This document shows, piece by piece, positions 1-64,000 of a stretch of DNA of 64,000 bases. Position 1 is the stretch's first letter; the number at the start of each line of letters is the position of its first letter. A program made the translations under genes and the position numbers. Under the pieces are notes generated by a model. The model was given only the letters and a program-made list of their open reading frames with translations, was not told the origin of the DNA and did not search any database. The DNA comes from Thiomargarita sp. (GTDB taxonomy: Bacteria; Pseudomonadota; Gammaproteobacteria; Beggiatoales; Beggiatoaceae): the NCBI GenBank assembly GCA_020718845.1, contig DYRG01000008.1, positions 1 through 64,000 on the forward strand, written 5' to 3'.

Positions 1-45
1 CCTCTATTCTTTTCTTAATATCACATTATACCATATCATCCTAAA

Positions 46-243
46 TTATGCACTATCCAATACCCCAGCAGGTGCTTGCCAATAGGCTTCTTTTGGATTG
101 AGGTATCCTTCTTCCAAATATCTATTCAACCATTTTGAAATCGTATTGTAATGGACTTTAAATGTCTTATGCGCTTCTTGCATTGTTTTTCCTTCCAATA
201 CAAACTCTATTACCCTTTCTCTTAATTCTAATCCGTAACTCAT
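46..243 (-). pseudogene. IS630 family transposase, N-terminal helix-turn-helix fragment
   Basis: 65-codon fragment. Residues about 6-42 form the HTH/winged DNA-binding region of IS630 transposases (LRERVIEFVLEG, TMQEAHKTFKV, YNTISKWLNRYLEEG). The DDE catalytic domain, which should follow for about 200 residues, is missing, and the reading frame ends after an unrelated tail. The same N-terminal region recurs in the decayed copy near 30.4 kb (MQEAH, YNTISK shared). It cannot transpose on its own; at most it encodes a small DNA-binding peptide. Confidence 0.8.
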
Positions 244-277
244 CTTTTCTTTCCTCTTTCTCTATTGTTCATTTGTT

Positions 278-370
278 GGTAGTGATCAAAAACAAGAGAT
301 GGTTTTGCATATTTTGTGTTTATTTTCAGTAAATTATAGATTTAACTAGCATCTCAATTTGATCACTACC
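278..370. repeat. 93-bp MITE, copy 1, with 8-bp target duplication
   Basis: Ends are the inverted repeats GGTAGTGATCAAA (278-290) and TTTGATCACTACC (358-370). The direct repeat CATTTGTT flanks it on both sides (270-277 and 371-378), as expected for an 8-bp target-site duplication. A copy of the same 93-bp length and nearly the same sequence lies at 28362-28454. There is no coding capacity, so it would be moved by a transposase in trans; the family is not identifiable from the ends alone. It inserted into the leader of the IS630 remnant. Confidence 0.85.
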
Positions 371-386
371 CATTTGTTTTTAGGTA

Positions 387-578
387 TTATACTATATTAT
401 ATTCTGGAACTGGCTTACCATTGGGAGCAAGGCGCAAAAACCATTCAATTAACAAAAGTTGATATAAACTATGTTCATTTGAGGCTGGACACATTTCAAT
501 TTTACCCCATTGATTTGTTTCAACTTTAAACGGCAATTCTCTCAATGTGGGATGTTCACAAATTTCTTGCCAATTCAT
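387..578 (-). pseudogene. Uma2 family (PD-(D/E)XK) protein, 5' fragment
   Basis: The first 60 residues match the start of Uma2/DUF820 proteins: MNWQEICEHP, LRELPFKVETNQWG, SNEHSLYQ and APNGKPVPE. The catalytic part of the domain (DV..DP.., ExK) should come after the PNGKP segment but is absent. The stop codon (387-389) lies inside the IS630 terminal end at 381-396, so the gene was probably truncated by that insertion; the missing part may lie beyond the left edge of the window. It begins 3 bp after the stop of the sulfotransferase gene on the same strand. Confidence 0.7.
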
Positions 579-580
579 AA

Positions 581-1261
581 TTAAAGATACCTTTGTTCTA
601 AACGTTTGTTAAGCTCAATAGCTTGTTGGTAAATTAATACATCTTTATAATTAAAATCGCAAATTTGTTTTCGCAATTTATCGCTTATTTCATAACGATC
701 ATTTGATGAATTTTTTTCTGGATTGACATTTTCTATAATGGGATTATTTATTAAATTAATATTACAAATTTTTTCAAATAAATTTAAGCTATTATTATAA
801 TTTTCTGTAATACCTACAAAACCAAATTGCTCCAATGACATTCCCCATAAATATTTAGCATAAATATTATGAAAGTGGGTTATTTTACAGAAATCCTCTA
901 AGGAAATATTCATATCCCCCATATATTTTTTTACCTTTCTTTTTTTGGGATCAACTTTCCTTTGAATATAATAATATAAAGAAACGATCATTTCTACGGG
1001 TTCTCTCAACCAAATTAGAAAGGTTTTTTCTTTCAAAAAATGATATTTAATAGGTAAAAAGTGCCCATGAACACAAACATATTGTTGCTCTAATTGGCGT
1101 GCCTGCCACATCTTAGTAACAGCAAGACTATTTCGTATAAAGTTGTTATACTCAAAAGGCGTATCAGCATAATCAAGTAATAATTTTTCTTTGAAATGAT
1201 TTTCTAGCAATGTTCGAAAAGAGCTTCCGCCTGTTTTGGGGATATGTACAGAAATCAACAT
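581..1261 (-). CDS. Sulfotransferase family protein
   Basis: 226 aa. Members of the sulfotransferase-2 type superfamily transfer sulfate from PAPS to carbohydrate or other hydroxyl groups. The 5'-phosphosulfate loop is clear at residues 6-16 ([11 protein letters not shown]), and the 3'-phosphate-binding segment at about 83-95 ([13 protein letters not shown], with Arg86). A CVHGHF segment (63-68) is also typical. No signal peptide is seen, so it is probably cytoplasmic or membrane-associated. Its ATG overlaps the last 7 bp of thrS, so it is probably translated by coupling to thrS, an unusual partner. It is AT-rich and Lys/Asn-rich compared with thrS, which hints at later acquisition. The acceptor is unknown; a role in surface glycan or exopolysaccharide sulfation is a guess. 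Confidence 0.8.
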
Positions 1262-3162
1262 TTTTCTTTCAGTTCCTTTGAAAAAATTTCAATTAGTTGC
1301 TCAATTGAAATGACACCTAAATCTTCACCCTTTCTAGTGCGAACAGAAACGGTATTTTGCTCACTTTCTCGTTTTCCAACCACTAAAAGATAAGGCACTT
1401 TTTGCAAGGTATGTTCACGGATTTTTAAATTGATTTTTTCATTTCTTAAATCCATTTCAACACGAAAACCAGCTTCTTTTAATTGTTTCGTAACTTGTTG
1501 AGCATACTCATCTTGTGCGCTGGTAATACCTAAAACAACTGCTTGAACAGGTGAAAGCCACAAAGGAAATGCACCCGCGTGTTCTTCAATTAAAATTCCA
1601 ATAAAACGTTCTAATGATCCTAAAATCGCACGATGTAACATCACAGGCGTTTGTCGAGAACCATCAGTTGCAACATATTCTGCACCCAAACGTTGAGGCA
1701 TCGAGAAATCTACTTGAATTGTGCCGCATTGCCAAACCCGATCTAAAGAATCTTTTAAAGAAAATTCAATTTTAGGTCCATAAAATGCACCTTCTCCGAC
1801 TTGCAATTGCCATTGTAAGTTCTTTTGATTTAAAGCTAATTCAAGGGCTTTCTCAGATTTATCCCAAACCTCATCACTTCCTACCCGTTTCTCTGGACGA
1901 GTTGATAACTTAATTAAAACGTCTTTGAAACCAAAATGCGCATAGACTTTATAAAGCAAATCAATAAAGCTAGAAACCTCAGATTGAATTTGTTCTTCAG
2001 TACAAAAAATATGCGCATCATCTTGAACAAAATTACGCACTCTCAAAAGACCATGCAATGCACCAGAAGGTTCGTTTCTATGACAAGAACCAAACTCTGC
2101 CAAACGTAATGGCAAATCACGATAGCTTTTAAGTCCTTGATTATAAATCTGAATATGACAAGGGCAATTCATGGGTTTCACGGCATAATCACGATCTTCT
2201 GATTTGGTGGTGAACATTTCCTCACGGAATTTCTCCCAATGTCCTGATTTCTCCCACAAACTGCGATCCACTACTTGAGGTGTATGAACTTCTTGATAAC
2301 CATTTTCTCTAAAAATTTTACGCACATAGCTTTCAACTTGTTGGTAAATTGTCCAACCTTTTGAATGCCAAAATATCATACCGGGTGCTTCTTCTTGGAA
2401 ATGAAATAAATCCAAGTTTTTTCCTAATTTACGATGATCCCGTTTCTCTGCTTCTTCTAATCGATGCAAATAGGCTTCTAAGTCTTTTTTGTTTGTCCAA
2501 GCTGTACCATAAATACGTTGGAGCATTTCATTTCTAGCATCGCCCCGCCAATAAGCACCTGCGACTTTCATTAATTTGAACGCTTTTAATTTACCAGTAT
2601 TTGGAACATGAGGTCCTCGGCACAAATCGATAAAATCACCTTGTTGATATAAAGAAATATTTTCGTTGTTTGGAATAGATGCAATAATTTCTGCTTTATA
2701 ATGTTCACCTAAATTTTTAAAGAATTGTACGGCTTCATCTCGCGGCATTTCTGAGCGTTTAATTTGAAAATTAGCCGCTACAAGTTCTTCCATTTTTGTT
2801 TGAATTTTTTCTAAATCATTTGCATTAAAAGGTTCTTTACGCGAGAAATCGTAGTAGAAACCATTTTCAATCATTGGCCCAATCGTGACTTGGGTATCTG
2901 GAAATAAATTTTTAACCGCTTGTGCAAGCAAATGCGCACACGAATGACGTAAAATATCTAAGCCTTCGGGATCACGATCCGTGATAAGTGATAATGCGGT
3001 ATCTTCTTGAATTATAAAGGAAGTATCCACCAGTCGCCCATTAATTTTCGCGGCAAGCGCTGCTTTAGCGAGACCAGCCCCAATACTCGCAGCAACGTCC
3101 GCCACGCTTAAAGGTTGGGCAAAATGTTTTTGAGAACCGTCGGGTAAAGTAATGATTGGCAT
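1255..3162 (-). CDS. thrS: Threonine--tRNA ligase
   Basis: About 635 aa, the normal length. Charges tRNA-Thr in the cytoplasm. Domain order is TGS (about 1-60), editing domain with HxxxH (HSCAH, about 74-78) and YYDF, then the class II catalytic core with the zinc ligand Cys in NCPCH and motif 3 ([11 protein letters not shown]), and an anticodon-binding domain at the C-terminus ([11 protein letters not shown]). I chose the ATG at 3162 ([10 protein letters not shown]) because family members start there; a GTG three codons upstream is also in frame. No Shine-Dalgarno is visible. Only 18 nt separate a strong hairpin (3181-3202) from the start, so initiation may be unusual or regulated. Confidence 0.97.
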
Positions 3163-3174
3163 AAGTATCACATA

Positions 3175-3202
3175 ATAAAAAAGGCACTATAATCAGTGCC
3201 TT
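3175..3202 (-). terminator. Terminator hairpin between tRNA-Val and thrS
   Basis: Perfect 8-bp stem AAGGCACT/AGTGCCTT (3181-3188 with 3195-3202), 6-nt loop, followed on the minus strand by a run of six T. It ends the tRNA-Val transcript. It lies right in front of thrS, so it could also act as an attenuator or as a translational operator for thrS. Confidence 0.75.
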
Positions 3203-3214
3203 AGGGTTGAAAAC

Positions 3215-3289
3215 TGGTAGGCGCGAGTGGGATCGAACCACCGACCACCACCATGTCAAGGTGATGCTCTACCACTGAGCTACGCGCCT
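3215..3289 (-). tRNA. tRNA-Val (anticodon GAC)
   Basis: Read on the minus strand: acceptor stem AGGCGCG/CGCGCCT, D arm GCTC..GAGC, anticodon stem TCACC/GGTGG with loop TTGACAT (anticodon GAC, reading GUC/GUU), T arm with GGTTCGATCCC, and an encoded 3' ACCA (3215-3218). All four arms fold, and the anticodon arm matches bacterial tRNA-Val(GAC). It has its own promoter (3303-3331) and a terminator just downstream. Confidence 0.95.
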
Positions 3290-3302
3290 GTGAAAGCTGG
3301 AC

Positions 3303-3331
3303 ATTGTAAGTATTTTTGGGGAAAATTGCAA
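3303..3331 (-). promoter_or_regulatory. Sigma70-type promoter of tRNA-Val
   Basis: On the minus strand, TTGCAA (-35, 3326-3331), 17-bp spacer, TACAAT (-10, 3303-3308). The first tRNA base is 13 nt after the -10 box, a usual distance for a tRNA leader. Confidence 0.6.
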
Positions 3332-3336
3332 GCCCA

Positions 3337-4092
3337 TTAGGCATTATTTTCGAATTTTTTAACATAATTCGTAATTTCTTCCTCAAAAAACCAAATCACA
3401 ATAGAAATGATCATTGCAATGCCTAAAATAAGTTGGGCGATTTGTAAGTCGTTGTCAACAGCCGTTCCAGCAAAAGTGAGCACTGCCATGCCGGGTAATC
3501 TTCCTAACACACAAACTATGACTAATTTAGATAAACTTAAACGTGTTAAACCCGCAATAAAACACACCGCATCGTCAGGAAATGCGGGTAATAAAAAGAT
3601 CATAAAAAAGGTCATTAAACCGCCTTTTTCAATTAAATAATCAAATTGTTTTAAAACACTTTCGGGAACAAATTTTTGCACTAAATAATCGCGTAAAAAA
3701 CGGCTTAGTCCGATTGCTAGAAATGAACCAATTGCTAACCCTAACATGGTTAAAAATAAACCCTGCCAGAAACCAAATAAGAAACCGCCTAGAAATCCTG
3801 TTAATTGACCGGGAATAGGTGCAAAAAACACTTGTAAAATTTGCACGCCAATGAAAACAACTTGTTCCCATGCTCCAAATGAATCAAAAAAAGTTTTAAT
3901 CGTATTTTTACTTTTCTCAAAATCTTGTACATCCAATAATGCCATAAATTGACTATAACTGTCAGGTAATACAAATTTTGATAGATAAATCAATGCACTA
4001 AAAATACCTACAATTAACAAAGAACCAATCACAATAGTCGTGAGAGATTCTAATTTTGAAATCAAACGTTGCTTAAAAAAATTCCAACTCAT
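3337..4092 (-). CDS. TVP38/TMEM64 family (VTT-domain) membrane protein
   Basis: 251 aa inner-membrane protein of the SNARE-associated/VTT (DedA-like) superfamily. One N-terminal TM helix (about 20-40) precedes the VTT core: a Gly/Phe-rich re-entrant region ([12 protein letters not shown], then [15 protein letters not shown]) and the conserved [12 protein letters not shown] followed by GLTRLSLSK. The family includes lipid scramblase or flippase-type proteins linked to membrane homeostasis; the substrate here cannot be told. The start is 3 bp after the stop of the upstream binding-protein-like gene, so the two are surely one operon. The charged C-terminal tail ([16 protein letters not shown]) is probably cytoplasmic. 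Confidence 0.85.
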
Positions 4093-4095
4093 GTT

Positions 4096-5130
4096 TTATT
4101 TTCCTAATAGTGCGTAAACGTCGTAAATGGCTGATAAATCTAATTCAAGCATTCGCCGTTTCGTAATTTTTCCTTGTTTATTACGAATTGATAACATAAA
4201 GTGCTTGTTTTTTGTAATAGGCACATCTTTAATTTTAACTTTTTTCTCAAGCAAATCAATGGCTGTTTTTGCAACAAATTCACCATGCTCTTGCTCTGAT
4301 GGTCCAGCAGAAAAAGCACCGCCATCTTCTACGAAAAATTGAAATAATCCAATCACGGGAATTTTAGAATTATCTAACGTCCATCTAATAATGTCTTGTG
4401 GAGGAATCGTGTCAGTTGTTTCAGCATCTTTTTTAACACCATAATATTGGCTAACGACAATTAAATCAGAAATGTTTGCAGCTTCAGCAACGGCTTTTTT
4501 CCAATCCTCAAATGTTTTAGCTTGCATTGAAGAAACAAATTTCACGGGCGACCAATCAACGATTTCTAATTCTTTGCGTGTTCCTAAAGCAGTGGTTGAA
4601 TCCTCAGACAAATGAAAAAATCTTTTCTGCTGCGAAGGTGACAAATGATATAAAATATTTTTAATATTCAAATAGTCTTGGCGTTCTAACATTCCTGTTA
4701 CATTCGTTGCTTTATCGTAACCATAATCCTCGAGTTCTTTATTTACACCACAAAATAAAATTTTCATTGAAGTATTTACATATTTCTTTACCGCATATTC
4801 TTGAGCATCATCATCGGCTGCAATAATAATATCGGGTTTCCATTGCTCAATTTTTTCTTGAACGTCTTTTCCCGCTTGTTGTTTATCTTCGATTGTGGAT
4901 TTTCTTTTGGTATCCATAAAAACCCATTGCATATCATAGGGTTGCCCGTCTAAAATATTATGAATGCTTTTATCTAAATCCGCAGTCCAAACATAATCTA
5001 AATTATAGCTATGCACAATTAAAATACGCGGTGTTCTTTGCCAAAATAAGCTCATGACAAATAACAAAAATAAAACACCACTAATGATCACTGCAATTTT
5101 TTCTTTTTGGGTAAGTTGTTGCGTCGCCAT
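4096..5130 (-). CDS. Membrane-anchored periplasmic-binding-like protein (ABC substrate-binding type)
   Basis: 344 aa. One N-terminal TM helix (about 12-30) anchors a periplasmic domain that looks like the ABC-type substrate-binding fold of the PF04392 kind. Visible motifs: RILIVHSY, MDTKR, ADDDAQ, DYGYDKATNVTGMLER, EDWKKAV and EDGGAFS. It has a paralogue at 41430-42476 that shares all these blocks. No ABC permease or ATPase is adjacent. It lies instead directly upstream of a VTT-domain gene (3-bp gap). It may be a sensor or a binding partner of that membrane protein; the ligand is unknown. The start ATG is preceded by AGAAGATATTTCT, a modest ribosome site. Confidence 0.7.
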   Translation of the reverse strand: MATQQLTQKEKIAVIISGVLFLLFVMSLFWQRTPRILIVHSYNLDYVWTADLDKSIHNILDGQPYDMQWVFMDTKRKSTIEDKQQAGKDVQEKIEQWKPDIIIAADDDAQEYAVKKYVNTSMKILFCGVNKELEDYGYDKATNVTGMLERQDYLNIKNILYHLSPSQQKRFFHLSEDSTTALGTRKELEIVDWSPVKFVSSMQAKTFEDWKKAVAEAANISDLIVVSQYYGVKKDAETTDTIPPQDIIRWTLDNSKIPVIGLFQFFVEDGGAFSAGPSEQEHGEFVAKTAIDLLEKKVKIKDVPITKNKHFMLSIRNKQGKITKRRMLELDLSAIYDVYALLGK

Positions 5131-5148
5131 AGAAATATCTTCTTATAA

Positions 5149-5181
5149 AAAAGCCCTCAGTTGTTTTAACTGAAGGCTTTT
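5149..5181 (-). terminator. Terminator after the BI-1 family gene
   Basis: Stem AAAAGCC-C-TCAGTT pairs with AACTGA-A-GGCTTTT (one mismatch), 5-nt loop, followed on the minus strand by T residues. It lies 24 bp downstream of the BI-1 stop and separates that gene from the binding-protein/VTT operon. Confidence 0.8.
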
Positions 5182-5204
5182 ATTTAAACTAAAAGAAAAG
5201 AGAA

Positions 5205-5912
5205 TTAATCTTCGCCAGCTAAACCAAATAAAGCTAATAAATTGACAAACATATTGTAAATGTCAAGATATAATGCAATGGTTGCCATAATGTAATTGGT
5301 TTCATATCCATTCACGATATTGCTGGTGTCATATAAAATGTAACCTGCCATTAATAAAACCACCACCGCAGAAATCGCAAGTTGTAATGCGGGAATTGCA
5401 AACAACCATGCCGCTAACATTCCAAACAACGCGACAATTAATCCAACAAACAAGAAACCCGATAAAAAGCTAAAATCTTTCTTAGTTGTTAAAGCATAAC
5501 CAGATAACGCTAAAAAAATTACCGCAGTGCTTCCAAATGCCATCATGATTAATTCATGACCATTTCTAAAAGCGTGCAAATAATGGTTTAAAATAGGTCC
5601 TAAAGTTAAGCCCATGAAACCCGTTAATGCAAAGATTGCTACCAACCCCCATGCACTATCTTTCAATTTGGCTGTAACGAAGAACAAACCAAAGAAACCT
5701 ACTAAGGTAATTAAGAAACCTGGGTGAGGAAGTTTTAAGGTCATTGCAATCCACGACGTAAATGCCGTAAAAGCTAAAGTCATTGAAAGCAACGTATAAG
5801 TATTTCGAATTAACTTATTGGTTGTTTCGGTAGTTTGCGCTTTCTCTGCAATAAAAATGTCATTTGCTGGGATCGCTTGCGCCTTTTGTTTAATAAAAGT
5901 GGTGTCACTCAT
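5205..5912 (-). CDS. Bax inhibitor-1 (BI-1)/YccA family membrane protein
   Basis: 235 aa, seven predicted TM helices. It belongs to the BI-1/TMBIM family of inner-membrane proteins; YccA of E. coli interacts with the FtsH protease, and some members are pH-dependent calcium leak channels. The segment LDIYNMFVNLLALFG near the C-terminus is the family hallmark. I chose the ATG at 5912 (MSDTTFIKQ) rather than an upstream in-frame codon because AAAGGAG sits 8 nt before it. It has its own promoter (5953-5981) overlapping the end of pssA and its own terminator, so it is probably monocistronic. Confidence 0.92.
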   Translation of the reverse strand: MSDTTFIKQKAQAIPANDIFIAEKAQTTETTNKLIRNTYTLLSMTLAFTAFTSWIAMTLKLPHPGFLITLVGFFGLFFVTAKLKDSAWGLVAIFALTGFMGLTLGPILNHYLHAFRNGHELIMMAFGSTAVIFLALSGYALTTKKDFSFLSGFLFVGLIVALFGMLAAWLFAIPALQLAISAVVVLLMAGYILYDTSNIVNGYETNYIMATIALYLDIYNMFVNLLALFGLAGED

Positions 5913-5952
5913 GATAATTGCTCCTTTCGTAAAAATAATTAAAACTTGAACC

Positions 5953-5981
5953 ATTATGGCATCTACTTTTTAAAATTTCAA
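5953..5981 (-). promoter_or_regulatory. Sigma70-type promoter of the BI-1 gene
   Basis: Minus strand: TTGAAA (5976-5981), 17-bp spacer, CATAAT (5953-5958). Each box differs from consensus by one base. The leader to the ATG at 5912 would be about 35 nt and includes AAAGGAG. The -35 box overlaps the pssA stop codon. Confidence 0.65.
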
Positions 5982-6763
5982 GTAGGGGGATTTGATGAAT
6001 CAGTTGTTTTGCTACGTTGTAATCGGCGTTTGTTTAATTCGACTAAAGTCATAATTGGTCCAGACAACGCATAACTAAAAAAGATAAAAAATAAAGTATG
6101 CGAAGGTTTAACTGCAACAAAAACAAAAATTAAAACAATAAACAACACTTTAATAAAAGGAATCTTTCCTTTTAAATCTAAATCTTTAAAACTCCGATAA
6201 CGAATGTTGCTCACCATTAAAATGCCCGCTAAAACGGTTAATGGAAAGGTAAATAGCGTGATGGTAATTCCTTGAATTTGATAGAAATTTCCCATCCAAA
6301 CCGTACCAGCAATTAAAGCAGCAGCAGCAGGACTTGCTAACCCTTGGAAATAGGCTTTATCCATTGTTGAAACTTGCGTATTGAAACGCGCTAAACGTAA
6401 TGCCGTTGCAGCCGTATAAACAAAGGAAGCTAACCACCCTAATTCACCTAAATTTACTAAAGACCATTGGTACATTAATAACGCGGGTGCAACCCCAAAT
6501 GAAATCATATCAGAAAGGCTATCGTATTCTGCACCAAATGCGCTTTGGGTATTAGTCATTCGAGCAATTCTTCCATCTAACATATCCCAAATCATTGCAA
6601 TAAAAACAGCGATGGCGGCAGTTTTGAAATCCTGTTGAATCGCATTTATTATCGCGTAGAAACCCGAAAATAAAGCGGCAGTGGTGAACAAATTCGGCAA
6701 AATATAAATACCGCGTTTTCTAGGCGGAGAAATCGGTTGAGCATTTGAATTATCGTCGTTCAT
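5978..6763 (-). CDS. pssA: CDP-diacylglycerol--serine O-phosphatidyltransferase
   Basis: 261 aa integral membrane enzyme making phosphatidylserine from CDP-diacylglycerol and serine, the first step to phosphatidylethanolamine. The CDP-alcohol phosphatidyltransferase signature D-G-x2-A-R-x8-G-x3-D-x3-D is complete (DGRIARM, FGAEYDSLSD, about residues 73-95). The N-terminal IYILPNLFTTAALFSGF matches the PssA type II subfamily. Start taken at the ATG 8 bp after the upstream small gene; an in-frame TTG further upstream would overlap that gene. There is no strong ribosome site, so translation may be coupled to the upstream gene. Confidence 0.93.
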   Translation of the reverse strand: MNDDNSNAQPISPPRKRGIYILPNLFTTAALFSGFYAIINAIQQDFKTAAIAVFIAMIWDMLDGRIARMTNTQSAFGAEYDSLSDMISFGVAPALLMYQWSLVNLGELGWLASFVYTAATALRLARFNTQVSTMDKAYFQGLASPAAAALIAGTVWMGNFYQIQGITITLFTFPLTVLAGILMVSNIRYRSFKDLDLKGKIPFIKVLFIVLIFVFVAVKPSHTLFFIFFSYALSGPIMTLVELNKRRLQRSKTTDSSNPPT

Positions 6764-6770
6764 TAGTAGA

Positions 6771-7151
6771 TTAGCCAGTAGTTTCAATATCTTTTTCAGA
6801 AGCAAAGGCTTGAATTGACCAATCCCTATTTAAGGGAGGTTTCAAAACCTTAAATTTAAGAGGAATAACATCTCCCTGATCACCATTCACATTGGTGCAC
6901 TCAAAATATTTGATTCCTAAGAATGCACCTTGATGAAGTCTTGTTTCACCATTTACTTTTTTTGAAAACCCTCCACAAATAATATAACGTCCACTGCGTT
7001 TAATTTTAATTCGCGCTGAAAATAGGTAGTTATCTTCATCAATTTTCTGGGATTCACTATGCTGAATCATAACATCAGTATCTGTAACACTCTTCGCACA
7101 AGTAAAAGCTGGAATTAGTGCAATTGAAATAAATAGCCAAATGTATTTCAT
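6771..7151 (-). CDS. Small secreted protein of unknown function
   Basis: 126 aa, not recognised. The N-terminus is a typical Sec signal peptide (MKYIWLFISIALIPAFTCA, cleavage after about residue 19). The mature part is about 105 residues, rich in Lys and Gly, with three Cys residues, and appears beta-rich (ARIKIKRSGRYIICGGF). An AGGAGAG stands before the ATG. It precedes pssA by 8 bp, so the two are probably cotranscribed, but nothing links their functions. Confidence 0.6.
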   Translation of the reverse strand: MKYIWLFISIALIPAFTCAKSVTDTDVMIQHSESQKIDEDNYLFSARIKIKRSGRYIICGGFSKKVNGETRLHQGAFLGIKYFECTNVNGDQGDVIPLKFKVLKPPLNRDWSIQAFASEKDIETTG

Positions 7152-7219
7152 TAGTTTTCTCTCCTCATAAGATGCTATTAATCAATTTCATTATGTTTTT
7201 TTTAATCCAATAAGTCAAA

Positions 7220-7248
7220 TTCTCAATATTAGTAAAATCTGATATACT
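7220..7248 (+). promoter_or_regulatory. Promoter of the lipase-like gene
   Basis: TTCTCA (7220-7225), 17-bp spacer, TATACT (7243-7248). The leader is about 25-30 nt and contains AGGAAG before the ATG at 7281. Confidence 0.5.
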
Positions 7249-7280
7249 TATATTATCAAGATCATATTTTAGGAAGCTTT

Positions 7281-8093
7281 ATGCGTAATTTATTGAAAAT
7301 ATTGGCTTTATTGGCGATAACTTCAACCGCACAAGCAGATGTCGCGGTGTTGGTGCATGGTTATTTGGGCGACGCGGGTTCGTGGGAACGGTCAGGCGTG
7401 GCATCGATTTTGGCGACTGACGGTTGGCAACGCGCGGGGATTTTAATTCCAGAACCGACGGGCATTCGTGTTTTAAAAGGTGAACAAAATTCTAAAAAAC
7501 CTTTATATATCATAGAATTACCTTCAACTGCGCCATTAATGATTCAAGCGGATTTATTGCATCGAACTTTGCAATGGATAAAAACCCAAACCTCGCAACC
7601 CATTCATTTAATTGGACATTCTGCGGGGGGAGTCGCAGCTCGATTGGCGATCACTAGAAATGACGCGGTAAAAGTAAAATCTTTAACGACCATCGCAAGC
7701 CCGCATTCTGGCACGTCGAAAGCCGAGCAAGCCCTTGATTTAGCTTATTTTACTCGTCCATTTGCCCCGATTGCGGACTTTATTTTCCCTCAATTAGATT
7801 TACTGCGGCATTCGGAAGGATTATTGTTTGATTTAACAAGACCTTACGCGGGAAGTTTGCTGCATTGGTTAAATGTGCAACCGCATCCGCCGATTAAATA
7901 TTTTGCGATTGTGCGAGGAATTGGCGCAGTTTTGTTGGGGGATCATTTAATTTCGCCGTTTAGCCAAGATTTAAATAATGTCCCAGCAATTCAACGACGT
8001 GCGACGATTTACACCGTCCCCGCCGATCATGGGTTGAGTCCAGCGGATGGGTGGATGTTAATTACGATTCTGCGTCAAGCTGTTGATCAGTAA
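7281..8093 (+). CDS. Secreted alpha/beta hydrolase, lipase/esterase-like
   Basis: 270 aa with a Sec signal peptide (MRNLLKILALLAITSTAQA, about 1-19), so an exported enzyme. The oxyanion segment VLVHGYLGDAGSWE and the nucleophile elbow GHSAGG (Ser at about residue 114) mark an alpha/beta hydrolase near the triacylglycerol lipase/PGAP1-like group. The likely catalytic His is in PADHGLSP near the C-terminus. The substrate is unknown; it could be a T2SS cargo, since lipases often are, but that is an inference. Its last 32 bp overlap the end of tcdA on the opposite strand. The coding sequence is richer in GC than the flanking intergenic DNA. Confidence 0.8.
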   Translation: MRNLLKILALLAITSTAQADVAVLVHGYLGDAGSWERSGVASILATDGWQRAGILIPEPTGIRVLKGEQNSKKPLYIIELPSTAPLMIQADLLHRTLQWIKTQTSQPIHLIGHSAGGVAARLAITRNDAVKVKSLTTIASPHSGTSKAEQALDLAYFTRPFAPIADFIFPQLDLLRHSEGLLFDLTRPYAGSLLHWLNVQPHPPIKYFAIVRGIGAVLLGDHLISPFSQDLNNVPAIQRRATIYTVPADHGLSPADGWMLITILRQAVDQ

Positions 8094-8820
8094 GCAATAT
8101 TTTCGTCACTAAACCCGCCAATAAAATCCCAAATTGTGCGGGTAAATACGCAATCGTCCCATTCACCGCACGAGGTCGCCCCGAAATCGTACCTTCAATG
8201 GGTTGATGCGGCAAAGGTTGGCGAGGATTTTCGGGCGAATACACGACGGGAAAATTGGTTTTCACGCCCATTTTTTTCAAAGTTGCCCGTAATTCTCGCG
8301 CTAACCCACAATTATGTGTTTGATTTAATTTAGAAATTTGTGCTTGCGTAACATCTAAACGATTACCCGCGCCCATGCTCGATGCAATTCGCACATTTTG
8401 ATCCAAACACGCCGCAATTAATGCTGCTTTACACGCAATTGAATCTATACAATCAATCACAAAATCGTATTTTCCATTCTCAATCAAAGTATTAGCTTCA
8501 GATTTCTCTAAAAATTGATTTAACAAAATTAACTCAATGTCTGGATTAATATCTTTTAAACGTTGCGCTAAAACTTCGGTTTTAGGTTGCCCGATGTTTG
8601 AATGTAACGCGATGATTTGTCTATTTAAATTTGATGGCGACACCACATCGTGATCTAACAAAGTTAATTTAGAAAAACCAATCCGCGCCAACATTTCCGC
8701 GACATAACCCCCAACGCCGCCCAATCCAGTAATCAAAATATGAGGTTTAACAATAGCTTGCAAAGATTCTGCGCCCAATAAAATTTCTGTGCGAGAAAAA
8801 ATTTCTGGATGACGTTTCAT
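8062..8820 (-). CDS. tcdA: tRNA threonylcarbamoyladenosine dehydratase
   Basis: 252 aa, the usual length for TcdA (CsdL/YgdL). This E1/ThiF-like enzyme uses ATP to cyclise t6A37 of tRNA to ct6A. The nucleotide-binding loop (ITGLGGVGGYVAEMLAR, about 29-45), the acidic LLDHDVVSPSNLNRQ and the IDCIDSIACKAALI segment are all family features. The C-terminus (GRPRAVNGTIAYLPAQFG, then a hydrophobic helix) matches TcdA rather than MoeB/ThiF, and zinc-ribbon CxxC pairs are absent. No csdA or csdE is next to it. AAGGATA lies upstream of the ATG. Confidence 0.92.
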   Translation of the reverse strand: MKRHPEIFSRTEILLGAESLQAIVKPHILITGLGGVGGYVAEMLARIGFSKLTLLDHDVVSPSNLNRQIIALHSNIGQPKTEVLAQRLKDINPDIELILLNQFLEKSEANTLIENGKYDFVIDCIDSIACKAALIAACLDQNVRIASSMGAGNRLDVTQAQISKLNQTHNCGLARELRATLKKMGVKTNFPVVYSPENPRQPLPHQPIEGTISGRPRAVNGTIAYLPAQFGILLAGLVTKILLTDQQLDAES

Positions 8821-8876
8821 TAAAGTTTCTTATCCTTTATTTCAAAAGTAAAATTTAACAAATCCTCTAAATTTTT

Positions 8877-9290
8877 TTAAACTTTATAAGCTCTTCCAGT
8901 TTTAAAAAAATCTTCAAGAATTTCGGCGCGTTCTTCATTCAGTTTTTGATAAAATGACCATGTGAGCATTTCAAACGTTCCTTTTGAATATTCATCGGCA
9001 CAAAAAATAACTTTTCCAGTATTAATAATAATATTTTGAAATACCGTTGAAACTATTCTTAAATTAATTAAATCCACATCTCGTTTAAAATATTGCTCTA
9101 ATTCAAAATGTAAATCTGTCATCATTAACTGTTCTTTCATTTCAAAAGGTAATAATAAAGCAATATCGACATCACTTTGAGAGGAAATTCCTCCATTTGC
9201 ATAAGAACCAAACACATAAATCGCCTGCGTGTGTGGATAATGCTGTTTAATCAAATGAATAGGCGTTGAATAATCGATCATAAATTTCAT
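8877..9290 (-). CDS. Minimal nucleotidyltransferase (MNT domain), MntA-like
   Basis: About 137 aa. The nucleotidyltransferase signature is present: GSYANG (Gly28-Ser29), then SDVDIALL (Asp40 and Asp42) and a third acidic residue in RDVDLINL. Such stand-alone MNT proteins are often antitoxins that AMPylate a HEPN toxin (HepT/MntA systems). No HEPN gene lies on either side, so this copy is an orphan here. Two ATG codons fit (9290 or 9281); a longer frame reaches 9362 but would run into the gspG leader. Divergent from gspG. Confidence 0.75.
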   Translation of the reverse strand: MKFMIDYSTPIHLIKQHYPHTQAIYVFGSYANGGISSQSDVDIALLLPFEMKEQLMMTDLHFELEQYFKRDVDLINLRIVSTVFQNIIINTGKVIFCADEYSKGTFEMLTWSFYQKLNEERAEILEDFFKTGRAYKV

Positions 9291-9350
9291 AATAACACAA
9301 ATTTGTGGTACATTATGGCAACTTTTAAGGTTGAACGCAAAGGAAATATT

Positions 9351-9776
9351 ATGCAAAATCAAGGCTTTACGCTTTTAGAAATGTTAGTGGTGTTAGTGAT
9401 TATTGGTTTGTTGGCGGGATTGGTCGGACCGCGTTTGTTCACGCAAGTCGATCATTCAAAAGTTCAAACCGCCAAAACTCAAATTAAAATGTTAAAAGGC
9501 TCGTTAGAAGCTATGCGCTTGAATATTGGACGATTTCCGTCCGCTGACGAAGGTTTAAATTTGTTAAGAAACCCTCCCGCTGATGAGAAAATAAAAACCC
9601 TTTGGAAAGGACCTTATTTGGACGAAGCCGTGCCGCTTGACCCTTGGAATAAGCCCTATCAATACAGCGTGCCTGGCGGCGATGGACAGCCTTTCGCGCT
9701 GTATTCGTTCGGTGGCGACGGGCAACTCGGCGGAGAAAGCACCAATGCGGACATCGGCTATTTACCCCCGCGCTAA
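9351..9776 (+). CDS. gspG: Type II secretion major pseudopilin GspG (first set)
   Basis: 141 aa. Prepilin leader MQNQG is cut before FTLLE; Glu at +5 is present and is followed by a long hydrophobic helix (MLVVLVIIGLLAGLVGPRLF). The C-terminal calcium-site region (WKGPYLDEA, DPWNKPYQY, SFGGDGQLGG, ADIGY) is diagnostic of GspG. It polymerises into the T2SS pseudopilus. AAAGGAAATATT precedes the ATG; a longer in-frame extension upstream is not credible because it lacks the leader pattern. It is the first gene of an eight-gene operon. A second GspG is encoded at 35376-35789. Confidence 0.95.
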   Translation: MQNQGFTLLEMLVVLVIIGLLAGLVGPRLFTQVDHSKVQTAKTQIKMLKGSLEAMRLNIGRFPSADEGLNLLRNPPADEKIKTLWKGPYLDEAVPLDPWNKPYQYSVPGGDGQPFALYSFGGDGQLGGESTNADIGYLPPR

Positions 9777-10152
9777 CGGTTTCACTTTATTAGAACTTCT
9801 TATCGTTTTGCTGGTAATTGGATTGGTGGCGGGATTGGTAATGCCTCGTTTATCAAGTATTTACGACGGCATGGTTGTAATGTATGAAAAAGATGACATT
9901 ATGGCGCAATTAAATGGTTTGCATTTTAAAGTATTTCAACACGGACAAGTCTTTGATTTAATTGAATATCCTTTGCCATCAAATATGCCAAAATTATTAG
10001 AACTTCCTCAAGGTTGGACATTGAAAACTGAAACTCCAATTCGTTTTCGTAGCAATGGTGCTTGCAGTGGTGGACATTTGAAGTTATTACATGGTGAAGA
10101 TAGTTTTGTTCTCAAACTTGAACCGCCTTTTTGTCGAGCAACTTTGTTGTAA
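9745..10152 (+). CDS. gspH: Type II secretion minor pseudopilin GspH (first set)
   Basis: 135 aa starting at an ATG inside the end of gspG (32-bp overlap), with GGAG 9 nt before it. The leader MRTSAIYPRANG is followed by FTLLELLIVLLVIGLVAGLVMPRL split at the Gly-Phe cleavage site; Glu+5 is present. The remaining 100 residues are weakly conserved, as usual for GspH. The overlap means that the prepilin leader is written in a second frame within the conserved GspG C-terminus. It is assigned as GspH mainly by position between gspG and gspI. Confidence 0.85.
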   Translation: MRTSAIYPRANGFTLLELLIVLLVIGLVAGLVMPRLSSIYDGMVVMYEKDDIMAQLNGLHFKVFQHGQVFDLIEYPLPSNMPKLLELPQGWTLKTETPIRFRSNGACSGGHLKLLHGEDSFVLKLEPPFCRATLL

Positions 10153-10155
10153 TTT

Positions 10156-10581
10156 ATGAAACAACGTGGTTTTACGCTTTTAGAAACAATCATTGCATTA
10201 GTGTTAATTTCTAGTGTTGGAATGGCGTTATTAAGTTGGGTTCATAGCAATATTATGAATTTACAGCAAATCCGTAATGCAAACCAAAGAAACCAAGCAA
10301 TTAGAAATACCCTTTCTTTTATGGATACCGTTAATCCTTCTTTACTTCCCACTGGAGAACACCAATTAGGAATGTTCTTAATTCGTTGGCAAGCAAATCT
10401 TATCGATGGACCTAAAGATGGCGTAACTATGGAAGGTAGAATTGGCTATTTTCAACTTGCTTTGTACGATACGAATATTACCATTATTTCAGAAGAACAA
10501 ACCCTTGCACAAATTTCTTTACGCCAAGCAGGTTATCAACAAGTGCGTTCTCCTGAAGATACCTTAAGATCAATTTGGTAA
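10156..10581 (+). CDS. gspI: Type II secretion minor pseudopilin GspI (first set)
   Basis: 141 aa. Short leader MKQRG, cleavage before FTLLE, then the hydrophobic helix TIIALVLISSVGMALLSW. GspI caps the pseudopilus together with GspJ and GspK. The C-terminal half is divergent. It lies 3 bp after gspH and 4 bp before gspJ. Assignment to GspI rests on order and on the IIALVLIS helix pattern rather than on strong C-terminal motifs. Confidence 0.85.
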   Translation: MKQRGFTLLETIIALVLISSVGMALLSWVHSNIMNLQQIRNANQRNQAIRNTLSFMDTVNPSLLPTGEHQLGMFLIRWQANLIDGPKDGVTMEGRIGYFQLALYDTNITIISEEQTLAQISLRQAGYQQVRSPEDTLRSIW

Positions 10582-10585
10582 TGTT

Positions 10586-11263
10586 ATGAAACAATTGCGT
10601 GGTTTCACCTTAGTTGAAGTTTTAGTGGTGTTAGTTCTTTTAAGTTTGATAAGTACCTTAGCATTTGAAATTCTTCATCAAACGGCTAATTTACGCGGGC
10701 AGTTTTTAGATACTTTAGAAGAATTACAACAAGGTGTGATTCGAGAGCATTGGTTTCGTAGTTCAGTGGCTGCTTTAACGCCAGATTATCCGCCAGAGAA
10801 AAGTGTTGTTCATCAAGCACGCAAACCTTATGTTTTTGTTGGTAATGAAAAAGAATTTTTTGGTTTAACAATCAATGCGTTAGATAATGATGGCGGAATT
10901 CCAACGCCTTTTGGTTGGCAATTAGAATTTAAAGAAAATCAAACCATTTTGCGTTATCGAAATAATGAAGAACAATGGTGGGAAATTATGCGTTGGGCGG
11001 GTAAAGAAGGCGTGTTTTTTTATCAAGCAAAAGATGGAAAATGGCATAAACAATGGCCTCCGATTGAAGATAAACAAGCCTTTGAGAAACTTGATGAAAT
11101 TTCTAAAATGATTGCTACTTTAGATAAACCCGCACAAATCCCAAAAACGATTTTATTAGATGGTAAAAAAAATAATCAACCTTTTGCGTGGATTGTGAGA
11201 ATTTTAGGTAAAGATCGTGAGCATGATGATCCTTTAATTAGTATTGAGAAAGGTGAAATCTAA
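10586..11263 (+). CDS. gspJ: Type II secretion minor pseudopilin GspJ (first set)
   Basis: 225 aa, typical GspJ size. Leader MKQLRG, then FTLVEVLVVLVLLSLISTLA with Glu+5. The larger C-terminal domain with many aromatic residues (WWEIMRW, FFYQAKDGKWHKQWPP) fits GspJ. It overlaps gspK by the last base of its stop codon (TAATG). Confidence 0.88.
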   Translation: MKQLRGFTLVEVLVVLVLLSLISTLAFEILHQTANLRGQFLDTLEELQQGVIREHWFRSSVAALTPDYPPEKSVVHQARKPYVFVGNEKEFFGLTINALDNDGGIPTPFGWQLEFKENQTILRYRNNEEQWWEIMRWAGKEGVFFYQAKDGKWHKQWPPIEDKQAFEKLDEISKMIATLDKPAQIPKTILLDGKKNNQPFAWIVRILGKDREHDDPLISIEKGEI

Positions 11264-12408
11264 TGTCAAAGCAAAAAGGGTTTGTATTAGCGTTAGTTTT
11301 GTGGATTTTAACCGCGCTTTCTTTGGTCGCTGGTTTCTTTGCTGCATGGACGCAACAAGCCTTAGAAATTGCTCAAAATATTCAAAATGAAGCACAAGCC
11401 GATATTGATATGTATAATACGCAAGCAACATTAATCTATTTGTTTGCAACTCAACGCCATAATTTTGGAGGTTTAAGTCTTCCACAACTTGACAGTGAAA
11501 ATGAAAAGAAAGTTGTTAAAAAATTAACCGAAGAAGAAATGAATGCAAAATTAGATGAAGCATTGAAGAAATTTACTAAAAAACAAGATACGCAAGTTGC
11601 TTTTGATGAAGAAGAAATTAATTACAATCCCACTGGAAATGATTTGAATTTAACCGAGCAAGCCTATCATGGATTTGGAAAAATTCGTTTTGCAATTCAA
11701 GATAAACATGGTTTATTAAGTATTGGATTTTTAGATGAAAATAGTTTAGAACGGCTCTTAGGATTATTAGGTGTACCGGTCGATCAACGACAACCATTAA
11801 GTGCTAAGTTTCAGGATTTCATTGACTTTGATGATTTGCATAGAATTAATGGAGCAGAAAGTCGTGATTATAAAGAAAAAAATTTGAAACCTCCTTTGAA
11901 TAGAAAAATTAGAACAATTGAAGAAATTCAAGAGGTTATGGATTGGAAAAAATATCCAACCATTTGGGAAAATGATGCGTTTGGACAATTAACAAATATA
12001 ACACCATATTTAGGAACACCTAATTTTAATACCGCGCCTTCATTGGTTTTACAAAGTTTAGCTGGAATTGATGCAGGGCTTGCACAAAAAATTGTTTCTG
12101 CACGAAAGAAAAAACCAATTGCAAATTATTTAGAATTAAATGAAATAGTCGGTATGCCTTTGTTATATGAACCAGAGCAACTCGCATTTTTTGCGTCAAA
12201 TCAAATGCGCTTAACTTTGTGGTATGATGGGCAAAACAAAATGCGTCAAATTCATTTAACTTTTGTGCCATTTGCGGCGAAACACGAACGCCCTTGGCAA
12301 ATTGACTATGTGATTGATTTACCTTTAATTAATACTTATCGACATGCAACGCCAACTTATGCGAAAACCCCTGTTTTTGCCGCGACGTTACCAACAACGC
12401 CTCGCTAA
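11263..12408 (+). CDS. gspK: Type II secretion pseudopilus tip protein GspK
   Basis: 381 aa. Leader MSKQKG then FVLALVLWILTALSLVAGFF; as in other GspK proteins, the +5 residue is not Glu but Leu, consistent with its place at the pseudopilus tip. The helix-hairpin-helix-like SAM domains (GLLGVPVDQRQPL, PSLVLQSLAGIDAGLAQKI, ELNEIVGMP) are seen. It has no counterpart in the second pseudopilin cluster of this window. Its 3' end overlaps gspL by 50-65 bp. Confidence 0.92.
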   Translation: MSKQKGFVLALVLWILTALSLVAGFFAAWTQQALEIAQNIQNEAQADIDMYNTQATLIYLFATQRHNFGGLSLPQLDSENEKKVVKKLTEEEMNAKLDEALKKFTKKQDTQVAFDEEEINYNPTGNDLNLTEQAYHGFGKIRFAIQDKHGLLSIGFLDENSLERLLGLLGVPVDQRQPLSAKFQDFIDFDDLHRINGAESRDYKEKNLKPPLNRKIRTIEEIQEVMDWKKYPTIWENDAFGQLTNITPYLGTPNFNTAPSLVLQSLAGIDAGLAQKIVSARKKKPIANYLELNEIVGMPLLYEPEQLAFFASNQMRLTLWYDGQNKMRQIHLTFVPFAAKHERPWQIDYVIDLPLINTYRHATPTYAKTPVFAATLPTTPR

Positions 12409-13378
12409 TGTAATCCCGCCAACTAATGGCAATGGACGACGTGAATGGATTATTTCGCGCGCGTTGTGTCATTATCGTTGTTTTGATTTGCGAGAAATCC
12501 CAATTAATCGTCGTGATGCGGTTTTAGAAATGCACATTCAACAATGGAATCCATTTGCTGAATGCAATAGTTTTAGTGTTTGGAATCAAGGGGTTGCACA
12601 AACTTGGATATGGGATTCTTCAAAAATAGAAACCGCTCAAACTGAGCAAAATCTTAAAAATCCTTATAACTTTCCAGAAACCCTTTTACGCCCTAAATTA
12701 GAGAACGGTGTTCAACTTTTGCAATGTTTAGATGGTATTGAAGGACAAATCTGGAGAAACCACATTTTAATAGCAAGTCGTTGGTGGGCAGAAATCCCTG
12801 ATATTAATATTTGGCAAAATTTTTTGCGAGCACATAACGCATTAGAATTTATTGATGCACCATTACAAAATCCGCCTTTTTTGGAACAAGCATGGGGTAA
12901 ATCACGGAGTGCATTTCGTTCTTCTGGTTTATTGCAAGAACGTTGGTTAGTCGGTGTTTTATCAGTGGTATTTCTGATTGCGTTAATTTGGGAAGGAACA
13001 TTTGTTTATAAATGGCAATCTGCTTATTCAAATCTTCAAAGTGAAATTGCTATTTTAAATGATAAAGCAAATCCGATTTTAGAAGCGAAAAGTCAAACCA
13101 TTAACGAACAAAAACACGTTGAACGATTATTGGGTTTGAATATTTATCCGAATAATTTAGAATTAATGGCAAAAATTGCCGAGAAACTTCCTCAAAATGT
13201 TAAAATGATTGAATGGCATTATCAAACGGGTGAAGTTAATTTCTCGATTGAAGGATCACCCATCGAACCTTCTTATTATGTCAGCACTTATCAAGCGATT
13301 CCTCCCTTTAGTGATGTTAAATCAAACTCAAAAATGGCAAATCAACTCACTATTTCAATGAAAGTGAACAAGAAATAA
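12344..13378 (+). CDS. gspL: Type II secretion platform protein, GspL-like
   Basis: Up to 344 aa; the start is uncertain (ATG at 12344 or 12359), and both overlap gspK. The cytoplasmic part (about 1-205) has the pattern seen in short GspL/PilN-like proteins: LPRRYQQRL, CHYRCFDLREIP, IQQWNPF. One TM helix (about 206-228, LVGVLSVVFLIALIWEGTFV) is followed by a periplasmic coiled coil and a small ferredoxin-like domain. GspL links the GspE ATPase to the inner-membrane platform; gspE is not in the window. Shorter than the usual ~400 aa, so the actin-like cytoplasmic domain is reduced. Confidence 0.75.
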   Translation: MQRQLMRKPLFLPRRYQQRLANVIPPTNGNGRREWIISRALCHYRCFDLREIPINRRDAVLEMHIQQWNPFAECNSFSVWNQGVAQTWIWDSSKIETAQTEQNLKNPYNFPETLLRPKLENGVQLLQCLDGIEGQIWRNHILIASRWWAEIPDINIWQNFLRAHNALEFIDAPLQNPPFLEQAWGKSRSAFRSSGLLQERWLVGVLSVVFLIALIWEGTFVYKWQSAYSNLQSEIAILNDKANPILEAKSQTINEQKHVERLLGLNIYPNNLELMAKIAEKLPQNVKMIEWHYQTGEVNFSIEGSPIEPSYYVSTYQAIPPFSDVKSNSKMANQLTISMKVNKK

Positions 13379-13379
13379 A

Positions 13380-13949
13380 ATGGAAATAGAGAATCCTTTA
13401 CAAGAATTACGCACTAATGTTCGATTACGATTGGGTTTGTGGTTGATTGCAGCGATTGTGGGTTTTTATGGTATTTTGGCATTAGATGATTATCGTCAGA
13501 AATTAATGAAAGACTATCAAAGTCAAGCGAATCATTTAATGCAATTACAAAGCGTAATTAATGAAACGCAATGGCAAGCAAGAGTTGAGCAAATTCGAGC
13601 ATTAAAAGTGCCTTTGGAAGAGAAACTTTGGAAAGCAACTAGCAAAGGATTAGCGCAAGCAAATCTGCAAACTTGGTTAGATACGCAGGCTAAAACAGCG
13701 AAATTAGAAATTCATCGTTTAACCGTAGAAGAACCGATAGAAACTAAGGAGAAACCTGTGCTTTGGCAAATTTCAGCACAAATGGATGGGGTATTTGTTT
13801 CGAGTGGATTTGAAAATTTGTTGTTAGCAATTTCTCAACATCCTCAATGGGTTATCGTTGAACGGCTCGATATTCAAGCACCACCCAATGGGCGATTTAC
13901 GTTGGTCGTGACAGTTTATTTTCAAGCGTTGTCGGAAGCAACACCATGA
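13380..13949 (+). CDS. gspM: Type II secretion protein GspM-like
   Basis: 189 aa. One TM helix near the N-terminus (LGLWLIAAIVGFYGILAL, about 17-34), then a coiled-coil stretch and a small alpha/beta domain ending in TLVVTVYF. Topology, size and place after gspL fit GspM, which pairs with GspL in the assembly platform. Sequence conservation in this family is low, so the call depends on context. Its stop overlaps the next start (ATGA). Confidence 0.75.
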   Translation: MEIENPLQELRTNVRLRLGLWLIAAIVGFYGILALDDYRQKLMKDYQSQANHLMQLQSVINETQWQARVEQIRALKVPLEEKLWKATSKGLAQANLQTWLDTQAKTAKLEIHRLTVEEPIETKEKPVLWQISAQMDGVFVSSGFENLLLAISQHPQWVIVERLDIQAPPNGRFTLVVTVYFQALSEATP

Positions 13950-14461
13950 TTTCAAAGACTTTTCAACACGGATTAATGGGTTTAGGCGGAATTGTGATTA
14001 TAAACATAGGGTTAGCTTTACAATGGATTCCCGCGCCAACCCCAAAATCAACCGCACAACCTGTAACGGATAATTGGCAAAATTTGGAATTACCACAACC
14101 CGTTAATTATCAAGCATTTATTGATGCAATTCGTCAAAAAAAAGCGTGGCGTGAACCTCCACCTCCGCCAGCTCCTGCACCTCCGCCCGTTGCTGCACCG
14201 CCTGCGCCCGTTAAGCCCGCTGCGCCACCAAAACCTGAAATTGTACGGGATTGGCAAGTGAGAGGAATTGTGAAAGAGGGCAAGGAACGATTTGCGTTAA
14301 TTTCATTAGTTATTGATAAACAACCCAAAATTAATCGTTATGCGCAATCGGATGTGTTACCTGATGGGTCGGTGATTGAAAAGATTACTGATAATAGGGT
14401 TGAAATAGTGCAAAACGGCACGCCAGAAATCATTTGTTTATATTTACAAAACCCAACTTAA
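13946..14461 (+). CDS. Type II secretion GspC/XpsN-like protein
   Basis: 171 aa. Short cytoplasmic start, one TM helix (about 11-28), then a Pro/Ala-rich linker (about 70-95) and a C-terminal domain (VRDWQVRGIVKEGKERFALI, SDVLPDGSVIEKI) that looks like the homology region of GspC or the PilP-type domain that binds the secretin. This protein would connect the inner-membrane platform to GspD, encoded far away at 57354-59393. There is no PDZ domain. Order G-H-I-J-K-L-M-N resembles the Xanthomonas xps cluster. It ends with a 4-bp convergent overlap with the PP2C gene. Confidence 0.7.
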   Translation: MISKTFQHGLMGLGGIVIINIGLALQWIPAPTPKSTAQPVTDNWQNLELPQPVNYQAFIDAIRQKKAWREPPPPPAPAPPPVAAPPAPVKPAAPPKPEIVRDWQVRGIVKEGKERFALISLVIDKQPKINRYAQSDVLPDGSVIEKITDNRVEIVQNGTPEIICLYLQNPT

Positions 14462-15246
14462 GAAATAGCGTCGACAAATACGCCCGTAGAAAAATCATCA
14501 AAGGGTAAAATGTTATCATTTTTTAAGGTACTTAAAATCGCGGGCAAACGACGTTTTACAAAAGAACCGCTTAAAGAAGGAAAGTCAAATAATTGAGGAA
14601 GTAAGGTTTCAACAGAAACGGGTTTGTAATCGTTCATATTCACAAATTTACTCAATCCATCAGAAACAATTGCAATCAACGGATATTCATCTAATGAAAA
14701 TTGATATTGCAAGGCTTTATCAAAAGAAAATAACCCACTATTTTTCCCATCATGAATATGTAAAGTTTTCGGGGTTTGTAACATTTTTTGATAAGATTCC
14801 CGATAACTTTCGTCAATCCAATAACTCAAATAAAATGGTGCATTTTGAGTAAAAGAAAACTCTAAAATTCTCCATTCATGTTGCTTATTTTTCAATACAA
14901 TAAACCCATCACCATACACATAAATTTGAATAGTTCGACCTTTAGCAATCGCAAGCAATAAGGTTGCATCCAAAGCGTTATCAGGCAAATCGAAAGGTTG
15001 TGTATTTTTAACGGTTTGAGAAATCACTTGTTTTCCAAAACCATGATAATCTGGCAAACGATTTAATTGAGAAAGATATTTCTGCGCAGTTAAAATAAGT
15101 GAGCGCGATCCAATGTCGGTATCATTTGAAGAAGAACACCCATCAGAAACCATCACCCAAGGAAAAGGTGAATTGCCACGACGTGCATAATCTTCACAAA
15201 CTAAATGCGTACGTCCCATACTAAAATGACTATCAAAATATAACAT
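14458..15246 (-). CDS. PP2C-family protein phosphatase
   Basis: 262 aa, starting at the ATG at 15246, 6 bp after the previous stop. It shows the PP2C metal-site series: CEDYA (Asp19), VMVSDGCSSSNDTDIGSRS (Asp35-Gly36), DATLLLA, VYGDGF, and AIVSDGLSKF. The final DN pair is replaced by DDFSTG. So it is a likely Mg/Mn-dependent Ser/Thr phosphatase of the PP2C_2 type, cytoplasmic. No Ser/Thr kinase is next to it. It is in an operon with the predicted di-heme membrane protein, an unusual pairing. Confidence 0.8.
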   Translation of the reverse strand: MLYFDSHFSMGRTHLVCEDYARRGNSPFPWVMVSDGCSSSNDTDIGSRSLILTAQKYLSQLNRLPDYHGFGKQVISQTVKNTQPFDLPDNALDATLLLAIAKGRTIQIYVYGDGFIVLKNKQHEWRILEFSFTQNAPFYLSYWIDESYRESYQKMLQTPKTLHIHDGKNSGLFSFDKALQYQFSLDEYPLIAIVSDGLSKFVNMNDYKPVSVETLLPQLFDFPSLSGSFVKRRLPAILSTLKNDNILPFDDFSTGVFVDAIS

Positions 15247-15251
15247 CGTTT

Positions 15252-16148
15252 TTACCAATACAGAAATACAGTTACAATATGGACAATTAAAGCTGCTAAT
15301 AAAGCAAATGAAAGAGGAATATGCGCATATAACCAAATGTCCAGAAAGGCTTGATATTGAATATTTCTTCTCAAACGCGCTAATAACGCATTTTTACGGG
15401 TAAGTAATTCTAATAAACGACGTAGTTGACGATTTTCTTCTAATGCGGTGGTTTCTCCGAGTTTCTCTGCAACTAGAAATAAAGTCGGATCATATAAATT
15501 CTCATCAATATTTACGCCGACTTGTTGCAAAATAGCGCGTCTTTTTCTCACCAACCAAGGAAAATAATGCGCTTGAGTTAATTGCTGCCAAACATTTCCA
15601 CCGAGAGGAACTGATTCAATAGTTTCTAATAAAGATTGGTGCAATTCATTTCCCAAACCATCGGCTAAAATTAAGCATTCTTGTTCTAATGCAAGGATTT
15701 CTCGAACCATTACATCAGGGGTTAAACCGCCTTGATTTGCTGCCATTTTTTGAGGGTAGTACAAATAAGCAAACACCCCATACATTCCACTAAAAACCAC
15801 CGCTAACATTAAAACATAAGCCAAAGAATGCACATTCCAACCGATTTGAAATCCACTATGTAATGTGACGACCGCAATGAGCAACATTCCCAACCAAATA
15901 TGCGCCGACAACCAACCTTGCAATGAGCCCAACGTGGATTTATAACGCCGTTTGCGCACGCCAAACCACATCAGCCACAAAATTTGCACCGTCCCAATCC
16001 CGCCAAGCGTATAACCCAACCACGACCCGCCGTTTGGCACTGGATAGGCTTGATGCCAGCCGTAAGCGACCAACATCACAAACAACAATCCCATGCTAAG
16101 TTTGAGATAAAACAAACGGCGATAATTCAAAAAAGATTCTGGCAACAT
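15252..16148 (-). CDS. Predicted di-heme b-type membrane protein
   Basis: 298 aa, not recognised as a named protein. Four TM helices in the first 130 residues and one at the C-terminus (about 272-297). His83 and His97 lie in one helix and His276 and His290 in the last; both pairs are 14 residues apart, the spacing that stacks two b hemes across the membrane in cytochrome b561/ferric reductase-like proteins. A cytoplasmic helical region (about 135-265) lies between. No flavin or FeS domain is present, so it would need a partner for electron input. It is immediately upstream of the PP2C gene. Confidence 0.6.
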   Translation of the reverse strand: MLPESFLNYRRLFYLKLSMGLLFVMLVAYGWHQAYPVPNGGSWLGYTLGGIGTVQILWLMWFGVRKRRYKSTLGSLQGWLSAHIWLGMLLIAVVTLHSGFQIGWNVHSLAYVLMLAVVFSGMYGVFAYLYYPQKMAANQGGLTPDVMVREILALEQECLILADGLGNELHQSLLETIESVPLGGNVWQQLTQAHYFPWLVRKRRAILQQVGVNIDENLYDPTLFLVAEKLGETTALEENRQLRRLLELLTRKNALLARLRRNIQYQAFLDIWLYAHIPLSFALLAALIVHIVTVFLYW

Positions 16149-16278
16149 TTGATGTGAAAGTGTTTAAAAATGCTTACTTTACCGCGCTTTGCCAAACATT
16201 AAAAGCGATTTATTAAATAAAAATAAAATTACCAGCCCTCAAAGAACTAATAATCTTCACAAAAAGAGGGGTTACGCA

Positions 16279-16307
16279 TTGACAAAACCTAATTACTATA
16301 AAAGAAT
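16279..16307 (+). promoter_or_regulatory. Candidate promoter of the DNA methyltransferase gene
   Basis: Perfect -35 TTGACA (16279-16284), 17-bp spacer, weak -10 AAGAAT (16302-16307). Leader of about 35 nt with TAGGT before the ATG at 16348. The rest of the 16149-16347 gap is AT-rich and holds no gene. Confidence 0.4.
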
Positions 16308-16347
16308 AGATTAGATTATTTTTTGAAAAAGGATTTTTAGGTAAAAA

Positions 16348-17961
16348 ATGAACAAGTTAATTTTAGGTGATAATTTAGAGATTTTAAAACAAATCGACAG
16401 TGAAAGTGTTGATTTAATTTATCTTGATCCGCCGTTTTTTTCAAATCGAAATTATGAGGTGATTTGGGGCGATGCGGGCGAAATAAGATCATTTCAAGAT
16501 CGGTGGTCGGGGGGAATGAATCATTATATTGGTTGGCTTAAAGAACGGGTTGAGGAAATGCACCGTATTTTGAAATCAACTGGCTCGATCTTTCTTCATT
16601 GTGATTGGCACGCCAATGCTTATATTCGCGTTGAAATTTTAGATAAAATTTTTGGAGAAGAAAATCTTAAAAGTGAGATTATTTGGAAAAGAACCTTTAA
16701 TTCTGGAAGTAGTAAATCTCTTGCTAAAAAATTTCCTATTAATACAGATACGATTTATTGGTATTCAAAAACTGAAAAATATTTTTTTAACAGGATAACC
16801 CGTCCTTTAAATGATGGTGCATTAAAGCGATATGATAAAGTAGATGAAAAGGGTAAATTTATGTGGGTACCATTGAAAACAGTTTCTCAAGAAAAATTAA
16901 AAAAACTTCAAGAGTCAGGTGATATTAGAGAAGAACCACATTTAAAATATCCGCGTTATAAAAAATATTTAAATGAAGATACTGGTGTTCTATTGGATAA
17001 TTTGTGGGAGGATATTGGACAAATACACACTCGAGATTTTGGAGAAAGAATCGGTTATCCAACGCAAAAACCTGAAGCATTGCTTGAAAGAATTATTTTG
17101 TGCGCATCAAATGAAGATGATGTCATTTTAGACCCTTTTGTCGGCGGAGGAACAACCGTTGTAGTTGCCGATAAATTGAAAAGAAACTGGATTGGAATTG
17201 ATCAATCCGTTCAAGCGATTAAAGTATCTGAAATGCGTTTGCAAAAACAACAAGATTTATTATCAAAACCCTTTGTTGTTCAATTACATAAATACGATTA
17301 TGATACTTTGCGCAGTTCAAATGCGTTTGAATTTGAAAGCTGGATTATTCAACAATTTGGCGGCATTTCAAATACCAAACAACGCAACGATTTAGGGATT
17401 GATGGAAAAACCAAAGAAGGCATTCCCATTCAAGTGAAACGCTCGGATAATATCGGAAGAAATGTGATTGATAATTTCAAATCCGCTTGTGAACGTTTTG
17501 ATAGTAAATTATTTGAGAAAAATCAGATCGAAAAGAAACCGATTGGGATTTTAATTGCGTTCACTTTTGGAAAAGGGGCAATCGAAGAAGTTGCTCGTTT
17601 GAAAAATCAACAAAATCTATTAATTGAATTAAAGAAAGTGGAAGACGTTGTTCCGATTGCGAAGAAACCTAAATTAACCGTTTCTTTTAATGATTTGGGT
17701 TTAAATTCAAAGGAACTTCGAGACATCGAATTTATTGCAACAGGTGAATCTGAAGCAGGCATTGAATTTTATGCGTGGGATTTCAATTTTGATCAACAAA
17801 AGGGTTTCAAAGCCGACATTTTAATCGATAAAATTGGCAAACAAATTTATGCTTTTAAAATAGGAAGTTATCAAATCGCCATCAAAGTTGTCGATAATGA
17901 AGGCTTAGAAAGTTTAGAAGTGTTGCATTTGAAAATTAACGGAATTGTTCATCAAAAATAA
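16348..17961 (+). CDS. DNA methyltransferase fused to a nuclease-like domain and a PKD-like tail
   Basis: 537 aa. Residues 1-300 are a beta-class N4/N6 DNA methyltransferase: catalytic motif IV DPPF (27-30) comes before the SAM motif I DPFVGGGTT (262-270). Residues about 325-420 look like a PD-(D/E)XK/Mrr-type nuclease (FEFESWIIQQFGG, GIDGK with Asp352, IQVKRS with Gln362-Lys364). Residues about 445-533 resemble a PKD/Ig-like fold (YAWDFNFD, IAIKVVDNEGLESLE), normally extracellular. There is no signal peptide. This could be a one-gene restriction-modification enzyme (type IIG-like) with a beta-sandwich tail. No separate endonuclease or specificity gene is adjacent. The recognition site is unknown. 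Confidence 0.85.
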   Translation: MNKLILGDNLEILKQIDSESVDLIYLDPPFFSNRNYEVIWGDAGEIRSFQDRWSGGMNHYIGWLKERVEEMHRILKSTGSIFLHCDWHANAYIRVEILDKIFGEENLKSEIIWKRTFNSGSSKSLAKKFPINTDTIYWYSKTEKYFFNRITRPLNDGALKRYDKVDEKGKFMWVPLKTVSQEKLKKLQESGDIREEPHLKYPRYKKYLNEDTGVLLDNLWEDIGQIHTRDFGERIGYPTQKPEALLERIILCASNEDDVILDPFVGGGTTVVVADKLKRNWIGIDQSVQAIKVSEMRLQKQQDLLSKPFVVQLHKYDYDTLRSSNAFEFESWIIQQFGGISNTKQRNDLGIDGKTKEGIPIQVKRSDNIGRNVIDNFKSACERFDSKLFEKNQIEKKPIGILIAFTFGKGAIEEVARLKNQQNLLIELKKVEDVVPIAKKPKLTVSFNDLGLNSKELRDIEFIATGESEAGIEFYAWDFNFDQQKGFKADILIDKIGKQIYAFKIGSYQIAIKVVDNEGLESLEVLHLKINGIVHQK

Positions 17962-17990
17962 TTTCTTCAGATAATTGCATTAACACATAA

Positions 17991-18018
17991 AAAAACCGAA
18001 GCATTTGCCTCGGTTTTT
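17991..18018. terminator. Bidirectional terminator between the methyltransferase gene and fimV
   Basis: AAAAACCGA (17991-17999) pairs with TCGGTTTTT (18010-18018), 10-nt loop with a further GC/GC pair. T runs follow on both strands, so it can serve both convergent genes. Confidence 0.85.
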
Positions 18019-18034
18019 CTTTACTTTTTTTAAA

Positions 18035-21000
18035 CTAGACCAAACCTAGTTCATCCAATACTTCTTTTGCTCTAGCCTGTTGATCGGGTGTTCCAAAATT
18101 AACAATTTCTTCCAATGTAGATTGCGCGCTTGCAATGTCATCTGATTCTAAGTAAGCCTGCACTAAATCAAACTTACCTTCAATATCATCGCCCATCTCC
18201 AAATTGAAATCATTATTCAAATCCAGATTGAAATCATCACCTAACAACGCTTGCTCATCTGCACTTAACGATAAATCTAAGCCATCATTCATATTAGAAT
18301 CATCATTTGAACTTAAATTAAAATCAGAAAAATCATCATCTAATTTAAATTCTTCTTCAGCATTAGAAATCGTTGGCATTTCTAAAGAAGCCGTATTTTC
18401 TTCTTCTAAATTTTCCATATCTAAGTTGAAACTATCATCAAGCGCAAATTCATCATTTGTTTGTTGAGGCGTTTCTTCACTTAAAGAATCCAAACTCAAA
18501 TCATCCGCTGATTCAGCATTCAAATCCATGTTGAAACTATCATCAAGCGCAAATTCATCATTTGTTTGTTGAGGTGTTTCTTCACTTAAAGAATCCAAAT
18601 TCAAATCATCCGTTGATTCAGCATTCAAATCCATGTTGAAACTATCATCAAGCGCAAATTCATCATTTGTTTGTTGAGGTGTTTCTTCACTTAAAGAATC
18701 CAAACTCAAATCATCCGTTGATTCAGCATTCAAATCCATGTTGAAACTATCATCAAGTGCAAATTCATCATTTGTTTGTTGAGGCGTTTCTTCACTTAAA
18801 GAATCCAAATTCAAATCATCCGCTGATTCAGCATTCAAATCCATATTGAAACTATCATCAAGTGCAAATTCATCATTTGTTTGTTGAGGTGTTTCTTCAC
18901 TTAAAGAATCCAAACTCAAATCATCCGTTGATTCAGCATTCAAATCCATGTTGAAACTATCATCAAGTGCAAATTCATCATTTGTTTGTTGAGGCGTTTC
19001 TTCACTTAAAGAATCCAAATTCAAATCATCCGCTGATTCAGCATTCAAATCCATGTTGAAACTATCATCAAGCGCAAATTCATCATTTGTTTGTTGAGGC
19101 GTTTCTTCACTTAAAGAATCCAAATTCAAATCATCCGTTGATTCAGCATTCAAATCCATATTGAAACTATCATCAAGTGCAAATTCATCATTTGCTTCTG
19201 GGGTTTCTTCAAAGGCTTGTTCTTCGGTCATTCCACCCGTTAAATCACTTCCAAAATCATCAAGACTTACATCGTCAATGAAATTCTCTTGTGAGGATTC
19301 TTCACCACCATGTGTTTCTTCAACTGAAACGGCGGCAGGTTCTTCTTCTGGGATGCCTAAATCTAAACCTGAATCATCTAATAAGAAATCATCGCCTAAA
19401 GCAAAATCAGTTTCAGCGGGTTTCTCTGGTTCAGAAGATTTTAATTCTGCGGCAGGTTCTTCTTCTGAAAGACCTAAATCTAAACCAGAATCATCTAATA
19501 AGAAATCATCGCCTAAAGCAAGATCAGTTTCAGCAGGTTTCTCTGATTCAGAGGGTTTTAATTCTGCGGCTGGTTCTTCTTCTGAAAGACCTAAATCTAA
19601 ACCCGAATCATCTAATAAGAAATCATCGCCTAAAGTAAGATCAGTTTCAGCGGGTTTCTCTGGTTCAGAGGGTTTTAATTCTGCGGCAGGTTCTTCTTCT
19701 GAAAGACCTAAATCTAAACCCGAATCATCTAATAAGAATGACATATCATCTTCTTCTTGGACAGGAGAAGATGTTGCAATCGGTTCAGAAACAGGGGTTT
19801 CTTCCAAGGATTCACCTAAGTTGAAATCATCCAAACTCATGTCTTCGTCCAAATTCATGGACAAATCCATTTCTTCATGCGCAGAAGTATCTAAATTTAA
19901 GGATTCAGAAGCGGTTTCTTCATGAAGGTTTAAATCATTGCTGTCATCTTGATTTAAGAGGAAATTCATATCTTCTTCATCAGAAGAAGTCATGCTTTCA
20001 AAAGAAGTTGATTCTTCACCGAGATTGAAATCTTGATCAAAATTCATTGTATCGGTGTTAGAAATATCGGTTTCTTCGCCTAAATTTAAGCTATCCATAT
20101 CAAGCGTTTGGGTTTCATTTTCATCCATAGAAGATAAGTTGAAATCCATATCGCTGGCATCGCTTGCGTCTAAAGAAGAGAAATCTAATTCTTCACCATT
20201 TTCTTCTAAATTATTGAGATTTAAGGATTCGAATTCGCCGCCTGCGGATTCAGATTCGCCGTCGCCGTCGAACGCGCCCGCTGCCGCTAGACCTGCCGCT
20301 GCCAATCCCGCCGCGCCCAAACCAACCGCCGCCATTGTGCCTAAACCCATGCCGCTGCTTTCTTTTTCTGTTTTTTCAGCAAATGAAGATTCTTTAATAT
20401 TCAAGGGCTTATGACTAATGCCGCTCCATAAGGATTGGGCTTTTTGCCAATTATCGCTCTGTTCACCCGACACTCGATACAAGGCTTGGGCGTGTTCTTC
20501 GAAGGCTTTGGTGTTGCTTGTCGCCGCGTCGATTTCTAAGCGTTTGATTAAATAGGGTTCATGATCGGGATGTTGGTCGAGCGCGTGATTTAAGGTTTCT
20601 AAGGCTTGATCGTAACGTTCGTATTCAACATAAACATCGACTTCGTCTAAAACCTCATCGGAGGCGATAAACGCGGAATTTGTGCCATCCAATTCGGTGA
20701 AACTGTCGTCGAGATTTAATTCACAAGGGCAAAACTCGTCTTTACCATCTTGGAGTAATTCGTCGAGTTCTTCATCGGTAAGTTCTTCATTTTGAGATTG
20801 TTTTTCGTCACGACGACGGCGATACGCGCCCCAACCTAAACCGCCCAATAACGGGATGCCTAAACCACCGCCGACCGTCATCCACCCACCAGGTACAGCA
20901 GAAATCGCATTATCAGCCATATTGCCAACATCGCTCGCCATAATTAACGCGCTGTCTAAAATACTAGGTTCATCAATGGGTTGCGGAGTTTGAGTGGCGG

Positions 21001-22690
21001 CGGGTGTAATTTTAGGTTGTTCGCCTTCGATGGGTTTAGTTTCTTCGGGTTTTTTAGCTGGATCGGTGACTTGCGTGACGGTTGTATTTTGATCGGGTTT
21101 TTGATGTGGATCACTCCAACCATCTGATTTTATTTCAGTTTTAGTTTTTGAAGAATCAACATTCCAGTCATCTTTTTTAACTTCGACGGGTTTAACGTCA
21201 ATTTTGGTGAGGGTTTCGGGGGTTGTCGAAGCATCTGATTTTGTTTCAGTTTTAGGTTTATTGCCCCAATCATCTTTCTTAACGTCAGTTTTTGCCGCGT
21301 CGGGTTTGGTTTCTTCGGGTTTAACGTCGGTTTTTGCAACGGTTTCAGGTGTTTTAGAAGCATCTGATTTTGTTTCAGTTTTAGGTTTATCGCCCCAATC
21401 ATCTTTTTTAAGGTCAGTTTTTGCTGCGTCGGGTTTAATTTCTTCGGGTTTAACGTCGGTTTTTGCGATAGTATCTGATTTTACTTCAGTTTTTGGCGGT
21501 TCAACTTTCGGGGTGATTGCCGCGACGGTTGTCCCCGCAGTTTGTCCGCCTTTGGTTTGTTGTTCTAAACGCGCCAAGGTGTCGTTTTGGACTTTAATCA
21601 ACGCATCGATTTGATTTTTCATGCTTTCGACTAATTGTTTAGTCGCGGCAAGGTCTTCTTTTAAGGCTTTGTTTTCTTGTTGAATGCGTTTATTTTCTTC
21701 AATAACTTCTTGAATTTGTGTACGAAGTTGTCCGCCTTCACCTTTTGAACCCGATCCTGTTCCTTCTTCGCTTGCGCCCGAGATTTCTAAGGGTCGTTTA
21801 ATCGCGGCGGGTTTCGGACGAGGTGGCGCTTTTTTAGGTGCTGGCGCTGTGGTGATCGGCGCAGTTTCAATAAATTCAGCGACTTGATCACGATAATTAT
21901 CAAATTGCGCTTTGTTTGTGGTGGTGGTATCGAATTTAACATTTTGATCGCTCGATTCGCTCCCAATCGAAGGCGTTTGTAAAACCACACCTGCGCGCAA
22001 CCGATTGATATTTCTATTAATAAACGCATCTGGATTCGCATCTAAAATCGCTTGCATCATTTCACGTTGAGAAACGCCCGATCCAGAACGCATTTTGTTA
22101 GCGATGCCAGCCAACGACTCACCTTTTTTTACGGTGTGAGTTTCTCCCGTGACGGACACGTCCTCAGGCAATGGCGCGGCGCTGGGACGACTAGTAATAA
22201 CTTTTTTGCTTTTGACAGGTGCATCGCTTTCTTCGGATGTCGACGCTTTGGGTGCGGCAACGGGCGCAGGGCTTTCCGCTTTATAAAGGGGCGGATCGAG
22301 TAACACCGTGTATTCACGAAGAATTCTGCCATTGGGCCAATCGACTTCTAAAAGGAAATTGACAAACGGTTCTTTGATCGGTTGCGACGAAGAAATGCGA
22401 ATATCAGCGGAAGTGTCGCCCGATCCTTCCACGTTAAATTTTAGGTTAGATAGCACCACAGGGCGTTCCAAACCCGCACGTTTAAAGGCTTCAGCACTTG
22501 CCAACCGCACTTTGACATTGCCAAGATTCTGCATGTCTTGGCGCGGAATGGACATCAGCTTAATCCGTGCATTGAGGGGTTGGTTAAGTTTTGAATTAAC
22601 TTCAATATTGCCCAAACCAACCGCTTGCGCTTGACTTCCCAAGCAAGCAAGTGTTAGCAACGAAAGCGCTTTCTGAGTGAATTTACGCAT
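18035..22690 (-). CDS. fimV: FimV-like polar hub protein, LysM and TPR, with large repeat regions
   Basis: 1551 aa. Signal peptide (about 1-23), FimV N-terminal domain (GLGNIEVNSKLNQPLNARIK), LysM (HTVKKGESLAGIANKM, about 185-235), coiled coil (about 325-380), a Lys/Asp-rich repeat region, one TM helix (about 610-640, followed by YRRRR), and a very acidic cytoplasmic region with two repeat families ending in the conserved FimV C-terminal TPR (LVQAYLESDDIASAQ, ARAKEVLDELGLV). In Pseudomonas FimV binds peptidoglycan, organises polar type IV pili and T2SS, and activates adenylate cyclase CyaB. GGAG lies 10 nt before the ATG. Length is above the usual ~900 aa because of the repeats. Confidence 0.93.
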   Translation of the reverse strand: MRKFTQKALSLLTLACLGSQAQAVGLGNIEVNSKLNQPLNARIKLMSIPRQDMQNLGNVKVRLASAEAFKRAGLERPVVLSNLKFNVEGSGDTSADIRISSSQPIKEPFVNFLLEVDWPNGRILREYTVLLDPPLYKAESPAPVAAPKASTSEESDAPVKSKKVITSRPSAAPLPEDVSVTGETHTVKKGESLAGIANKMRSGSGVSQREMMQAILDANPDAFINRNINRLRAGVVLQTPSIGSESSDQNVKFDTTTTNKAQFDNYRDQVAEFIETAPITTAPAPKKAPPRPKPAAIKRPLEISGASEEGTGSGSKGEGGQLRTQIQEVIEENKRIQQENKALKEDLAATKQLVESMKNQIDALIKVQNDTLARLEQQTKGGQTAGTTVAAITPKVEPPKTEVKSDTIAKTDVKPEEIKPDAAKTDLKKDDWGDKPKTETKSDASKTPETVAKTDVKPEETKPDAAKTDVKKDDWGNKPKTETKSDASTTPETLTKIDVKPVEVKKDDWNVDSSKTKTEIKSDGWSDPHQKPDQNTTVTQVTDPAKKPEETKPIEGEQPKITPAATQTPQPIDEPSILDSALIMASDVGNMADNAISAVPGGWMTVGGGLGIPLLGGLGWGAYRRRRDEKQSQNEELTDEELDELLQDGKDEFCPCELNLDDSFTELDGTNSAFIASDEVLDEVDVYVEYERYDQALETLNHALDQHPDHEPYLIKRLEIDAATSNTKAFEEHAQALYRVSGEQSDNWQKAQSLWSGISHKPLNIKESSFAEKTEKESSGMGLGTMAAVGLGAAGLAAAGLAAAGAFDGDGESESAGGEFESLNLNNLEENGEELDFSSLDASDASDMDFNLSSMDENETQTLDMDSLNLGEETDISNTDTMNFDQDFNLGEESTSFESMTSSDEEDMNFLLNQDDSNDLNLHEETASESLNLDTSAHEEMDLSMNLDEDMSLDDFNLGESLEETPVSEPIATSSPVQEEDDMSFLLDDSGLDLGLSEEEPAAELKPSEPEKPAETDLTLGDDFLLDDSGLDLGLSEEEPAAELKPSESEKPAETDLALGDDFLLDDSGLDLGLSEEEPAAELKSSEPEKPAETDFALGDDFLLDDSGLDLGIPEEEPAAVSVEETHGGEESSQENFIDDVSLDDFGSDLTGGMTEEQAFEETPEANDEFALDDSFNMDLNAESTDDLNLDSLSEETPQQTNDEFALDDSFNMDLNAESADDLNLDSLSEETPQQTNDEFALDDSFNMDLNAESTDDLSLDSLSEETPQQTNDEFALDDSFNMDLNAESADDLNLDSLSEETPQQTNDEFALDDSFNMDLNAESTDDLSLDSLSEETPQQTNDEFALDDSFNMDLNAESTDDLNLDSLSEETPQQTNDEFALDDSFNMDLNAESADDLSLDSLSEETPQQTNDEFALDDSFNLDMENLEEENTASLEMPTISNAEEEFKLDDDFSDFNLSSNDDSNMNDGLDLSLSADEQALLGDDFNLDLNNDFNLEMGDDIEGKFDLVQAYLESDDIASAQSTLEEIVNFGTPDQQARAKEVLDELGLV
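18461..19195 (-). repeat. Seven tandem 105-bp repeats in fimV
   Basis: Each unit encodes 35 residues beginning NDEFALDDSFNMDLNAES and ending LDSLSEETPQQ. There are seven full units plus a partial eighth (to about 18412). They differ mainly at two codons (Thr/Ala in ES[TA]DD and Asn/Ser in DDL[NS]LD) and at silent sites, and are otherwise near identical, so copy number is likely to change by slippage or recombination. Confidence 0.95.
19331..19738 (-). repeat. Three and a half tandem 117-bp repeats in fimV
   Basis: 39-residue unit starting FLLDDSGLDLGLSEEEPAAE; units start at 19738, 19621, 19504 and 19387, the last truncated after about 19 residues. Unrelated in period to the neighbouring 105-bp repeats but also acidic. 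Confidence 0.92.
21115..21457 (-). repeat. Two and a half tandem 129-bp repeats in fimV
   Basis: 43-residue unit starting DVKPEE and containing KKDDWG and KTETKSDAS; units start at 21457, 21328 and 21199, the third degenerate and shortened. It lies in the periplasmic part between the coiled coil and the TM helix and is mixed-charge, unlike the two acidic cytoplasmic blocks. Confidence 0.9.
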
Positions 22691-22779
22691 TATCCGATTT
22701 CTCCGTCGTGACCAAACCCTAAACTCCGTAGGGCAATTTCTTAATAAATTACTTCATAATTTAACACTAAATCGCTAAA

Positions 22780-23802
22780 TTATATATAGTCTTTGATCAA
22801 CACTTCTGCAATTTGAATGCTATTAAGTGCCGCGCCTTTACGGATATTGTCTGACACTACCCATAAATTTAATCCGCGTGGATGCGAGATGTCTTCACGA
22901 ATTCGCCCCACAAACGTCGCATCGTTGCCCGCGCCTTCGGTGACTGCGGTGGGATAGCCGCCCGCTTCACGTTTATCCATCACCGTCACACCAGGTGCTT
23001 TGCTAAGCAATTCACGCGCCTGTTCAGCGGTGATTTTATCACGGGTTTCGATATGAACCGCTTCAGAATGCCCATAAAATACGGGAACGCGCACGGCGGT
23101 TGGATTGACTTCAATCGTGTCGTCGCCCATGATTTTGCGTGTTTCCCACACCATTTTCATTTCTTCTTTGGTGTAGCCGTTTTCCATAAACACATCGATG
23201 TGCGGTAAAACGTTAAACGCAATTTGTTTAGGATAAACATGGGCTTGCGCTTTATTTCCATTTAGTACGGCAGAAGTTTGAGAAAGCAATTCTTCAATCG
23301 CTTCTTTACCTGTTCCAGAAACCGATTGATAAGTTGCGACGTTGATTCTCGTAATTCCCACCGCATCATAGATGGGTTTTAAAGCAACTAACATTTGAAT
23401 CGTTGAACAGTTTGGATTTGCAATAATCCCGCGATTTTTATATTGCGCAATTGCTTGAGGATTTACTTCGGGAACAACCAAAGGAATATCAGGGTCTTGG
23501 CGAAATTCTGAGGTATTATCAATCACTACGCAACCCGCAGCGGCTGCACGAGGCGCGTGAATTTTAGAAACTGATGCTCCTGGAGAAAACAAACCAATTT
23601 GTGCTTTTGAGAAATCAAATTCTTCCAAGTTTCCTACCGTTAATTCCTGCCCTTTGAATTTAACTTTTGTTCCGGCAGAACGGCTACTTGCTAAGGGATA
23701 CAAATTACGCACGGGGAAGTTGCGTTGTTCTAAAATTGCCATCATTACTTCGCCCACCGCACCGGTTGCCCCAACCACCGCCACATCATACAAACGGCTC
23801 AT
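22780..23802 (-). CDS. asd: Aspartate-semialdehyde dehydrogenase
   Basis: 340 aa. Reduces aspartyl phosphate to aspartate semialdehyde with NADPH, the branch point to lysine/diaminopimelate, threonine and methionine. NADP loop VVGATGAVGEVM (residues 7-18); catalytic Cys in NPNCSTIQM (about 131); substrate-binding region SGTGKEAIEEL; catalytic His in GHSEAVHIE. The ATG at 23802 is preceded by GAGGAGC; upstream in-frame codons are too long for the family. It lies next to fimV as in several gammaproteobacteria (asd-fimV-truA order in Pseudomonas). Confidence 0.97.
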   Translation of the reverse strand: MSRLYDVAVVGATGAVGEVMMAILEQRNFPVRNLYPLASSRSAGTKVKFKGQELTVGNLEEFDFSKAQIGLFSPGASVSKIHAPRAAAAGCVVIDNTSEFRQDPDIPLVVPEVNPQAIAQYKNRGIIANPNCSTIQMLVALKPIYDAVGITRINVATYQSVSGTGKEAIEELLSQTSAVLNGNKAQAHVYPKQIAFNVLPHIDVFMENGYTKEEMKMVWETRKIMGDDTIEVNPTAVRVPVFYGHSEAVHIETRDKITAEQARELLSKAPGVTVMDKREAGGYPTAVTEGAGNDATFVGRIREDISHPRGLNLWVVSDNIRKGAALNSIQIAEVLIKDYI

Positions 23803-23837
23803 TTTCAATATGCTCCTCAATAGATTAAAAACTAACA

Positions 23838-23866
23838 TTCAATTATAGCATATTTTAGGTTATACT
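23838..23866 (+). promoter_or_regulatory. Candidate promoter of the 23898 gene/hisB operon
   Basis: TTCAAT (23838-23843), 17-bp spacer, TATACT (23861-23866); leader about 25-30 nt with TGAGGAA before the ATG at 23898. The -35 is weak. It would drive the membrane-protein gene, hisB and possibly all genes to aspS, since gaps are short. Confidence 0.4.
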
Positions 23867-23897
23867 TTACACATTTATCGGTTTTTGAGGAAAAACA

Positions 23898-24365
23898 ATG
23901 GATACTCCAGTCGTTATTGCGTTAATGGTTTTTTTTGGTATTTTTTTGATGTTTTTTATTGTGAGCTTATTATCGGATTTGTGGATATTTCTAGTTTCTT
24001 TAGGAAGTGCTGCTGCTGCTTATTTCATGCGGGATTGGTATCCAATGGTTTTTGATGTGATTAAAACGTCGCCCGTTGTTCAACAATTACATTTAATGCC
24101 GCCCGATAAATTAGACAGTACAACTATTTTTATTATCGCGGGAGTTTTGGTGGTCATTGCAACGATTTTATGTATTCCAGCTTTACCTTTCTCGGCGACT
24201 TATCGACAAATGCTAGGCGCGAACAAATTAACTCGTCGTGATGAGACCTTTATTCGTGGTTTGATCAAAATAGAATTAGATGATTTGAGAAAACGTTTGT
24301 CGATGGAAAGACAAGAACGTCAAGACATTAAAAAAACCATTTTACCGACCTTAGAGGAAAAATAA
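23898..24365 (+). CDS. Small membrane protein of unknown function
   Basis: 155 aa, not recognised. Predicted TM helices at about 4-26, 28-44 and 76-97, then a basic, coiled-coil-prone cytoplasmic tail (RRDETFIRG, LDDLRKRLSMERQERQDIKK). GAGGAAAAACA gives a good ribosome site. Its stop is directly before the hisB ATG, so the two are cotranscribed, but no functional link is evident. Confidence 0.65.
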   Translation: MDTPVVIALMVFFGIFLMFFIVSLLSDLWIFLVSLGSAAAAYFMRDWYPMVFDVIKTSPVVQQLHLMPPDKLDSTTIFIIAGVLVVIATILCIPALPFSATYRQMLGANKLTRRDETFIRGLIKIELDDLRKRLSMERQERQDIKKTILPTLEEK

Positions 24366-24956
24366 ATGTCACGTCAAGCAACTATTGAAAGAAATACTTT
24401 AGAAACTCAGATTTCTGTAACTTTAAATTTAGACGGTTCTGGAAAGGGACAATTTCAAACAGGCATTCCTTTTTTAGAACACATGATGGATCAAATTGCA
24501 CGGCATGGTTTAATTGATTTAGAAATCCTTGCAAAAGGTGACAATCATATTGATGATCATCATACGGTTGAAGATATTGGGATTTGTTTTGGTCAAGCCT
24601 TTTCAAAAGCCTTAGGAAATAAAAAAGGCATTGTGCGTTATGGTCATGCGTATGTTCCTTTAGATGAAGCCCTTTCTCGAGTGGTTATTGATTGTTCTGG
24701 ACGCGCTGGATTAGAATTTAATGCAACTTTCACTCGTGATAAGATTGGAACATTTGACACCGAACTATTTCAAGAGTTCTTTCAAGGCTTTGTGAATCAC
24801 GCCCAAATTTCTTTACATATTGATAATTTAAAAGGTCGTAATAATCATCATATTATAGAGACTATTTTTAAAGCATTTGGACGTGCATTAAGAATGTCCA
24901 TCGAACCCGATCCTCGAATGCAAAACATCATGCCTTCCACCAAAGGGGTTCTATAA
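24366..24956 (+). CDS. hisB: Imidazoleglycerol-phosphate dehydratase
   Basis: 196 aa, single-domain HisB (no fused histidinol phosphatase). Sixth step of histidine synthesis. Manganese-binding clusters are intact: [10 protein letters not shown] (about 63-72) and the mirrored [18 protein letters not shown] near the C-terminus; [11 protein letters not shown] is also conserved. In many gammaproteobacteria hisH, hisA and hisF follow at once; here three small genes (24958-25850) lie between hisB and hisH, and hisA/hisF do not follow. Confidence 0.97.
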
Positions 24957-24957
24957 A

Positions 24958-25026
24958 ATGTTTGGATGTTTAAAAGATAAATATATCAACCCTTTTACTG
25001 ATCACTCAAATCAAAACCCCAAATAA
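24958..25026 (+). CDS. Possible 22-residue peptide or gene remnant
   Basis: ATG starts 2 bp after the hisB stop and the frame runs for 22 codons (MFGCLKDKYINPFTDHSNQ...). No family recognised. It may be a coupled small peptide or a scar from the insertion of the following module. No good ribosome site is seen. Confidence 0.2.
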   Translation: MFGCLKDKYINPFTDHSNQNPK

Positions 25027-25044
25027 AATGAGAGGAAAACTATC

Positions 25045-25227
25045 ATGTATGCCATAGAATTTGAAACCCAAATCCATAATGGTATTATTCAAATACCAGA
25101 GCAATATTCGTCATGGAAAAATAAAATGGTAAAAGTCATTTTATTAGACACAGAAACAGAGCAACTTATAAAGCCAACTACGGAGAACATCATTCATTCT
25201 AATGTTTCAAAAACAAATGAATCATAA
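25045..25227 (+). CDS. Small antitoxin-like protein
   Basis: 60 aa, preceded by AGAGGAAAACTATC. The pattern MYAIEFETQIHNGIIQIPEQ followed by VKVILL resembles short proteins commonly found before toxin or nuclease-like genes in filamentous sulfur bacteria and cyanobacteria, with a beta-rich AbrB/DUF2281-like look. It is 17 bp upstream of the PD-(D/E)XK gene. An antitoxin role is a guess; no DNA-binding motif can be pointed to with confidence. Confidence 0.5.
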   Translation: MYAIEFETQIHNGIIQIPEQYSSWKNKMVKVILLDTETEQLIKPTTENIIHSNVSKTNES

Positions 25228-25244
25228 GAACAATAGGAAAAACT

Positions 25245-25850
25245 ATGTCATACAGTGATTTTACGTTAAAGAAAGTTAAAGAACAACTTAAAATAAAAGT
25301 TGTTGAAGATCGAGATTTGTTTTCTAAAACTAATGAAATTGAAATTAGTGATTATTTATCGACAACTTTAAAATATAATGTTCCTCTGGCTTTAGCAGTA
25401 GGAACTGAGAAATTTCGTTCTGAATTAATCATTGCAAATATCTTATTAGAAGTTCGGCGAATTTTAAAGGATAAAATTAGTTTATTTTCGGGGATTAATT
25501 TGGAAGTTGACAAACAACAAGATTTAAATGGATTCTGTGATTTTTTGATAAGTAAATCACCAGAGCAATATTATCTAAATGCGCCAATTATTACCATTGT
25601 TGAAGCTAAAAATGAAAACATTTCTGGGGGTTTAGGACAATGTATTGCAGAAATGTTTGCCGCTTATCTTTTTAATGAGAAAGAAGGTTTAATTTTACCT
25701 AATATCTATGGCGTAGTAACTACTGGAAATACTTGGAAATTTTTGAAATATGAATTAAACACAGTTTATATTGATGTTCCAGAATATCATGTAACAAACA
25801 TTAATAAAATCGTTGGTATTTTAGTGAACATGGTTAATCAAGAGGCGTAA
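25245..25850 (+). CDS. PD-(D/E)XK nuclease-like protein
   Basis: 201 aa. The core is clear: Glu60 (KFRSELIIAN), Asp99 (GFCDFLIS), the ExK pair in IVEAKNENI (Glu120, Lys122), and a trailing Gln in GLGQCIAEMFAA. This matches small predicted nucleases widespread in cyanobacteria and Beggiatoa relatives with no known function. AATAGGAAAA gives a ribosome site. Its stop abuts the hisH start, so it is embedded in the his/aspS transcript. Together with the 60-aa gene it may form a toxin-antitoxin-like or selfish module; that is inference. Confidence 0.65.
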   Translation: MSYSDFTLKKVKEQLKIKVVEDRDLFSKTNEIEISDYLSTTLKYNVPLALAVGTEKFRSELIIANILLEVRRILKDKISLFSGINLEVDKQQDLNGFCDFLISKSPEQYYLNAPIITIVEAKNENISGGLGQCIAEMFAAYLFNEKEGLILPNIYGVVTTGNTWKFLKYELNTVYIDVPEYHVTNINKIVGILVNMVNQEA

Positions 25851-26489
25851 ATGAAAACAGTGGCAGTATTAGATTATGGAATGAGCAATTTGCGCTCAGT
25901 GAGTCGAGCATTAGAACACATTGCAGATAAGTCGTGGCGGGTTTTAATTAGTCGTGATGTGCAAGAAATCCAGCAAGCTGATAAAGTGGTTTTTCCCGGG
26001 CAAGGCGCGATTGGAAATTGTATGCAATTGCTTAAAGAAACAGGGTTAGATCAAGCGGTTTTAGAAACTGTTTCTAAAAAACCATTTTTAGGGATTTGTT
26101 TGGGATTGCAATCATTGTTGAGTTTTAGTGAGGAAAGTGGCGGGGTAAAAGGATTTGATTTGGTGAAAGGAAATGTTATCAAATTTACTGATCATTTAAA
26201 AGACCCGATGACAAATGAACATTTGAAAATTCCTCATATGGGTTGGAATCAAGTCAAACAAATGCAAACGCATCCGTTGTGGAAAGATATTCCCGATGAA
26301 AGTCGTTTCTATTTTGTGCATAGTTTTTATGCAAAACCTGAGCAAAATCAAATGATTGCAGCAACAACCCCTTATCCAACGCCATTTGTATCAGCGATTG
26401 CATTTGAAAACGTTTTTGCGGTGCAATTTCATCCTGAAAAAAGCCAACATCAGGGTTTGAAATTGTTAGAAAATTTTTTATCTTGGTAA
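25851..26489 (+). CDS. hisH: Imidazole glycerol phosphate synthase subunit HisH
   Basis: 212 aa class I glutamine amidotransferase that feeds ammonia to HisF. Nucleophile Cys83 in GICLGLQ; His and Glu of the triad in [10 protein letters not shown] near the C-terminus; oxyanion region [12 protein letters not shown]. Starts directly after the stop of the nuclease-like gene without its own strong ribosome site, so translation is probably coupled. The partner hisF is not in the window. Confidence 0.96.
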
Positions 26490-26514
26490 TTTAGTGAAGA
26501 AAAACAGAGGAACT

Positions 26515-28293
26515 ATGCGTAGTCATTATTGCGGTGAAGTTGATAAAAACCAAATAGATCAACAAGTTACTTTATGTGGTTGGGTGCATCGTCGCCGTGA
26601 TCATGGGGGTGTTATTTTCATTGATTTGCGCGACCGTGAAGGCACAGTGCAAGTGGTGTTTGATCCAGATACCGTAGAAGCATTTACAAATGCGGAGAAA
26701 GTGCGCAGTGAATATGTTTTAAAAATCATTGGAAAAGTGAGAAAACGTCCAGCTGGAACTGAGAACACTAACATTAGAACTGGTGAGATTGAAGTCTTAG
26801 GAAAATCTTTAGAAATTTTAAACACTTCAGAAACTCCACCGTTTCAATTAGATGAGGAAGAAATTAACGAAGAAACTCGTTTGCGGTATCGTTATATTGA
26901 TTTGCGTCGTCCCATGATGCAAGCTCGTTTTAAATTGAGAGCAAAAGCGGCAAAAACTTTGCGTCGTTTCTTAGATGATCAGGGTTTCATGGATATTGAA
27001 ACACCCATGCTCACCAAAGCTACGCCAGAAGGTGCACGAGATTATTTAGTGCCAAGTAGAACGCATCAAGGAAGTTTCTTTGCATTACCTCAATCTCCGC
27101 AGCTTTTTAAACAGCTTTTAATGATGGCGGGAATGGATCGTTATTATCAAATCGTGCGGTGTTTTCGTGATGAGGATTTGAGAGCGGATCGTCAACCTGA
27201 ATTTACCCAATTAGATATTGAAATGTCGTTCATTGATGAAACCATGTTAAAAAACTTAATGGAAGACATGATTCGTCAATTATTCAAAGAATGCTTAGAT
27301 GTTGATTTACCTAGTGTTTTTCCATCTATGCCATATCAAGAAGCGATTAATCGTTATGGTTCTGATAAACCCGATTTGCGGATTAATTTAGAACTCACTG
27401 AATTAACCGATGTAATGAAGAAAGTAGATTTCAAAGTCTTTGCTGCGCCAGCTAATGATCCACAAGGAAGAATTGCTGCATTAAAAGTTCCAAATGGGGG
27501 CGATTTAAGCCGTAAGAATATCGATGATTATACGCAGTTTGTCGGCATTTATGGCGCGAAAGGATTAGCCTATATCAAAGTCAATGAACTTGCGAAAGGA
27601 AAAGACGGATTACAATCGCCGATTTTGAAATTCTTACCTGATGAAGTCATTAATGAAATTTTAGCGAAAACAAATGCGCAAGATAATGATGTGATTTTCT
27701 TTGGTGCAGACAAAGCAAAAATCGTTAATGAATCTTTAGGTGCATTGCGTTTGAAAATTGGTCAAGATCGAGGGTTGGTTGAGAAAACATGGAAACCGTT
27801 GTGGGTGGTTGATTTCCCCATGTTTGAATGGGATGAGAAAGAACAGCGTTGGGCGGCATTACATCATCCTTTCACGTCACCCAATATTTTTGATATAGAA
27901 CAACTCAAAGCAAATCCTAATTCTGCGCTTTCTCGTGCTTATGATATGGTGTTGAATGGTTCAGAAATTGGAGGTGGTTCAATAAGAATTCATAAAACCG
28001 AGATGCAATCAACGGTATTTGAAATCTTAGGAATTGGTGCAGAGGAAGCGCGTCAAAAATTTGGTTTCTTATTAGATGCGTTGAAATATGGTTGTCCGCC
28101 GCACGGAGGAATTGCATTTGGTTTGGATCGTTTAATTATGCTAATGAGTGGAGCAACTTCTATTCGTGATGTGATTGCATTTCCTAAAACACAAACCGCT
28201 GCTTGTCCTTTAACTTCCGCGCCTTCTCCCGCGAATGAAACGCAATTAAGAGAATTAAATCTGTGTCTGAGAAAAATTGAGAAAGCTGAGTAA
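26515..28293 (+). CDS. aspS: Aspartate--tRNA ligase
   Basis: 592 aa, close to the 590 aa of E. coli AspRS. OB-fold anticodon domain (about 1-105, [11 protein letters not shown]), class II core with motif 2 ([19 protein letters not shown]), the bacterial GAD insertion (about 285-420), and motif 3 ([13 protein letters not shown]). I chose the ATG at 26515 (MRSHYCGEV) because AGAGGA sits 5 nt before it; an in-frame GTG 21 bp upstream is less likely. Last gene of the cluster begun at 23898. Whether it is of the Asp-only or Asp/Asn type was not determined. Confidence 0.97.
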
Positions 28294-28305
28294 TTTTTTG
28301 AAATA

Positions 28306-28344
28306 AATTTCCTGTTCTACGTTCGAGCGTAAAAACAGGGAATT
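28306..28344 (+). terminator. Hairpin after aspS, possible terminator
   Basis: AATTTCCTGTT (28306-28316) pairs with AACAGGGAATT (28334-28344) with one G-T pair; the loop has an inner TACG/CGTA stem. There is no T run downstream on the plus strand, so termination would be weak or factor-assisted. Confidence 0.45.
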
Positions 28345-28361
28345 ACAAATAAAAAACTTAT

Positions 28362-28454
28362 GGTAGTGATCAAAAGCAAGAGATAATTTTACATATTTTG
28401 TGTTTATTTTCAGTAAATTATATATTTAATTAGCATCTCTATTTGATCACTACC
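28362..28454. repeat. 93-bp MITE, copy 2
   Basis: Same 93-bp length, the same GGTAGTGATCAAA inverted ends and nearly the same interior as 278-370 (for example TTTTGTGTTTATTTTCAGTA shared). Unlike copy 1, no flanking direct repeat is visible (AAACTTAT on the left against GATGTATG on the right), so it is older or its flanks have changed. Confidence 0.85.
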
Positions 28455-28706
28455 GATGTATGAACTTGAGCATACTAAACATCATTGCTTAACTGGTTTG
28501 ATGATTCATTTGCTCGGTGTAAATTCTGATTCAGACAAACTTAATCCCGTTCAAAAAGGCAAAAAACAAAATCACTGTCCACTACACACGAGTCGAACAT
28601 ATATGGTGTCGTCACCACGGAAGCTCTTGTTGTTGCTCCCATAGTCGAAACTCACGTTAATTATCATTCAAAATAAAATTAAAGTGATTGATTCTAAAAC
28701 GCTAAC

Positions 28707-28735
28707 TTGTTACAGTTTGCAATTTTAATTATAGC
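28707..28735 (+). promoter_or_regulatory. Candidate promoter of lpdA
   Basis: TTGTTA (28707-28712), 17-bp spacer, TATAGC (28730-28735). The transcript would start just before AAGGAG and the ATG at 28752, giving a very short leader of about 10 nt. Confidence 0.35.
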
Positions 28736-28751
28736 TAAATAAGGAGTCTTT

Positions 28752-30158
28752 ATGGATTACGATGTGTTGGTGATTGGGGCGGGACCTGCGGGTTATGTGG
28801 CGGCGATTCGGTGCGCGCAATTGGGCATGAAAACCGCGTGCGTCGACAAATGGATCACGCCCGAAGGTCGCAGCGCGCTCGGCGGCACTTGTTTGAATGT
28901 GGGCTGCATTCCGTCAAAAGCACTTTTAGATTCTTCTCATCATTTCAGCGACTTACAAAAACACGCCAAAGATCACGGCATTTCTTTTGAAAATCTGAAT
29001 ATCGACATTTCAACCATGCAAACCCGCAAAGCTGGCGTGGTCATGAGCCTCACCAAAGGCATTGAAATGTTGTTTAAAAAGAATAAAATCAAAGATTTAC
29101 GCGGAAAAGCCCGTTTCGTTTCTGCGAATGAAGTTGAAATCACCGCTCACGATGGCAAACAATCCGTCGTTTCCGCGAAAAACATTATCATTGCAACGGG
29201 TTCTGTGCCGATTGAATTGCCTTTTTTACCTTTTGATCATGAATATGTTGTTGATTCGACAGGAGCTTTATCGTTCGACAAAGTCCCTCCTCGTTTGGGC
29301 ATTATTGGCGCGGGCGTGATTGGATTGGAATTGGGCAGCGTGTGGTCGCGTTTAGGAAGCCAAGTCACTGTTTTAGAAGCACTTCCAGACTTTTTAGCGA
29401 CGGCAGATCGAGATATTGCGAAAGCCGCTCAAAAAATTCTGGTTAAACAAGGGCTTAATATTCAACTCAGCACCAAAGTCACCGCTGCAAAAGTCGAAAA
29501 TGGTGCTGTGACAGTCACTTATCAAAACTCCGCAGGCGAACAAACCGCTCAATTCGATAAATTAGTCGTCGCGGTCGGTCGCAAACCCAACGCTCAAGGT
29601 TTAGGTGAAATTGGCTTGCAAATCAATGCGAAAGGTCAAATCGAAGTCAACGATCATTGTCAAACCAACATCCCCAATATTTACGCGATTGGCGACGTGG
29701 TGCGTGGTCCAATGTTGGCGCACAAAGGCTCGGAAGAAGGCATCATGGTTGCCGAACGCCTCGCCGGTCAATTAACCCACGTCCATTTTGATACGATGCC
29801 TTGGGTAATTTATACAACCCCAGAAATCGCATGGGTAGGTCAAACCGAAGCTGAGTTAAAAGAGAAAAATATTCCTTATAAATCAGGTAGTTTCCCGTTT
29901 TTAGCGATTGGACGAGCGAGAGCGCAAGGCATGAGCGATGGCATGGTTAAAATGCTTGCGCACGCGGAAACTGATCGGATTTTAGGGGTTCATATTTTAG
30001 GGAATAATGCGTCGGAACTGTTGGCGGAAGCGGTGTTTGCGATGGAAATGCAAGCGTCGAGCGAAGATTTAGCCCGCACCATTCACGCGCACCCCACGCT
30101 TTCTGAAGCGATGCACGAAGCCGCTTTAGCAGTTGATGGTCGTGCAATCCATATGTAA
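28752..30158 (+). CDS. lpdA: Dihydrolipoyl dehydrogenase
   Basis: 468 aa flavoprotein that reoxidises lipoamide in 2-oxoacid dehydrogenase complexes and the glycine cleavage system. FAD loop VIGAGPAGYVAAIRCAQ; redox-active disulfide in GGTCLNVGCIPSK; NAD loop GIIGAGVIGLELG; FAD-binding YAIGDV; catalytic His-Glu in HAHPTLSEAMHEA. Complete at both ends. AAGGAG precedes the ATG. It stands alone, without E1/E2 genes, between two mobile-element remnants, and has higher GC than its flanks. Confidence 0.97.
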   Translation: MDYDVLVIGAGPAGYVAAIRCAQLGMKTACVDKWITPEGRSALGGTCLNVGCIPSKALLDSSHHFSDLQKHAKDHGISFENLNIDISTMQTRKAGVVMSLTKGIEMLFKKNKIKDLRGKARFVSANEVEITAHDGKQSVVSAKNIIIATGSVPIELPFLPFDHEYVVDSTGALSFDKVPPRLGIIGAGVIGLELGSVWSRLGSQVTVLEALPDFLATADRDIAKAAQKILVKQGLNIQLSTKVTAAKVENGAVTVTYQNSAGEQTAQFDKLVVAVGRKPNAQGLGEIGLQINAKGQIEVNDHCQTNIPNIYAIGDVVRGPMLAHKGSEEGIMVAERLAGQLTHVHFDTMPWVIYTTPEIAWVGQTEAELKEKNIPYKSGSFPFLAIGRARAQGMSDGMVKMLAHAETDRILGVHILGNNASELLAEAVFAMEMQASSEDLARTIHAHPTLSEAMHEAALAVDGRAIHM

Positions 30159-30176
30159 GTTTTTTGAAATAAAAAG

Positions 30177-30213
30177 AAAGCCGCTTTTCTCAATTGATGA
30201 AAGTGGCTTTTTT
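30177..30213 (+). terminator. Terminator after lpdA
   Basis: AAAGCCGCTTT (30177-30187) pairs with AAAGTGGCTTT (30200-30210) through 11 bp with one G-T pair, followed by TTT. It lies 18 bp after the lpdA stop. Confidence 0.85.
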
Positions 30214-30234
30214 AATCTGAGTTCGGGATATAGT

Positions 30235-30514
30235 GTAATACCTATGTGGAGCAATCATATTAAGTTTCTTTGTTCTTTTTCCAGAAATCTTTCCAAATAC
30301 CTCTTTTCCTCATTTTGCATAACCTTATTTTCTCACAATCTCTTGTTTTATAACACTTTTATCCAAATAAACGATCGGAGTTTCTTCTGGTGAACCTTCT
30401 AATAATTCTTTAAACTCTTTTTGAGATCGTATTGTAACATATTTTGAATATCTTATGTGCCTCTTGCATTGTTCTTCCTAATACAAAACCTATTACTCTT
30501 TCTCTCGCTTTCAT
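30235..30514 (-). pseudogene. Decayed IS630 family transposase
   Basis: Read on the minus strand, the first 30 codons (MKARERVIGFVLGRTMQEAH, YNTISK) match the HTH fragment at 46-243. The frame then shifts, about 70 residues are missing, and a second segment follows with the start of the DDE domain: PIVYLDKS (first catalytic Asp, usual YLDESG), GYAK, GKEVFGKISGKRTKKLNMIA. Two in-frame stops interrupt it, and the rest of the catalytic domain is gone. The 16-bp end TAGGTATTATACTATA at 30522-30537 is shared with the copy at the left edge. The surrounding 30159-30639 gap has no other gene. Confidence 0.8.
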
Positions 30515-30639
30515 CTCTTTATAGGTATTATACTATAATTGTAATGCAGTATAGGGTAAAATTCGATCCAGACCTTTATAAAATATATTTACCAAAAAAA
30601 TAATTTTATAAATTTTTCGTTTTTCAAAGGAACTTTTTA

Positions 30640-31599
30640 ATGAACGGTGTATTTTTAGATAGTGCAAGTTTAGGTGAAGATGTTAATTTAGATGCGTTTG
30701 ATAATTTGCCGATCAACTGGCGCAAATATCCTCAAACAAATCCTGAAGAAACTTTAGCACGTCTTCAGAATGTAGAAATCGCTTTGACCAATAAAGTTGT
30801 TATTAATGAAGAGCATTTTAAAGCCTGCCCTAATTTGCGTTACATCGGCATTTTAGCGACTGGTACAAATAACGTTGATTTGAATGCAGCAAAGCAATAT
30901 AGCGTTGTGGTGACAAATGTCGTGAAATATGGAACGCCGTCAGTGGTTCAACATACATTTGCTCTAATTTTGAATTTGTCGATTCATTTGCAAAATTATT
31001 TGTCGGCAATTAAAAACGGCGAATGGCAAAATAGCCCGTTGTTTTGGATGCACGTTGCACCGATTCGAGAATTGAAAGATTTAACTTTAGGGATTGTCGG
31101 GTATGGAGAATTGGGACGCGGCGTGGCGAAATTAGCGCAAGCCTTTGAAATGAAAGTCTTAATTGCTCAACGCGCTGGTAAAAATCCGCCCATCGATCAT
31201 TTGCGTCGCGTGCCGTTGCATGAACTTTTGCCGCAAGTCGATGTGTTGAGTTTGCATTGTCCTTTAACGCCAGACACCCACCATCTCATTGATAAACAAG
31301 CACTTTCTTTGATGAAACCCGATGCGATTTTAATCAACACGGCGAGAGGGGGATTGGTCGATGAAGCGGTTTTAGCGGAAGCGTTGCGCAACCGAAAATT
31401 AGGCGGCGCGGGTTTTGATGTGTTAACCGTCGAACCACCTCGACACGGCAACCCTTTGTTACATAACGATATTCCGAATTTATTAATTACCCCGCATATT
31501 GCATGGGCTGCTCGAGAATCTCGTCAACGCTCGATCAATCAAGCCGCTGAAAATCTTGATATTTTCTTAAATAATGGGTTTCAAAATCGCGTCGCTTAA
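30640..31599 (+). CDS. D-2-hydroxyacid dehydrogenase, hydroxypyruvate/glycerate type
   Basis: 319 aa NAD-dependent dehydrogenase of the D-2-hydroxyacid family, closest in pattern to glycerate dehydrogenase HprA. NAD loop GIVGYGELGRGVA; signature CPLTPDTHHLI; catalytic Arg in INTARGGLVDE; Glu in LTVEPPRHGNPL; His in TPHIAWAA. The substrate within the family (hydroxypyruvate, glyoxylate or another 2-ketoacid) cannot be fixed from sequence. AAAGGAAC precedes the ATG. Convergent with the DUF3426 gene. Confidence 0.85.
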   Translation: MNGVFLDSASLGEDVNLDAFDNLPINWRKYPQTNPEETLARLQNVEIALTNKVVINEEHFKACPNLRYIGILATGTNNVDLNAAKQYSVVVTNVVKYGTPSVVQHTFALILNLSIHLQNYLSAIKNGEWQNSPLFWMHVAPIRELKDLTLGIVGYGELGRGVAKLAQAFEMKVLIAQRAGKNPPIDHLRRVPLHELLPQVDVLSLHCPLTPDTHHLIDKQALSLMKPDAILINTARGGLVDEAVLAEALRNRKLGGAGFDVLTVEPPRHGNPLLHNDIPNLLITPHIAWAARESRQRSINQAAENLDIFLNNGFQNRVA

Positions 31600-31649
31600 A
31601 TAATCCGAAATCTGTTACTACCCATTAATTTTCTCTATAGCAATCCCAA

Positions 31650-32369
31650 CTAAAGAAATCGCACTTCATACCCATATGTGTGCATTTCTTTAAGTACATT
31701 TTGAAATAACAATTCCACTTGCGCAGCACTTCCCGCCGACAAATCCATTTGCTCTGGCAAATTAGACAAATATTCTTTAGGTGTGAAACGGCGAATTCCA
31801 ATCAATTGTCTGTTTTCATTCTCAAAGCGAATTTCTAAGTTCGGATAAGGCTGTGGAAACTCAGCTTTGTTCTCAAAAATAAACATTAATTTAACCGTAT
31901 CGCTTTCTTTATCACCTCGATCCATATATTTCTTAACCACTTGAAATAATTGAGGATTTCGTGTTGTTGGTAAATCACATTGCAAATGTTCACAAGTCGT
32001 TTCCAAATAAGGTCGAATATCGGGATTTTGTAAAATTATTTCAGGTTGGGTGAACCAAACAAATTGTCCCGCCAAACCCGCCATCAGAAATAAACTGACC
32101 ACACCCCACATTAAATGACTGCGAATTTGTTTATTTTTCAATCGTGCTTGTTCTTGTGCTTCTAATTCTTTTAATAAAGCGTCTTCCCCAATTTCATCTA
32201 AAGAGTTCTTCTCTTCTTCGAGGACTTCTTCTATTTGAAAATGCAAGGCATTAAAAACCTCATGACATTGCCCACACCGCACATCTCCTTTCGCAATAAT
32301 CAAATGCGAAGGTTGCACTCTAAATGCGGTTTCACAATGTGGACAGCGGGTATAAATTTCTTCACTCAT
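31650..32369 (-). CDS. Zinc-ribbon and DUF3426 membrane protein
   Basis: 239 aa. N-terminal MJ0042-type zinc ribbon with two CxxC pairs (RCPHCETAF, RCGQCHEVF, residues 8-37), an acidic linker (about 45-80), one TM helix (about 88-108), and a C-terminal DUF3426 domain (ending YGYEVRF) likely in the periplasm. Family function is unknown. Its ATG overlaps the pgi stop (ATGA), so it is translationally coupled to pgi. In other gammaproteobacteria such genes are often next to prmA. Confidence 0.85.
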   Translation of the reverse strand: MSEEIYTRCPHCETAFRVQPSHLIIAKGDVRCGQCHEVFNALHFQIEEVLEEEKNSLDEIGEDALLKELEAQEQARLKNKQIRSHLMWGVVSLFLMAGLAGQFVWFTQPEIILQNPDIRPYLETTCEHLQCDLPTTRNPQLFQVVKKYMDRGDKESDTVKLMFIFENKAEFPQPYPNLEIRFENENRQLIGIRRFTPKEYLSNLPEQMDLSAGSAAQVELLFQNVLKEMHTYGYEVRFL

Positions 32370-33976
32370 GTTCTTTGTGCTTTCAAATAAGTTAATAAAC
32401 CATTCGTCGACGCATCATAATTAAACGTTGTTTGCGAATTTTCCAATGCAGGTAGCAATGCTGCTGCCATCTGTTTTCCTAACTCTACACCCCATTGATC
32501 AAAGGGATTAATATTCCAACAAATGCTCTGTACAAAAACCTTGTGTTCATATAATGCCAATAACGAACCTAAAATCTTTGGGGTTAAACGTTTATAAGCA
32601 ATCGTATTTGAAGGTTGATTTCCTAAGAAAACTCGATGAGGAACTTGCATTTCTGTCAAATCTTTTAAACCTTGTCGAGTTTCTTCAAGGTTTCTCCCTT
32701 GCATTAAAGCCTGAGTTTGCGCTAACGCATTGGATAATAAAGCATTTTGTTGACCATATTTTTCAAATTGACTTTCAGCAGAAACAATAAAATCACTCGG
32801 AATTAATTGCGTTCCTTGATGTAATAATTGATAAAAGGCGTGCTGCCCATTATTTCCTAACGTTCCCCAAATTACTGGACAAGTTCTATAATTTAAAGTT
32901 TCTCCATTTCGTGAAACCCGTTTTCCATTGCTTTCCATTTCGAGTTGTTGTAAATATGCTGGCAAATGTTCTAATGCACAATCATAAGGTAAAATGGCTT
33001 GTGAGGTTGTTCCAAAAAAATTATTATACCAGAAACCAATTAAACCTAATAAAACAGGCATATTTTCTTTAAGAGGTGCATTTCTAAAATGTTGATCCAT
33101 TTCGTGCGCACCCGTTAAAAGTTCCTCAAAATTTTTCATTCCAATCATTAGAGCAATCGACAAACCAATCGCCGACCACAACGAATAACGTCCACCAACC
33201 CAATCCCAAAACTCAAACATATTTGCTGGATCAATCCCAAATGTTTTCACTTGTTCTGTGCTTGTAGAAACCGCTACAAAATGCTTACTTACCGCTTGTT
33301 CATCACCGAGTTTCTCAATTAACCAACGTCGCGCACTTTGAGCATTCGTCATGGTTTCTTGGGTAGAAAAAGTTTTCGATGCAATCACAAATAAAGTTGT
33401 TTCTGGATTAATTTTCTTTAACACTCGATGTAATTGCAACGCATCTAAATTTGAAATAAAAAACGCTTGCAAACGCGGATGATGGTAGTTTTCTAAGGCT
33501 TCCGTGACCATTTTAGGTCCTAAATCAGAACCGCCAATCCCAATATTTACAATAAATTCAATGGGTTGACCTGTAAAGCCTTTCCATTCTCCACTGTGGA
33601 CTTTCTCAACAAAGTTGCTTATTTTGTTTAAAACCGTATTTATTTCTGGCATTACATCCTTGCTATCCACTAAAATCGGTTGATTTGAACGATTTCTTAA
33701 TGCAATATGTAATGCTGCACGTTGTTCAGTGTGATTTATTTCTTCACCATTAAACATTTGATCTTGCCAAGTTTTAAAATCACGTTTTTCGAGGAACTTA
33801 CATAACAAATCAATGGTGTCTTTATTTAAGCGGTTCTTAGAATAATCAAATAATAAATCACAAATTTGTAATGAAAATTGCTCAAAACGTTGAGGATTTC
33901 CTGCAAATAATTCTCTCAAATGAATATTTGCAAGTTGTTGTTGATGTTGTTCTAGTTGTTGCCAAATCTCTTCCAT
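32366..33976 (-). CDS. pgi: Glucose-6-phosphate isomerase
   Basis: 536 aa, slightly below the 549 aa of E. coli Pgi. Interconverts glucose-6-phosphate and fructose-6-phosphate. SIS-domain features: NIGIGGSDLGPKMV, SKTFSTQETMTNA, the signature DWVGGRYSLWSAIGLS, catalytic Glu in MESNGKRVS, and the C-terminal signature region (FDQWGVELGKQMA). AGGAAC precedes the ATG. It lies 16 bp after the second gspJ, so it may share the pseudopilin transcript. Confidence 0.96.
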   Translation of the reverse strand: MEEIWQQLEQHQQQLANIHLRELFAGNPQRFEQFSLQICDLLFDYSKNRLNKDTIDLLCKFLEKRDFKTWQDQMFNGEEINHTEQRAALHIALRNRSNQPILVDSKDVMPEINTVLNKISNFVEKVHSGEWKGFTGQPIEFIVNIGIGGSDLGPKMVTEALENYHHPRLQAFFISNLDALQLHRVLKKINPETTLFVIASKTFSTQETMTNAQSARRWLIEKLGDEQAVSKHFVAVSTSTEQVKTFGIDPANMFEFWDWVGGRYSLWSAIGLSIALMIGMKNFEELLTGAHEMDQHFRNAPLKENMPVLLGLIGFWYNNFFGTTSQAILPYDCALEHLPAYLQQLEMESNGKRVSRNGETLNYRTCPVIWGTLGNNGQHAFYQLLHQGTQLIPSDFIVSAESQFEKYGQQNALLSNALAQTQALMQGRNLEETRQGLKDLTEMQVPHRVFLGNQPSNTIAYKRLTPKILGSLLALYEHKVFVQSICWNINPFDQWGVELGKQMAAALLPALENSQTTFNYDASTNGLLTYLKAQRT

Positions 33977-33992
33977 TGGTGTTGTTCCTAGT

Positions 33993-34658
33993 TTATTGGG
34001 GTTTAATGGGTCTTAATGTTAAATGTTCATTGGCGGGAATAATTGCAATGATTTCTAATGGGTTTTCTTCAGTTTGTCCTTCACTTAATGAAATCCGCAC
34101 TGCTTTAGGCAAACTTTGTAGATTTTTTCCATCCCATTCCTCTAACCAAGTGCTTTTTTCATTCTCAGTATTTTTATCGCGTTCTTCTATTTCTAAATAT
34201 TCAAAATTAACTGAAAAACCTTCAAATAATTCAATCGGTTCAACCTTTTCTAATAACGCAGTGGGATTCTCTGCAAAAGCAGTTGTAATACGCACTTGTA
34301 ATCCCCGATCATCTTTACCACGTTTTAATTGCCAAGCAGTTAATTTTCTATCTCTTTTGGGTGAAACAGTAGAAACCCATTTTAAACTATCTTTCTTACC
34401 TTCAAAAAAGATGTAATTTTTATTTTCTTTCTTATCTGGATATAAAAAAGCAAATGCGCCTTCTAATGCAGTTTCTATTTGTAATAATGCAAGGCTTGCA
34501 TCAAACTTTTTTTCTAATTTATGTTCAGTGCGTTGCCAATCTCCTACAATCATTTTAATTCCGATAGTTAAAACAGTTGTTACTAAAGCAGCTAATGCTA
34601 AAGCAATTAACACTTCTATTAAAGTAAAACCTAACGTAATGTTTCTAGTTTTTTCCAA
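33993..34658 (-). CDS. gspJ: Type II secretion minor pseudopilin GspJ (second set)
   Basis: 221 aa. Leader MEKTRNITLG, then FTLIEVLIALALAALVTTVL with Glu+5. C-terminal domain with WQLKRGKDDRGLQVRITTA and ENPLEIIAIIPAN fits GspJ. Overlaps gspI by 28 bp. Only distantly similar to the GspJ at 10586, apart from the pilin helix. Last gene of the G-H-I-J set; no gspK follows. Confidence 0.82.
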   Translation of the reverse strand: MEKTRNITLGFTLIEVLIALALAALVTTVLTIGIKMIVGDWQRTEHKLEKKFDASLALLQIETALEGAFAFLYPDKKENKNYIFFEGKKDSLKWVSTVSPKRDRKLTAWQLKRGKDDRGLQVRITTAFAENPTALLEKVEPIELFEGFSVNFEYLEIEERDKNTENEKSTWLEEWDGKNLQSLPKAVRISLSEGQTEENPLEIIAIIPANEHLTLRPIKPQ

Positions 34659-35014
34659 CGGATACCGTCCAATAAAGTTTCTGGTTTGCCATTTGATTGT
34701 TTTTCATTAATTTGATAGGTTTCTAGTGCATATAAAATTTGTTTAGTTTGGCGTGGGACTTTCTCAATTAATTCACCAGATTCAATAGTCATTTTCTCAG
34801 CATATTCAATAGGATATTTTGGATAATCTGATTTTCTTTGAAGCAATCCAACATTTAATGCTGCGCGGAGAAATAAAATTTCATTCAAACTTTCCTCTGC
34901 TTTGAAAGCTAAACGTTTGCTCCCCGCCGATAACGACATAATACTTCCCAACGCTAATGCAGTAATTGCTAACGCCAATAAAACTTCTAATATCGTAAAA
35001 CCACATTGTTTCAT
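34631..35014 (-). CDS. gspI: Type II secretion minor pseudopilin GspI (second set)
   Basis: 127 aa. Leader MKQCG, then FTILEVLLALAITALALGSI with Glu+5; the ILEVLLALAI pattern is typical of GspI, and the size is close to the family norm. The gene overlaps gspH by 4 bp (ATGA type). Confidence 0.85.
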   Translation of the reverse strand: MKQCGFTILEVLLALAITALALGSIMSLSAGSKRLAFKAEESLNEILFLRAALNVGLLQRKSDYPKYPIEYAEKMTIESGELIEKVPRQTKQILYALETYQINEKQSNGKPETLLDGIRWKKLETLR

Positions 35015-35379
35015 TTGTCAGGAAAGCCAATCGTTATTTTGCCAGTTAAAGGATTTACATCTAAAGTTGCTTCAATTTCGTTCTCATAAAAATGAAATTC
35101 TCCACCATTTGAACCCCCGCCGGGATAAAAGATAACTTGTTTAGTTATTTTCTTATCGGGGCTCTTTTTCTCATTGACGGAGATATTTATATTCGTTTCT
35201 TGATTAAAAATTAAAGCAGTTCTTCTAGCATATTTTAAAGCAGCGGCGGTTTCACGAACTTTAGCTTGTAATCTTGCAACTTCACCATTATTCAAACGCG
35301 GAATAACTAAGGTAATTGAAATAGCAATAATGGCAAGAACTAAAATAAGCTCTAATAACGTGAAACCGCGTTGTTTCAT
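35011..35379 (-). CDS. gspH: Type II secretion minor pseudopilin GspH (second set)
   Basis: 122 aa. Leader MKQRG, then FTLLELILVLAIIAISITLV with Glu+5. The body has the GspH/FimT pattern: AAALKYARRTALIFNQE followed by FYPGGGSNGGEFHFY and PLTGKITIG. A clearer GspH than the one in the first cluster. Overlaps gspG by 4 bp. Confidence 0.88.
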   Translation of the reverse strand: MKQRGFTLLELILVLAIIAISITLVIPRLNNGEVARLQAKVRETAAALKYARRTALIFNQETNINISVNEKKSPDKKITKQVIFYPGGGSNGGEFHFYENEIEATLDVNPLTGKITIGFPDK

Positions 35380-35789
35380 TTCCAGTTCACAATATCAGCA
35401 TTGTCACCTTCACCGCCCTCTTGACCATCCGCACCAAAGGAAAATAAATCATAATCATTGCTATGTTTTCCAGGTTTGCGATATTGGTAATCATTACCCC
35501 ACGGGTCTTTTGGAATGCTTTGTTTTTGCAAATACGGTCCTTTCCAACGTTTGCTCGAATCACTTTTAAGTAACGCATCTAAACTGTCTGGATATTTTCC
35601 TACATCTAAACGATAAGCACTTAATGCTTGATCAAATCCAGATATTTGAGAAGCTGTTGCATCACGTTGTGCGCTTGCAAATTTGTTAAATAATTTAGGT
35701 CCAACAATTGCCGCTAACATCCCGATAATTGCCATCACAATTAACAACTCAATCAAAGTAAATCCTTGATTTTTCTTAATTTTACACAT
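35376..35789 (-). CDS. gspG: Type II secretion major pseudopilin GspG (second set)
   Basis: 137 aa. Leader MCKIKKNQG, then FTLIELLIVMAIIGMLAAIV with Glu+5. C-terminal features WKGPYLQKQSIPKDPWGNDY, SFGADGQEGGEGDNADI are diagnostic of GspG and keep the calcium-site acidic residues. GGAG lies 9 nt before the ATG. First gene of a compact G-H-I-J set placed between manC and pgi. Two GspG copies suggest either two T2SS machines or alternative pseudopili for one. Confidence 0.95.
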   Translation of the reverse strand: MCKIKKNQGFTLIELLIVMAIIGMLAAIVGPKLFNKFASAQRDATASQISGFDQALSAYRLDVGKYPDSLDALLKSDSSKRWKGPYLQKQSIPKDPWGNDYQYRKPGKHSNDYDLFSFGADGQEGGEGDNADIVNWK

Positions 35790-35806
35790 CTTGTTTCTCC
35801 AAAAAA

Positions 35807-37222
35807 TTAATAACGTCCATAATGATCTTCAAATCGTACAATATCGTCTTCACCTAAATAACTTCCCGATTGAATTTCAATAATTTCCAATGGAATTTTA
35901 CCCGGGTTTTCTAAACGATGTTTTACACCTAACGGAATATAAGTTGATTGGTTTTCCGTTAAAACAAATTCCTCATCGCCGCGTGTAATTTTTGCTGTCC
36001 CTTTGACAATGATCCAATGCTCAGATCGATGATAGTGCATTTGCAATGATAAACTTGCCCCAACATTAACGGTAATTCTTTTCACTTGAAAGCGCGGTTC
36101 ATTATCAATACTTTCATAACTTCCCCAAGGTCGAATGACTTTGCGATGTAAATTCGCTTCGCTTCGTTTGGTTCTTTTTAAATGATCAACAACGTTCTTC
36201 ACATTTTGAGCATAATCTTTATGAGCAACTAACACCGCATCGGCGGTTTCTACGACAATGAGGTTTTCTACCCCTAAAGCTGCTAACAAACGATATTCTG
36301 ATCGTACATAACAATTGCTCACCTTTTCGACAAAAACATCGCCTTGCAAAATGTTACCGTTATTATCCTGTTTGCTCACTTCCCACAACGCAGACCATGC
36401 ACCAATGTCGCTCCAACCCGCATCGAGAGGAATAATTGCCGCTTTGGTGGTTTTCTCCATTACTGCAAAGTCAATCGATTTTGAAATACATTGTTTAAAG
36501 AGTTCTTCATCAACCCGCACGAAATCGCTATTCAAATCCAACGATAGTTTATCAAAAGCGCGTGTACAAATCTCAAAAATTTGTGGTTCAAATTGTTTCA
36601 ATTCATCCAAATAGCTTTGTGCTTTGAAAAGAAACATTCCACTATTCCAAAAATAATTTCCACTTTCAAGATATTTAATCGCCGTTTCTAAATTGGGTTT
36701 TTCTACAAATTCTTCAACTTTTTGAATTTGTTGGTGAATTTGTTCTCCTGCTTTGATGTAACCATAACCCGTTTCTGGCTTGGTCGGCACAATTCCAAAA
36801 GTAATTAAAAGTTCTTGATTTGAAATAGAAAAAGCCTGATTAATAACCTCTTGAAAAACATCAACTTTTTGAATCAAATGATCCGCTGGCAATGCTAATA
36901 AAACCGCGTCTGGATCATTTTCTAACGCCGCCAACGCCGCCAACGCAATCGCGGGCGCAGTATTTCTTCCAACGGGTTCTAATAAAATCGCGCTCGGTTT
37001 AACTTTAATGCAACGCAATTGCTCTGCAACTAGAAACCGATGATCTTCATTACAAACAATGATTGGCGGCGCAAGATTGAGGATGTTTTCTAAACGAGTA
37101 ATCGTGCTTTGTAACATCGTTTGCTCACCGACTAATGCGAGCAATTGTTTAGGATAATGTTCTCTTGAAAGAGGCCACAAACGACTTCCAATTCCGCCCG
37201 ATAAAATCACTGGATGTAACAT
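35807..37222 (-). CDS. manC: Mannose-1-phosphate guanylyltransferase/mannose-6-phosphate isomerase
   Basis: 471 aa bifunctional enzyme (ManC/AlgA/XanB type) that makes GDP-mannose for exopolysaccharide or lipopolysaccharide. N-terminal nucleotidyltransferase signature SGGIGSRLWPLSREHYPKQL (residues 9-28); FVEKP (product site); C-terminal cupin with QMHYHRSEHW and TYIPLGVKHRLENPG carrying the metal-binding His and Glu residues of the isomerase. AAGGA precedes the ATG. No algD, manB or other polysaccharide gene is adjacent. Confidence 0.95.
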   Translation of the reverse strand: MLHPVILSGGIGSRLWPLSREHYPKQLLALVGEQTMLQSTITRLENILNLAPPIIVCNEDHRFLVAEQLRCIKVKPSAILLEPVGRNTAPAIALAALAALENDPDAVLLALPADHLIQKVDVFQEVINQAFSISNQELLITFGIVPTKPETGYGYIKAGEQIHQQIQKVEEFVEKPNLETAIKYLESGNYFWNSGMFLFKAQSYLDELKQFEPQIFEICTRAFDKLSLDLNSDFVRVDEELFKQCISKSIDFAVMEKTTKAAIIPLDAGWSDIGAWSALWEVSKQDNNGNILQGDVFVEKVSNCYVRSEYRLLAALGVENLIVVETADAVLVAHKDYAQNVKNVVDHLKRTKRSEANLHRKVIRPWGSYESIDNEPRFQVKRITVNVGASLSLQMHYHRSEHWIIVKGTAKITRGDEEFVLTENQSTYIPLGVKHRLENPGKIPLEIIEIQSGSYLGEDDIVRFEDHYGRY

Positions 37223-37239
37223 AGTTTTCCTTATTTTTA

Positions 37240-38607
37240 TTAGCGTAGTATTAAGGTGACAATGCTGTCATTTCTTAATACCGTAAATGCCCAACCTCGA
37301 CTGCGTTGTTTTAAGAGTTGTTTTAGGTCATCAATCTTTTCTGTGGGAACACGATTCACCGATAAAATCACATCGCCCGCACGCAAACCAAATTCCCATG
37401 CAGAACTTTTTTTGTTCACTTCTTTTAAAAGAATTCCAACCGTTTTTCCTTGATCAGTTGAAATTTCAGTTTCATCCAAACGAGTACCATCTAAAAATTT
37501 GCTTATTTCAGAGCCATTTGTGCCCATATCTTTAGCAATTTTTGCCGATACAGAAAGCGTTTTTCCTTGACGGTTGATTTGAATTTCAACTTTTTCACCA
37601 ACACTTAATAATCCCAAATGATTGCGTACATCACTGGAATTGTTGATAATTTTTCCGTTAATATGGGTAATAATATCACCCACTTGTAATCCCGCTTGTT
37701 CTGCGGCTGAATTAGGACGAATCTTAACAATTGCCGCGCCCTTATTATCTTGTAAATTAAAAGCATTTGCCAAATCACCTTTAATATCTTGCACTTCTAA
37801 TCCTAACACGCCGCGTTGTACTTCACCGTGTTCTGAAAGATGTTCAACAATTTTTGAAACCATATTGATTGGAATCGCAAACCCAATTCCTACATTGCCA
37901 CCACTAGGTGCTAAAATCGCGGTATTAATCCCAATTAATTGACCTTTTAAATTAATCAAAGGTCCGCCAGAATTACCCGGGTTAATTGATGCATCCGTTT
38001 GAATAAAATCTTCGTATCCTTCAATGCCTAAACCGCTTCTTCCTAATGCGCTGACAATCCCAGATGTAACAGTTTGACTTAAACCAAAAGGGCTACCAAT
38101 TGCAACTACAAAATCGCCGACTTTTGTTTTATCAGAATTGGCAAGTTTCAAATCGATTAAATTTTGATTGGGAATTTTTAATAAAGCAACATCAGTTGCA
38201 CTATCACTTCCAATCAATTCGCCTTTTAATTCTCGACCGTCTTGTAATGTCACAAAGATTTCTACGGCTTTGTCGATCACATGATGATTTGTTACCACAT
38301 AACCTTTTTCTGAATTAATGATCACACCCGATCCAAGGCTTTGATTTTTCTTGAATTTTGGTTTATTTGAATGAGGAATACTAAAGAAATGTCGAAAGAA
38401 CGGATCATTAAAAAGCGGGCTTTCTTGCTCACGATTCAAAGTGGTGGTTGAAATATTCACGACGGCGGGCGTAACTTTTTCTAAAATCGGAGAAATGCTC
38501 GGAACGGGCTGATCGTCCACAAAAGCAGGCAACGTAGCGTGAACATGAAAAGTCGTCAATGATAAAATAATTATTGCATAATGCTTAAAGAATCGTGTAA
38601 TTTGCAT
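37240..38607 (-). CDS. Periplasmic serine protease, DegP/DegQ family
   Basis: 455 aa. Signal peptide (about 1-24, ending VHA). Trypsin-like domain with the full triad: His in VTNHHVI, Asp in SATDVALLK, Ser in NPGNSGGPL. Two PDZ domains follow (RGVLGLEVQDIKGD; and GILLKEVNKKSSAWEFGLRAGDVILSVN). Size and domain order equal DegQ/DegP, acting in envelope protein quality control; which of the two is not decidable. GGAGGTAAAAT gives an excellent ribosome site. Divergent from panC and upstream of manC by 17 bp. Confidence 0.93.
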   Translation of the reverse strand: MQITRFFKHYAIIILSLTTFHVHATLPAFVDDQPVPSISPILEKVTPAVVNISTTTLNREQESPLFNDPFFRHFFSIPHSNKPKFKKNQSLGSGVIINSEKGYVVTNHHVIDKAVEIFVTLQDGRELKGELIGSDSATDVALLKIPNQNLIDLKLANSDKTKVGDFVVAIGSPFGLSQTVTSGIVSALGRSGLGIEGYEDFIQTDASINPGNSGGPLINLKGQLIGINTAILAPSGGNVGIGFAIPINMVSKIVEHLSEHGEVQRGVLGLEVQDIKGDLANAFNLQDNKGAAIVKIRPNSAAEQAGLQVGDIITHINGKIINNSSDVRNHLGLLSVGEKVEIQINRQGKTLSVSAKIAKDMGTNGSEISKFLDGTRLDETEISTDQGKTVGILLKEVNKKSSAWEFGLRAGDVILSVNRVPTEKIDDLKQLLKQRSRGWAFTVLRNDSIVTLILR

Positions 38608-38719
38608 ATTTTACCTCCGTCGGGTAAGCGCAATGATGTTGGGTGTATTTTACCAGTCTCCCAACCTTTGCACGACACTTTTTAATCAAAAATAAAACAA
38701 TATCAAAAGGATGGAATGT

Positions 38720-39568
38720 GTGAAAATCATTAACAACATCAAAGACTTGCGAGATTATTTACATCAATATCGTTCGCAGCGCATTGCGTTTGTTCCCACG
38801 ATGGGAAATCTCCATGCGGGACATTTGAGTTTGGTTCGCCATGCGCGACAAAACGCCGATGTGGTGGTGGTGAGCGTGTTTGTCAACCCCACGCAATTTA
38901 CTGCTGGCGAAGATTTTGAACGGTATCCGCGCACTTTAGAAACCGATAGCAAACTCGTTGAGAAACTTACCGATATTTTATTTGTCCCGACTGTTTCAGA
39001 AATGTATCCAAATGGAACAAATGAAAGCACTAAAGTGATTGTTTCGGGTTTGAGTGATATTTTGTGCGGGTCGTTTCGCCCGGGGCATTTTGGTGGCGTA
39101 ACAAGTGTTGTCACAAGGCTTTTTAATGCGGTTCAACCGACGGTTGCAATTTTTGGAAGAAAAGACTTTCAACAGTTGTTAATTATTCAACAAATGGTTA
39201 AAGATTTGCTCATGCCAATTGAAATCATTGGATTAGAAACTTGTCGAGAAAATGATGGTTTAGCAATGAGTTCTCGCAATGGTTATTTAAAACCCGAAGA
39301 ACGTTCGATTGCGCCGTATTTGTATAAAAATCTTTTAGAGATAAAAGAAGCGATTTTAAATGGAGAAAGAAATTATCCACCGCTTAAAGAAAAAGCGATG
39401 AATGCGTTGAGCAAAATTGGTTTTACGCCCGATTATATTTCTATTCGTGATCGTAAAGATTTGAGCGTTCCCACCGTTAAAACACCGATTGAAGAAATTA
39501 TTATTTTAGGGGCAGCGTGGTTAGGTTCTGCGCGTCTTATTGATAATTTGGAGATTTCCTCACAATGA
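38720..39568 (+). CDS. panC: Pantothenate synthetase
   Basis: About 282 aa. Joins pantoate and beta-alanine with ATP. Nucleotidyl-transferase motifs: PTMGNLHAGHLSLVR (HxGH), NPTQF, FGRKDFQQLLIIQQMV, and MSSRNGYL (KMSKS equivalent). I favour a GTG start at 38720 because AAGGA sits 8 nt before it; the ATG at 38711 is 1-2 nt after that site, too close. panB and panD are not present. The stop overlaps the next start (ATGA). Confidence 0.95.
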   Translation: MKIINNIKDLRDYLHQYRSQRIAFVPTMGNLHAGHLSLVRHARQNADVVVVSVFVNPTQFTAGEDFERYPRTLETDSKLVEKLTDILFVPTVSEMYPNGTNESTKVIVSGLSDILCGSFRPGHFGGVTSVVTRLFNAVQPTVAIFGRKDFQQLLIIQQMVKDLLMPIEIIGLETCRENDGLAMSSRNGYLKPEERSIAPYLYKNLLEIKEAILNGERNYPPLKEKAMNALSKIGFTPDYISIRDRKDLSVPTVKTPIEEIIILGAAWLGSARLIDNLEISSQ

Positions 39569-41430
39569 AACAAGTATTACCCAGTGAAATTTACATTGAT
39601 TTCATGAAACAAGATAGTATTTTATCTTTATGTGAATCTCAAACAGTTGCAAAGTTATTTTCTAGCTTATATCTATATGAGCTTGAAGCGGGAGAAATTT
39701 TATTTGAAAAAGATCAACCTGCTGATACTTTGTATTTGATTTTTACAGGTAAGTTTGAAATGGTTTCTCCAGAAAAGCCCTCACAGCAAGTTAGTGAAGG
39801 CTATTTGGGTGAAGAAGCTGTTTTAAATATGGCTTATGTTTCTCAAGTAAAAGCGCTTACCAATGCAAAGGTTCTTGCGTTTTCTAATTCTTCTCTTCAT
39901 TGCATTGATGAATCAATCGATTGTTTGAAAGAAAAATTTCAACGTATTTTATTACAACGTCATGCGCCCACGCTTATACTTCCTTCCGAAAAAATTAAAG
40001 CAATTAAAATCTCTAAAATTAACCAACCTAAGAAACTTATTGGTTGGACAAGTACCATTGTTATTCCACCTTTAATTTATTGGCTTACTTTGCAAATACC
40101 TGAATTAAATGAAAATGCTCGCCTATTTCTTTCAGTATTTAGCATAACAATGTTGATGTGGGTATTTTCCTTAGTTCCTATCTTTTTGCCCGCCCTTTTT
40201 TCTGTATTAGTCGTATTAATTTTAGGCATTGTACCAACAGATACTGCATTATCGGGATTTTCCTCGAGTGGTTTCTTTCTCGCATTAAGCGTTTTTGCAA
40301 TAGAATTAGTGCTTACAATTTCGGGTTTAACTTACCGTTTAACTTTATGGGCATTGCGTTTCACACCTGCGTCTAATTTTGGTTATAGTTTAAGTTTAAC
40401 TTTGATAGGAACATTTCTAACACCTCTTATTCCTTCAGTGAATGCAAGAATCAGTTTAGTTTCTCCCATTTTAAGGGATATAATTGAAACCTTAGAATTT
40501 AAAAAGCAGGGTATTACTGCAACCAATTTGAGTATTGCCGCATTTACGGGTGTGAGTTTGTTTTCTGCGGTATTTCTAACCAGTAAATCATTAAACCTAG
40601 TTTTGTTTAGTTTATTACCCCCTCAAGTACAATCTCAATTTCAATGGCTTTCTTGGTTATTTGCAAGTAGTATTTCTTTCTTGATATTATTTCTAGGTTA
40701 TATGCTATTATCTTATTTCTGGCTATGTCGACATACTGAAGCAGAAACCACGCAACATTCTTTAACGGATCGTTTACCTTTGCAACAAAAATCTTTAGGT
40801 CCAATGACTTCTGCTGAGTGGATTGCTTTAAGTGGGATTATTTTATTTCTTATTGGTGTAATGACTTCCTCAATTCATAAAATAAATCCAGCTTGGATTG
40901 GAATTGCTTTGTTATTTATGTTTGTAAGTTTAGGAACACTAAATACAAAACATTTACAACAAAACATTGATTGGCCCTTTCTTATTTTAGTAGGTGCTAT
41001 GGTAGGAATTACTGAAAGTTTCTCTTATTTGGGAATTGATAAATGGGTTGGCATTCAGCTTAAATGGTTGGGCGTGTATATGCAAACGAATTTTGAGTTC
41101 TTTATTTTATTGCTTGCGGGGGTTATTTTTGTAATCCGTTTAGCATTGCCGATTAATTTAGCGGTGATTATTGTTGCAACGATGTTTTTTCCTTTAGCAG
41201 AGATTTCAGGAATTAATCCTTGGATCATTGCATTTATTATTTTAACATTTGGAGAAAGTTGGGTATTTCCTTATCAATGTTCATACTATATTCAATTTAA
41301 AGAATTTAATGCGAAAGAAAAACTCTACAATGAAGCATTATTTTTGAAATTTAATGTTCTAATGAATGGAGTACGATTGTTATCAATTTACGCATCGTTA
41401 TTGCTGTGGAAACAAATGGGGATTCAGTAA
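39565..41430 (+). CDS. SLC13-type anion transporter with N-terminal cyclic-nucleotide-binding-like domain
   Basis: 621 aa fusion. Residues about 15-115 form a cNMP/CRP-like beta-roll (EAGEILFEKDQPADTLYLIF, GYLGEEAVL, VKALTNAKVLAF). Residues about 155-621 hold at least 10 TM helices of the divalent anion:sodium symporter (SLC13/DASS) type, with the loop TPLIPSVNARISLVSPIL and FTGVSLFSAVFLTSKSLNLV. The family moves dicarboxylates, citrate or sulfate. In the phosphate-binding cassette Gly82-Glu83 is kept but the usual Arg is Tyr91, so cyclic nucleotide binding is doubtful. Its TAA overlaps the ATG of the binding-protein-like gene. Confidence 0.8.
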   Translation: MKQVLPSEIYIDFMKQDSILSLCESQTVAKLFSSLYLYELEAGEILFEKDQPADTLYLIFTGKFEMVSPEKPSQQVSEGYLGEEAVLNMAYVSQVKALTNAKVLAFSNSSLHCIDESIDCLKEKFQRILLQRHAPTLILPSEKIKAIKISKINQPKKLIGWTSTIVIPPLIYWLTLQIPELNENARLFLSVFSITMLMWVFSLVPIFLPALFSVLVVLILGIVPTDTALSGFSSSGFFLALSVFAIELVLTISGLTYRLTLWALRFTPASNFGYSLSLTLIGTFLTPLIPSVNARISLVSPILRDIIETLEFKKQGITATNLSIAAFTGVSLFSAVFLTSKSLNLVLFSLLPPQVQSQFQWLSWLFASSISFLILFLGYMLLSYFWLCRHTEAETTQHSLTDRLPLQQKSLGPMTSAEWIALSGIILFLIGVMTSSIHKINPAWIGIALLFMFVSLGTLNTKHLQQNIDWPFLILVGAMVGITESFSYLGIDKWVGIQLKWLGVYMQTNFEFFILLLAGVIFVIRLALPINLAVIIVATMFFPLAEISGINPWIIAFIILTFGESWVFPYQCSYYIQFKEFNAKEKLYNEALFLKFNVLMNGVRLLSIYASLLLWKQMGIQ

Positions 41431-42476
41431 TGTTTAATAAAGAAAAAAAGTTAAACTATGAGCACGTTTTGCTATTAATATTTCTCTTTTATGTGGCGGT
41501 TTTTTTAATTACTTATGCTGTTAATAAGCCTCGTGTTTTAATTCTTCATAGTTATGCAACCGATTATGCGTGGGTAAGAGATGTAAGTGTGGGAGTGAAA
41601 CGTGCTTTAGATAAGAAATCTTATTCAATGCGTTGGCATTACATGGATACTAAGCGTCATCCTTATAAAGAATATATGGAACGAGCTGGAGCAACTGCGA
41701 GAAACATTATTAGAGAATGGGAGCCTCACGTTGTTATTGCAATTGACGATGATGCTCAAAAGTTTGCGGCACAATATTTCAATAATGATCCGTTTATTAA
41801 AGTTGTCTACGCTGGCGTGGGTTCTGAACCTAAAGATTATGGATATGATCAAGCGAGAAACGTGACAGGTATTTTGGAAAGAATGCCATTAGATGCAATT
41901 AAGGATTTTGTTATTAAAGTACAGGAGAATTTAGGATATAAAAATATGCCTAAAGTTATTCATGTCACCGATGTTTCAAGCGCGGGTGAAGGAAACCGTA
42001 ATTCTCTATTAGGATATGATTTCAAACCTGTTGAATTAATTGAATCAATCCAAGCATTTACTTTTGATGATTGGAAAGAAGCAGTGAAAGGTGCGGAAGG
42101 ACGTGCGGATTTCTTGATGTTCACAAATTATCATACTATTCGCTATTCAAGAGAGGATCAACGCATTGTTCCACCTAAAGAAATCATTGATTGGACAGAG
42201 CAAAATACGAGTTTGTTGACATTTAATGCGTGGGGCTTTTTTGTAATGGATGGAGGAATGATGTCAATTGGGGTTTCTCCGTATGAACAAGGAGAAGTCG
42301 CGGGTAAAATGGCAATTGATTTAATTGATAATAAGAAAAATCCTCGAGATATACCAGTACAAAAAACTCAGCAATTTATTGTTTATCTGCGCTCCGCTCG
42401 TTTAAAAGAAAAAGGTATTAAACTACCTCAAATTTACGAAGCATTTGCTCGTGCAACTAATAACTATTACGAATAG
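41430..42476 (+). CDS. Membrane-anchored periplasmic-binding-like protein, paralogue 2
   Basis: 348 aa, paralogue of the protein at 4096-5130. One N-terminal TM helix (about 12-32) anchors a periplasmic domain. Shared blocks: RVLILHSYATDYAW, MDTKR, IDDDAQ, DYGYDQARNVTGILER, FDDWKEAV, PPKEIIDWT and MDGGMMSIG. Start at the ATG that overlaps the transporter stop (GGGGA 7 nt upstream). No ABC transporter genes are adjacent, so it probably works with the SLC13-type transporter or as a sensor. The ligand is unknown. Confidence 0.7.
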   Translation: MFNKEKKLNYEHVLLLIFLFYVAVFLITYAVNKPRVLILHSYATDYAWVRDVSVGVKRALDKKSYSMRWHYMDTKRHPYKEYMERAGATARNIIREWEPHVVIAIDDDAQKFAAQYFNNDPFIKVVYAGVGSEPKDYGYDQARNVTGILERMPLDAIKDFVIKVQENLGYKNMPKVIHVTDVSSAGEGNRNSLLGYDFKPVELIESIQAFTFDDWKEAVKGAEGRADFLMFTNYHTIRYSREDQRIVPPKEIIDWTEQNTSLLTFNAWGFFVMDGGMMSIGVSPYEQGEVAGKMAIDLIDNKKNPRDIPVQKTQQFIVYLRSARLKEKGIKLPQIYEAFARATNNYYE

Positions 42477-42486
42477 AGGAAATAAT

Positions 42487-44199
42487 ATGTTCAATATATT
42501 TGAACCTTGGGAAAAAATGCAAAAACAAGTGAATGAATTGTTTGACCCATTTGGAATAAATAAAGCCTGCATGGATGTTCAAAAAGCATGGTTAGAACAT
42601 CCTCAACAGTTGTTTAATCGAACCGCGCAATTAGGCTTAGATAGCTGGGCAATTCAATCCCAAACGTGGCGACGTTTCATGGGAATTCCTGAGAAAGATC
42701 AAATCCCTGCGGTTGAATATGATGAACGGTTTGCCGATCCAATTTGGACGGATGTGGTTTATTTGGATTTCATTAAACAATACTATTTGCTAGGAACACG
42801 TTGGTTAGAAGATGCGATTTACGAAACCCCTGAATTGGATTTAAAAACCCGAGAAAAATCAGCGTTTTGGGTGCGACAATGGTTAAATGCAATTGCCCCA
42901 ACGAATTATTTCTGGACAAATCCGATTGCAGTTAAAAAATTTGTTGAAACGGGCGGAGAAAGTGTTTTAAAAGGTCTAAAGAATTTAGTGGGCGATTTAA
43001 AACATAATACGATTAGAATGGTCGATACTGATGCATTTAAAGTTGGTAAGAATTTAGCGATTACTCAAGGTGAAGTCGTCTTTCGTAATGAAATGTTTGA
43101 ATTGATTCAATATTCTCCTCAAACTGCTCAAACGCATCAAATCCCAATTTTATTTGTCCCACCTTGGATTAATAAGTATTACATTTTGGATTTAACGCCC
43201 AAGAAAAGCATTCTTAATTGGCTTGTAAATCAAGGTTTCACTGTATTTCTAATAAGTTGGAAAAACCCAACCGTAGAAATGCGTCATGTTTGTTTTGATG
43301 ATTATTTGTTGAATGGGGTTTTACCCGCTATTGATGTTGTGAAAGAAATCTGCCAAGTTCCTCACATTCATGCGGTAGGTTATTGCATTGGTGGAACGTT
43401 AATGAGCATTTTAATGGCGTGGTTAAATGCGAATGAAGAAACCGCTGGAGCAAAGTGCCCGATTAGTAGTTGGACATTATTTACAACCTTGACTGAATTT
43501 TCAAACCCAGGTGAAATTCAAGTGTTTATTGATGAGGAAAATCTAAAATACATCGATAAACTTTTGGAAGAAAAAGGCTATTTAGACGGCAAAGCAATGG
43601 CGGATTCATTTCGTTTAATTCGTTCAAATAGTTTGATTTGGCATTATTATGTGCATAATTATTTGTACGGTGAAGATTTACCAGCCTTTGATGTGTTGTT
43701 CTGGAATATGGATAGCACTCGTTTGCCGCAGGCAATGCATTCATTTTATTTACGCGAATTATATTTGCATAACAAATTGAGCAAACCTAATGAATTAACC
43801 ATTGCAGATCGTGCATTAGATTTGAGCAAAATTACCCAACCTTTATATGATGTATCGACAGAGCAAGATCATATTGCACCTTGGAAAGAAACTTTTAAGA
43901 AATGTGCGCAGATTTCCTCTCCAATTCGTGAAGTTTTAGCGACTTCTGGGCACATTTTAGGGATTATTTCTCCGCCGGTTGATCCGCCAAAACGCCGTTA
44001 TTGGGTGGGCGACGCGACGGGCGCAACTGATCCATTAGCATGGCAAAAACAACAATCGAAAGTTCCCGGATCATGGTGGAATGATTGGAAAATTTGGCTT
44101 GCAGATCAATGTGGTACGTTACAAAATCCTCCAACAATGGGCAATGACAAATATCCCCCATTATTGCCAGCACCCGGTTCGTATGTGATGGAAAAATAA
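42487..44199 (+). CDS. phaC: Class I poly(3-hydroxyalkanoate) synthase
   Basis: 570 aa. Polymerises hydroxyacyl-CoA into storage polyester on granules. Lipase-like box GYCIGG with the nucleophile Cys (about 301); Asp in TEQDHIAPW and His in TSGHILGI complete the triad. The N-terminal region with WLEDAIYETPELD and the size match class I (PhaC without PhaE). AGAGGAAATAAT before the ATG decides this start over an upstream in-frame codon. phaA and phaB are not nearby. Confidence 0.95.
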   Translation: MFNIFEPWEKMQKQVNELFDPFGINKACMDVQKAWLEHPQQLFNRTAQLGLDSWAIQSQTWRRFMGIPEKDQIPAVEYDERFADPIWTDVVYLDFIKQYYLLGTRWLEDAIYETPELDLKTREKSAFWVRQWLNAIAPTNYFWTNPIAVKKFVETGGESVLKGLKNLVGDLKHNTIRMVDTDAFKVGKNLAITQGEVVFRNEMFELIQYSPQTAQTHQIPILFVPPWINKYYILDLTPKKSILNWLVNQGFTVFLISWKNPTVEMRHVCFDDYLLNGVLPAIDVVKEICQVPHIHAVGYCIGGTLMSILMAWLNANEETAGAKCPISSWTLFTTLTEFSNPGEIQVFIDEENLKYIDKLLEEKGYLDGKAMADSFRLIRSNSLIWHYYVHNYLYGEDLPAFDVLFWNMDSTRLPQAMHSFYLRELYLHNKLSKPNELTIADRALDLSKITQPLYDVSTEQDHIAPWKETFKKCAQISSPIREVLATSGHILGIISPPVDPPKRRYWVGDATGATDPLAWQKQQSKVPGSWWNDWKIWLADQCGTLQNPPTMGNDKYPPLLPAPGSYVMEK

Positions 44200-44203
44200 A
44201 GAA

Positions 44204-45388
44204 ATGAGAACAGAATTTTTACCTTTTTCCCGCCCTTCGATTACTGAAGAGGAAATCGCCCAAGTTTCTGAAGTTTTGCGTTCAGGTTGGATTACGACGG
44301 GAGCGAAAAATGCCGCCTTCGAAAAAGCCTTTTCTGAATATACTGGTGCGGCGGGTTCGGTGGCGTTGGCATCGGCGACCGCTGGAATGCACTTAATTTT
44401 CAATGCGTTAGATTTAAAAGCGGGCGATGAAGTCATTACCCCAGCGATGACGTGGGTGTCAACAGTTAATTTAATTGTCAAAAGTGGCGCAACGCCGATT
44501 TTCGTTGATATTCAACGAGATACCTTAATGACCAATGCCGATCTCATTCAAACCAAAATAACCAATAAAACCAAAGCGATAGTGCCCGTTCATTTTGCGG
44601 GGGCTTCGTTGGATTTGAATCCCTTGAGAAAATTGGCTATTGAAAATGAGATTCCATTGATTGAAGATGCAGCACACGCGGTGGGCACATCGTATCATGA
44701 TGAAAAGATTGGAAAAAATGGCACGGCAATTTTTTCTTTTCACCCAATTAAAAATCTCACGACTGGCGAAGGTGGAATGTTTTGTTCGGATGATCTTGAT
44801 TTAGTTGAGAAAATTCGACGTTTAAAATTTCATGGTTTGGGCGTTGATGCTTTTGATCGACAAATGCAAGGAAGAAGTCCTCAAGCGGAAGTATTAGAAG
44901 CAGGTTTCAAATACAATTTGACGGACATTGCAGCAACCTTAGGAATAAGTCAATTACAACGTTTAGATCAAATGAATCAACAACGAGAGAAACTTGCTCA
45001 ATTATACCTAAAGAAACTTGAAGAAATTCCTGAGATTTTGCCATTAAGCATTCCGACTTACCCCATGAAACACAGTTGGCATTTGTTTATTGTGCGTTTA
45101 GATATTGAAAAAATGCAAATGTCCCGCGATGAATTCATGGCTGATCTGAAAAGAGAAAATATCGGAACGGGATTGCATTTCAAAGCCGTGCATTTACATA
45201 AGTTTTATCGTGAGCAACTCGGATTTCAACGGGGTTTGTTGCCAAATACCGAATGGAATTCAGATCGGATTTGTTCATTGCCCTTATTTCCCGATATGAC
45301 AGAACAAGATGTCGATGACGTAATTTTAGCGATTAAAAGAGTATTAAAAAATGATTCAGTTTATTTCTTTAGTAATCCCTGTTTTTAA
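44204..45388 (+). CDS. arnB: UDP-4-amino-4-deoxy-L-arabinose--oxoglutarate aminotransferase
   Basis: 394 aa PLP enzyme of the DegT/DnrJ/EryC1/StrS family. The start FLPFSRPSITEEEI, SGWITTG, SATAGMH, ITPAMTWVSTVN, catalytic Lys in FSFHPIKNLTTGEGG, KFHGLGVDAFDRQ, PQAEVLEAGFKYNLTDI and LPNTEWNSDRICSLPLFPDM follow E. coli ArnB closely along the whole length. It makes UDP-L-Ara4N for lipid A modification. Overlaps arnC by 38 bp. arnA, arnD, arnT and arnE/F are not in the window. Confidence 0.95.
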   Translation: MRTEFLPFSRPSITEEEIAQVSEVLRSGWITTGAKNAAFEKAFSEYTGAAGSVALASATAGMHLIFNALDLKAGDEVITPAMTWVSTVNLIVKSGATPIFVDIQRDTLMTNADLIQTKITNKTKAIVPVHFAGASLDLNPLRKLAIENEIPLIEDAAHAVGTSYHDEKIGKNGTAIFSFHPIKNLTTGEGGMFCSDDLDLVEKIRRLKFHGLGVDAFDRQMQGRSPQAEVLEAGFKYNLTDIAATLGISQLQRLDQMNQQREKLAQLYLKKLEEIPEILPLSIPTYPMKHSWHLFIVRLDIEKMQMSRDEFMADLKRENIGTGLHFKAVHLHKFYREQLGFQRGLLPNTEWNSDRICSLPLFPDMTEQDVDDVILAIKRVLKNDSVYFFSNPCF

Positions 45389-46292
45389 TGAAGAAGCGAA
45401 TTTAGATAATTTAATTTCGCGGTGTTTGACGGTTTGTGAAAAGTTACAAAAAAACTATGAAATTATTTTAGTCGATGATGGAAGTCGAGATAATTCTGTT
45501 TCAAAAATTACCCAAGCGGCTGAAAAAAATCCTAATAAAATCATCGGGTTGCTTTTAAATAGAAATTATGGTCAACACGCCGCAGTGATGGCGGGATTTG
45601 CCGAAGCGAAAGGCGATGCGATTATAACTTTAGATGCAGATTTACAAAATCCGCCAGAGGAAATTCCCAAATTAGTTGAGCAACTCGACGCGGGTTTTGA
45701 AGTAGTCGGCAGCATTAGAATGAATCGCCAAGATAGCTTATTTAGACGTTTGTCATCTAAGCTGGTTAATACGATGGTTCGTCAAGCAACGGGCGTAAAT
45801 ATGCACGATTATGGATGTATGTTGAGAGGGTATCAACGACACGTTATTGAAGCGGTTTTGCAATGCCATGAACGAAGCACGTTTATTCCTGTATTGGCGA
45901 ATAGTTTTGCGCATAGAACAACTGAAGTGCAAGTTGAACACGCTGCTCGATTAGACGGGGATTCAAAATATAGTTTGTGGAAGTTAATTAATTTGCAATT
46001 TGATCTCTTAACAAGTATTACGACTTTACCTTTACGTTTGCTCACGGTAATGGGTGGAATTTCAGCATTTCTAGGGATTGGATTTGGGATATTTCTACTT
46101 GTAATGAGATTTATCTATGGTGCAGAGTGGGCGGCGAAAGGTGTTTTCACGTTATTTTCAGTGCAATTTTTCTTTATTGGATTGCAATTTATGGCGATGG
46201 GTTTAATGGGAGAATATTTGGGAAGAATTTATAATGATGTGCGTGCTCGCCCGCGTTATTTTGTGAAGGCGGTGGTCGGTAGAAATGAATAA
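45351..46292 (+). CDS. arnC: Undecaprenyl-phosphate 4-deoxy-4-formamido-L-arabinose transferase
   Basis: 313 aa family-2 glycosyltransferase that puts Ara4FN on undecaprenyl phosphate. Signature blocks: VIPVFNEEANL, LVDDGSRDNS, LLNRNYGQHAAVMAGF, TLDADLQNPPEEIP, DYGCMLRGY, CHERSTFIPVLAN, ESKYS-like DSKYSLWKLIN, and two C-terminal TM helices ending GEYLGRIYNDVRARPRYFV. The match to ArnC is end to end. The start lies inside arnB. Confidence 0.95.
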   Translation: MIQFISLVIPVFNEEANLDNLISRCLTVCEKLQKNYEIILVDDGSRDNSVSKITQAAEKNPNKIIGLLLNRNYGQHAAVMAGFAEAKGDAIITLDADLQNPPEEIPKLVEQLDAGFEVVGSIRMNRQDSLFRRLSSKLVNTMVRQATGVNMHDYGCMLRGYQRHVIEAVLQCHERSTFIPVLANSFAHRTTEVQVEHAARLDGDSKYSLWKLINLQFDLLTSITTLPLRLLTVMGGISAFLGIGFGIFLLVMRFIYGAEWAAKGVFTLFSVQFFFIGLQFMAMGLMGEYLGRIYNDVRARPRYFVKAVVGRNE

Positions 46293-46296
46293 GCAT

Positions 46297-46325
46297 TTGT
46301 CAAACAAAGATTTTTCAGGCATAAT
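46297..46325 (+). promoter_or_regulatory. Sigma70-type promoter of infA
   Basis: TTGTCA (46297-46302), 17-bp spacer, CATAAT (46320-46325); each box has one mismatch to consensus. It starts 4 bp after the arnC stop and would give a leader of about 38 nt with AAGGA. Confidence 0.7.
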
Positions 46326-46370
46326 CCACGCCCATTAGAAACCGCTTTTTTTAAGGACATTTAAGCAAAT

Positions 46371-46589
46371 ATGGCAAAAGAAGATCACATTGAAATGGAA
46401 GGCACGGTGGTTGAAACCCTGCCAAATACCACGTTTCGCGTGCAATTAGACAACGGTCACGTCGTGATGGCGCACATTTCTGGGCGGATGCGCAAAAATT
46501 ACATTCGGATTTTAACGGGCGATAAAGTCACCGTCCAATTAACCCCTTACGATTTGACAAAAGGTCGCATTACCTATCGCGGGCGTTAA
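46371..46589 (+). CDS. infA: Translation initiation factor IF-1
   Basis: 72 aa, the standard IF-1 length, a single S1/OB-fold domain binding the 30S A site. Conserved [60 protein letters not shown] and KGRITYR are all present. It has its own promoter and is followed by a strong hairpin. Confidence 0.98.
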
Positions 46590-46601
46590 AATTAAACAAA
46601 T

Positions 46602-46646
46602 TCAATTACTTATTTTAAATTGTTTGTTAGAAATAAGTGATTGAAT
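46602..46646. terminator. Hairpin between infA and the GNAT gene
   Basis: TTCAATTACTTATTT (46602-46616) pairs with AAATAAGTGATTGAA (46632-46646): 15 bp with one wobble or mismatch, 15-nt loop. It is AT-rich with weak T tracts, and lies between two convergent genes, so it probably serves both. Confidence 0.6.
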
Positions 46647-46674
46647 ATTGTACCAAATCTTCGATTAGAAATAC

Positions 46675-47211
46675 TTATTCAATCCAATATTCGGGTTTAT
46701 TTAAAGCATTAGCACATATAACTTTTCCTTTCGCATAATTCATAACATTTGGTTTCAATATTTTAACCATCCAAGCATCGATGTTCTTATCTAAAATAGG
46801 ATAAGTGGGATCAAATCCTAATATTTGTGCTGGTTGAAATCCAAAACGTGCATAATAGGCTGGAGAACCTAAAACAAATACCAATGCAGTTTCTAATCGG
46901 GATAAAATATCTAAACCCGTTTGAACTAATTGAGAACCAACACCTTGATTTTGAGAAGAAGGAATCACCGCTAAAGGTGCTAAAATAGACGCAGAAATTA
47001 AAGAAACATTCTCTAATTTTACCCGACTAAATAAAATATGTCCGATTGGATTGTTGTTTTGAAAAGCTAACAAAGAAAGCGTTGGCTGTGCACTCGGATC
47101 ATTAAGCAACTCAGAAACTAAATTAACTACTATAGGCTCTATTTCAAAAGCGGCTTTTTCAACTGCTAAAATCATTTCTAAATCATTAGAATGTGTTTCC
47201 CGAATTAGCAT
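46675..47211 (-). CDS. GNAT family N-acetyltransferase
   Basis: 178 aa. Acetyl-CoA-binding motif A is visible (LAVIPSSQNQGVGSQLVQ, about residues 84-101), followed by VFVLGSPAYYARFGFQPA, the pattern of YhbS-type acetyltransferases. The substrate is unknown. GAGGAT precedes the ATG. A 77-bp inverted-repeat element lies just upstream. Confidence 0.85.
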   Translation of the reverse strand: MLIRETHSNDLEMILAVEKAAFEIEPIVVNLVSELLNDPSAQPTLSLLAFQNNNPIGHILFSRVKLENVSLISASILAPLAVIPSSQNQGVGSQLVQTGLDILSRLETALVFVLGSPAYYARFGFQPAQILGFDPTYPILDKNIDAWMVKILKPNVMNYAKGKVICANALNKPEYWIE

Positions 47212-47658
47212 CTATATATCCTCAAAAAATTAGGTAGTGATGTATTTACTGGCTAATAATCTTTACATTTCAAGAAGTTAAAACAAGATTTCTATAGTGC
47301 ATTACTACCAATCTAATAAATAACTCATCTATTTTTCTCCTGTTTTTATTTTCTCTAAATTTTAACATCTTTTTAGGAAATCTACTATACAACTTTTAAT
47401 CTTTCTTCTTAAATAACGTTAAATGCTTTTATAGTTCTCGTTATAGTTATGATGGGATAAATAAAAATGGAAATACTTATTTGAAAAAATTTCCTGCTTT
47501 AACCTTAGCAAATATTTTTTTACGTTATAAACCAACATGGTTCAAAAATGGTGATTTAGGAGTTGAAATTTATGATATATTTAATGACAAATTTTGTTTT
47601 ATTCAGCCTTATAATGGCGGTCATAATCCACTAAATTGTCTAAACAAGGAATCCTCAA
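47212..47658. other. Gene-free AT-rich region before ubiE
   Basis: Contains the small inverted-repeat element at 47233-47309. The rest is AT-rich with one 75-codon frame (47481-47708, TTG start, no ribosome site, overlapping ubiE) that I do not accept as a gene. No clear promoter was picked out. Confidence 0.6.
47233..47309. repeat. 77-bp element with MITE-like ends
   Basis: Begins GGTAGTGATG and ends GCATTACTACC, so its termini resemble the GGTAGTGAT/ATCACTACC ends of the two 93-bp MITEs, but the interior is different and no target duplication is seen. It may be a diverged relative mobilised by the same transposase. Confidence 0.5.
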
Positions 47659-48405
47659 ATGGATACAGAAGAAACGCATTTCGGCTTTCAAAAAGTGCCA
47701 GTGAATGAAAAAGTCCAAAAAGTTAAAGCAGTCTTTGATTCGGTTGCGCCTAATTATGATTTGATGAACGATTTGATGTCATTAGGAATTCATCGTTTGT
47801 GGAAGCAATTTACAATTAATTTAGCTGCCGTTCAAAAAGGGTGGAAAATTTTAGATGTAGCGGGAGGAACAGGCGATTTAACTTCTGCTTTTGCACAAAA
47901 GGTTGGAGAAACCGGTGAAGTGGTTTTAGCAGACATTAATGCAGAAATGTTAAATGTGGGGCGAGATCGCTTAATTAATGAAGGCATTGTGGGCAATGTG
48001 CATTGTGTGCAAGCTGATGCTGAAAACTTACCTTTTGAAGATGATCATTTTAATTTAATTACGATTGCATTTGGATTGAGAAATGTCACGAATAAAGATA
48101 ATGCGTTAGCATCAATGTTTCGGGTTTTAAAACCAGGCGGACGTTTATTTGTATTGGAGTTTTCACAAGTGCATTTTCCTCCTTTAAAAGCCTTGTATGA
48201 TGTTTATTCATTTCAAATTTTACCCTTTTTAGGAAAAATAGTTGCAAATGACGAAGGAAGTTATCGTTATTTGGCTGAATCAATCCGAATGCACCCCAAT
48301 CAAGAAACTTTAAAACAAATGATGGAAGAAGTTGGATTTGAACGGTGCGAATATTTTAATTTAACGGGCGGCGTTGTTGCTCTACATTGTGGTTACAAAT
48401 TCTAA
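47659..48405 (+). CDS. ubiE: Ubiquinone/menaquinone C-methyltransferase
   Basis: 248 aa SAM-dependent methyltransferase for the C-methylation step of ubiquinone (and menaquinone) synthesis. [19 protein letters not shown] at the start, SAM loop [33 protein letters not shown], and [15 protein letters not shown] are classical UbiE. AAGGAATCCTCAA precedes the ATG. Its stop overlaps the ubiB start (TAATG); ubiJ, usually between them, is absent. Confidence 0.96.
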
Positions 48406-50042
48406 TGTATTCATTAATTCGTTTAGGTGTTATTTATTTAACATTAGTTCGGCATGGTTTAGATGAAGTCTTACGAGAAACGCCTTTGTGGTATTTATTT
48501 CGGATCGTTTTATTTTTAACGCCCGCTTATTGGTTAAATGCTAATAAATACAATAAATTACGAGGCGAAAGATTACGCGAAGCCTTAGAAGAACTCGGTC
48601 CAATTTTCGTTAAGTTTGGACAAATACTTTCAACTCGACGAGATTTATTACCTGATGATTTGGCAGATGAATTAGCAAAATTACAAGATCGTGTGACACC
48701 GATTCCTTTAGAAGTTTCTCGTGAAGTATTAGAAAAAGCCTATGGAAAACCACCTGAAGAAGTTTTTGCGTATTTTGAAGAAAATCCTTTAGCTGCTGCC
48801 TCAATTGCACAAGTTCATGCCGCACGTTTAAGTGACGGTCGAGAAGTAGTGGTTAAAATCATTCGTCCGGGGATTTCAAAACGCATTAAACGTGATATTG
48901 AAGTAATGTATTTGTTTGCGCATTTGGCGGAGAAATATTGGTCGGAAGGAAAACGATTACATCCCGTTGAAGTGGTGAAGGAATTTGAGCATCATTTGAA
49001 TGATGAGTTAGATTTATTACGCGAAGCAGGTAATTGCACCATGCTAAGACGTAATTTTGAAGATTCACATTTGTTATATGTGCCAGAAGTGATGTGGGAC
49101 TATTGCAACCCGCACGTTTTTGTAATGGAAAGAGTGTTTGGTGTGCCGATTAGTCACCTTGCAACTTTGAAAGCAAATAACGTTAATTTAAGGTATTTGG
49201 CAGAAGTAGGTGTTGAAACCTTTTTTACGCAAGTTTTTCGAGATAATTTCTTTCACGCCGATATGCACCCGGGCAATATTTTTGTGAACATTTCAAATCC
49301 AGACTATCCAAATTACATCGCGGTGGATTTTGGCATTATGGGAACGTTGAGCAAAGCCGATCAACATTATTTGGCGGAGAACTTTCTAGCGTTCTTTAGG
49401 CGCGATTATCGGCGGGTTGCAGAGTTGCACGTTGATTCGGGTTGGGTGCCCGCAAATACTCGCGTAGAGGAGTTTGAAGGCGCAATTCGTTGTGTTTGTG
49501 AACCGATTTTTAATCGTCCTTTGAAAGAGATTTCATTTGGTTTGTTGTTGTTACGTTTATTTCAAACCGCGCGGCGTTTCAATATGGAAGTGCAACCCCA
49601 ATTAGTTTTATTACAAAAAACGCTTTTAAATATTGAAGGATTGGGGCGACAATTATATCCAGATTTAGATTTGTGGCAAACCGCGCAACCTTATTTAGAA
49701 AAGTGGATGAAACAACGGGTTGGTGTGGGAGCAATTTGGAGTAATTTAAGAGAAGAAGTTCCTCAATGGGTTGAAACTATTCCAGAATTACCGCGTTTAT
49801 TACATGATGCGTTATTAGAACTGCGCAAACCACAACGTGATAATTTGCAACAAATTGAATTACAACAAATTTTACAAAATTATCATCGACGTAATATTTT
49901 AGCAATTGCGGGCGGTTCTTTTTTAATTAGTGCGGCGTTACTAATTGGTTTAAATACTAAGATATTCATGGACTTATCAATTTTAGGCGTGACCGCCGCC
50001 ATTGTGGGCTTAGTTTTATTAGTAATTGCGTTACTAGATTAA
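48405..50042 (+). CDS. ubiB: Ubiquinone biosynthesis atypical kinase UbiB
   Basis: 545 aa ABC1/ADCK-type kinase-like ATPase needed for ubiquinone synthesis. KxGQ motif in [16 protein letters not shown], the Ala-rich loop ([11 protein letters not shown]), [10 protein letters not shown] (Lys), catalytic [11 protein letters not shown] and VDFGIMG. Two C-terminal TM helices (about 495-515 and 520-542). Translationally coupled to ubiE. Confidence 0.96.
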
Positions 50043-50043
50043 C

Positions 50044-50076
50044 AAACCTGACAGGTTTTTGAAACCTGTCAGGTTT
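50044..50076. repeat. Double palindrome, probable bidirectional terminator
   Basis: AAACCTGACAGGTTT and AAACCTGTCAGGTTT separated by TTG. Each 15-bp arm is itself a near-perfect palindrome, and the arms are inverted copies of each other, so the DNA can form one long hairpin or two small ones. It lies between the convergent ubiB and hybrid-kinase genes. A similar but weaker motif is at 62874-62904. Confidence 0.8.
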
Positions 50077-50095
50077 AAACGAAGGAGTTTCAATT

Positions 50096-53000
50096 TTATA
50101 AAGATAAACGATAGATTTGTTGAGGAAGTGCTTTACCTTTCAATTGCACAGGTGCTAAAGGTTCAATAGGTAAGTTTTCATTGAAATCACCTAACGCATG
50201 AAATACGCTTTCTGAAAGAATTATTTCACCTTTCTTTGCTTGTCCCGTCAAACGTGATGCAACATTCACGGTGTCACCAATAATCGTATAGTTCATATAG
50301 TTAGAAGAACCGACATTTCCAACAATCATTTCACCCTTGTTGATACCAATACCTAAACCAAAAGTTCCTTCGTAGCAATTCTTCCATTTTGTAAAGACTT
50401 CTTCAAATGCACTTTGCATATCTATTGCAGCTTGCACAGCACGTTTTGGGGCATCTTGTTGAGGAAAAGGCACACCAAATCCAATCAATAAACAATCACC
50501 CGCCATATTGAAAATTGTTCCTTCATAACGGTAAGCAACTTGGGTTAATGCAGAGAAAAATTCATTAAGAATTGCAACGACTTGCATGGGTTGTAATGCT
50601 TCTGATAATGCGGTAAATCCTCTCAAATCTGCAAACATTGCAACACCCTCTTGACGATTTTGACGGTCGGTTAAAGCAATCTCAGCTTTCTCTGGATGCG
50701 TTAAAATGTCATCTACTAAGGTGGGAGAAACATAGCGTTTGAACATACTTTCTAATTGTTTTCTTTGCGCTAATTCTAAATCACGGCGTGCAACTTGATA
50801 ACGCAATAATGAGCGCACTCGAGCTAAAAGTTCCTCACGATTAATGGGTTTGGAGAGAAACTCATCTGCACCCGCTTGAATACCTTTAATTCTATCTTGG
50901 CGACCATCTAATGCAGTTACCAAAACAACGGGCGTTAAAACGCTTTCTGGGGCGGTTTTAATGTGATAACACACCTCAAATCCATCCATCCCCGGCATCA
51001 TAACATCTGATAAAACAACATCGGGACGTTGTTCTCTAACGAGTTCTAATGCAGTTTCTCCACTATTTGCAGTTAAAACTTCATAGCCTTCTTCACGCAA
51101 ATAATTGCTCACTAAAATTGTATCATAAGGTTGATCATCGACCACTAAAATTTTACCTTGTTGTGGTTCCATTTCAAATAATTTTAAGAGCGGTTCTTTA
51201 ACATCTATAGTTAAATTTTCAAGCAAACAAGGTGTTTCAAATTCTTTTAAAATTAAACACATTGCTGATTGAGTTAATTGATAATCACCTGTAATTAATT
51301 GGCTAGTTTTAATTGCTTCATCAAACTGTTGGTTTCTCGCAAGTTCTTCCAAAGATTTGCAATGTTGTGCTAAATCTTGTGCGCCCAAATTTGCACTACT
51401 TGATTTTAATGTATGTGCAGCACGTCCCATTGCAATTAAATCTTTATGTTCAGCGGCTTGTTGCATTTGAGTAATTAAATCGCCCGATGATTCAAGATAA
51501 GTATTTACCAAATCTTGCAAAATCTCTGGTTCATCAATGCCTAAAGAAACAACCATTGCTTGACGAATGTGTGCTGCTAATTGTTGGATTTCTGTGTTAT
51601 TTGGAGAAAGGGTTTCTTCGGTTACAACGGCATTTGTTGGTTGTTCACTTTGATTAACTCGTAAATGTTTCAAGGCTTTTTCTACCAACGCATATTCAGC
51701 AAAGGCTTTTTCTACTGTTTCCAACAATGCATCGATAGTTTCACCTGCTCGACTGCGTAATTCTAACTCTTTGCATAAATTACTAAAAATTGGCAAGCCC
51801 ATATTTGCGCTGCTTGATTTTAAACTGTGCGCGGGGCGTTCTAATAATTTTGCATCTTTTTGTTTAATTGCTTCGTGCATTTCAGCAATTAAATCAGTGC
51901 AACCTTGTGAGTATGCATCGAGCAACTCGTTATTAATATCAACAGCACCACCTGTTAATTCATTTAGGGCTATCATGATTTGATGTTCTAATACACTAAT
52001 TTCTGGATCGCTTAAAGCAACTTCTTTGGGTTTAGTTATTTCAACAGATGTTATATTTTCTATAATTTTTGCTGGAAGAATACCTTTAGTATCAATTGCA
52101 CGTTGTAATCCCGCCGCTAATTCATTAACGCTAATGGGTTTTGTAACATAATCATCCATTCCATTATCTAAACATTTCTCACGATAACCTTGTAATGCGT
52201 GAGCCGTCATTGCAATAATGTAAGGACGTTGTTTGAAATCGGGGAGTAATTTAATGATTTGTCGGGTTGCTTCAAATCCATCCATTTCTGGCATTTGCAC
52301 GTCCATTAAAATACAATCAAAAGTATTTTGTTTGACGGCTTCTACCGCTTCCAATCCATTATTTGCAATCTTTGCAGTGTAACCCATGCGTTTGAGCAAT
52401 AACGTTGCAACTTTTTGGTTTGTAAGATTATCTTCAACCAATAATAAACGTAAAGGTGCATTAGGTTGAATTGTTTTAGGTTGGGTTTTTAAATGCGTTT
52501 CTAAAACGTTAATTTGTGTAGGAACTTCTGAAAGAGTTTTTTGCTGATTTGTCGAGAAAATTTCAATTAAACATTCAAATAAATGCGATGTTTTAACTGG
52601 TTTAGTCAAATAAGCCGAAAACAAATCTGCTTCAGAAAGCTGTTGACGACCTAAAGAAGTTAGCATTACCAAAGGTAGTTTCTCTGGTGTAAATTCTTTA
52701 CGAATTTCTATCGCTAATGTCATGCCGTCCATGACTGGCATTTGCATATCTAGTACAGCAATATCAAATGGTTTTTCTTGCTTATGTAGGATTTCAATTG
52801 CTTCGCGTCCACCTACCGCTTCAGTAACACTCATACCCCAAGATTCTAATTGGATTCTTAAAATATGCCGATTAGTTGCATTATCATCAACAATTAAAGC
52901 AGTTTTATTAGACAAATCTTCATTTAATTTAACCAAATAATTACCATCTTGCTGTGAAGCAACTTTAGCAATAATTGTGAAGTGGAAAGTTGTTCCTCGA

Positions 53001-54499
53001 TTCATTTCGCTTTCAACCCACATTTCGCCGCCCATTAGCTCGCACAAATGTTTACTAATAGCTAAACCTAATCCTGTTCCTCCATATTTTCTGGTCATTG
53101 ATGCATCGACTTGACTAAAGGCTTTAAATAACCGATCCATCCGATCTCGAGGAATACCAATCCCCGTATCTTGAACTGCAAATTGGATTTCAACTTCTTT
53201 ATCTTCTAATAAACGGGTACTAATGCGGATAATGATTTCACCTTTTTCAGTAAATTTCACCGCATTACTTAATAAATTAACAATAATTTGTCTTAAACGG
53301 GTTATATCGCCAATGATCGTTGAAACCGTTTGATTTTCAAAGAGTAATCCTAATTCTAAATGTTTTTCCAGTGCTTTGGGCGCAACTAAATCAAAGGCTG
53401 ATTCTACACATTCTCTTAAATTGAAAGGACGGCTTTCAAATTCCATTTTACCCGCATCAATTTTTGAGAAATCCAATACGTCATTAATTAAGGTTAATAA
53501 CGTATCGCCGCTGGTTTTAATGGTTTCTAAATAATCACGTTGTTCTGAATTTAATGAAGTATCTAGTAATAAGGTTGTCATACCTAAAACGGCATTCATT
53601 GGTGTACGAATTTCATGGCTCATATTAGCTAAAAATTCACTCTTCGCCCGACTTGCAACTTCTGCAACTTCTTTTGCTTCTTGTAAATCTTCGATGGTTT
53701 CTTCTAATTCACGATTTGTTTTAGATAATTCAATTGTGCGTGCTTGAACTAAATCTTCTAAATGCTCACGATGTTTCTCAAGCATCTGATCGCGTTCTTG
53801 GATTTGGGCAAGCATTTGGTTAAACGCATTTACCAATGAGCCAATTTCATCTTGACCATATTGTTCAGCACGAATACTGTAATCATTTTTCTCGGTAATT
53901 GTTTTAGCAATATTTGATAAATGATAAATAGGTACAGAAATAATATTTTGTAAATGATTTGAAATCATAAATGAAATAAGCACAGTTACGCCCAAAATTA
54001 GTGCTAATGCAAAGGCAAAGTTTTTCAATAATGAGTAAATAATGCTCAAATCAGATTGAATAAAAACCATCCCTAATTTTCGATCAGCTAAGATGATTTC
54101 TTTGAAGATATTTAAATGACTTGCAGTAAATTCTGCTTTATCTTCCATCTGTATTTTAGGAGGATCAAATTTTGAACTTTCATCTCTTTTGTAATGTGCG
54201 AAGACATTTAATTTGTCATCATAAATAACGGCACTAATAACATTAGGTTCTGCTTTTAATGCGCTGAGGGTTTTAAAGGCATTTTCTTGATCTAAGAAAC
54301 TTAACGAAGCAGTAGAATTATCTCCAATCACCATTGCGAGAATAGATTGTTGTCTAACCAAAGCATTGCGTAAGGAAACGACTTCATTAAAGGTAAAAAA
54401 TGCCGATGCCATAATTAAAGCAACGACATTTGTCACCATGATAATAAAAATGAGCTTACGCTTGATAGAAAGGTTTTGAAAAAGCAGGTTTTTCTTCAT
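50096..54499 (-). CDS. Giant hybrid sensor histidine kinase with C-terminal nucleotide cyclase
   Basis: 1467 aa inner-membrane protein. Order: TM (about 16-38), periplasmic sensor (about 40-155), TM (about 160-182), HAMP, coiled coil, HisKA (His295 in SHEIRTPMN), HATPase ([21 protein letters not shown]), REC1 (Asp584), REC2 (Asp733), HPt1 (His891), HPt2 (His1029), REC3 (Asp1165), and a class III adenylate/guanylate cyclase domain (about 1283-1467; metal Asp1291 and Asp1335; Asn1412 and Arg1416 present). The residue that usually selects adenine (Lys three before the GD pair) is Asn1331, so ATP/GTP preference or activity is uncertain. It couples phosphorelay to second-messenger output in one chain. 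No partner regulator is adjacent. Confidence 0.93.
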
Positions 54500-54566
54500 G
54501 TTTTTAAAGCCTGTTTAATAAATTGTTCACCATTAAGAATCCTGCCTTTGAAATGCAGATAAAAAG

Positions 54567-55364
54567 CTATTGTTTCTTATCTTTTTTAATCAGTGCGTAG
54601 GCAGAATGGTTGTGAATAGATTCAAAGTTTTCAGATTCTACCACATAAGCATCGATGCGGTCATCTAGGTTTAAGCGAGCCGCAACATCGCGCACAATAT
54701 CTTCAACAAATTTTGGATTTTCATACGCAAATTCAGTAACATATTTCTCATCGGGACGCTTCAATAATCCAAACAATTGGCACGACGCTTCTTGCTCTGC
54801 AAGATCAATCAAATCTTCAATCCATACAAAAGTATTTAGTTTCGCAGTAATTGTAACGTGAGAACGTTGATTATGTGCACCATAACTTGAAATCTTTTTT
54901 GAACACGGACAAAGACTTGTTACAGGCACAATTACTTTGACAGTTATAATAGGTTTCTCACCTTTTATATCACCGATAAAAGTAACATCATAATCCATTA
55001 AACTTTTCACTTTTGAAACTGGCGCGGTTTTCTCAACAAAATAGGGAAAACGCATTTCAATATGTCCAGATTCTGCTTCTAATCTTTTGAGCATTTCACA
55101 GAGCATTTCCTCAAAAGATTGCACCGTAATTTCGTATTCATTGCTATTCAAAATTTCAACAAAACGCGACATATGCGTTCCTTTGAAATGCTGCGGCAAA
55201 CTTACATACATATTGAAATTTGCAATGGTATGTTGCTCTCGCCCTGCACGATCCGCAACCCGCACGGGATGGTTAATATCTTTAATGCCTACCTTATCAA
55301 TTGAAATATGACGATTATCGACGCTATTTTGCACGTCTGGGATCACACAAACAGGCTCACTCAT
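54567..55364 (-). CDS. folE2: GTP cyclohydrolase FolE2 (type IB)
   Basis: 265 aa. Makes dihydroneopterin triphosphate for folate or queuosine from GTP; the type IB enzyme works with metals other than zinc and is often used under zinc limitation. [22 protein letters not shown] and [20 protein letters not shown] (with the catalytic-site Cys) are typical. GAGGAA before the ATG. No Zur-like operator was recognised upstream. Confidence 0.94.
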
Positions 55365-55429
55365 TGCAAACTTTCCTCAAAATAGAAAATAAAAAAACAC
55401 TGAACATTTCCACCATCCTTTTTTTATAT

Positions 55430-57328
55430 TTATATAACATCTAATGCATCGACAGATTGATGAAATAATAACGCTAAACGTTGTTTGATGGATTGCAAAA
55501 TTCCTTTCTCATCTAAACCCACTTCTTCAAGCAATTCCGCTTGCGTTCCTTGCTCAACAAAAACATCTGGCAATCCTAAATGCAACATCGGGATATTAAT
55601 GTTTTGAGTTGCTAAATATTCTGAAATCGCAGAACCAACACCACCCGCTATCACATTTTCCTCTAAAGTGACTAATAAATCATGACGTTCTGCCATTTGT
55701 AAAATTAACGCTTCATCTAAGGGTTTGACAAATCGCATATTAACCACCGTTGCATTCAACGTTTCTCCCACTTTTTGAGCAACGGGCACTAAACTTCCAA
55801 AGGCTAATAAAGCAATTTGTTTTCCTTGACGACGGATTTCTGCTTTTCCAATTGGAATGGAAGTTAATGATTTTTCTATAGTTTTTCCAGTTCCACTTCC
55901 TCGCGGATAACGCACAACTGACGGTGCATTATGCAAGAAACCTGTCGTAAGCATTTGACGACACTCGTTTTCATCCGCTGGCGACATAATTAATAAATTA
56001 GGAATGCAACGCAAATAACTCAAATCAAACATTCCCGCATGAGTTGCTCCATCTGCGCCCACTAAACCCGCCCGATCAACTGCAAATAAAACGGGTAAGT
56101 TTTGTAATGCAACATCATGAATTAATTGATCATATCCACGTTGTAAGAAAGTCGAATAGATTGCAACAACGGGTTTCAAACCATCGCACGCCATGCCCGC
56201 CGCTAAAGTTACCGCGTGTTGTTCTGCAATTCCTACGTCAAAATAACGGTCTGGATATTTCTCAGAAAACGCCACCAAACCCGATCCTTCTCGCATGGCT
56301 GGCGTAATTCCAATCAACTTTTCCTCAACTGCCGCCATATCACACAACCACTCCCCAAAGATTTGTGTGTAAGTGGGTTTGCTCGGTTTTGTTTCAAATT
56401 TTCCAGTAATTTTATCAAATGCACTTACACCATGATAAACGCAAGGATCTTGCTCTGCGGGTTCAAATCCTTTTCCTTTGCGCGTCACAATATGTAAAAA
56501 TTGAGGTCCTTCTAAGGTTTTAATATTTCTAAAAGTTGTAATTAAAGAACTTAAATTATGCCCATCAATCGGTCCAATATAATTAAAACCAAATTCCTCA
56601 AATAAAGTACCTGGTACAAACATTCCTTTGAAATGCTCTTCAGTTAAACGTGCCATATCGTGAAAAGAAGGTGTATGACTTAAAATCTTTTTTCCACCTT
56701 CTCTCAAATGCGCATAGAAACGACTTGAAAGGATTTTTCCAAAGTATTGTTTTAATGCACCAACATTTGGAGAAATCGACATATCATTATCGTTTAAAAT
56801 CACTAAAATATTAGCTTTAATATCGCCCGCATGATTTAAGGCTTCAAATGCCATTCCAGCGGTCATTGCTCCATCACCAATGATTGCAATTGTTTTGCGT
56901 TTTTGATTAGAAAGTTTCGCCGCAATTGCCATTCCTAACGCCGCACTAATTGAGGTGCTAGAATGCCCCACACCAAAGGTATCGTATTCACTTTCAGAAC
57001 GTTTTGGAAACCCCGACAAACCCTCTTTTTGGCGAATCTTTTTTAAAGCATCTCTTCTACCCGTTAAAATCTTATGTGGATAACTTTGATGACCCACATC
57101 CCAAACCAAACGATCCTCTGGCGTATTAAACACATAATGTAATGCGATTGTTAATTCAACAACACCTAAATTTGAAGCAAAATGTCCACCTGTTTCACTC
57201 ACGGTTGTAATTAAATAATTACGCAATTCTTCAGAGAGTTGTAATAAACTTGTTTCAGGCAAATGACGTAATTGTATAGGAGAATCAATACGTTGCAACA
57301 AAGGATAAGGATTTTCTGGAGATTTCAT
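55430..57328 (-). CDS. dxs: 1-deoxy-D-xylulose-5-phosphate synthase
   Basis: 632 aa. First step of the MEP isoprenoid pathway, thiamine diphosphate-dependent. TPP motif [18 protein letters not shown]...[36 protein letters not shown]; transketolase motif [19 protein letters not shown]; and C-terminal [18 protein letters not shown]. Full length. AGAGGC precedes the ATG. It lies 25 bp after gspD on the same strand. Confidence 0.97.
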
Positions 57329-57353
57329 AATACTGCAAGCCTCTTTATTTGAT

Positions 57354-59393
57354 TTATTTTACTTGTGGCCAATCAACGATAAAAGCATTTAAATCAGGTA
57401 AAACTGGCACTTCTTGTTTTTCAACAAAGGGCACGCCGTCGGCTTGATGAGCTAATTGTTGTGCTCTCATGTAATTGTATTTGCTAGAACTAATTTGTTG
57501 TTCAGTTTCAGCATTACGCATGATTTTAGGATGTAGAAATATCATTAAATTACGTTTAACTTTTTGAGTTCCTTGCGAACGAAACAATGCTCCAATAATA
57601 GGTATATCACCTAATAAAGGTACTTTTTGCTGATTATCTGTTAATGTTTCATCAATTAAACCACCTAAAACTAAAACGTGTCTATCTTCAACCATTACCG
57701 ATGTTTTTAAAGAACGAGTATTTGTAACGACATCGGCAGTTCCTACCTTATCGGTGACTAAACTAGAAACCTCTTGTTCAATATCAAGTTTAATACTATT
57801 TCCTTCATTAATTTGCGGCTTGACTTTTAATTTAATGCCCACATCTTGACGTTGAATTGTTTGAAATGGATTTGTAACACCTGTCGTGCTTCCAGTATTA
57901 GTATATTGACCCGTGACAAATGGCACATTTTGACCCACATGGATTTGTGCTTCTTGATTATCCAAGGTAACTAATGAAGGCGTAGAAAGCACATTTGTAC
58001 TCCGATCGGCGGCTAATGCTTGTAATAAAACGGCGAAATTAAATGCACCACCTTCTTTATAGCGTCCAATGCCAGTTGTAATACCATTTAAATTAGTGGT
58101 TGCGGGGGTTTGTTTATTATAAATTGCTCCAGCGATATCGACAATCCCAGTCGTTGAACTTCCAAAATTAATTAAACCCACTGGAGAAATACCGCCAGAA
58201 AGCCCTTCTGTAATCCATTGCACGCCTAATTGTTGGGCTTTATTGTTCTCAACTTCTGCAATGATTGCTTCGACTAAAACTTGCGCTCTTCTTACATCCA
58301 ATTGTCGAACAACTGCTAACAAATTTTGTAAAATCGCAGGCGTGGCAGTAATAATTAAACTATTTGTCGACGGATCGGCTTGAATGTGCGTGTGAATCGT
58401 TGTATTTGAAGGTTGTGGGGTAGGAGTTGCAGTTGAAATTGGTGGCGTGACGGGCGTTTGAGGGGCATTTGGCGCGGCATTTTGAACGGGGGCTGGCGTG
58501 GTTATCGGCGCAGCAACGATCGTGGGCGTAGAAGAACGCGAGGATTTTGTTCCCATTAAACTATCGCTGACACTTTTCAAAATTTCAGCTAATTCTTTGG
58601 CTTGCGCATATTTCAAATATATCACTTGCGTATTTCCAGAATTTTCTAATGGCGTATCTAAATGCGTAATTAATGCTCGCAAACGAAGTTTCTCGGCTTT
58701 TTCTCCACTAATTAAAACGCTATTTGTTCTCTCATCAGCAATAATGGCGGGTGATTTAGAAGGTTGAGGATTTCCAATCCGCGATTGTTGTTCTAAAGTC
58801 GTGATTATTCTACTAATTTCTAATGCTGACGCATGGCGCATTCTAATCACTTCCACATCAGAAACTTCATGTTTATCGATGCGTTTAATTAGTTCTACCA
58901 TTCGAGCAACATTTGCTGCCCGATCAGAAATGATAATTAAATTATTGTCAGGGCTTGCGGCTAAATGTCCTTCTTGAGGAACTAAAGGACGTAAAATAGG
59001 AATTAATTGACCCGTATTAACGTGTTTAACTTCAACAACTTGGGTGATGATTTCATCTGAGCCTGTATCGGTTCTTTCAATGCGGGAACTATCTGATTTT
59101 CCTAGTGTTTCTGGAAGGATTTTGATTACTTTGCCGCTTGGGATCGCCGTGAAACCATGCACACTTAAAATTGAAATAAAGGTTTGATAAAGTTCTTTTT
59201 CATTCATGGGCGTGCTAGAAATCACCGTGACTTTACCTTTCACGCGCTCGTCGACCACAAAGTTTTTCTTAGTAACTTCAGAAACCATTTGAATTAAATT
59301 TGAAATGTCGACTTCTTTTAAATTGAGCGTCACTTGTTGTGCATTGACAAATGGCGTTGAAAAGAAAGTAATGAATATTAAAAAGAATTTCAT
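57354..59393 (-). CDS. gspD: Type II secretion system secretin GspD
   Basis: 679 aa outer-membrane channel protein. Signal peptide (about 1-18, ending VNA), N0 domain ([19 protein letters not shown]), N1-N3 KH-like domains ([29 protein letters not shown]), a Pro/Thr/Ala-rich insertion in N3 (about 300-345), and the secretin core ([55 protein letters not shown]). It is separated from both pseudopilin clusters by more than 20 kb and placed between rlmB and dxs; the stop of rlmB and the start of gspD are 2 bp apart. Confidence 0.96.
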
Positions 59394-59395
59394 GA

Positions 59396-60136
59396 TTAAA
59401 TGCGTTGTCTCACTGCTTCAAATAAACAAATACCTGCGGCGACAGAAACGTTAAGGCTTTCAACTTTGCCTAACATGGGGATTTTAACTAACAAATCACA
59501 GTGTTCGCGGGTCAAACGGCGCAAACCTTTTTCTTCCGCGCCCAAAATGAGTGCCATTTTACCCCGTAAATTGGTTTCGTAGAGGGATTTTTGCGCTTCG
59601 CCCGCCAAACCAACTAATTGTACGCCATGTTCTTGCAAATTACGCAAACATCTTGCTAAATTAGTCACTTGCACTAAAGGAACGGTTTCTGCTGCGCCGC
59701 TGGCGATTTTTCGCACCGTTGGGGTCAAACCGACCGCTCGATCTTGAGGAATAATCACCGCCAACACGCCCGCCGCATCGGCACTTCGCAAACAAGCCCC
59801 TAAATTATGTGGGTCTTGCACACCATCGAGAATTAATAATAAAGGATTTTCAACAGTTTGTAATGTTTCGTACAACCAATTTTCTTGAATCGCTTGAGCA
59901 ACTTTGCAACATGCCGCCACGCCTTGATGTGTTGCATTATCGGTTAATTTATCGAGAGTTTTACGATTAACTCTTTGAATTGAAAGGCTTTGTTCTTCCG
60001 CTAAATTAACTAATTGACCCACCCGCGCATCATGGCGTTCGTCATCGACAAATAACGTCAAAATTCGGCTGAAATCAGTTTGAATTAAATGTTGAACCGC
60101 GTGCAAACCCACGATCCACTCTTCTTTTTTACGCAT
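59396..60136 (-). CDS. rlmB: 23S rRNA (guanosine(2251)-2'-O)-methyltransferase
   Basis: 246 aa SpoU/TrmH (SPOUT) enzyme. N-terminal substrate-binding domain (VGLHAVQHLI, L30e-like), motif 1 PHNLGACLRSADAAG, motif 2 LILGAEEKGLRRLT and motif 3 KIPMLGKVESLNVSVAAGI complete the knot. It is in an operon with gspD and dxs. Confidence 0.95.
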   Translation of the reverse strand: MRKKEEWIVGLHAVQHLIQTDFSRILTLFVDDERHDARVGQLVNLAEEQSLSIQRVNRKTLDKLTDNATHQGVAACCKVAQAIQENWLYETLQTVENPLLLILDGVQDPHNLGACLRSADAAGVLAVIIPQDRAVGLTPTVRKIASGAAETVPLVQVTNLARCLRNLQEHGVQLVGLAGEAQKSLYETNLRGKMALILGAEEKGLRRLTREHCDLLVKIPMLGKVESLNVSVAAGICLFEAVRQRI

Positions 60137-60301
60137 CTTTTTATCTCAATCTAAATTCCAAAACAGTAACACGTTTTGCATAAAAAATTAAGCAATTTGT
60201 TTTGAAGACGTGATTTTAAGTGGGTAATTGTTTAGAATTGAGAAAAAGTTCAAATCAAAGCTGGTCATACAAATAACCATTTTTAATAAAAACATATCTC
60301 T

Positions 60302-62764
60302 CTATAAAGCTCTTAATAAAGCAGTGGGTGATTGCTTTAATAAATGAAATAGGGCTGGCAATGCAGAAATGCTCACAATTAAACCGCCCCCAATAACGCC
60401 AATTAACCAAAGTTCAAATGAAGGAAATAAAGGAATTTCTAATAACCATTTTCCTATTGCCCATTCTAAACTTCCCGCAATGCTTGCCGCTAAGAAACCC
60501 GCTAAACTTCCAATCAATGCAAATTCAGATAATGCTCCCGATAATATCTGCCAACGACTTGCGCCAAGTGTCCGTAAAATCGCGCTTTCTTGTCGACGTT
60601 GTAATTGCATCAATTGTAATAATGCGTAAAGAACGGTAATCCCCGCTGCAACGCTTAATAAAAATACTAATTCAATCGCTTGACTGGCTTGAGATAATAA
60701 ACTTCTTACTCGTTCTAACATTAAATTTACATTTATTAATGAAATGCTTGGAAAAGATTTAACTAATTCTTTCAGAAATACAGATTGTTCAGCAGGTAAA
60801 TAGAAACTTGCAATATAAGTCATCGGTACATTTTTTAAAGCGTCGGGATTTGTAATCACAAAAAAATTCACTTGAAATGAATCCCAACGTAGTTTTCTCA
60901 AACTCCTAACTTGTAAAGAAATTTCCTCACCACCACTACTAAATTGTAATGAATCACCAATTTTGATATTTAATAACTCTGCAATACCATTTTCTATAGA
61001 AGTTTCAGGAATTTGATTTGACCACCAATCGCCTTGAATTAAATCATTTCCAATCGGTAATTGTTCTGTCCACGACAAATTAAATGCTCGACCCACCAAA
61101 CGTTTTGCTCTGACATTACTAAAATCATCTGAAGAAATAGGTTTATTATTTATTTTAGTCAAATGCGCTGGCAACATTGGATAAAAGGGTACTTTTAAAT
61201 TTTTTTCTTCAAAAAGTTTCTTAATATTTTCTATGTCATTTGGTTGAATATTTGCAACAAAATAATTGGGCGTTTTCTCAGGTAATTGGGTTTGCCATGT
61301 TTTCAATAAATCGTGCTGTACAAATGTCAATAATAACAACACCATAAAACTCAATCCAAAACTGGTTAATTGCACGGTGCTATTAGTTGGATAACGCGCT
61401 AAATTTGCAATTCCAAATCGCCACCACCAACCACTTTTAAAACGCAACGGATTTAAGAGTTTTATTAACAACCATGAAATAGTCAATAAAAGCAAGATGC
61501 TCCCTAATAAACCAACCAACATAATGAGCGTTGCTTTAAAAGAACTGCTTTGCGCAAACATTAAGATAATTAACGTCATCAAACCTAAGAAAATACTCAA
61601 AAAATGATTTGGTGTGCTATCGGCTTGTCTTCTTAATAAATGTAATGGGGGAATATGAGTAATTCCTAACAACGCTGGCAAAGCAAAACCAATTAACATT
61701 AACCACGCGCTGAGAAATCCTAAAATAAAAGGAAAAATCGGAGGATTGGGTAAAGATTTAGAAAACAAATTACCTAAAATTATCACCAAACTTTCTTGAA
61801 TAAAAAATCCTAAAATAACCCCAATTAAACCTGTTAAAAATCCTAATATAATTAAATAGTTAAAATATATTTTTCGTAATATTGGCATTGTCATTCCTAA
61901 ACAACGTAACAGTGCAACTTTATCGATTTGTTTAGTTGAAAAATAACGGGCACTCGCAGCAACCGCTGCACCACTTAATAACAAGGTACATAATGCGGCA
62001 AAACTTAAAAATTGCTCAGTTTGAGTTAAGCCAGTTTTTAATTGACCGACAGTATCTTGAAAGGTTTGAAGTTGAAAATCTGCTTGATTTTTTTCTTCAA
62101 CAAATTTTTGAAAGGAAGTTAAAGCATTTTTTTCACCCATTAATAATAAACGACGTGCGACTCGACTACCAGCTCCTAATAATCCACTTTGTTCTAAATC
62201 GTGCTCATTCATTAAAACACGAGGAGCTAATTGCATCCAATCATTTCCTCGATCAGGTTCGTATTTCAAAATATGAGCTATTTGAAAAGTTTTCTTTCCC
62301 AAATGTAAAATATCACCGAGTTTTAATGACAAATCATTTAATAACTTTTCTTCAACCCAAACTGTGCCATTTTCTGGGGTGCTTTTTATAATGCCTGTTT
62401 CGATTTCTAATTCTCCAATTAAAGGATAATTATTTGAAACTGATTTTATTTCACATAATAAAGTGTCATCATTATTAGTCATTACCATGCTACGAAAGCT
62501 GACCGTTTGCGTTGTTTTCAAACCTAAACTTTTCGCTTGTTTTTCTAATTCATTGAGAGGAAAACGATAAGAAACTACTGCCAAATCTCCACCTAAAACT
62601 TCACTGGCTTGTAAAAGAATTTTGTTTTGCAAACGCGATGAAAATAAATTTACCGCACTTAGTGCCGTGATTGCTAAAATTAGAGCAACTACTAATACTC
62701 GTATGTCTTTGGATTGCCAATCTTTTTTGAGCAATCGCCATGCAAATTGAAAAGCATTAATCAT
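60302..62764 (-). CDS. FtsX-like ABC transporter permease, YbbP type
   Basis: 820 aa. Two FtsX-type modules, about 10 TM helices: TM near 20-43 with a large periplasmic domain (about 45-250), a TM block (about 255-475), a second periplasmic part (about 475-690), and a final TM block with the FtsX signature (ESAILRTLGASRWQI, about 730-745). This is the YbbP/DUF214 kind, a MacB-like mechanotransmission permease that normally pairs with the YbbA ATPase; no ATPase gene is adjacent. Probably involved in envelope lipid or lipoprotein-related work; the substrate is unknown. No clear ribosome site before the ATG. Confidence 0.88.
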   Translation of the reverse strand: MINAFQFAWRLLKKDWQSKDIRVLVVALILAITALSAVNLFSSRLQNKILLQASEVLGGDLAVVSYRFPLNELEKQAKSLGLKTTQTVSFRSMVMTNNDDTLLCEIKSVSNNYPLIGELEIETGIIKSTPENGTVWVEEKLLNDLSLKLGDILHLGKKTFQIAHILKYEPDRGNDWMQLAPRVLMNEHDLEQSGLLGAGSRVARRLLLMGEKNALTSFQKFVEEKNQADFQLQTFQDTVGQLKTGLTQTEQFLSFAALCTLLLSGAAVAASARYFSTKQIDKVALLRCLGMTMPILRKIYFNYLIILGFLTGLIGVILGFFIQESLVIILGNLFSKSLPNPPIFPFILGFLSAWLMLIGFALPALLGITHIPPLHLLRRQADSTPNHFLSIFLGLMTLIILMFAQSSSFKATLIMLVGLLGSILLLLTISWLLIKLLNPLRFKSGWWWRFGIANLARYPTNSTVQLTSFGLSFMVLLLLTFVQHDLLKTWQTQLPEKTPNYFVANIQPNDIENIKKLFEEKNLKVPFYPMLPAHLTKINNKPISSDDFSNVRAKRLVGRAFNLSWTEQLPIGNDLIQGDWWSNQIPETSIENGIAELLNIKIGDSLQFSSGGEEISLQVRSLRKLRWDSFQVNFFVITNPDALKNVPMTYIASFYLPAEQSVFLKELVKSFPSISLINVNLMLERVRSLLSQASQAIELVFLLSVAAGITVLYALLQLMQLQRRQESAILRTLGASRWQILSGALSEFALIGSLAGFLAASIAGSLEWAIGKWLLEIPLFPSFELWLIGVIGGGLIVSISALPALFHLLKQSPTALLRAL

Positions 62765-62867
62765 GTTAATTTATCACTATAATGTAATGTATAAAAATAG
62801 GAAAAGGTTTAAAGAAAAGAATGTTTTTAAGGAAAGAAAAAAACGACGGTATTAATAAATTGTTTTT

Positions 62868-62904
62868 AAATAAAAACCTGCACAGCTTTTAAACTGGCAG
62901 GTTT
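62868..62904 (-). terminator. Terminator after dnaN
   Basis: AAACCTGC-A-CAG (62874-62885) pairs with CTG-GCAGGTTT (62894-62904), one bulged base, followed on the minus strand by TTTTTATTT. It lies 17 bp after the dnaN stop and resembles half of the palindrome at 50044-50076. Confidence 0.75.
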
Positions 62905-62920
62905 ATGTTGTGAAAAGAAA

Positions 62921-64000
62921 TTACAAACGAACGGGCATTACAACATAAGTGTAATTTGATTCACCACTTGGAATGAATAAAGTTGCACTTCCTACATCAC
63001 GAAAGGCTAATTCAACTTCACTGGTATCAATGACATTTGTGGTATCTGACAAATAAGAAACATTAAAACCAATTTCTAATGGTTCTTTATCATATTCAAC
63101 ATCGATACTTTCTTCAGCTTCTTCACCTTCAAATTGAGCAATAATTTTGAGGACGTTGTTTTCAAGCGCCATACGAACAGTTTTGAATTTTTCTTGCGTC
63201 ATAATTGCAGCACGTTTTAACGCTTGAGAAAGCGCTTGCGTTTGAACACTTAAACGATAACTACAATTCTCAAGATTTGGAACAACTGTCGCATAATCTG
63301 GATAACGTCCATCAATCAATTTTGATGTTAATGTAACCCCTTGCATTTCAAAGCGAATGAATTTCTTGTTCAAATACACAGAAATGCTATCACTACCTGC
63401 TTCTGCTAAACGTTTGTTTAATTCAAGCGCGGTTTTACGAGGCACAATTGATTGAACACTTTCCTCAACATTTAATGCCATCGGTAATTTCACCCATGCT
63501 AAACGATGACCATCCGTTGCAACCACGTTCAAACCATCCTGTTTTGCATCAAATAAAACCCCGTTCAAATAATAACGTGCATCATTGACAGCCATTGCAA
63601 AAGCGGTGCGATCTAATGCATCTTTAATAAAGTTTGCAGGCATTTGAAAGTCGGGGTTTTCTAATCCTTCTTCTAATCGGCATGGGAAATCCATTTTGTT
63701 ATAAGAAGATAACGTAAAACGGCTTTTACCTGATTTAACGACCACCTTATTCGTTTCTTCATTGTGATCTAATTGAATTACCGCATTATTAGAAAACGAT
63801 TTACAAATGTTTAATAATTTGTGCGCAGGCACTGCAAACGCCATATCACTTTCTGGTTGATTAGTGAGTTCTTTGTTTGCAATAACCTCAATTTCACCAT
63901 CTGTCGTTGTTAAACGCAAAAAGTTGCCTTCCGTTTCAATTAATACAAATTCTAAAATAGGCAAAACGTATTTCTTTTCAACGATACCTGTAACTCGTTG
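62921..64000 (-). CDS. dnaN: DNA polymerase III sliding clamp subunit beta, partial
   Basis: The reading frame is open to the window edge, so only about 359 C-terminal residues are present; the first is in RVTGIVEKKYVLPILEF, which corresponds to about residue 15 of the full protein. All three clamp domains are seen (TTTDGEIEVIA; FALSS-like FTLSSYNKMDFP; NGVLFDAKQDGLNVVATDGHRLAW; ending SNYTYVVMPVRL). Gives processivity to replicative polymerases. The upstream dnaA and origin region could lie just beyond the right edge, as in many bacteria. Confidence 0.97.
   Translation of the reverse strand, partial: QRVTGIVEKKYVLPILEFVLIETEGNFLRLTTTDGEIEVIANKELTNQPESDMAFAVPAHKLLNICKSFSNNAVIQLDHNEETNKVVVKSGKSRFTLSSYNKMDFPCRLEEGLENPDFQMPANFIKDALDRTAFAMAVNDARYYLNGVLFDAKQDGLNVVATDGHRLAWVKLPMALNVEESVQSIVPRKTALELNKRLAEAGSDSISVYLNKKFIRFEMQGVTLTSKLIDGRYPDYATVVPNLENCSYRLSVQTQALSQALKRAAIMTQEKFKTVRMALENNVLKIIAQFEGEEAEESIDVEYDKEPLEIGFNVSYLSDTTNVIDTSEVELAFRDVGSATLFIPSGESNYTYVVMPVRL

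What the first reader, a model, noticed from the sequence alone, without database searches (positions are those of the whole stretch)
16348..17961. Methyltransferase-nuclease fusion with an internal PKD-like domain
One protein carries a beta-class DNA methyltransferase, a PD-(D/E)XK/Mrr-like domain (Asp352, Gln362-x-Lys364) and a C-terminal segment that looks like a PKD/Ig fold. PKD domains are normally extracellular, so one on a cytoplasmic DNA enzyme is unexpected; it may bind DNA or a partner, or mark a new restriction architecture. No other R-M or defence gene is adjacent.
Basis: partly seen in the sequence, partly recalled or inferred. Interest (0 to 1): 0.65.

Follow-up and report, generated by a model that had tools for sequence, protein, structure and literature searches.

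The report
One-protein restriction-modification enzyme with PKD tail
A single bacterial protein joins a DNA-marking enzyme, a DNA-cutting domain and a beta-sandwich (PKD-like) tail of a kind normally seen outside cells; the same three-part protein is found in about seven bacterial phyla and differs mainly in the part that should read DNA sequence, so it looks like a little-noticed family of one-gene anti-virus restriction enzymes.

Summary
Window 16348-17961 (+) encodes a 537-aa protein: beta-class amino-methyltransferase (DPPF, then DPFVGGGTT; Pfam E 8.8e-49), Mrr-type PD-(D/Q)xK nuclease (D352, Q362, K364) and a C-terminal PKD-like beta-sandwich. AlphaFold (pLDDT 87-91) gives all three folds; the tail matches solved PKD domains (Foldseek E 7e-5), the nuclease matches MspJI. 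It is not a one-off: 74 aligned full-length homologues from about seven phyla keep the order; D352 and K364 are invariant, Q362 is 73/74. Only the target-recognition region (116-215) is hypervariable (mean identity 0.30 against 0.56-0.79 elsewhere), also between paralogues of one genome. No partner gene is conserved. In the chromosomal clade nuclease and PKD occur together (85 whole ORFs) or are both absent (MTase-only genes, sometimes in tandem beside the fusion); related viral-contig enzymes have the nuclease but no PKD. Best reading: a self-contained Type II (IIC/IIG-like) restriction-modification enzyme built on a beta-class MTase, with the PKD serving the nuclease (probably protein-protein contact), not sequence reading. 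The layout resembles BtgZI (MTase first, PD-QXK last), but the MTase class differs and the PKD is extra. New variant of a known kind; activity untested.

The parts
16348..17961 (+). whole gene: beta-class MTase - Mrr-type nuclease - PKD-like fusion, 537 aa plus stop
16348..16692 (+). MTase N-part (residues 1-115), mean identity 0.79 in the family
16426..16437 (+). DPPF catalytic motif IV (residues 27-30), 74/74
16693..16992 (+). target-recognition region (residues 116-215), hypervariable, basic
16993..17256 (+). MTase C-part (residues 216-303) with GYPTQKP and SAM motif DPFVGGGTT (motif I after motif IV = beta class)
17263..17649 (+). Mrr-type PD-(D/Q)xK nuclease domain (residues 306-434)
17401..17403 (+). 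catalytic Asp352
   Evidence: 74/74 conserved
17431..17439 (+). Gln362-Val-Lys364 of the PD...QxK motif
   Evidence: Q 73/74, K 74/74
17668..17958 (+). PKD-like beta-sandwich (residues 441-537; WDF 477-479, KVVDNEG 513-519)
17990..18023 (.). terminator-like inverted repeat (accgaagc / gcctcggt followed by a T run), between this gene and the convergent downstream gene
   Evidence: read from the sequence

Best explanation
A self-sufficient single-chain Type II restriction-modification enzyme (IIC/IIG-like) built on a beta-class, probably N6-adenine, methyltransferase. The TRD inside the MTase (116-215) reads a short sequence and serves both activities: on DNA carrying the mark nothing is cut; on fully unmarked DNA the Mrr-type nuclease, attached to the MTase C-terminus, cuts near the site, probably after two bound molecules meet, because each chain has one active site. 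The PKD-like tail works with the nuclease, most likely as a protein-protein (dimerisation or docking) or positioning module, not as a sequence reader. Specificity evolves by replacing the TRD while the body stays constant. Shown: architecture, predicted folds, conserved catalytic residues, TRD hypervariability, absence of partner genes, joint loss of nuclease and PKD. Inferred: both activities, the methylated base, cutting of unmarked sites, dimerisation, and the PKD's role.
For: Domains and catalytic residues. Models: MTase Z 28.2 to M.BceJIV and 27.3 to CcrM; nuclease Z 8.6 to MspJI; PKD Z 9.2-9.5 to the PKD domains of Epp, PrtV and ColG, Foldseek E 7e-5 to ColG PKD. TRD identity 0.30 against 0.56-0.79 elsewhere over 74 homologues; in all 21 within-genome comparisons of paralogues the TRD is the least alike region (0.16-0.53), while the rest is mostly 0.57-0.96. 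The own-genome paralogue has a different TRD (0.33), yet the DNA of residues 321-400 is identical, a sign of recombination. No conserved neighbour. Nuclease and PKD are present together in 85 whole genomic ORFs and both absent in the clean MTase-only ORFs; two in-frame deletions removed the nuclease core and most of the PKD together and left the last PKD strand (L040, L119). The PKD is acidic, TRD and nuclease basic.
Against: No activity or methylation motif is tied to any member. The nuclease HMM match of this protein alone is weak. The family is rare in Pseudomonadota outside its own family (no full member in 397 other genomes sampled), and several copies are frameshifted, so some may be relics. 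Joint retention of nuclease and PKD could reflect simple linkage at the C-terminus. Related viral-contig enzymes keep the nuclease without a PKD, so the PKD is not needed for this kind of nuclease in general.
Confidence: 0.7

Rival explanations
1. Mainly a methyltransferase today: the nuclease is a vestige or is rarely used, and the gene serves as an epigenetic or protective MTase.
For: MTase-only derivatives are common and stand intact beside fusions; some copies have lost nuclease and PKD or are frameshifted.
Against: D352 and K364 are invariant across 74 proteins of many phyla, and nuclease (0.69) and PKD (0.56) are far better conserved than the TRD; a vestige would not keep its active site.
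Confidence: 0.13
2. The Mrr-type domain is modification-dependent (Type IV-like): it cuts DNA carrying foreign or wrongly placed marks, and the MTase is uncoupled from it or labels self.
For: Its best structural match in the nuclease part is MspJI, a modification-dependent enzyme; Mrr itself is modification-dependent (general knowledge).
Against: No modified-base reader domain is seen; the only hypervariable reader is the MTase TRD; the same PD-QXK class serves unmodified-site cutters such as BtgZI and Type ISP enzymes (PMC4081073, PMC3874165).
Confidence: 0.1
3. The PKD-like domain is a DNA-binding element that sets sequence specificity or clamps DNA.
Against: Acidic on average (net -3.5), conserved between paralogues whose TRDs differ (0.96 against 0.33 in this genome), and absent from related viral-contig enzymes.
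Confidence: 0.07

Closest known systems
BtgZI (Type IIC, alpha-class MTase first, PD-QXK nuclease last; PMC4081073)
   Same: single chain, MTase N-terminal, C-terminal PD-D/EXK variant with Q for E
   Different: alpha-class instead of beta-class MTase; no PKD is mentioned; the two sequences were not compared here
MmeI family (Type IIL/IIG, gamma-class; PMC3874165)
   Same: one polypeptide with constant body and diversified TRD, no separate MTase needed
   Different: nuclease N-terminal, gamma-class MTase, TRD C-terminal
CcrM, M.RsrI, M.MboIIA, M.BceJIV (beta-class amino-MTases)
   Same: MTase fold and motif order (Z 26.9-28.2)
   Different: no nuclease or PKD
PKD-less beta-MTase-Mrr fusions: three in the same genome (L004, L006, L007), plasmid and phage relatives (L114-L116), viral-contig relatives (L151-L156, L158, L166, L167)
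   Same: MTase followed by Mrr-type nuclease; D and K of the nuclease kept
   Different: no PKD; most end soon after the nuclease
PKD domains of ColG, PrtV and Epp
   Same: fold; WDF and VxDxxG-like signature; 15-31% identity over 77-81 aligned residues
   Different: those are domains of secreted proteases; this one sits on an intracellular DNA enzyme; Pfam PKD does not detect it in the window protein

Membership tests
beta-class amino-methyltransferase | motif IV (D/N/SPPY/F) before motif I (FxGxG), N6_N4_Mtase match | tested here: met
   PF01555 E 8.8e-49; DPPF at 27-30, FVGGGT at 264-269
Mrr-type PD-(D/E)XK nuclease | core fold with D ... (E/Q)xK active site | tested here: met
   D352 and K364 74/74, Q362 73/74; model aligned to MspJI Z 8.6, rmsd 3.9, 110 residues
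Mrr_cat (PF04471) | score above the gathering cut-off | tested here: not met
   14.7 against 21 bits for the window protein; PKD-less relatives pass
PKD-type fold | seven-stranded PKD-type beta-sandwich | tested here: met
   model pLDDT about 93; several PKD domains among the best Foldseek and VIA matches
PKD domain (Pfam PF00801/PF18911) | profile match above the gathering cut-off | tested here: not met
   no match for the window protein; only 5 and 3 of 74 relatives, weak
Type IIC (combined) restriction-modification | nuclease and MTase domains in one chain sharing one specificity module | tested here: met
   one intact chain; single hypervariable TRD; by sequence only
Type IIG restriction-modification | gamma-class MTase (as described in PMC4081073) | tested here: not met
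   MTase is beta-class
Type II restriction-modification (any) | cleaves specific unmodified DNA; modification protects | not testable with these tools
   needs biochemistry or a methylome
Type III (Mod/Res) | separate Res helicase-nuclease gene | tested here: not met
   no such neighbour in the window region and no neighbour shared by homologous loci

The most novel reading that the evidence does not exclude
A distinct class of single-gene restriction-modification systems in which a PKD-like module of extracellular type was fixed in a chromosomal lineage as the assembly or control element of the nuclease, and whose tandem MTase-only copies act as a reservoir of target-recognition segments that recombine into the cutting copy to switch specificity.
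Probability: 0.2. Interest if true: 0.72.

Novelty: new variant of a known kind. Interest (0 to 1): 0.52.

Why it matters
One short gene (about 1.5-1.9 kb) would hold a complete restriction-modification system with a swappable recognition segment, in many uncultured bacteria, where public records of relatives name only 'DNA methyltransferase'. It would extend single-chain R-M enzymes to beta-class MTases, give a cytoplasmic role to a PKD fold, and offer a compact scaffold for mining cutting specificities, since TRD and body separate cleanly.

Tried and rejected
PKD as the TRD: rejected; the hypervariable segment lies inside the MTase. Hidden partner gene: clustering of 502 flanking ORFs from 80 loci found no family shared by more than five loci, and those look generic. 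Specificity from a TRD relative: the TRD search in plasmids gave only unnamed MTases at 26-36% identity. Literature: no paper found that combines PKD with an R-M enzyme; the papers under only share the words. REBASE could not be searched, so prior curation there is not excluded. PADLOC and NCBIfam gave MTase matches only among the rows shown. Structure search with the full model was filled by MTases, so the C-terminal part was folded and searched alone.

Full report
Observation. The window has an intact 537-codon gene at 16348-17961 (+) with no R-M or defence gene beside it. Upstream lie a divergent membrane-protein gene and a set of pseudopilin-like genes; downstream a convergent, repeat-rich FimV-like gene. 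A terminator-like hairpin follows the stop codon.

Domains. Residues 21-294 are a beta-class amino-MTase (N6_N4_Mtase E 8.8e-49; model Z 27-28 to M.BceJIV and CcrM). DPPF suggests N6-adenine (inference from the family). Residues 306-434 are an Mrr-type nuclease. Pfam sees it only weakly here (E 0.035) but better in relatives, and the C-terminal model aligns to MspJI (Z 8.6, rmsd 3.9, 110 residues). Residues 441-537 are a seven-stranded sandwich predicted with high confidence whose best structural matches include PKD domains of ColG, PrtV and Epp (Z 9.2-9.5; Foldseek E 7e-5 to 5e-4). The profile of the tail alone also ranks PKD chains first among solved structures, though not significantly (E 0.02).

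Family. One scan of bacterial and archaeal genomes found 148 relatives; the best 80 were kept. By record titles they span Bacteroidota, Pseudomonadota, Spirochaetota, Planctomycetota, Cloacimonadota, Elusimicrobiota and the Chitinispirillales, many from metagenomes; single MAG contigs may be mis-binned. In 74 aligned full-length proteins D352, K364 and the DPPF motif are invariant and Q362 is 73/74. In the window's own taxonomic family 12 of 43 genomes, its own included, carry the C-terminal part; one genome has seven copies. In a sample of 398 genomes of the phylum only the own genome had a full member; two others gave weak nuclease-only matches.

Recognition region. Mean identity is 0.79 (MTase N), 0.30 (residues 116-215), 0.69-0.70 (MTase C), 0.68-0.69 (nuclease) and 0.56-0.59 (PKD). 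Paralogues within a genome repeat the pattern: the window copy and the second copy of this genome share 0.92, 0.33, 0.85, 0.91 and 0.96, and their DNA is identical over residues 321-400 but mostly 60-80% over the TRD. This is the pattern of a constant body with exchanged recognition segments, as in MmeI-type enzymes (PMC3874165).

Arrays and losses. Several loci carry MTase-only genes of the same clade in tandem with the fusion: two plus one in L036 and L067, one plus one in L031, fusion plus MTase-only in L040; L097 and L022/L027 have tandem full copies. Counting distinct ORFs of the clade, 85 whole genomic ORFs have MTase, nuclease and PKD; 15 are MTase-only (a few of these are visibly truncated); the three 'nuclease without PKD' cases are broken or internally deleted. 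Two in-frame deletions (L040, L119) fuse the MTase side to the last PKD strand, so nuclease core and PKD went together.

PKD-less relatives. This genome also holds at least three beta-MTase-Mrr fusions with no tail (L004, L006, L007; 35-37% identity), and plasmid and phage records have similar ones (L114-L116). Closer relatives on viral contigs (MTase N-part about 58-68% identical) have the same nuclease with D and QxK kept and stop soon after it; a tenth such viral protein (L157) has a more divergent nuclease. Two short contigs of the viral collection (L148, L149) carry the PKD form. Public plasmid and phage records name these proteins only as DNA methyltransferases. The PKD therefore looks like an addition on one branch of a wider group of single-chain beta-MTase-Mrr enzymes; this is inferred from the distribution, no tree was built.

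Mechanism. The simplest reading is one TRD serving methylation and cutting, as in Type IIC enzymes, where one active site per chain is presumed to require transient dimerisation (PMC4081073). The tail's acidity, its constancy across TRDs, and its joint retention and loss with the nuclease favour a role in nuclease assembly or positioning rather than DNA reading. None of this has been tested biochemically. With one-strand methylation the enzyme would face the replication problem discussed for MmeI (PMC3874165); neighbouring MTase-only genes could help, but most copies are solitary.

Comparison. BtgZI is the nearest described layout (MTase first, PD-QXK last; PMC4081073), with an alpha-class MTase. 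Type IIG as described there uses gamma-class MTases, so strict membership fails on that feature although the way of working is probably alike. No paper found describes a PKD on an R-M enzyme; REBASE was not available, so a curated entry there may exist.

Noticed in passing
window 25245-25850 (+), with 25045-25227: A 201-aa protein with a PD-(D/E)XK-like 'EAKNE' stretch and a small upstream ORF sit between two histidine-biosynthesis-like genes (hisB-like and hisH-like), like a small inserted cassette.
   Followed up: no
window 18035-22690 (-): FimV-like protein of 1551 aa with long near-identical acidic repeats (DDSFNMDLNAESTDDLNLDSLSEETPQQTNDEFAL), the next gene downstream.
   Followed up: no
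L004 1201-2781, L006 1150-2658, L007 919-2688: Same genome: at least three further single-chain beta-MTase-Mrr fusions without PKD, also with differing TRDs; this genome seems rich in one-gene R-M enzymes.
   Followed up: partly
L036 3156-6518; L067 2977-6734; L031 4049-6608: Tandem MTase-only genes with different TRDs directly upstream of the fusion gene on the same strand: possible TRD reservoir or companion methylases.
   Followed up: partly
L040 7524-8426; L119 1480-2631: In-frame internal deletions join the MTase side to the last PKD strand, showing how MTase-only forms can arise from the fusion.
   Followed up: yes
L151-L156, L158, L166, L167: Viral contigs (up to 90 kb) carry PKD-less versions with intact nuclease residues; in L153 the gene lies near SMC-like and replication-type ORFs.
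   Followed up: partly
L012 and L125 (genome G029): A family member split by about 1.5 kb, with an IS5-like transposase ORF at the break.
   Followed up: no
L063 83-3878: Fusion gene directly follows an AAA ATPase gene and a second gene that look like an OLD-type pair; not shared by other loci.
   Followed up: no
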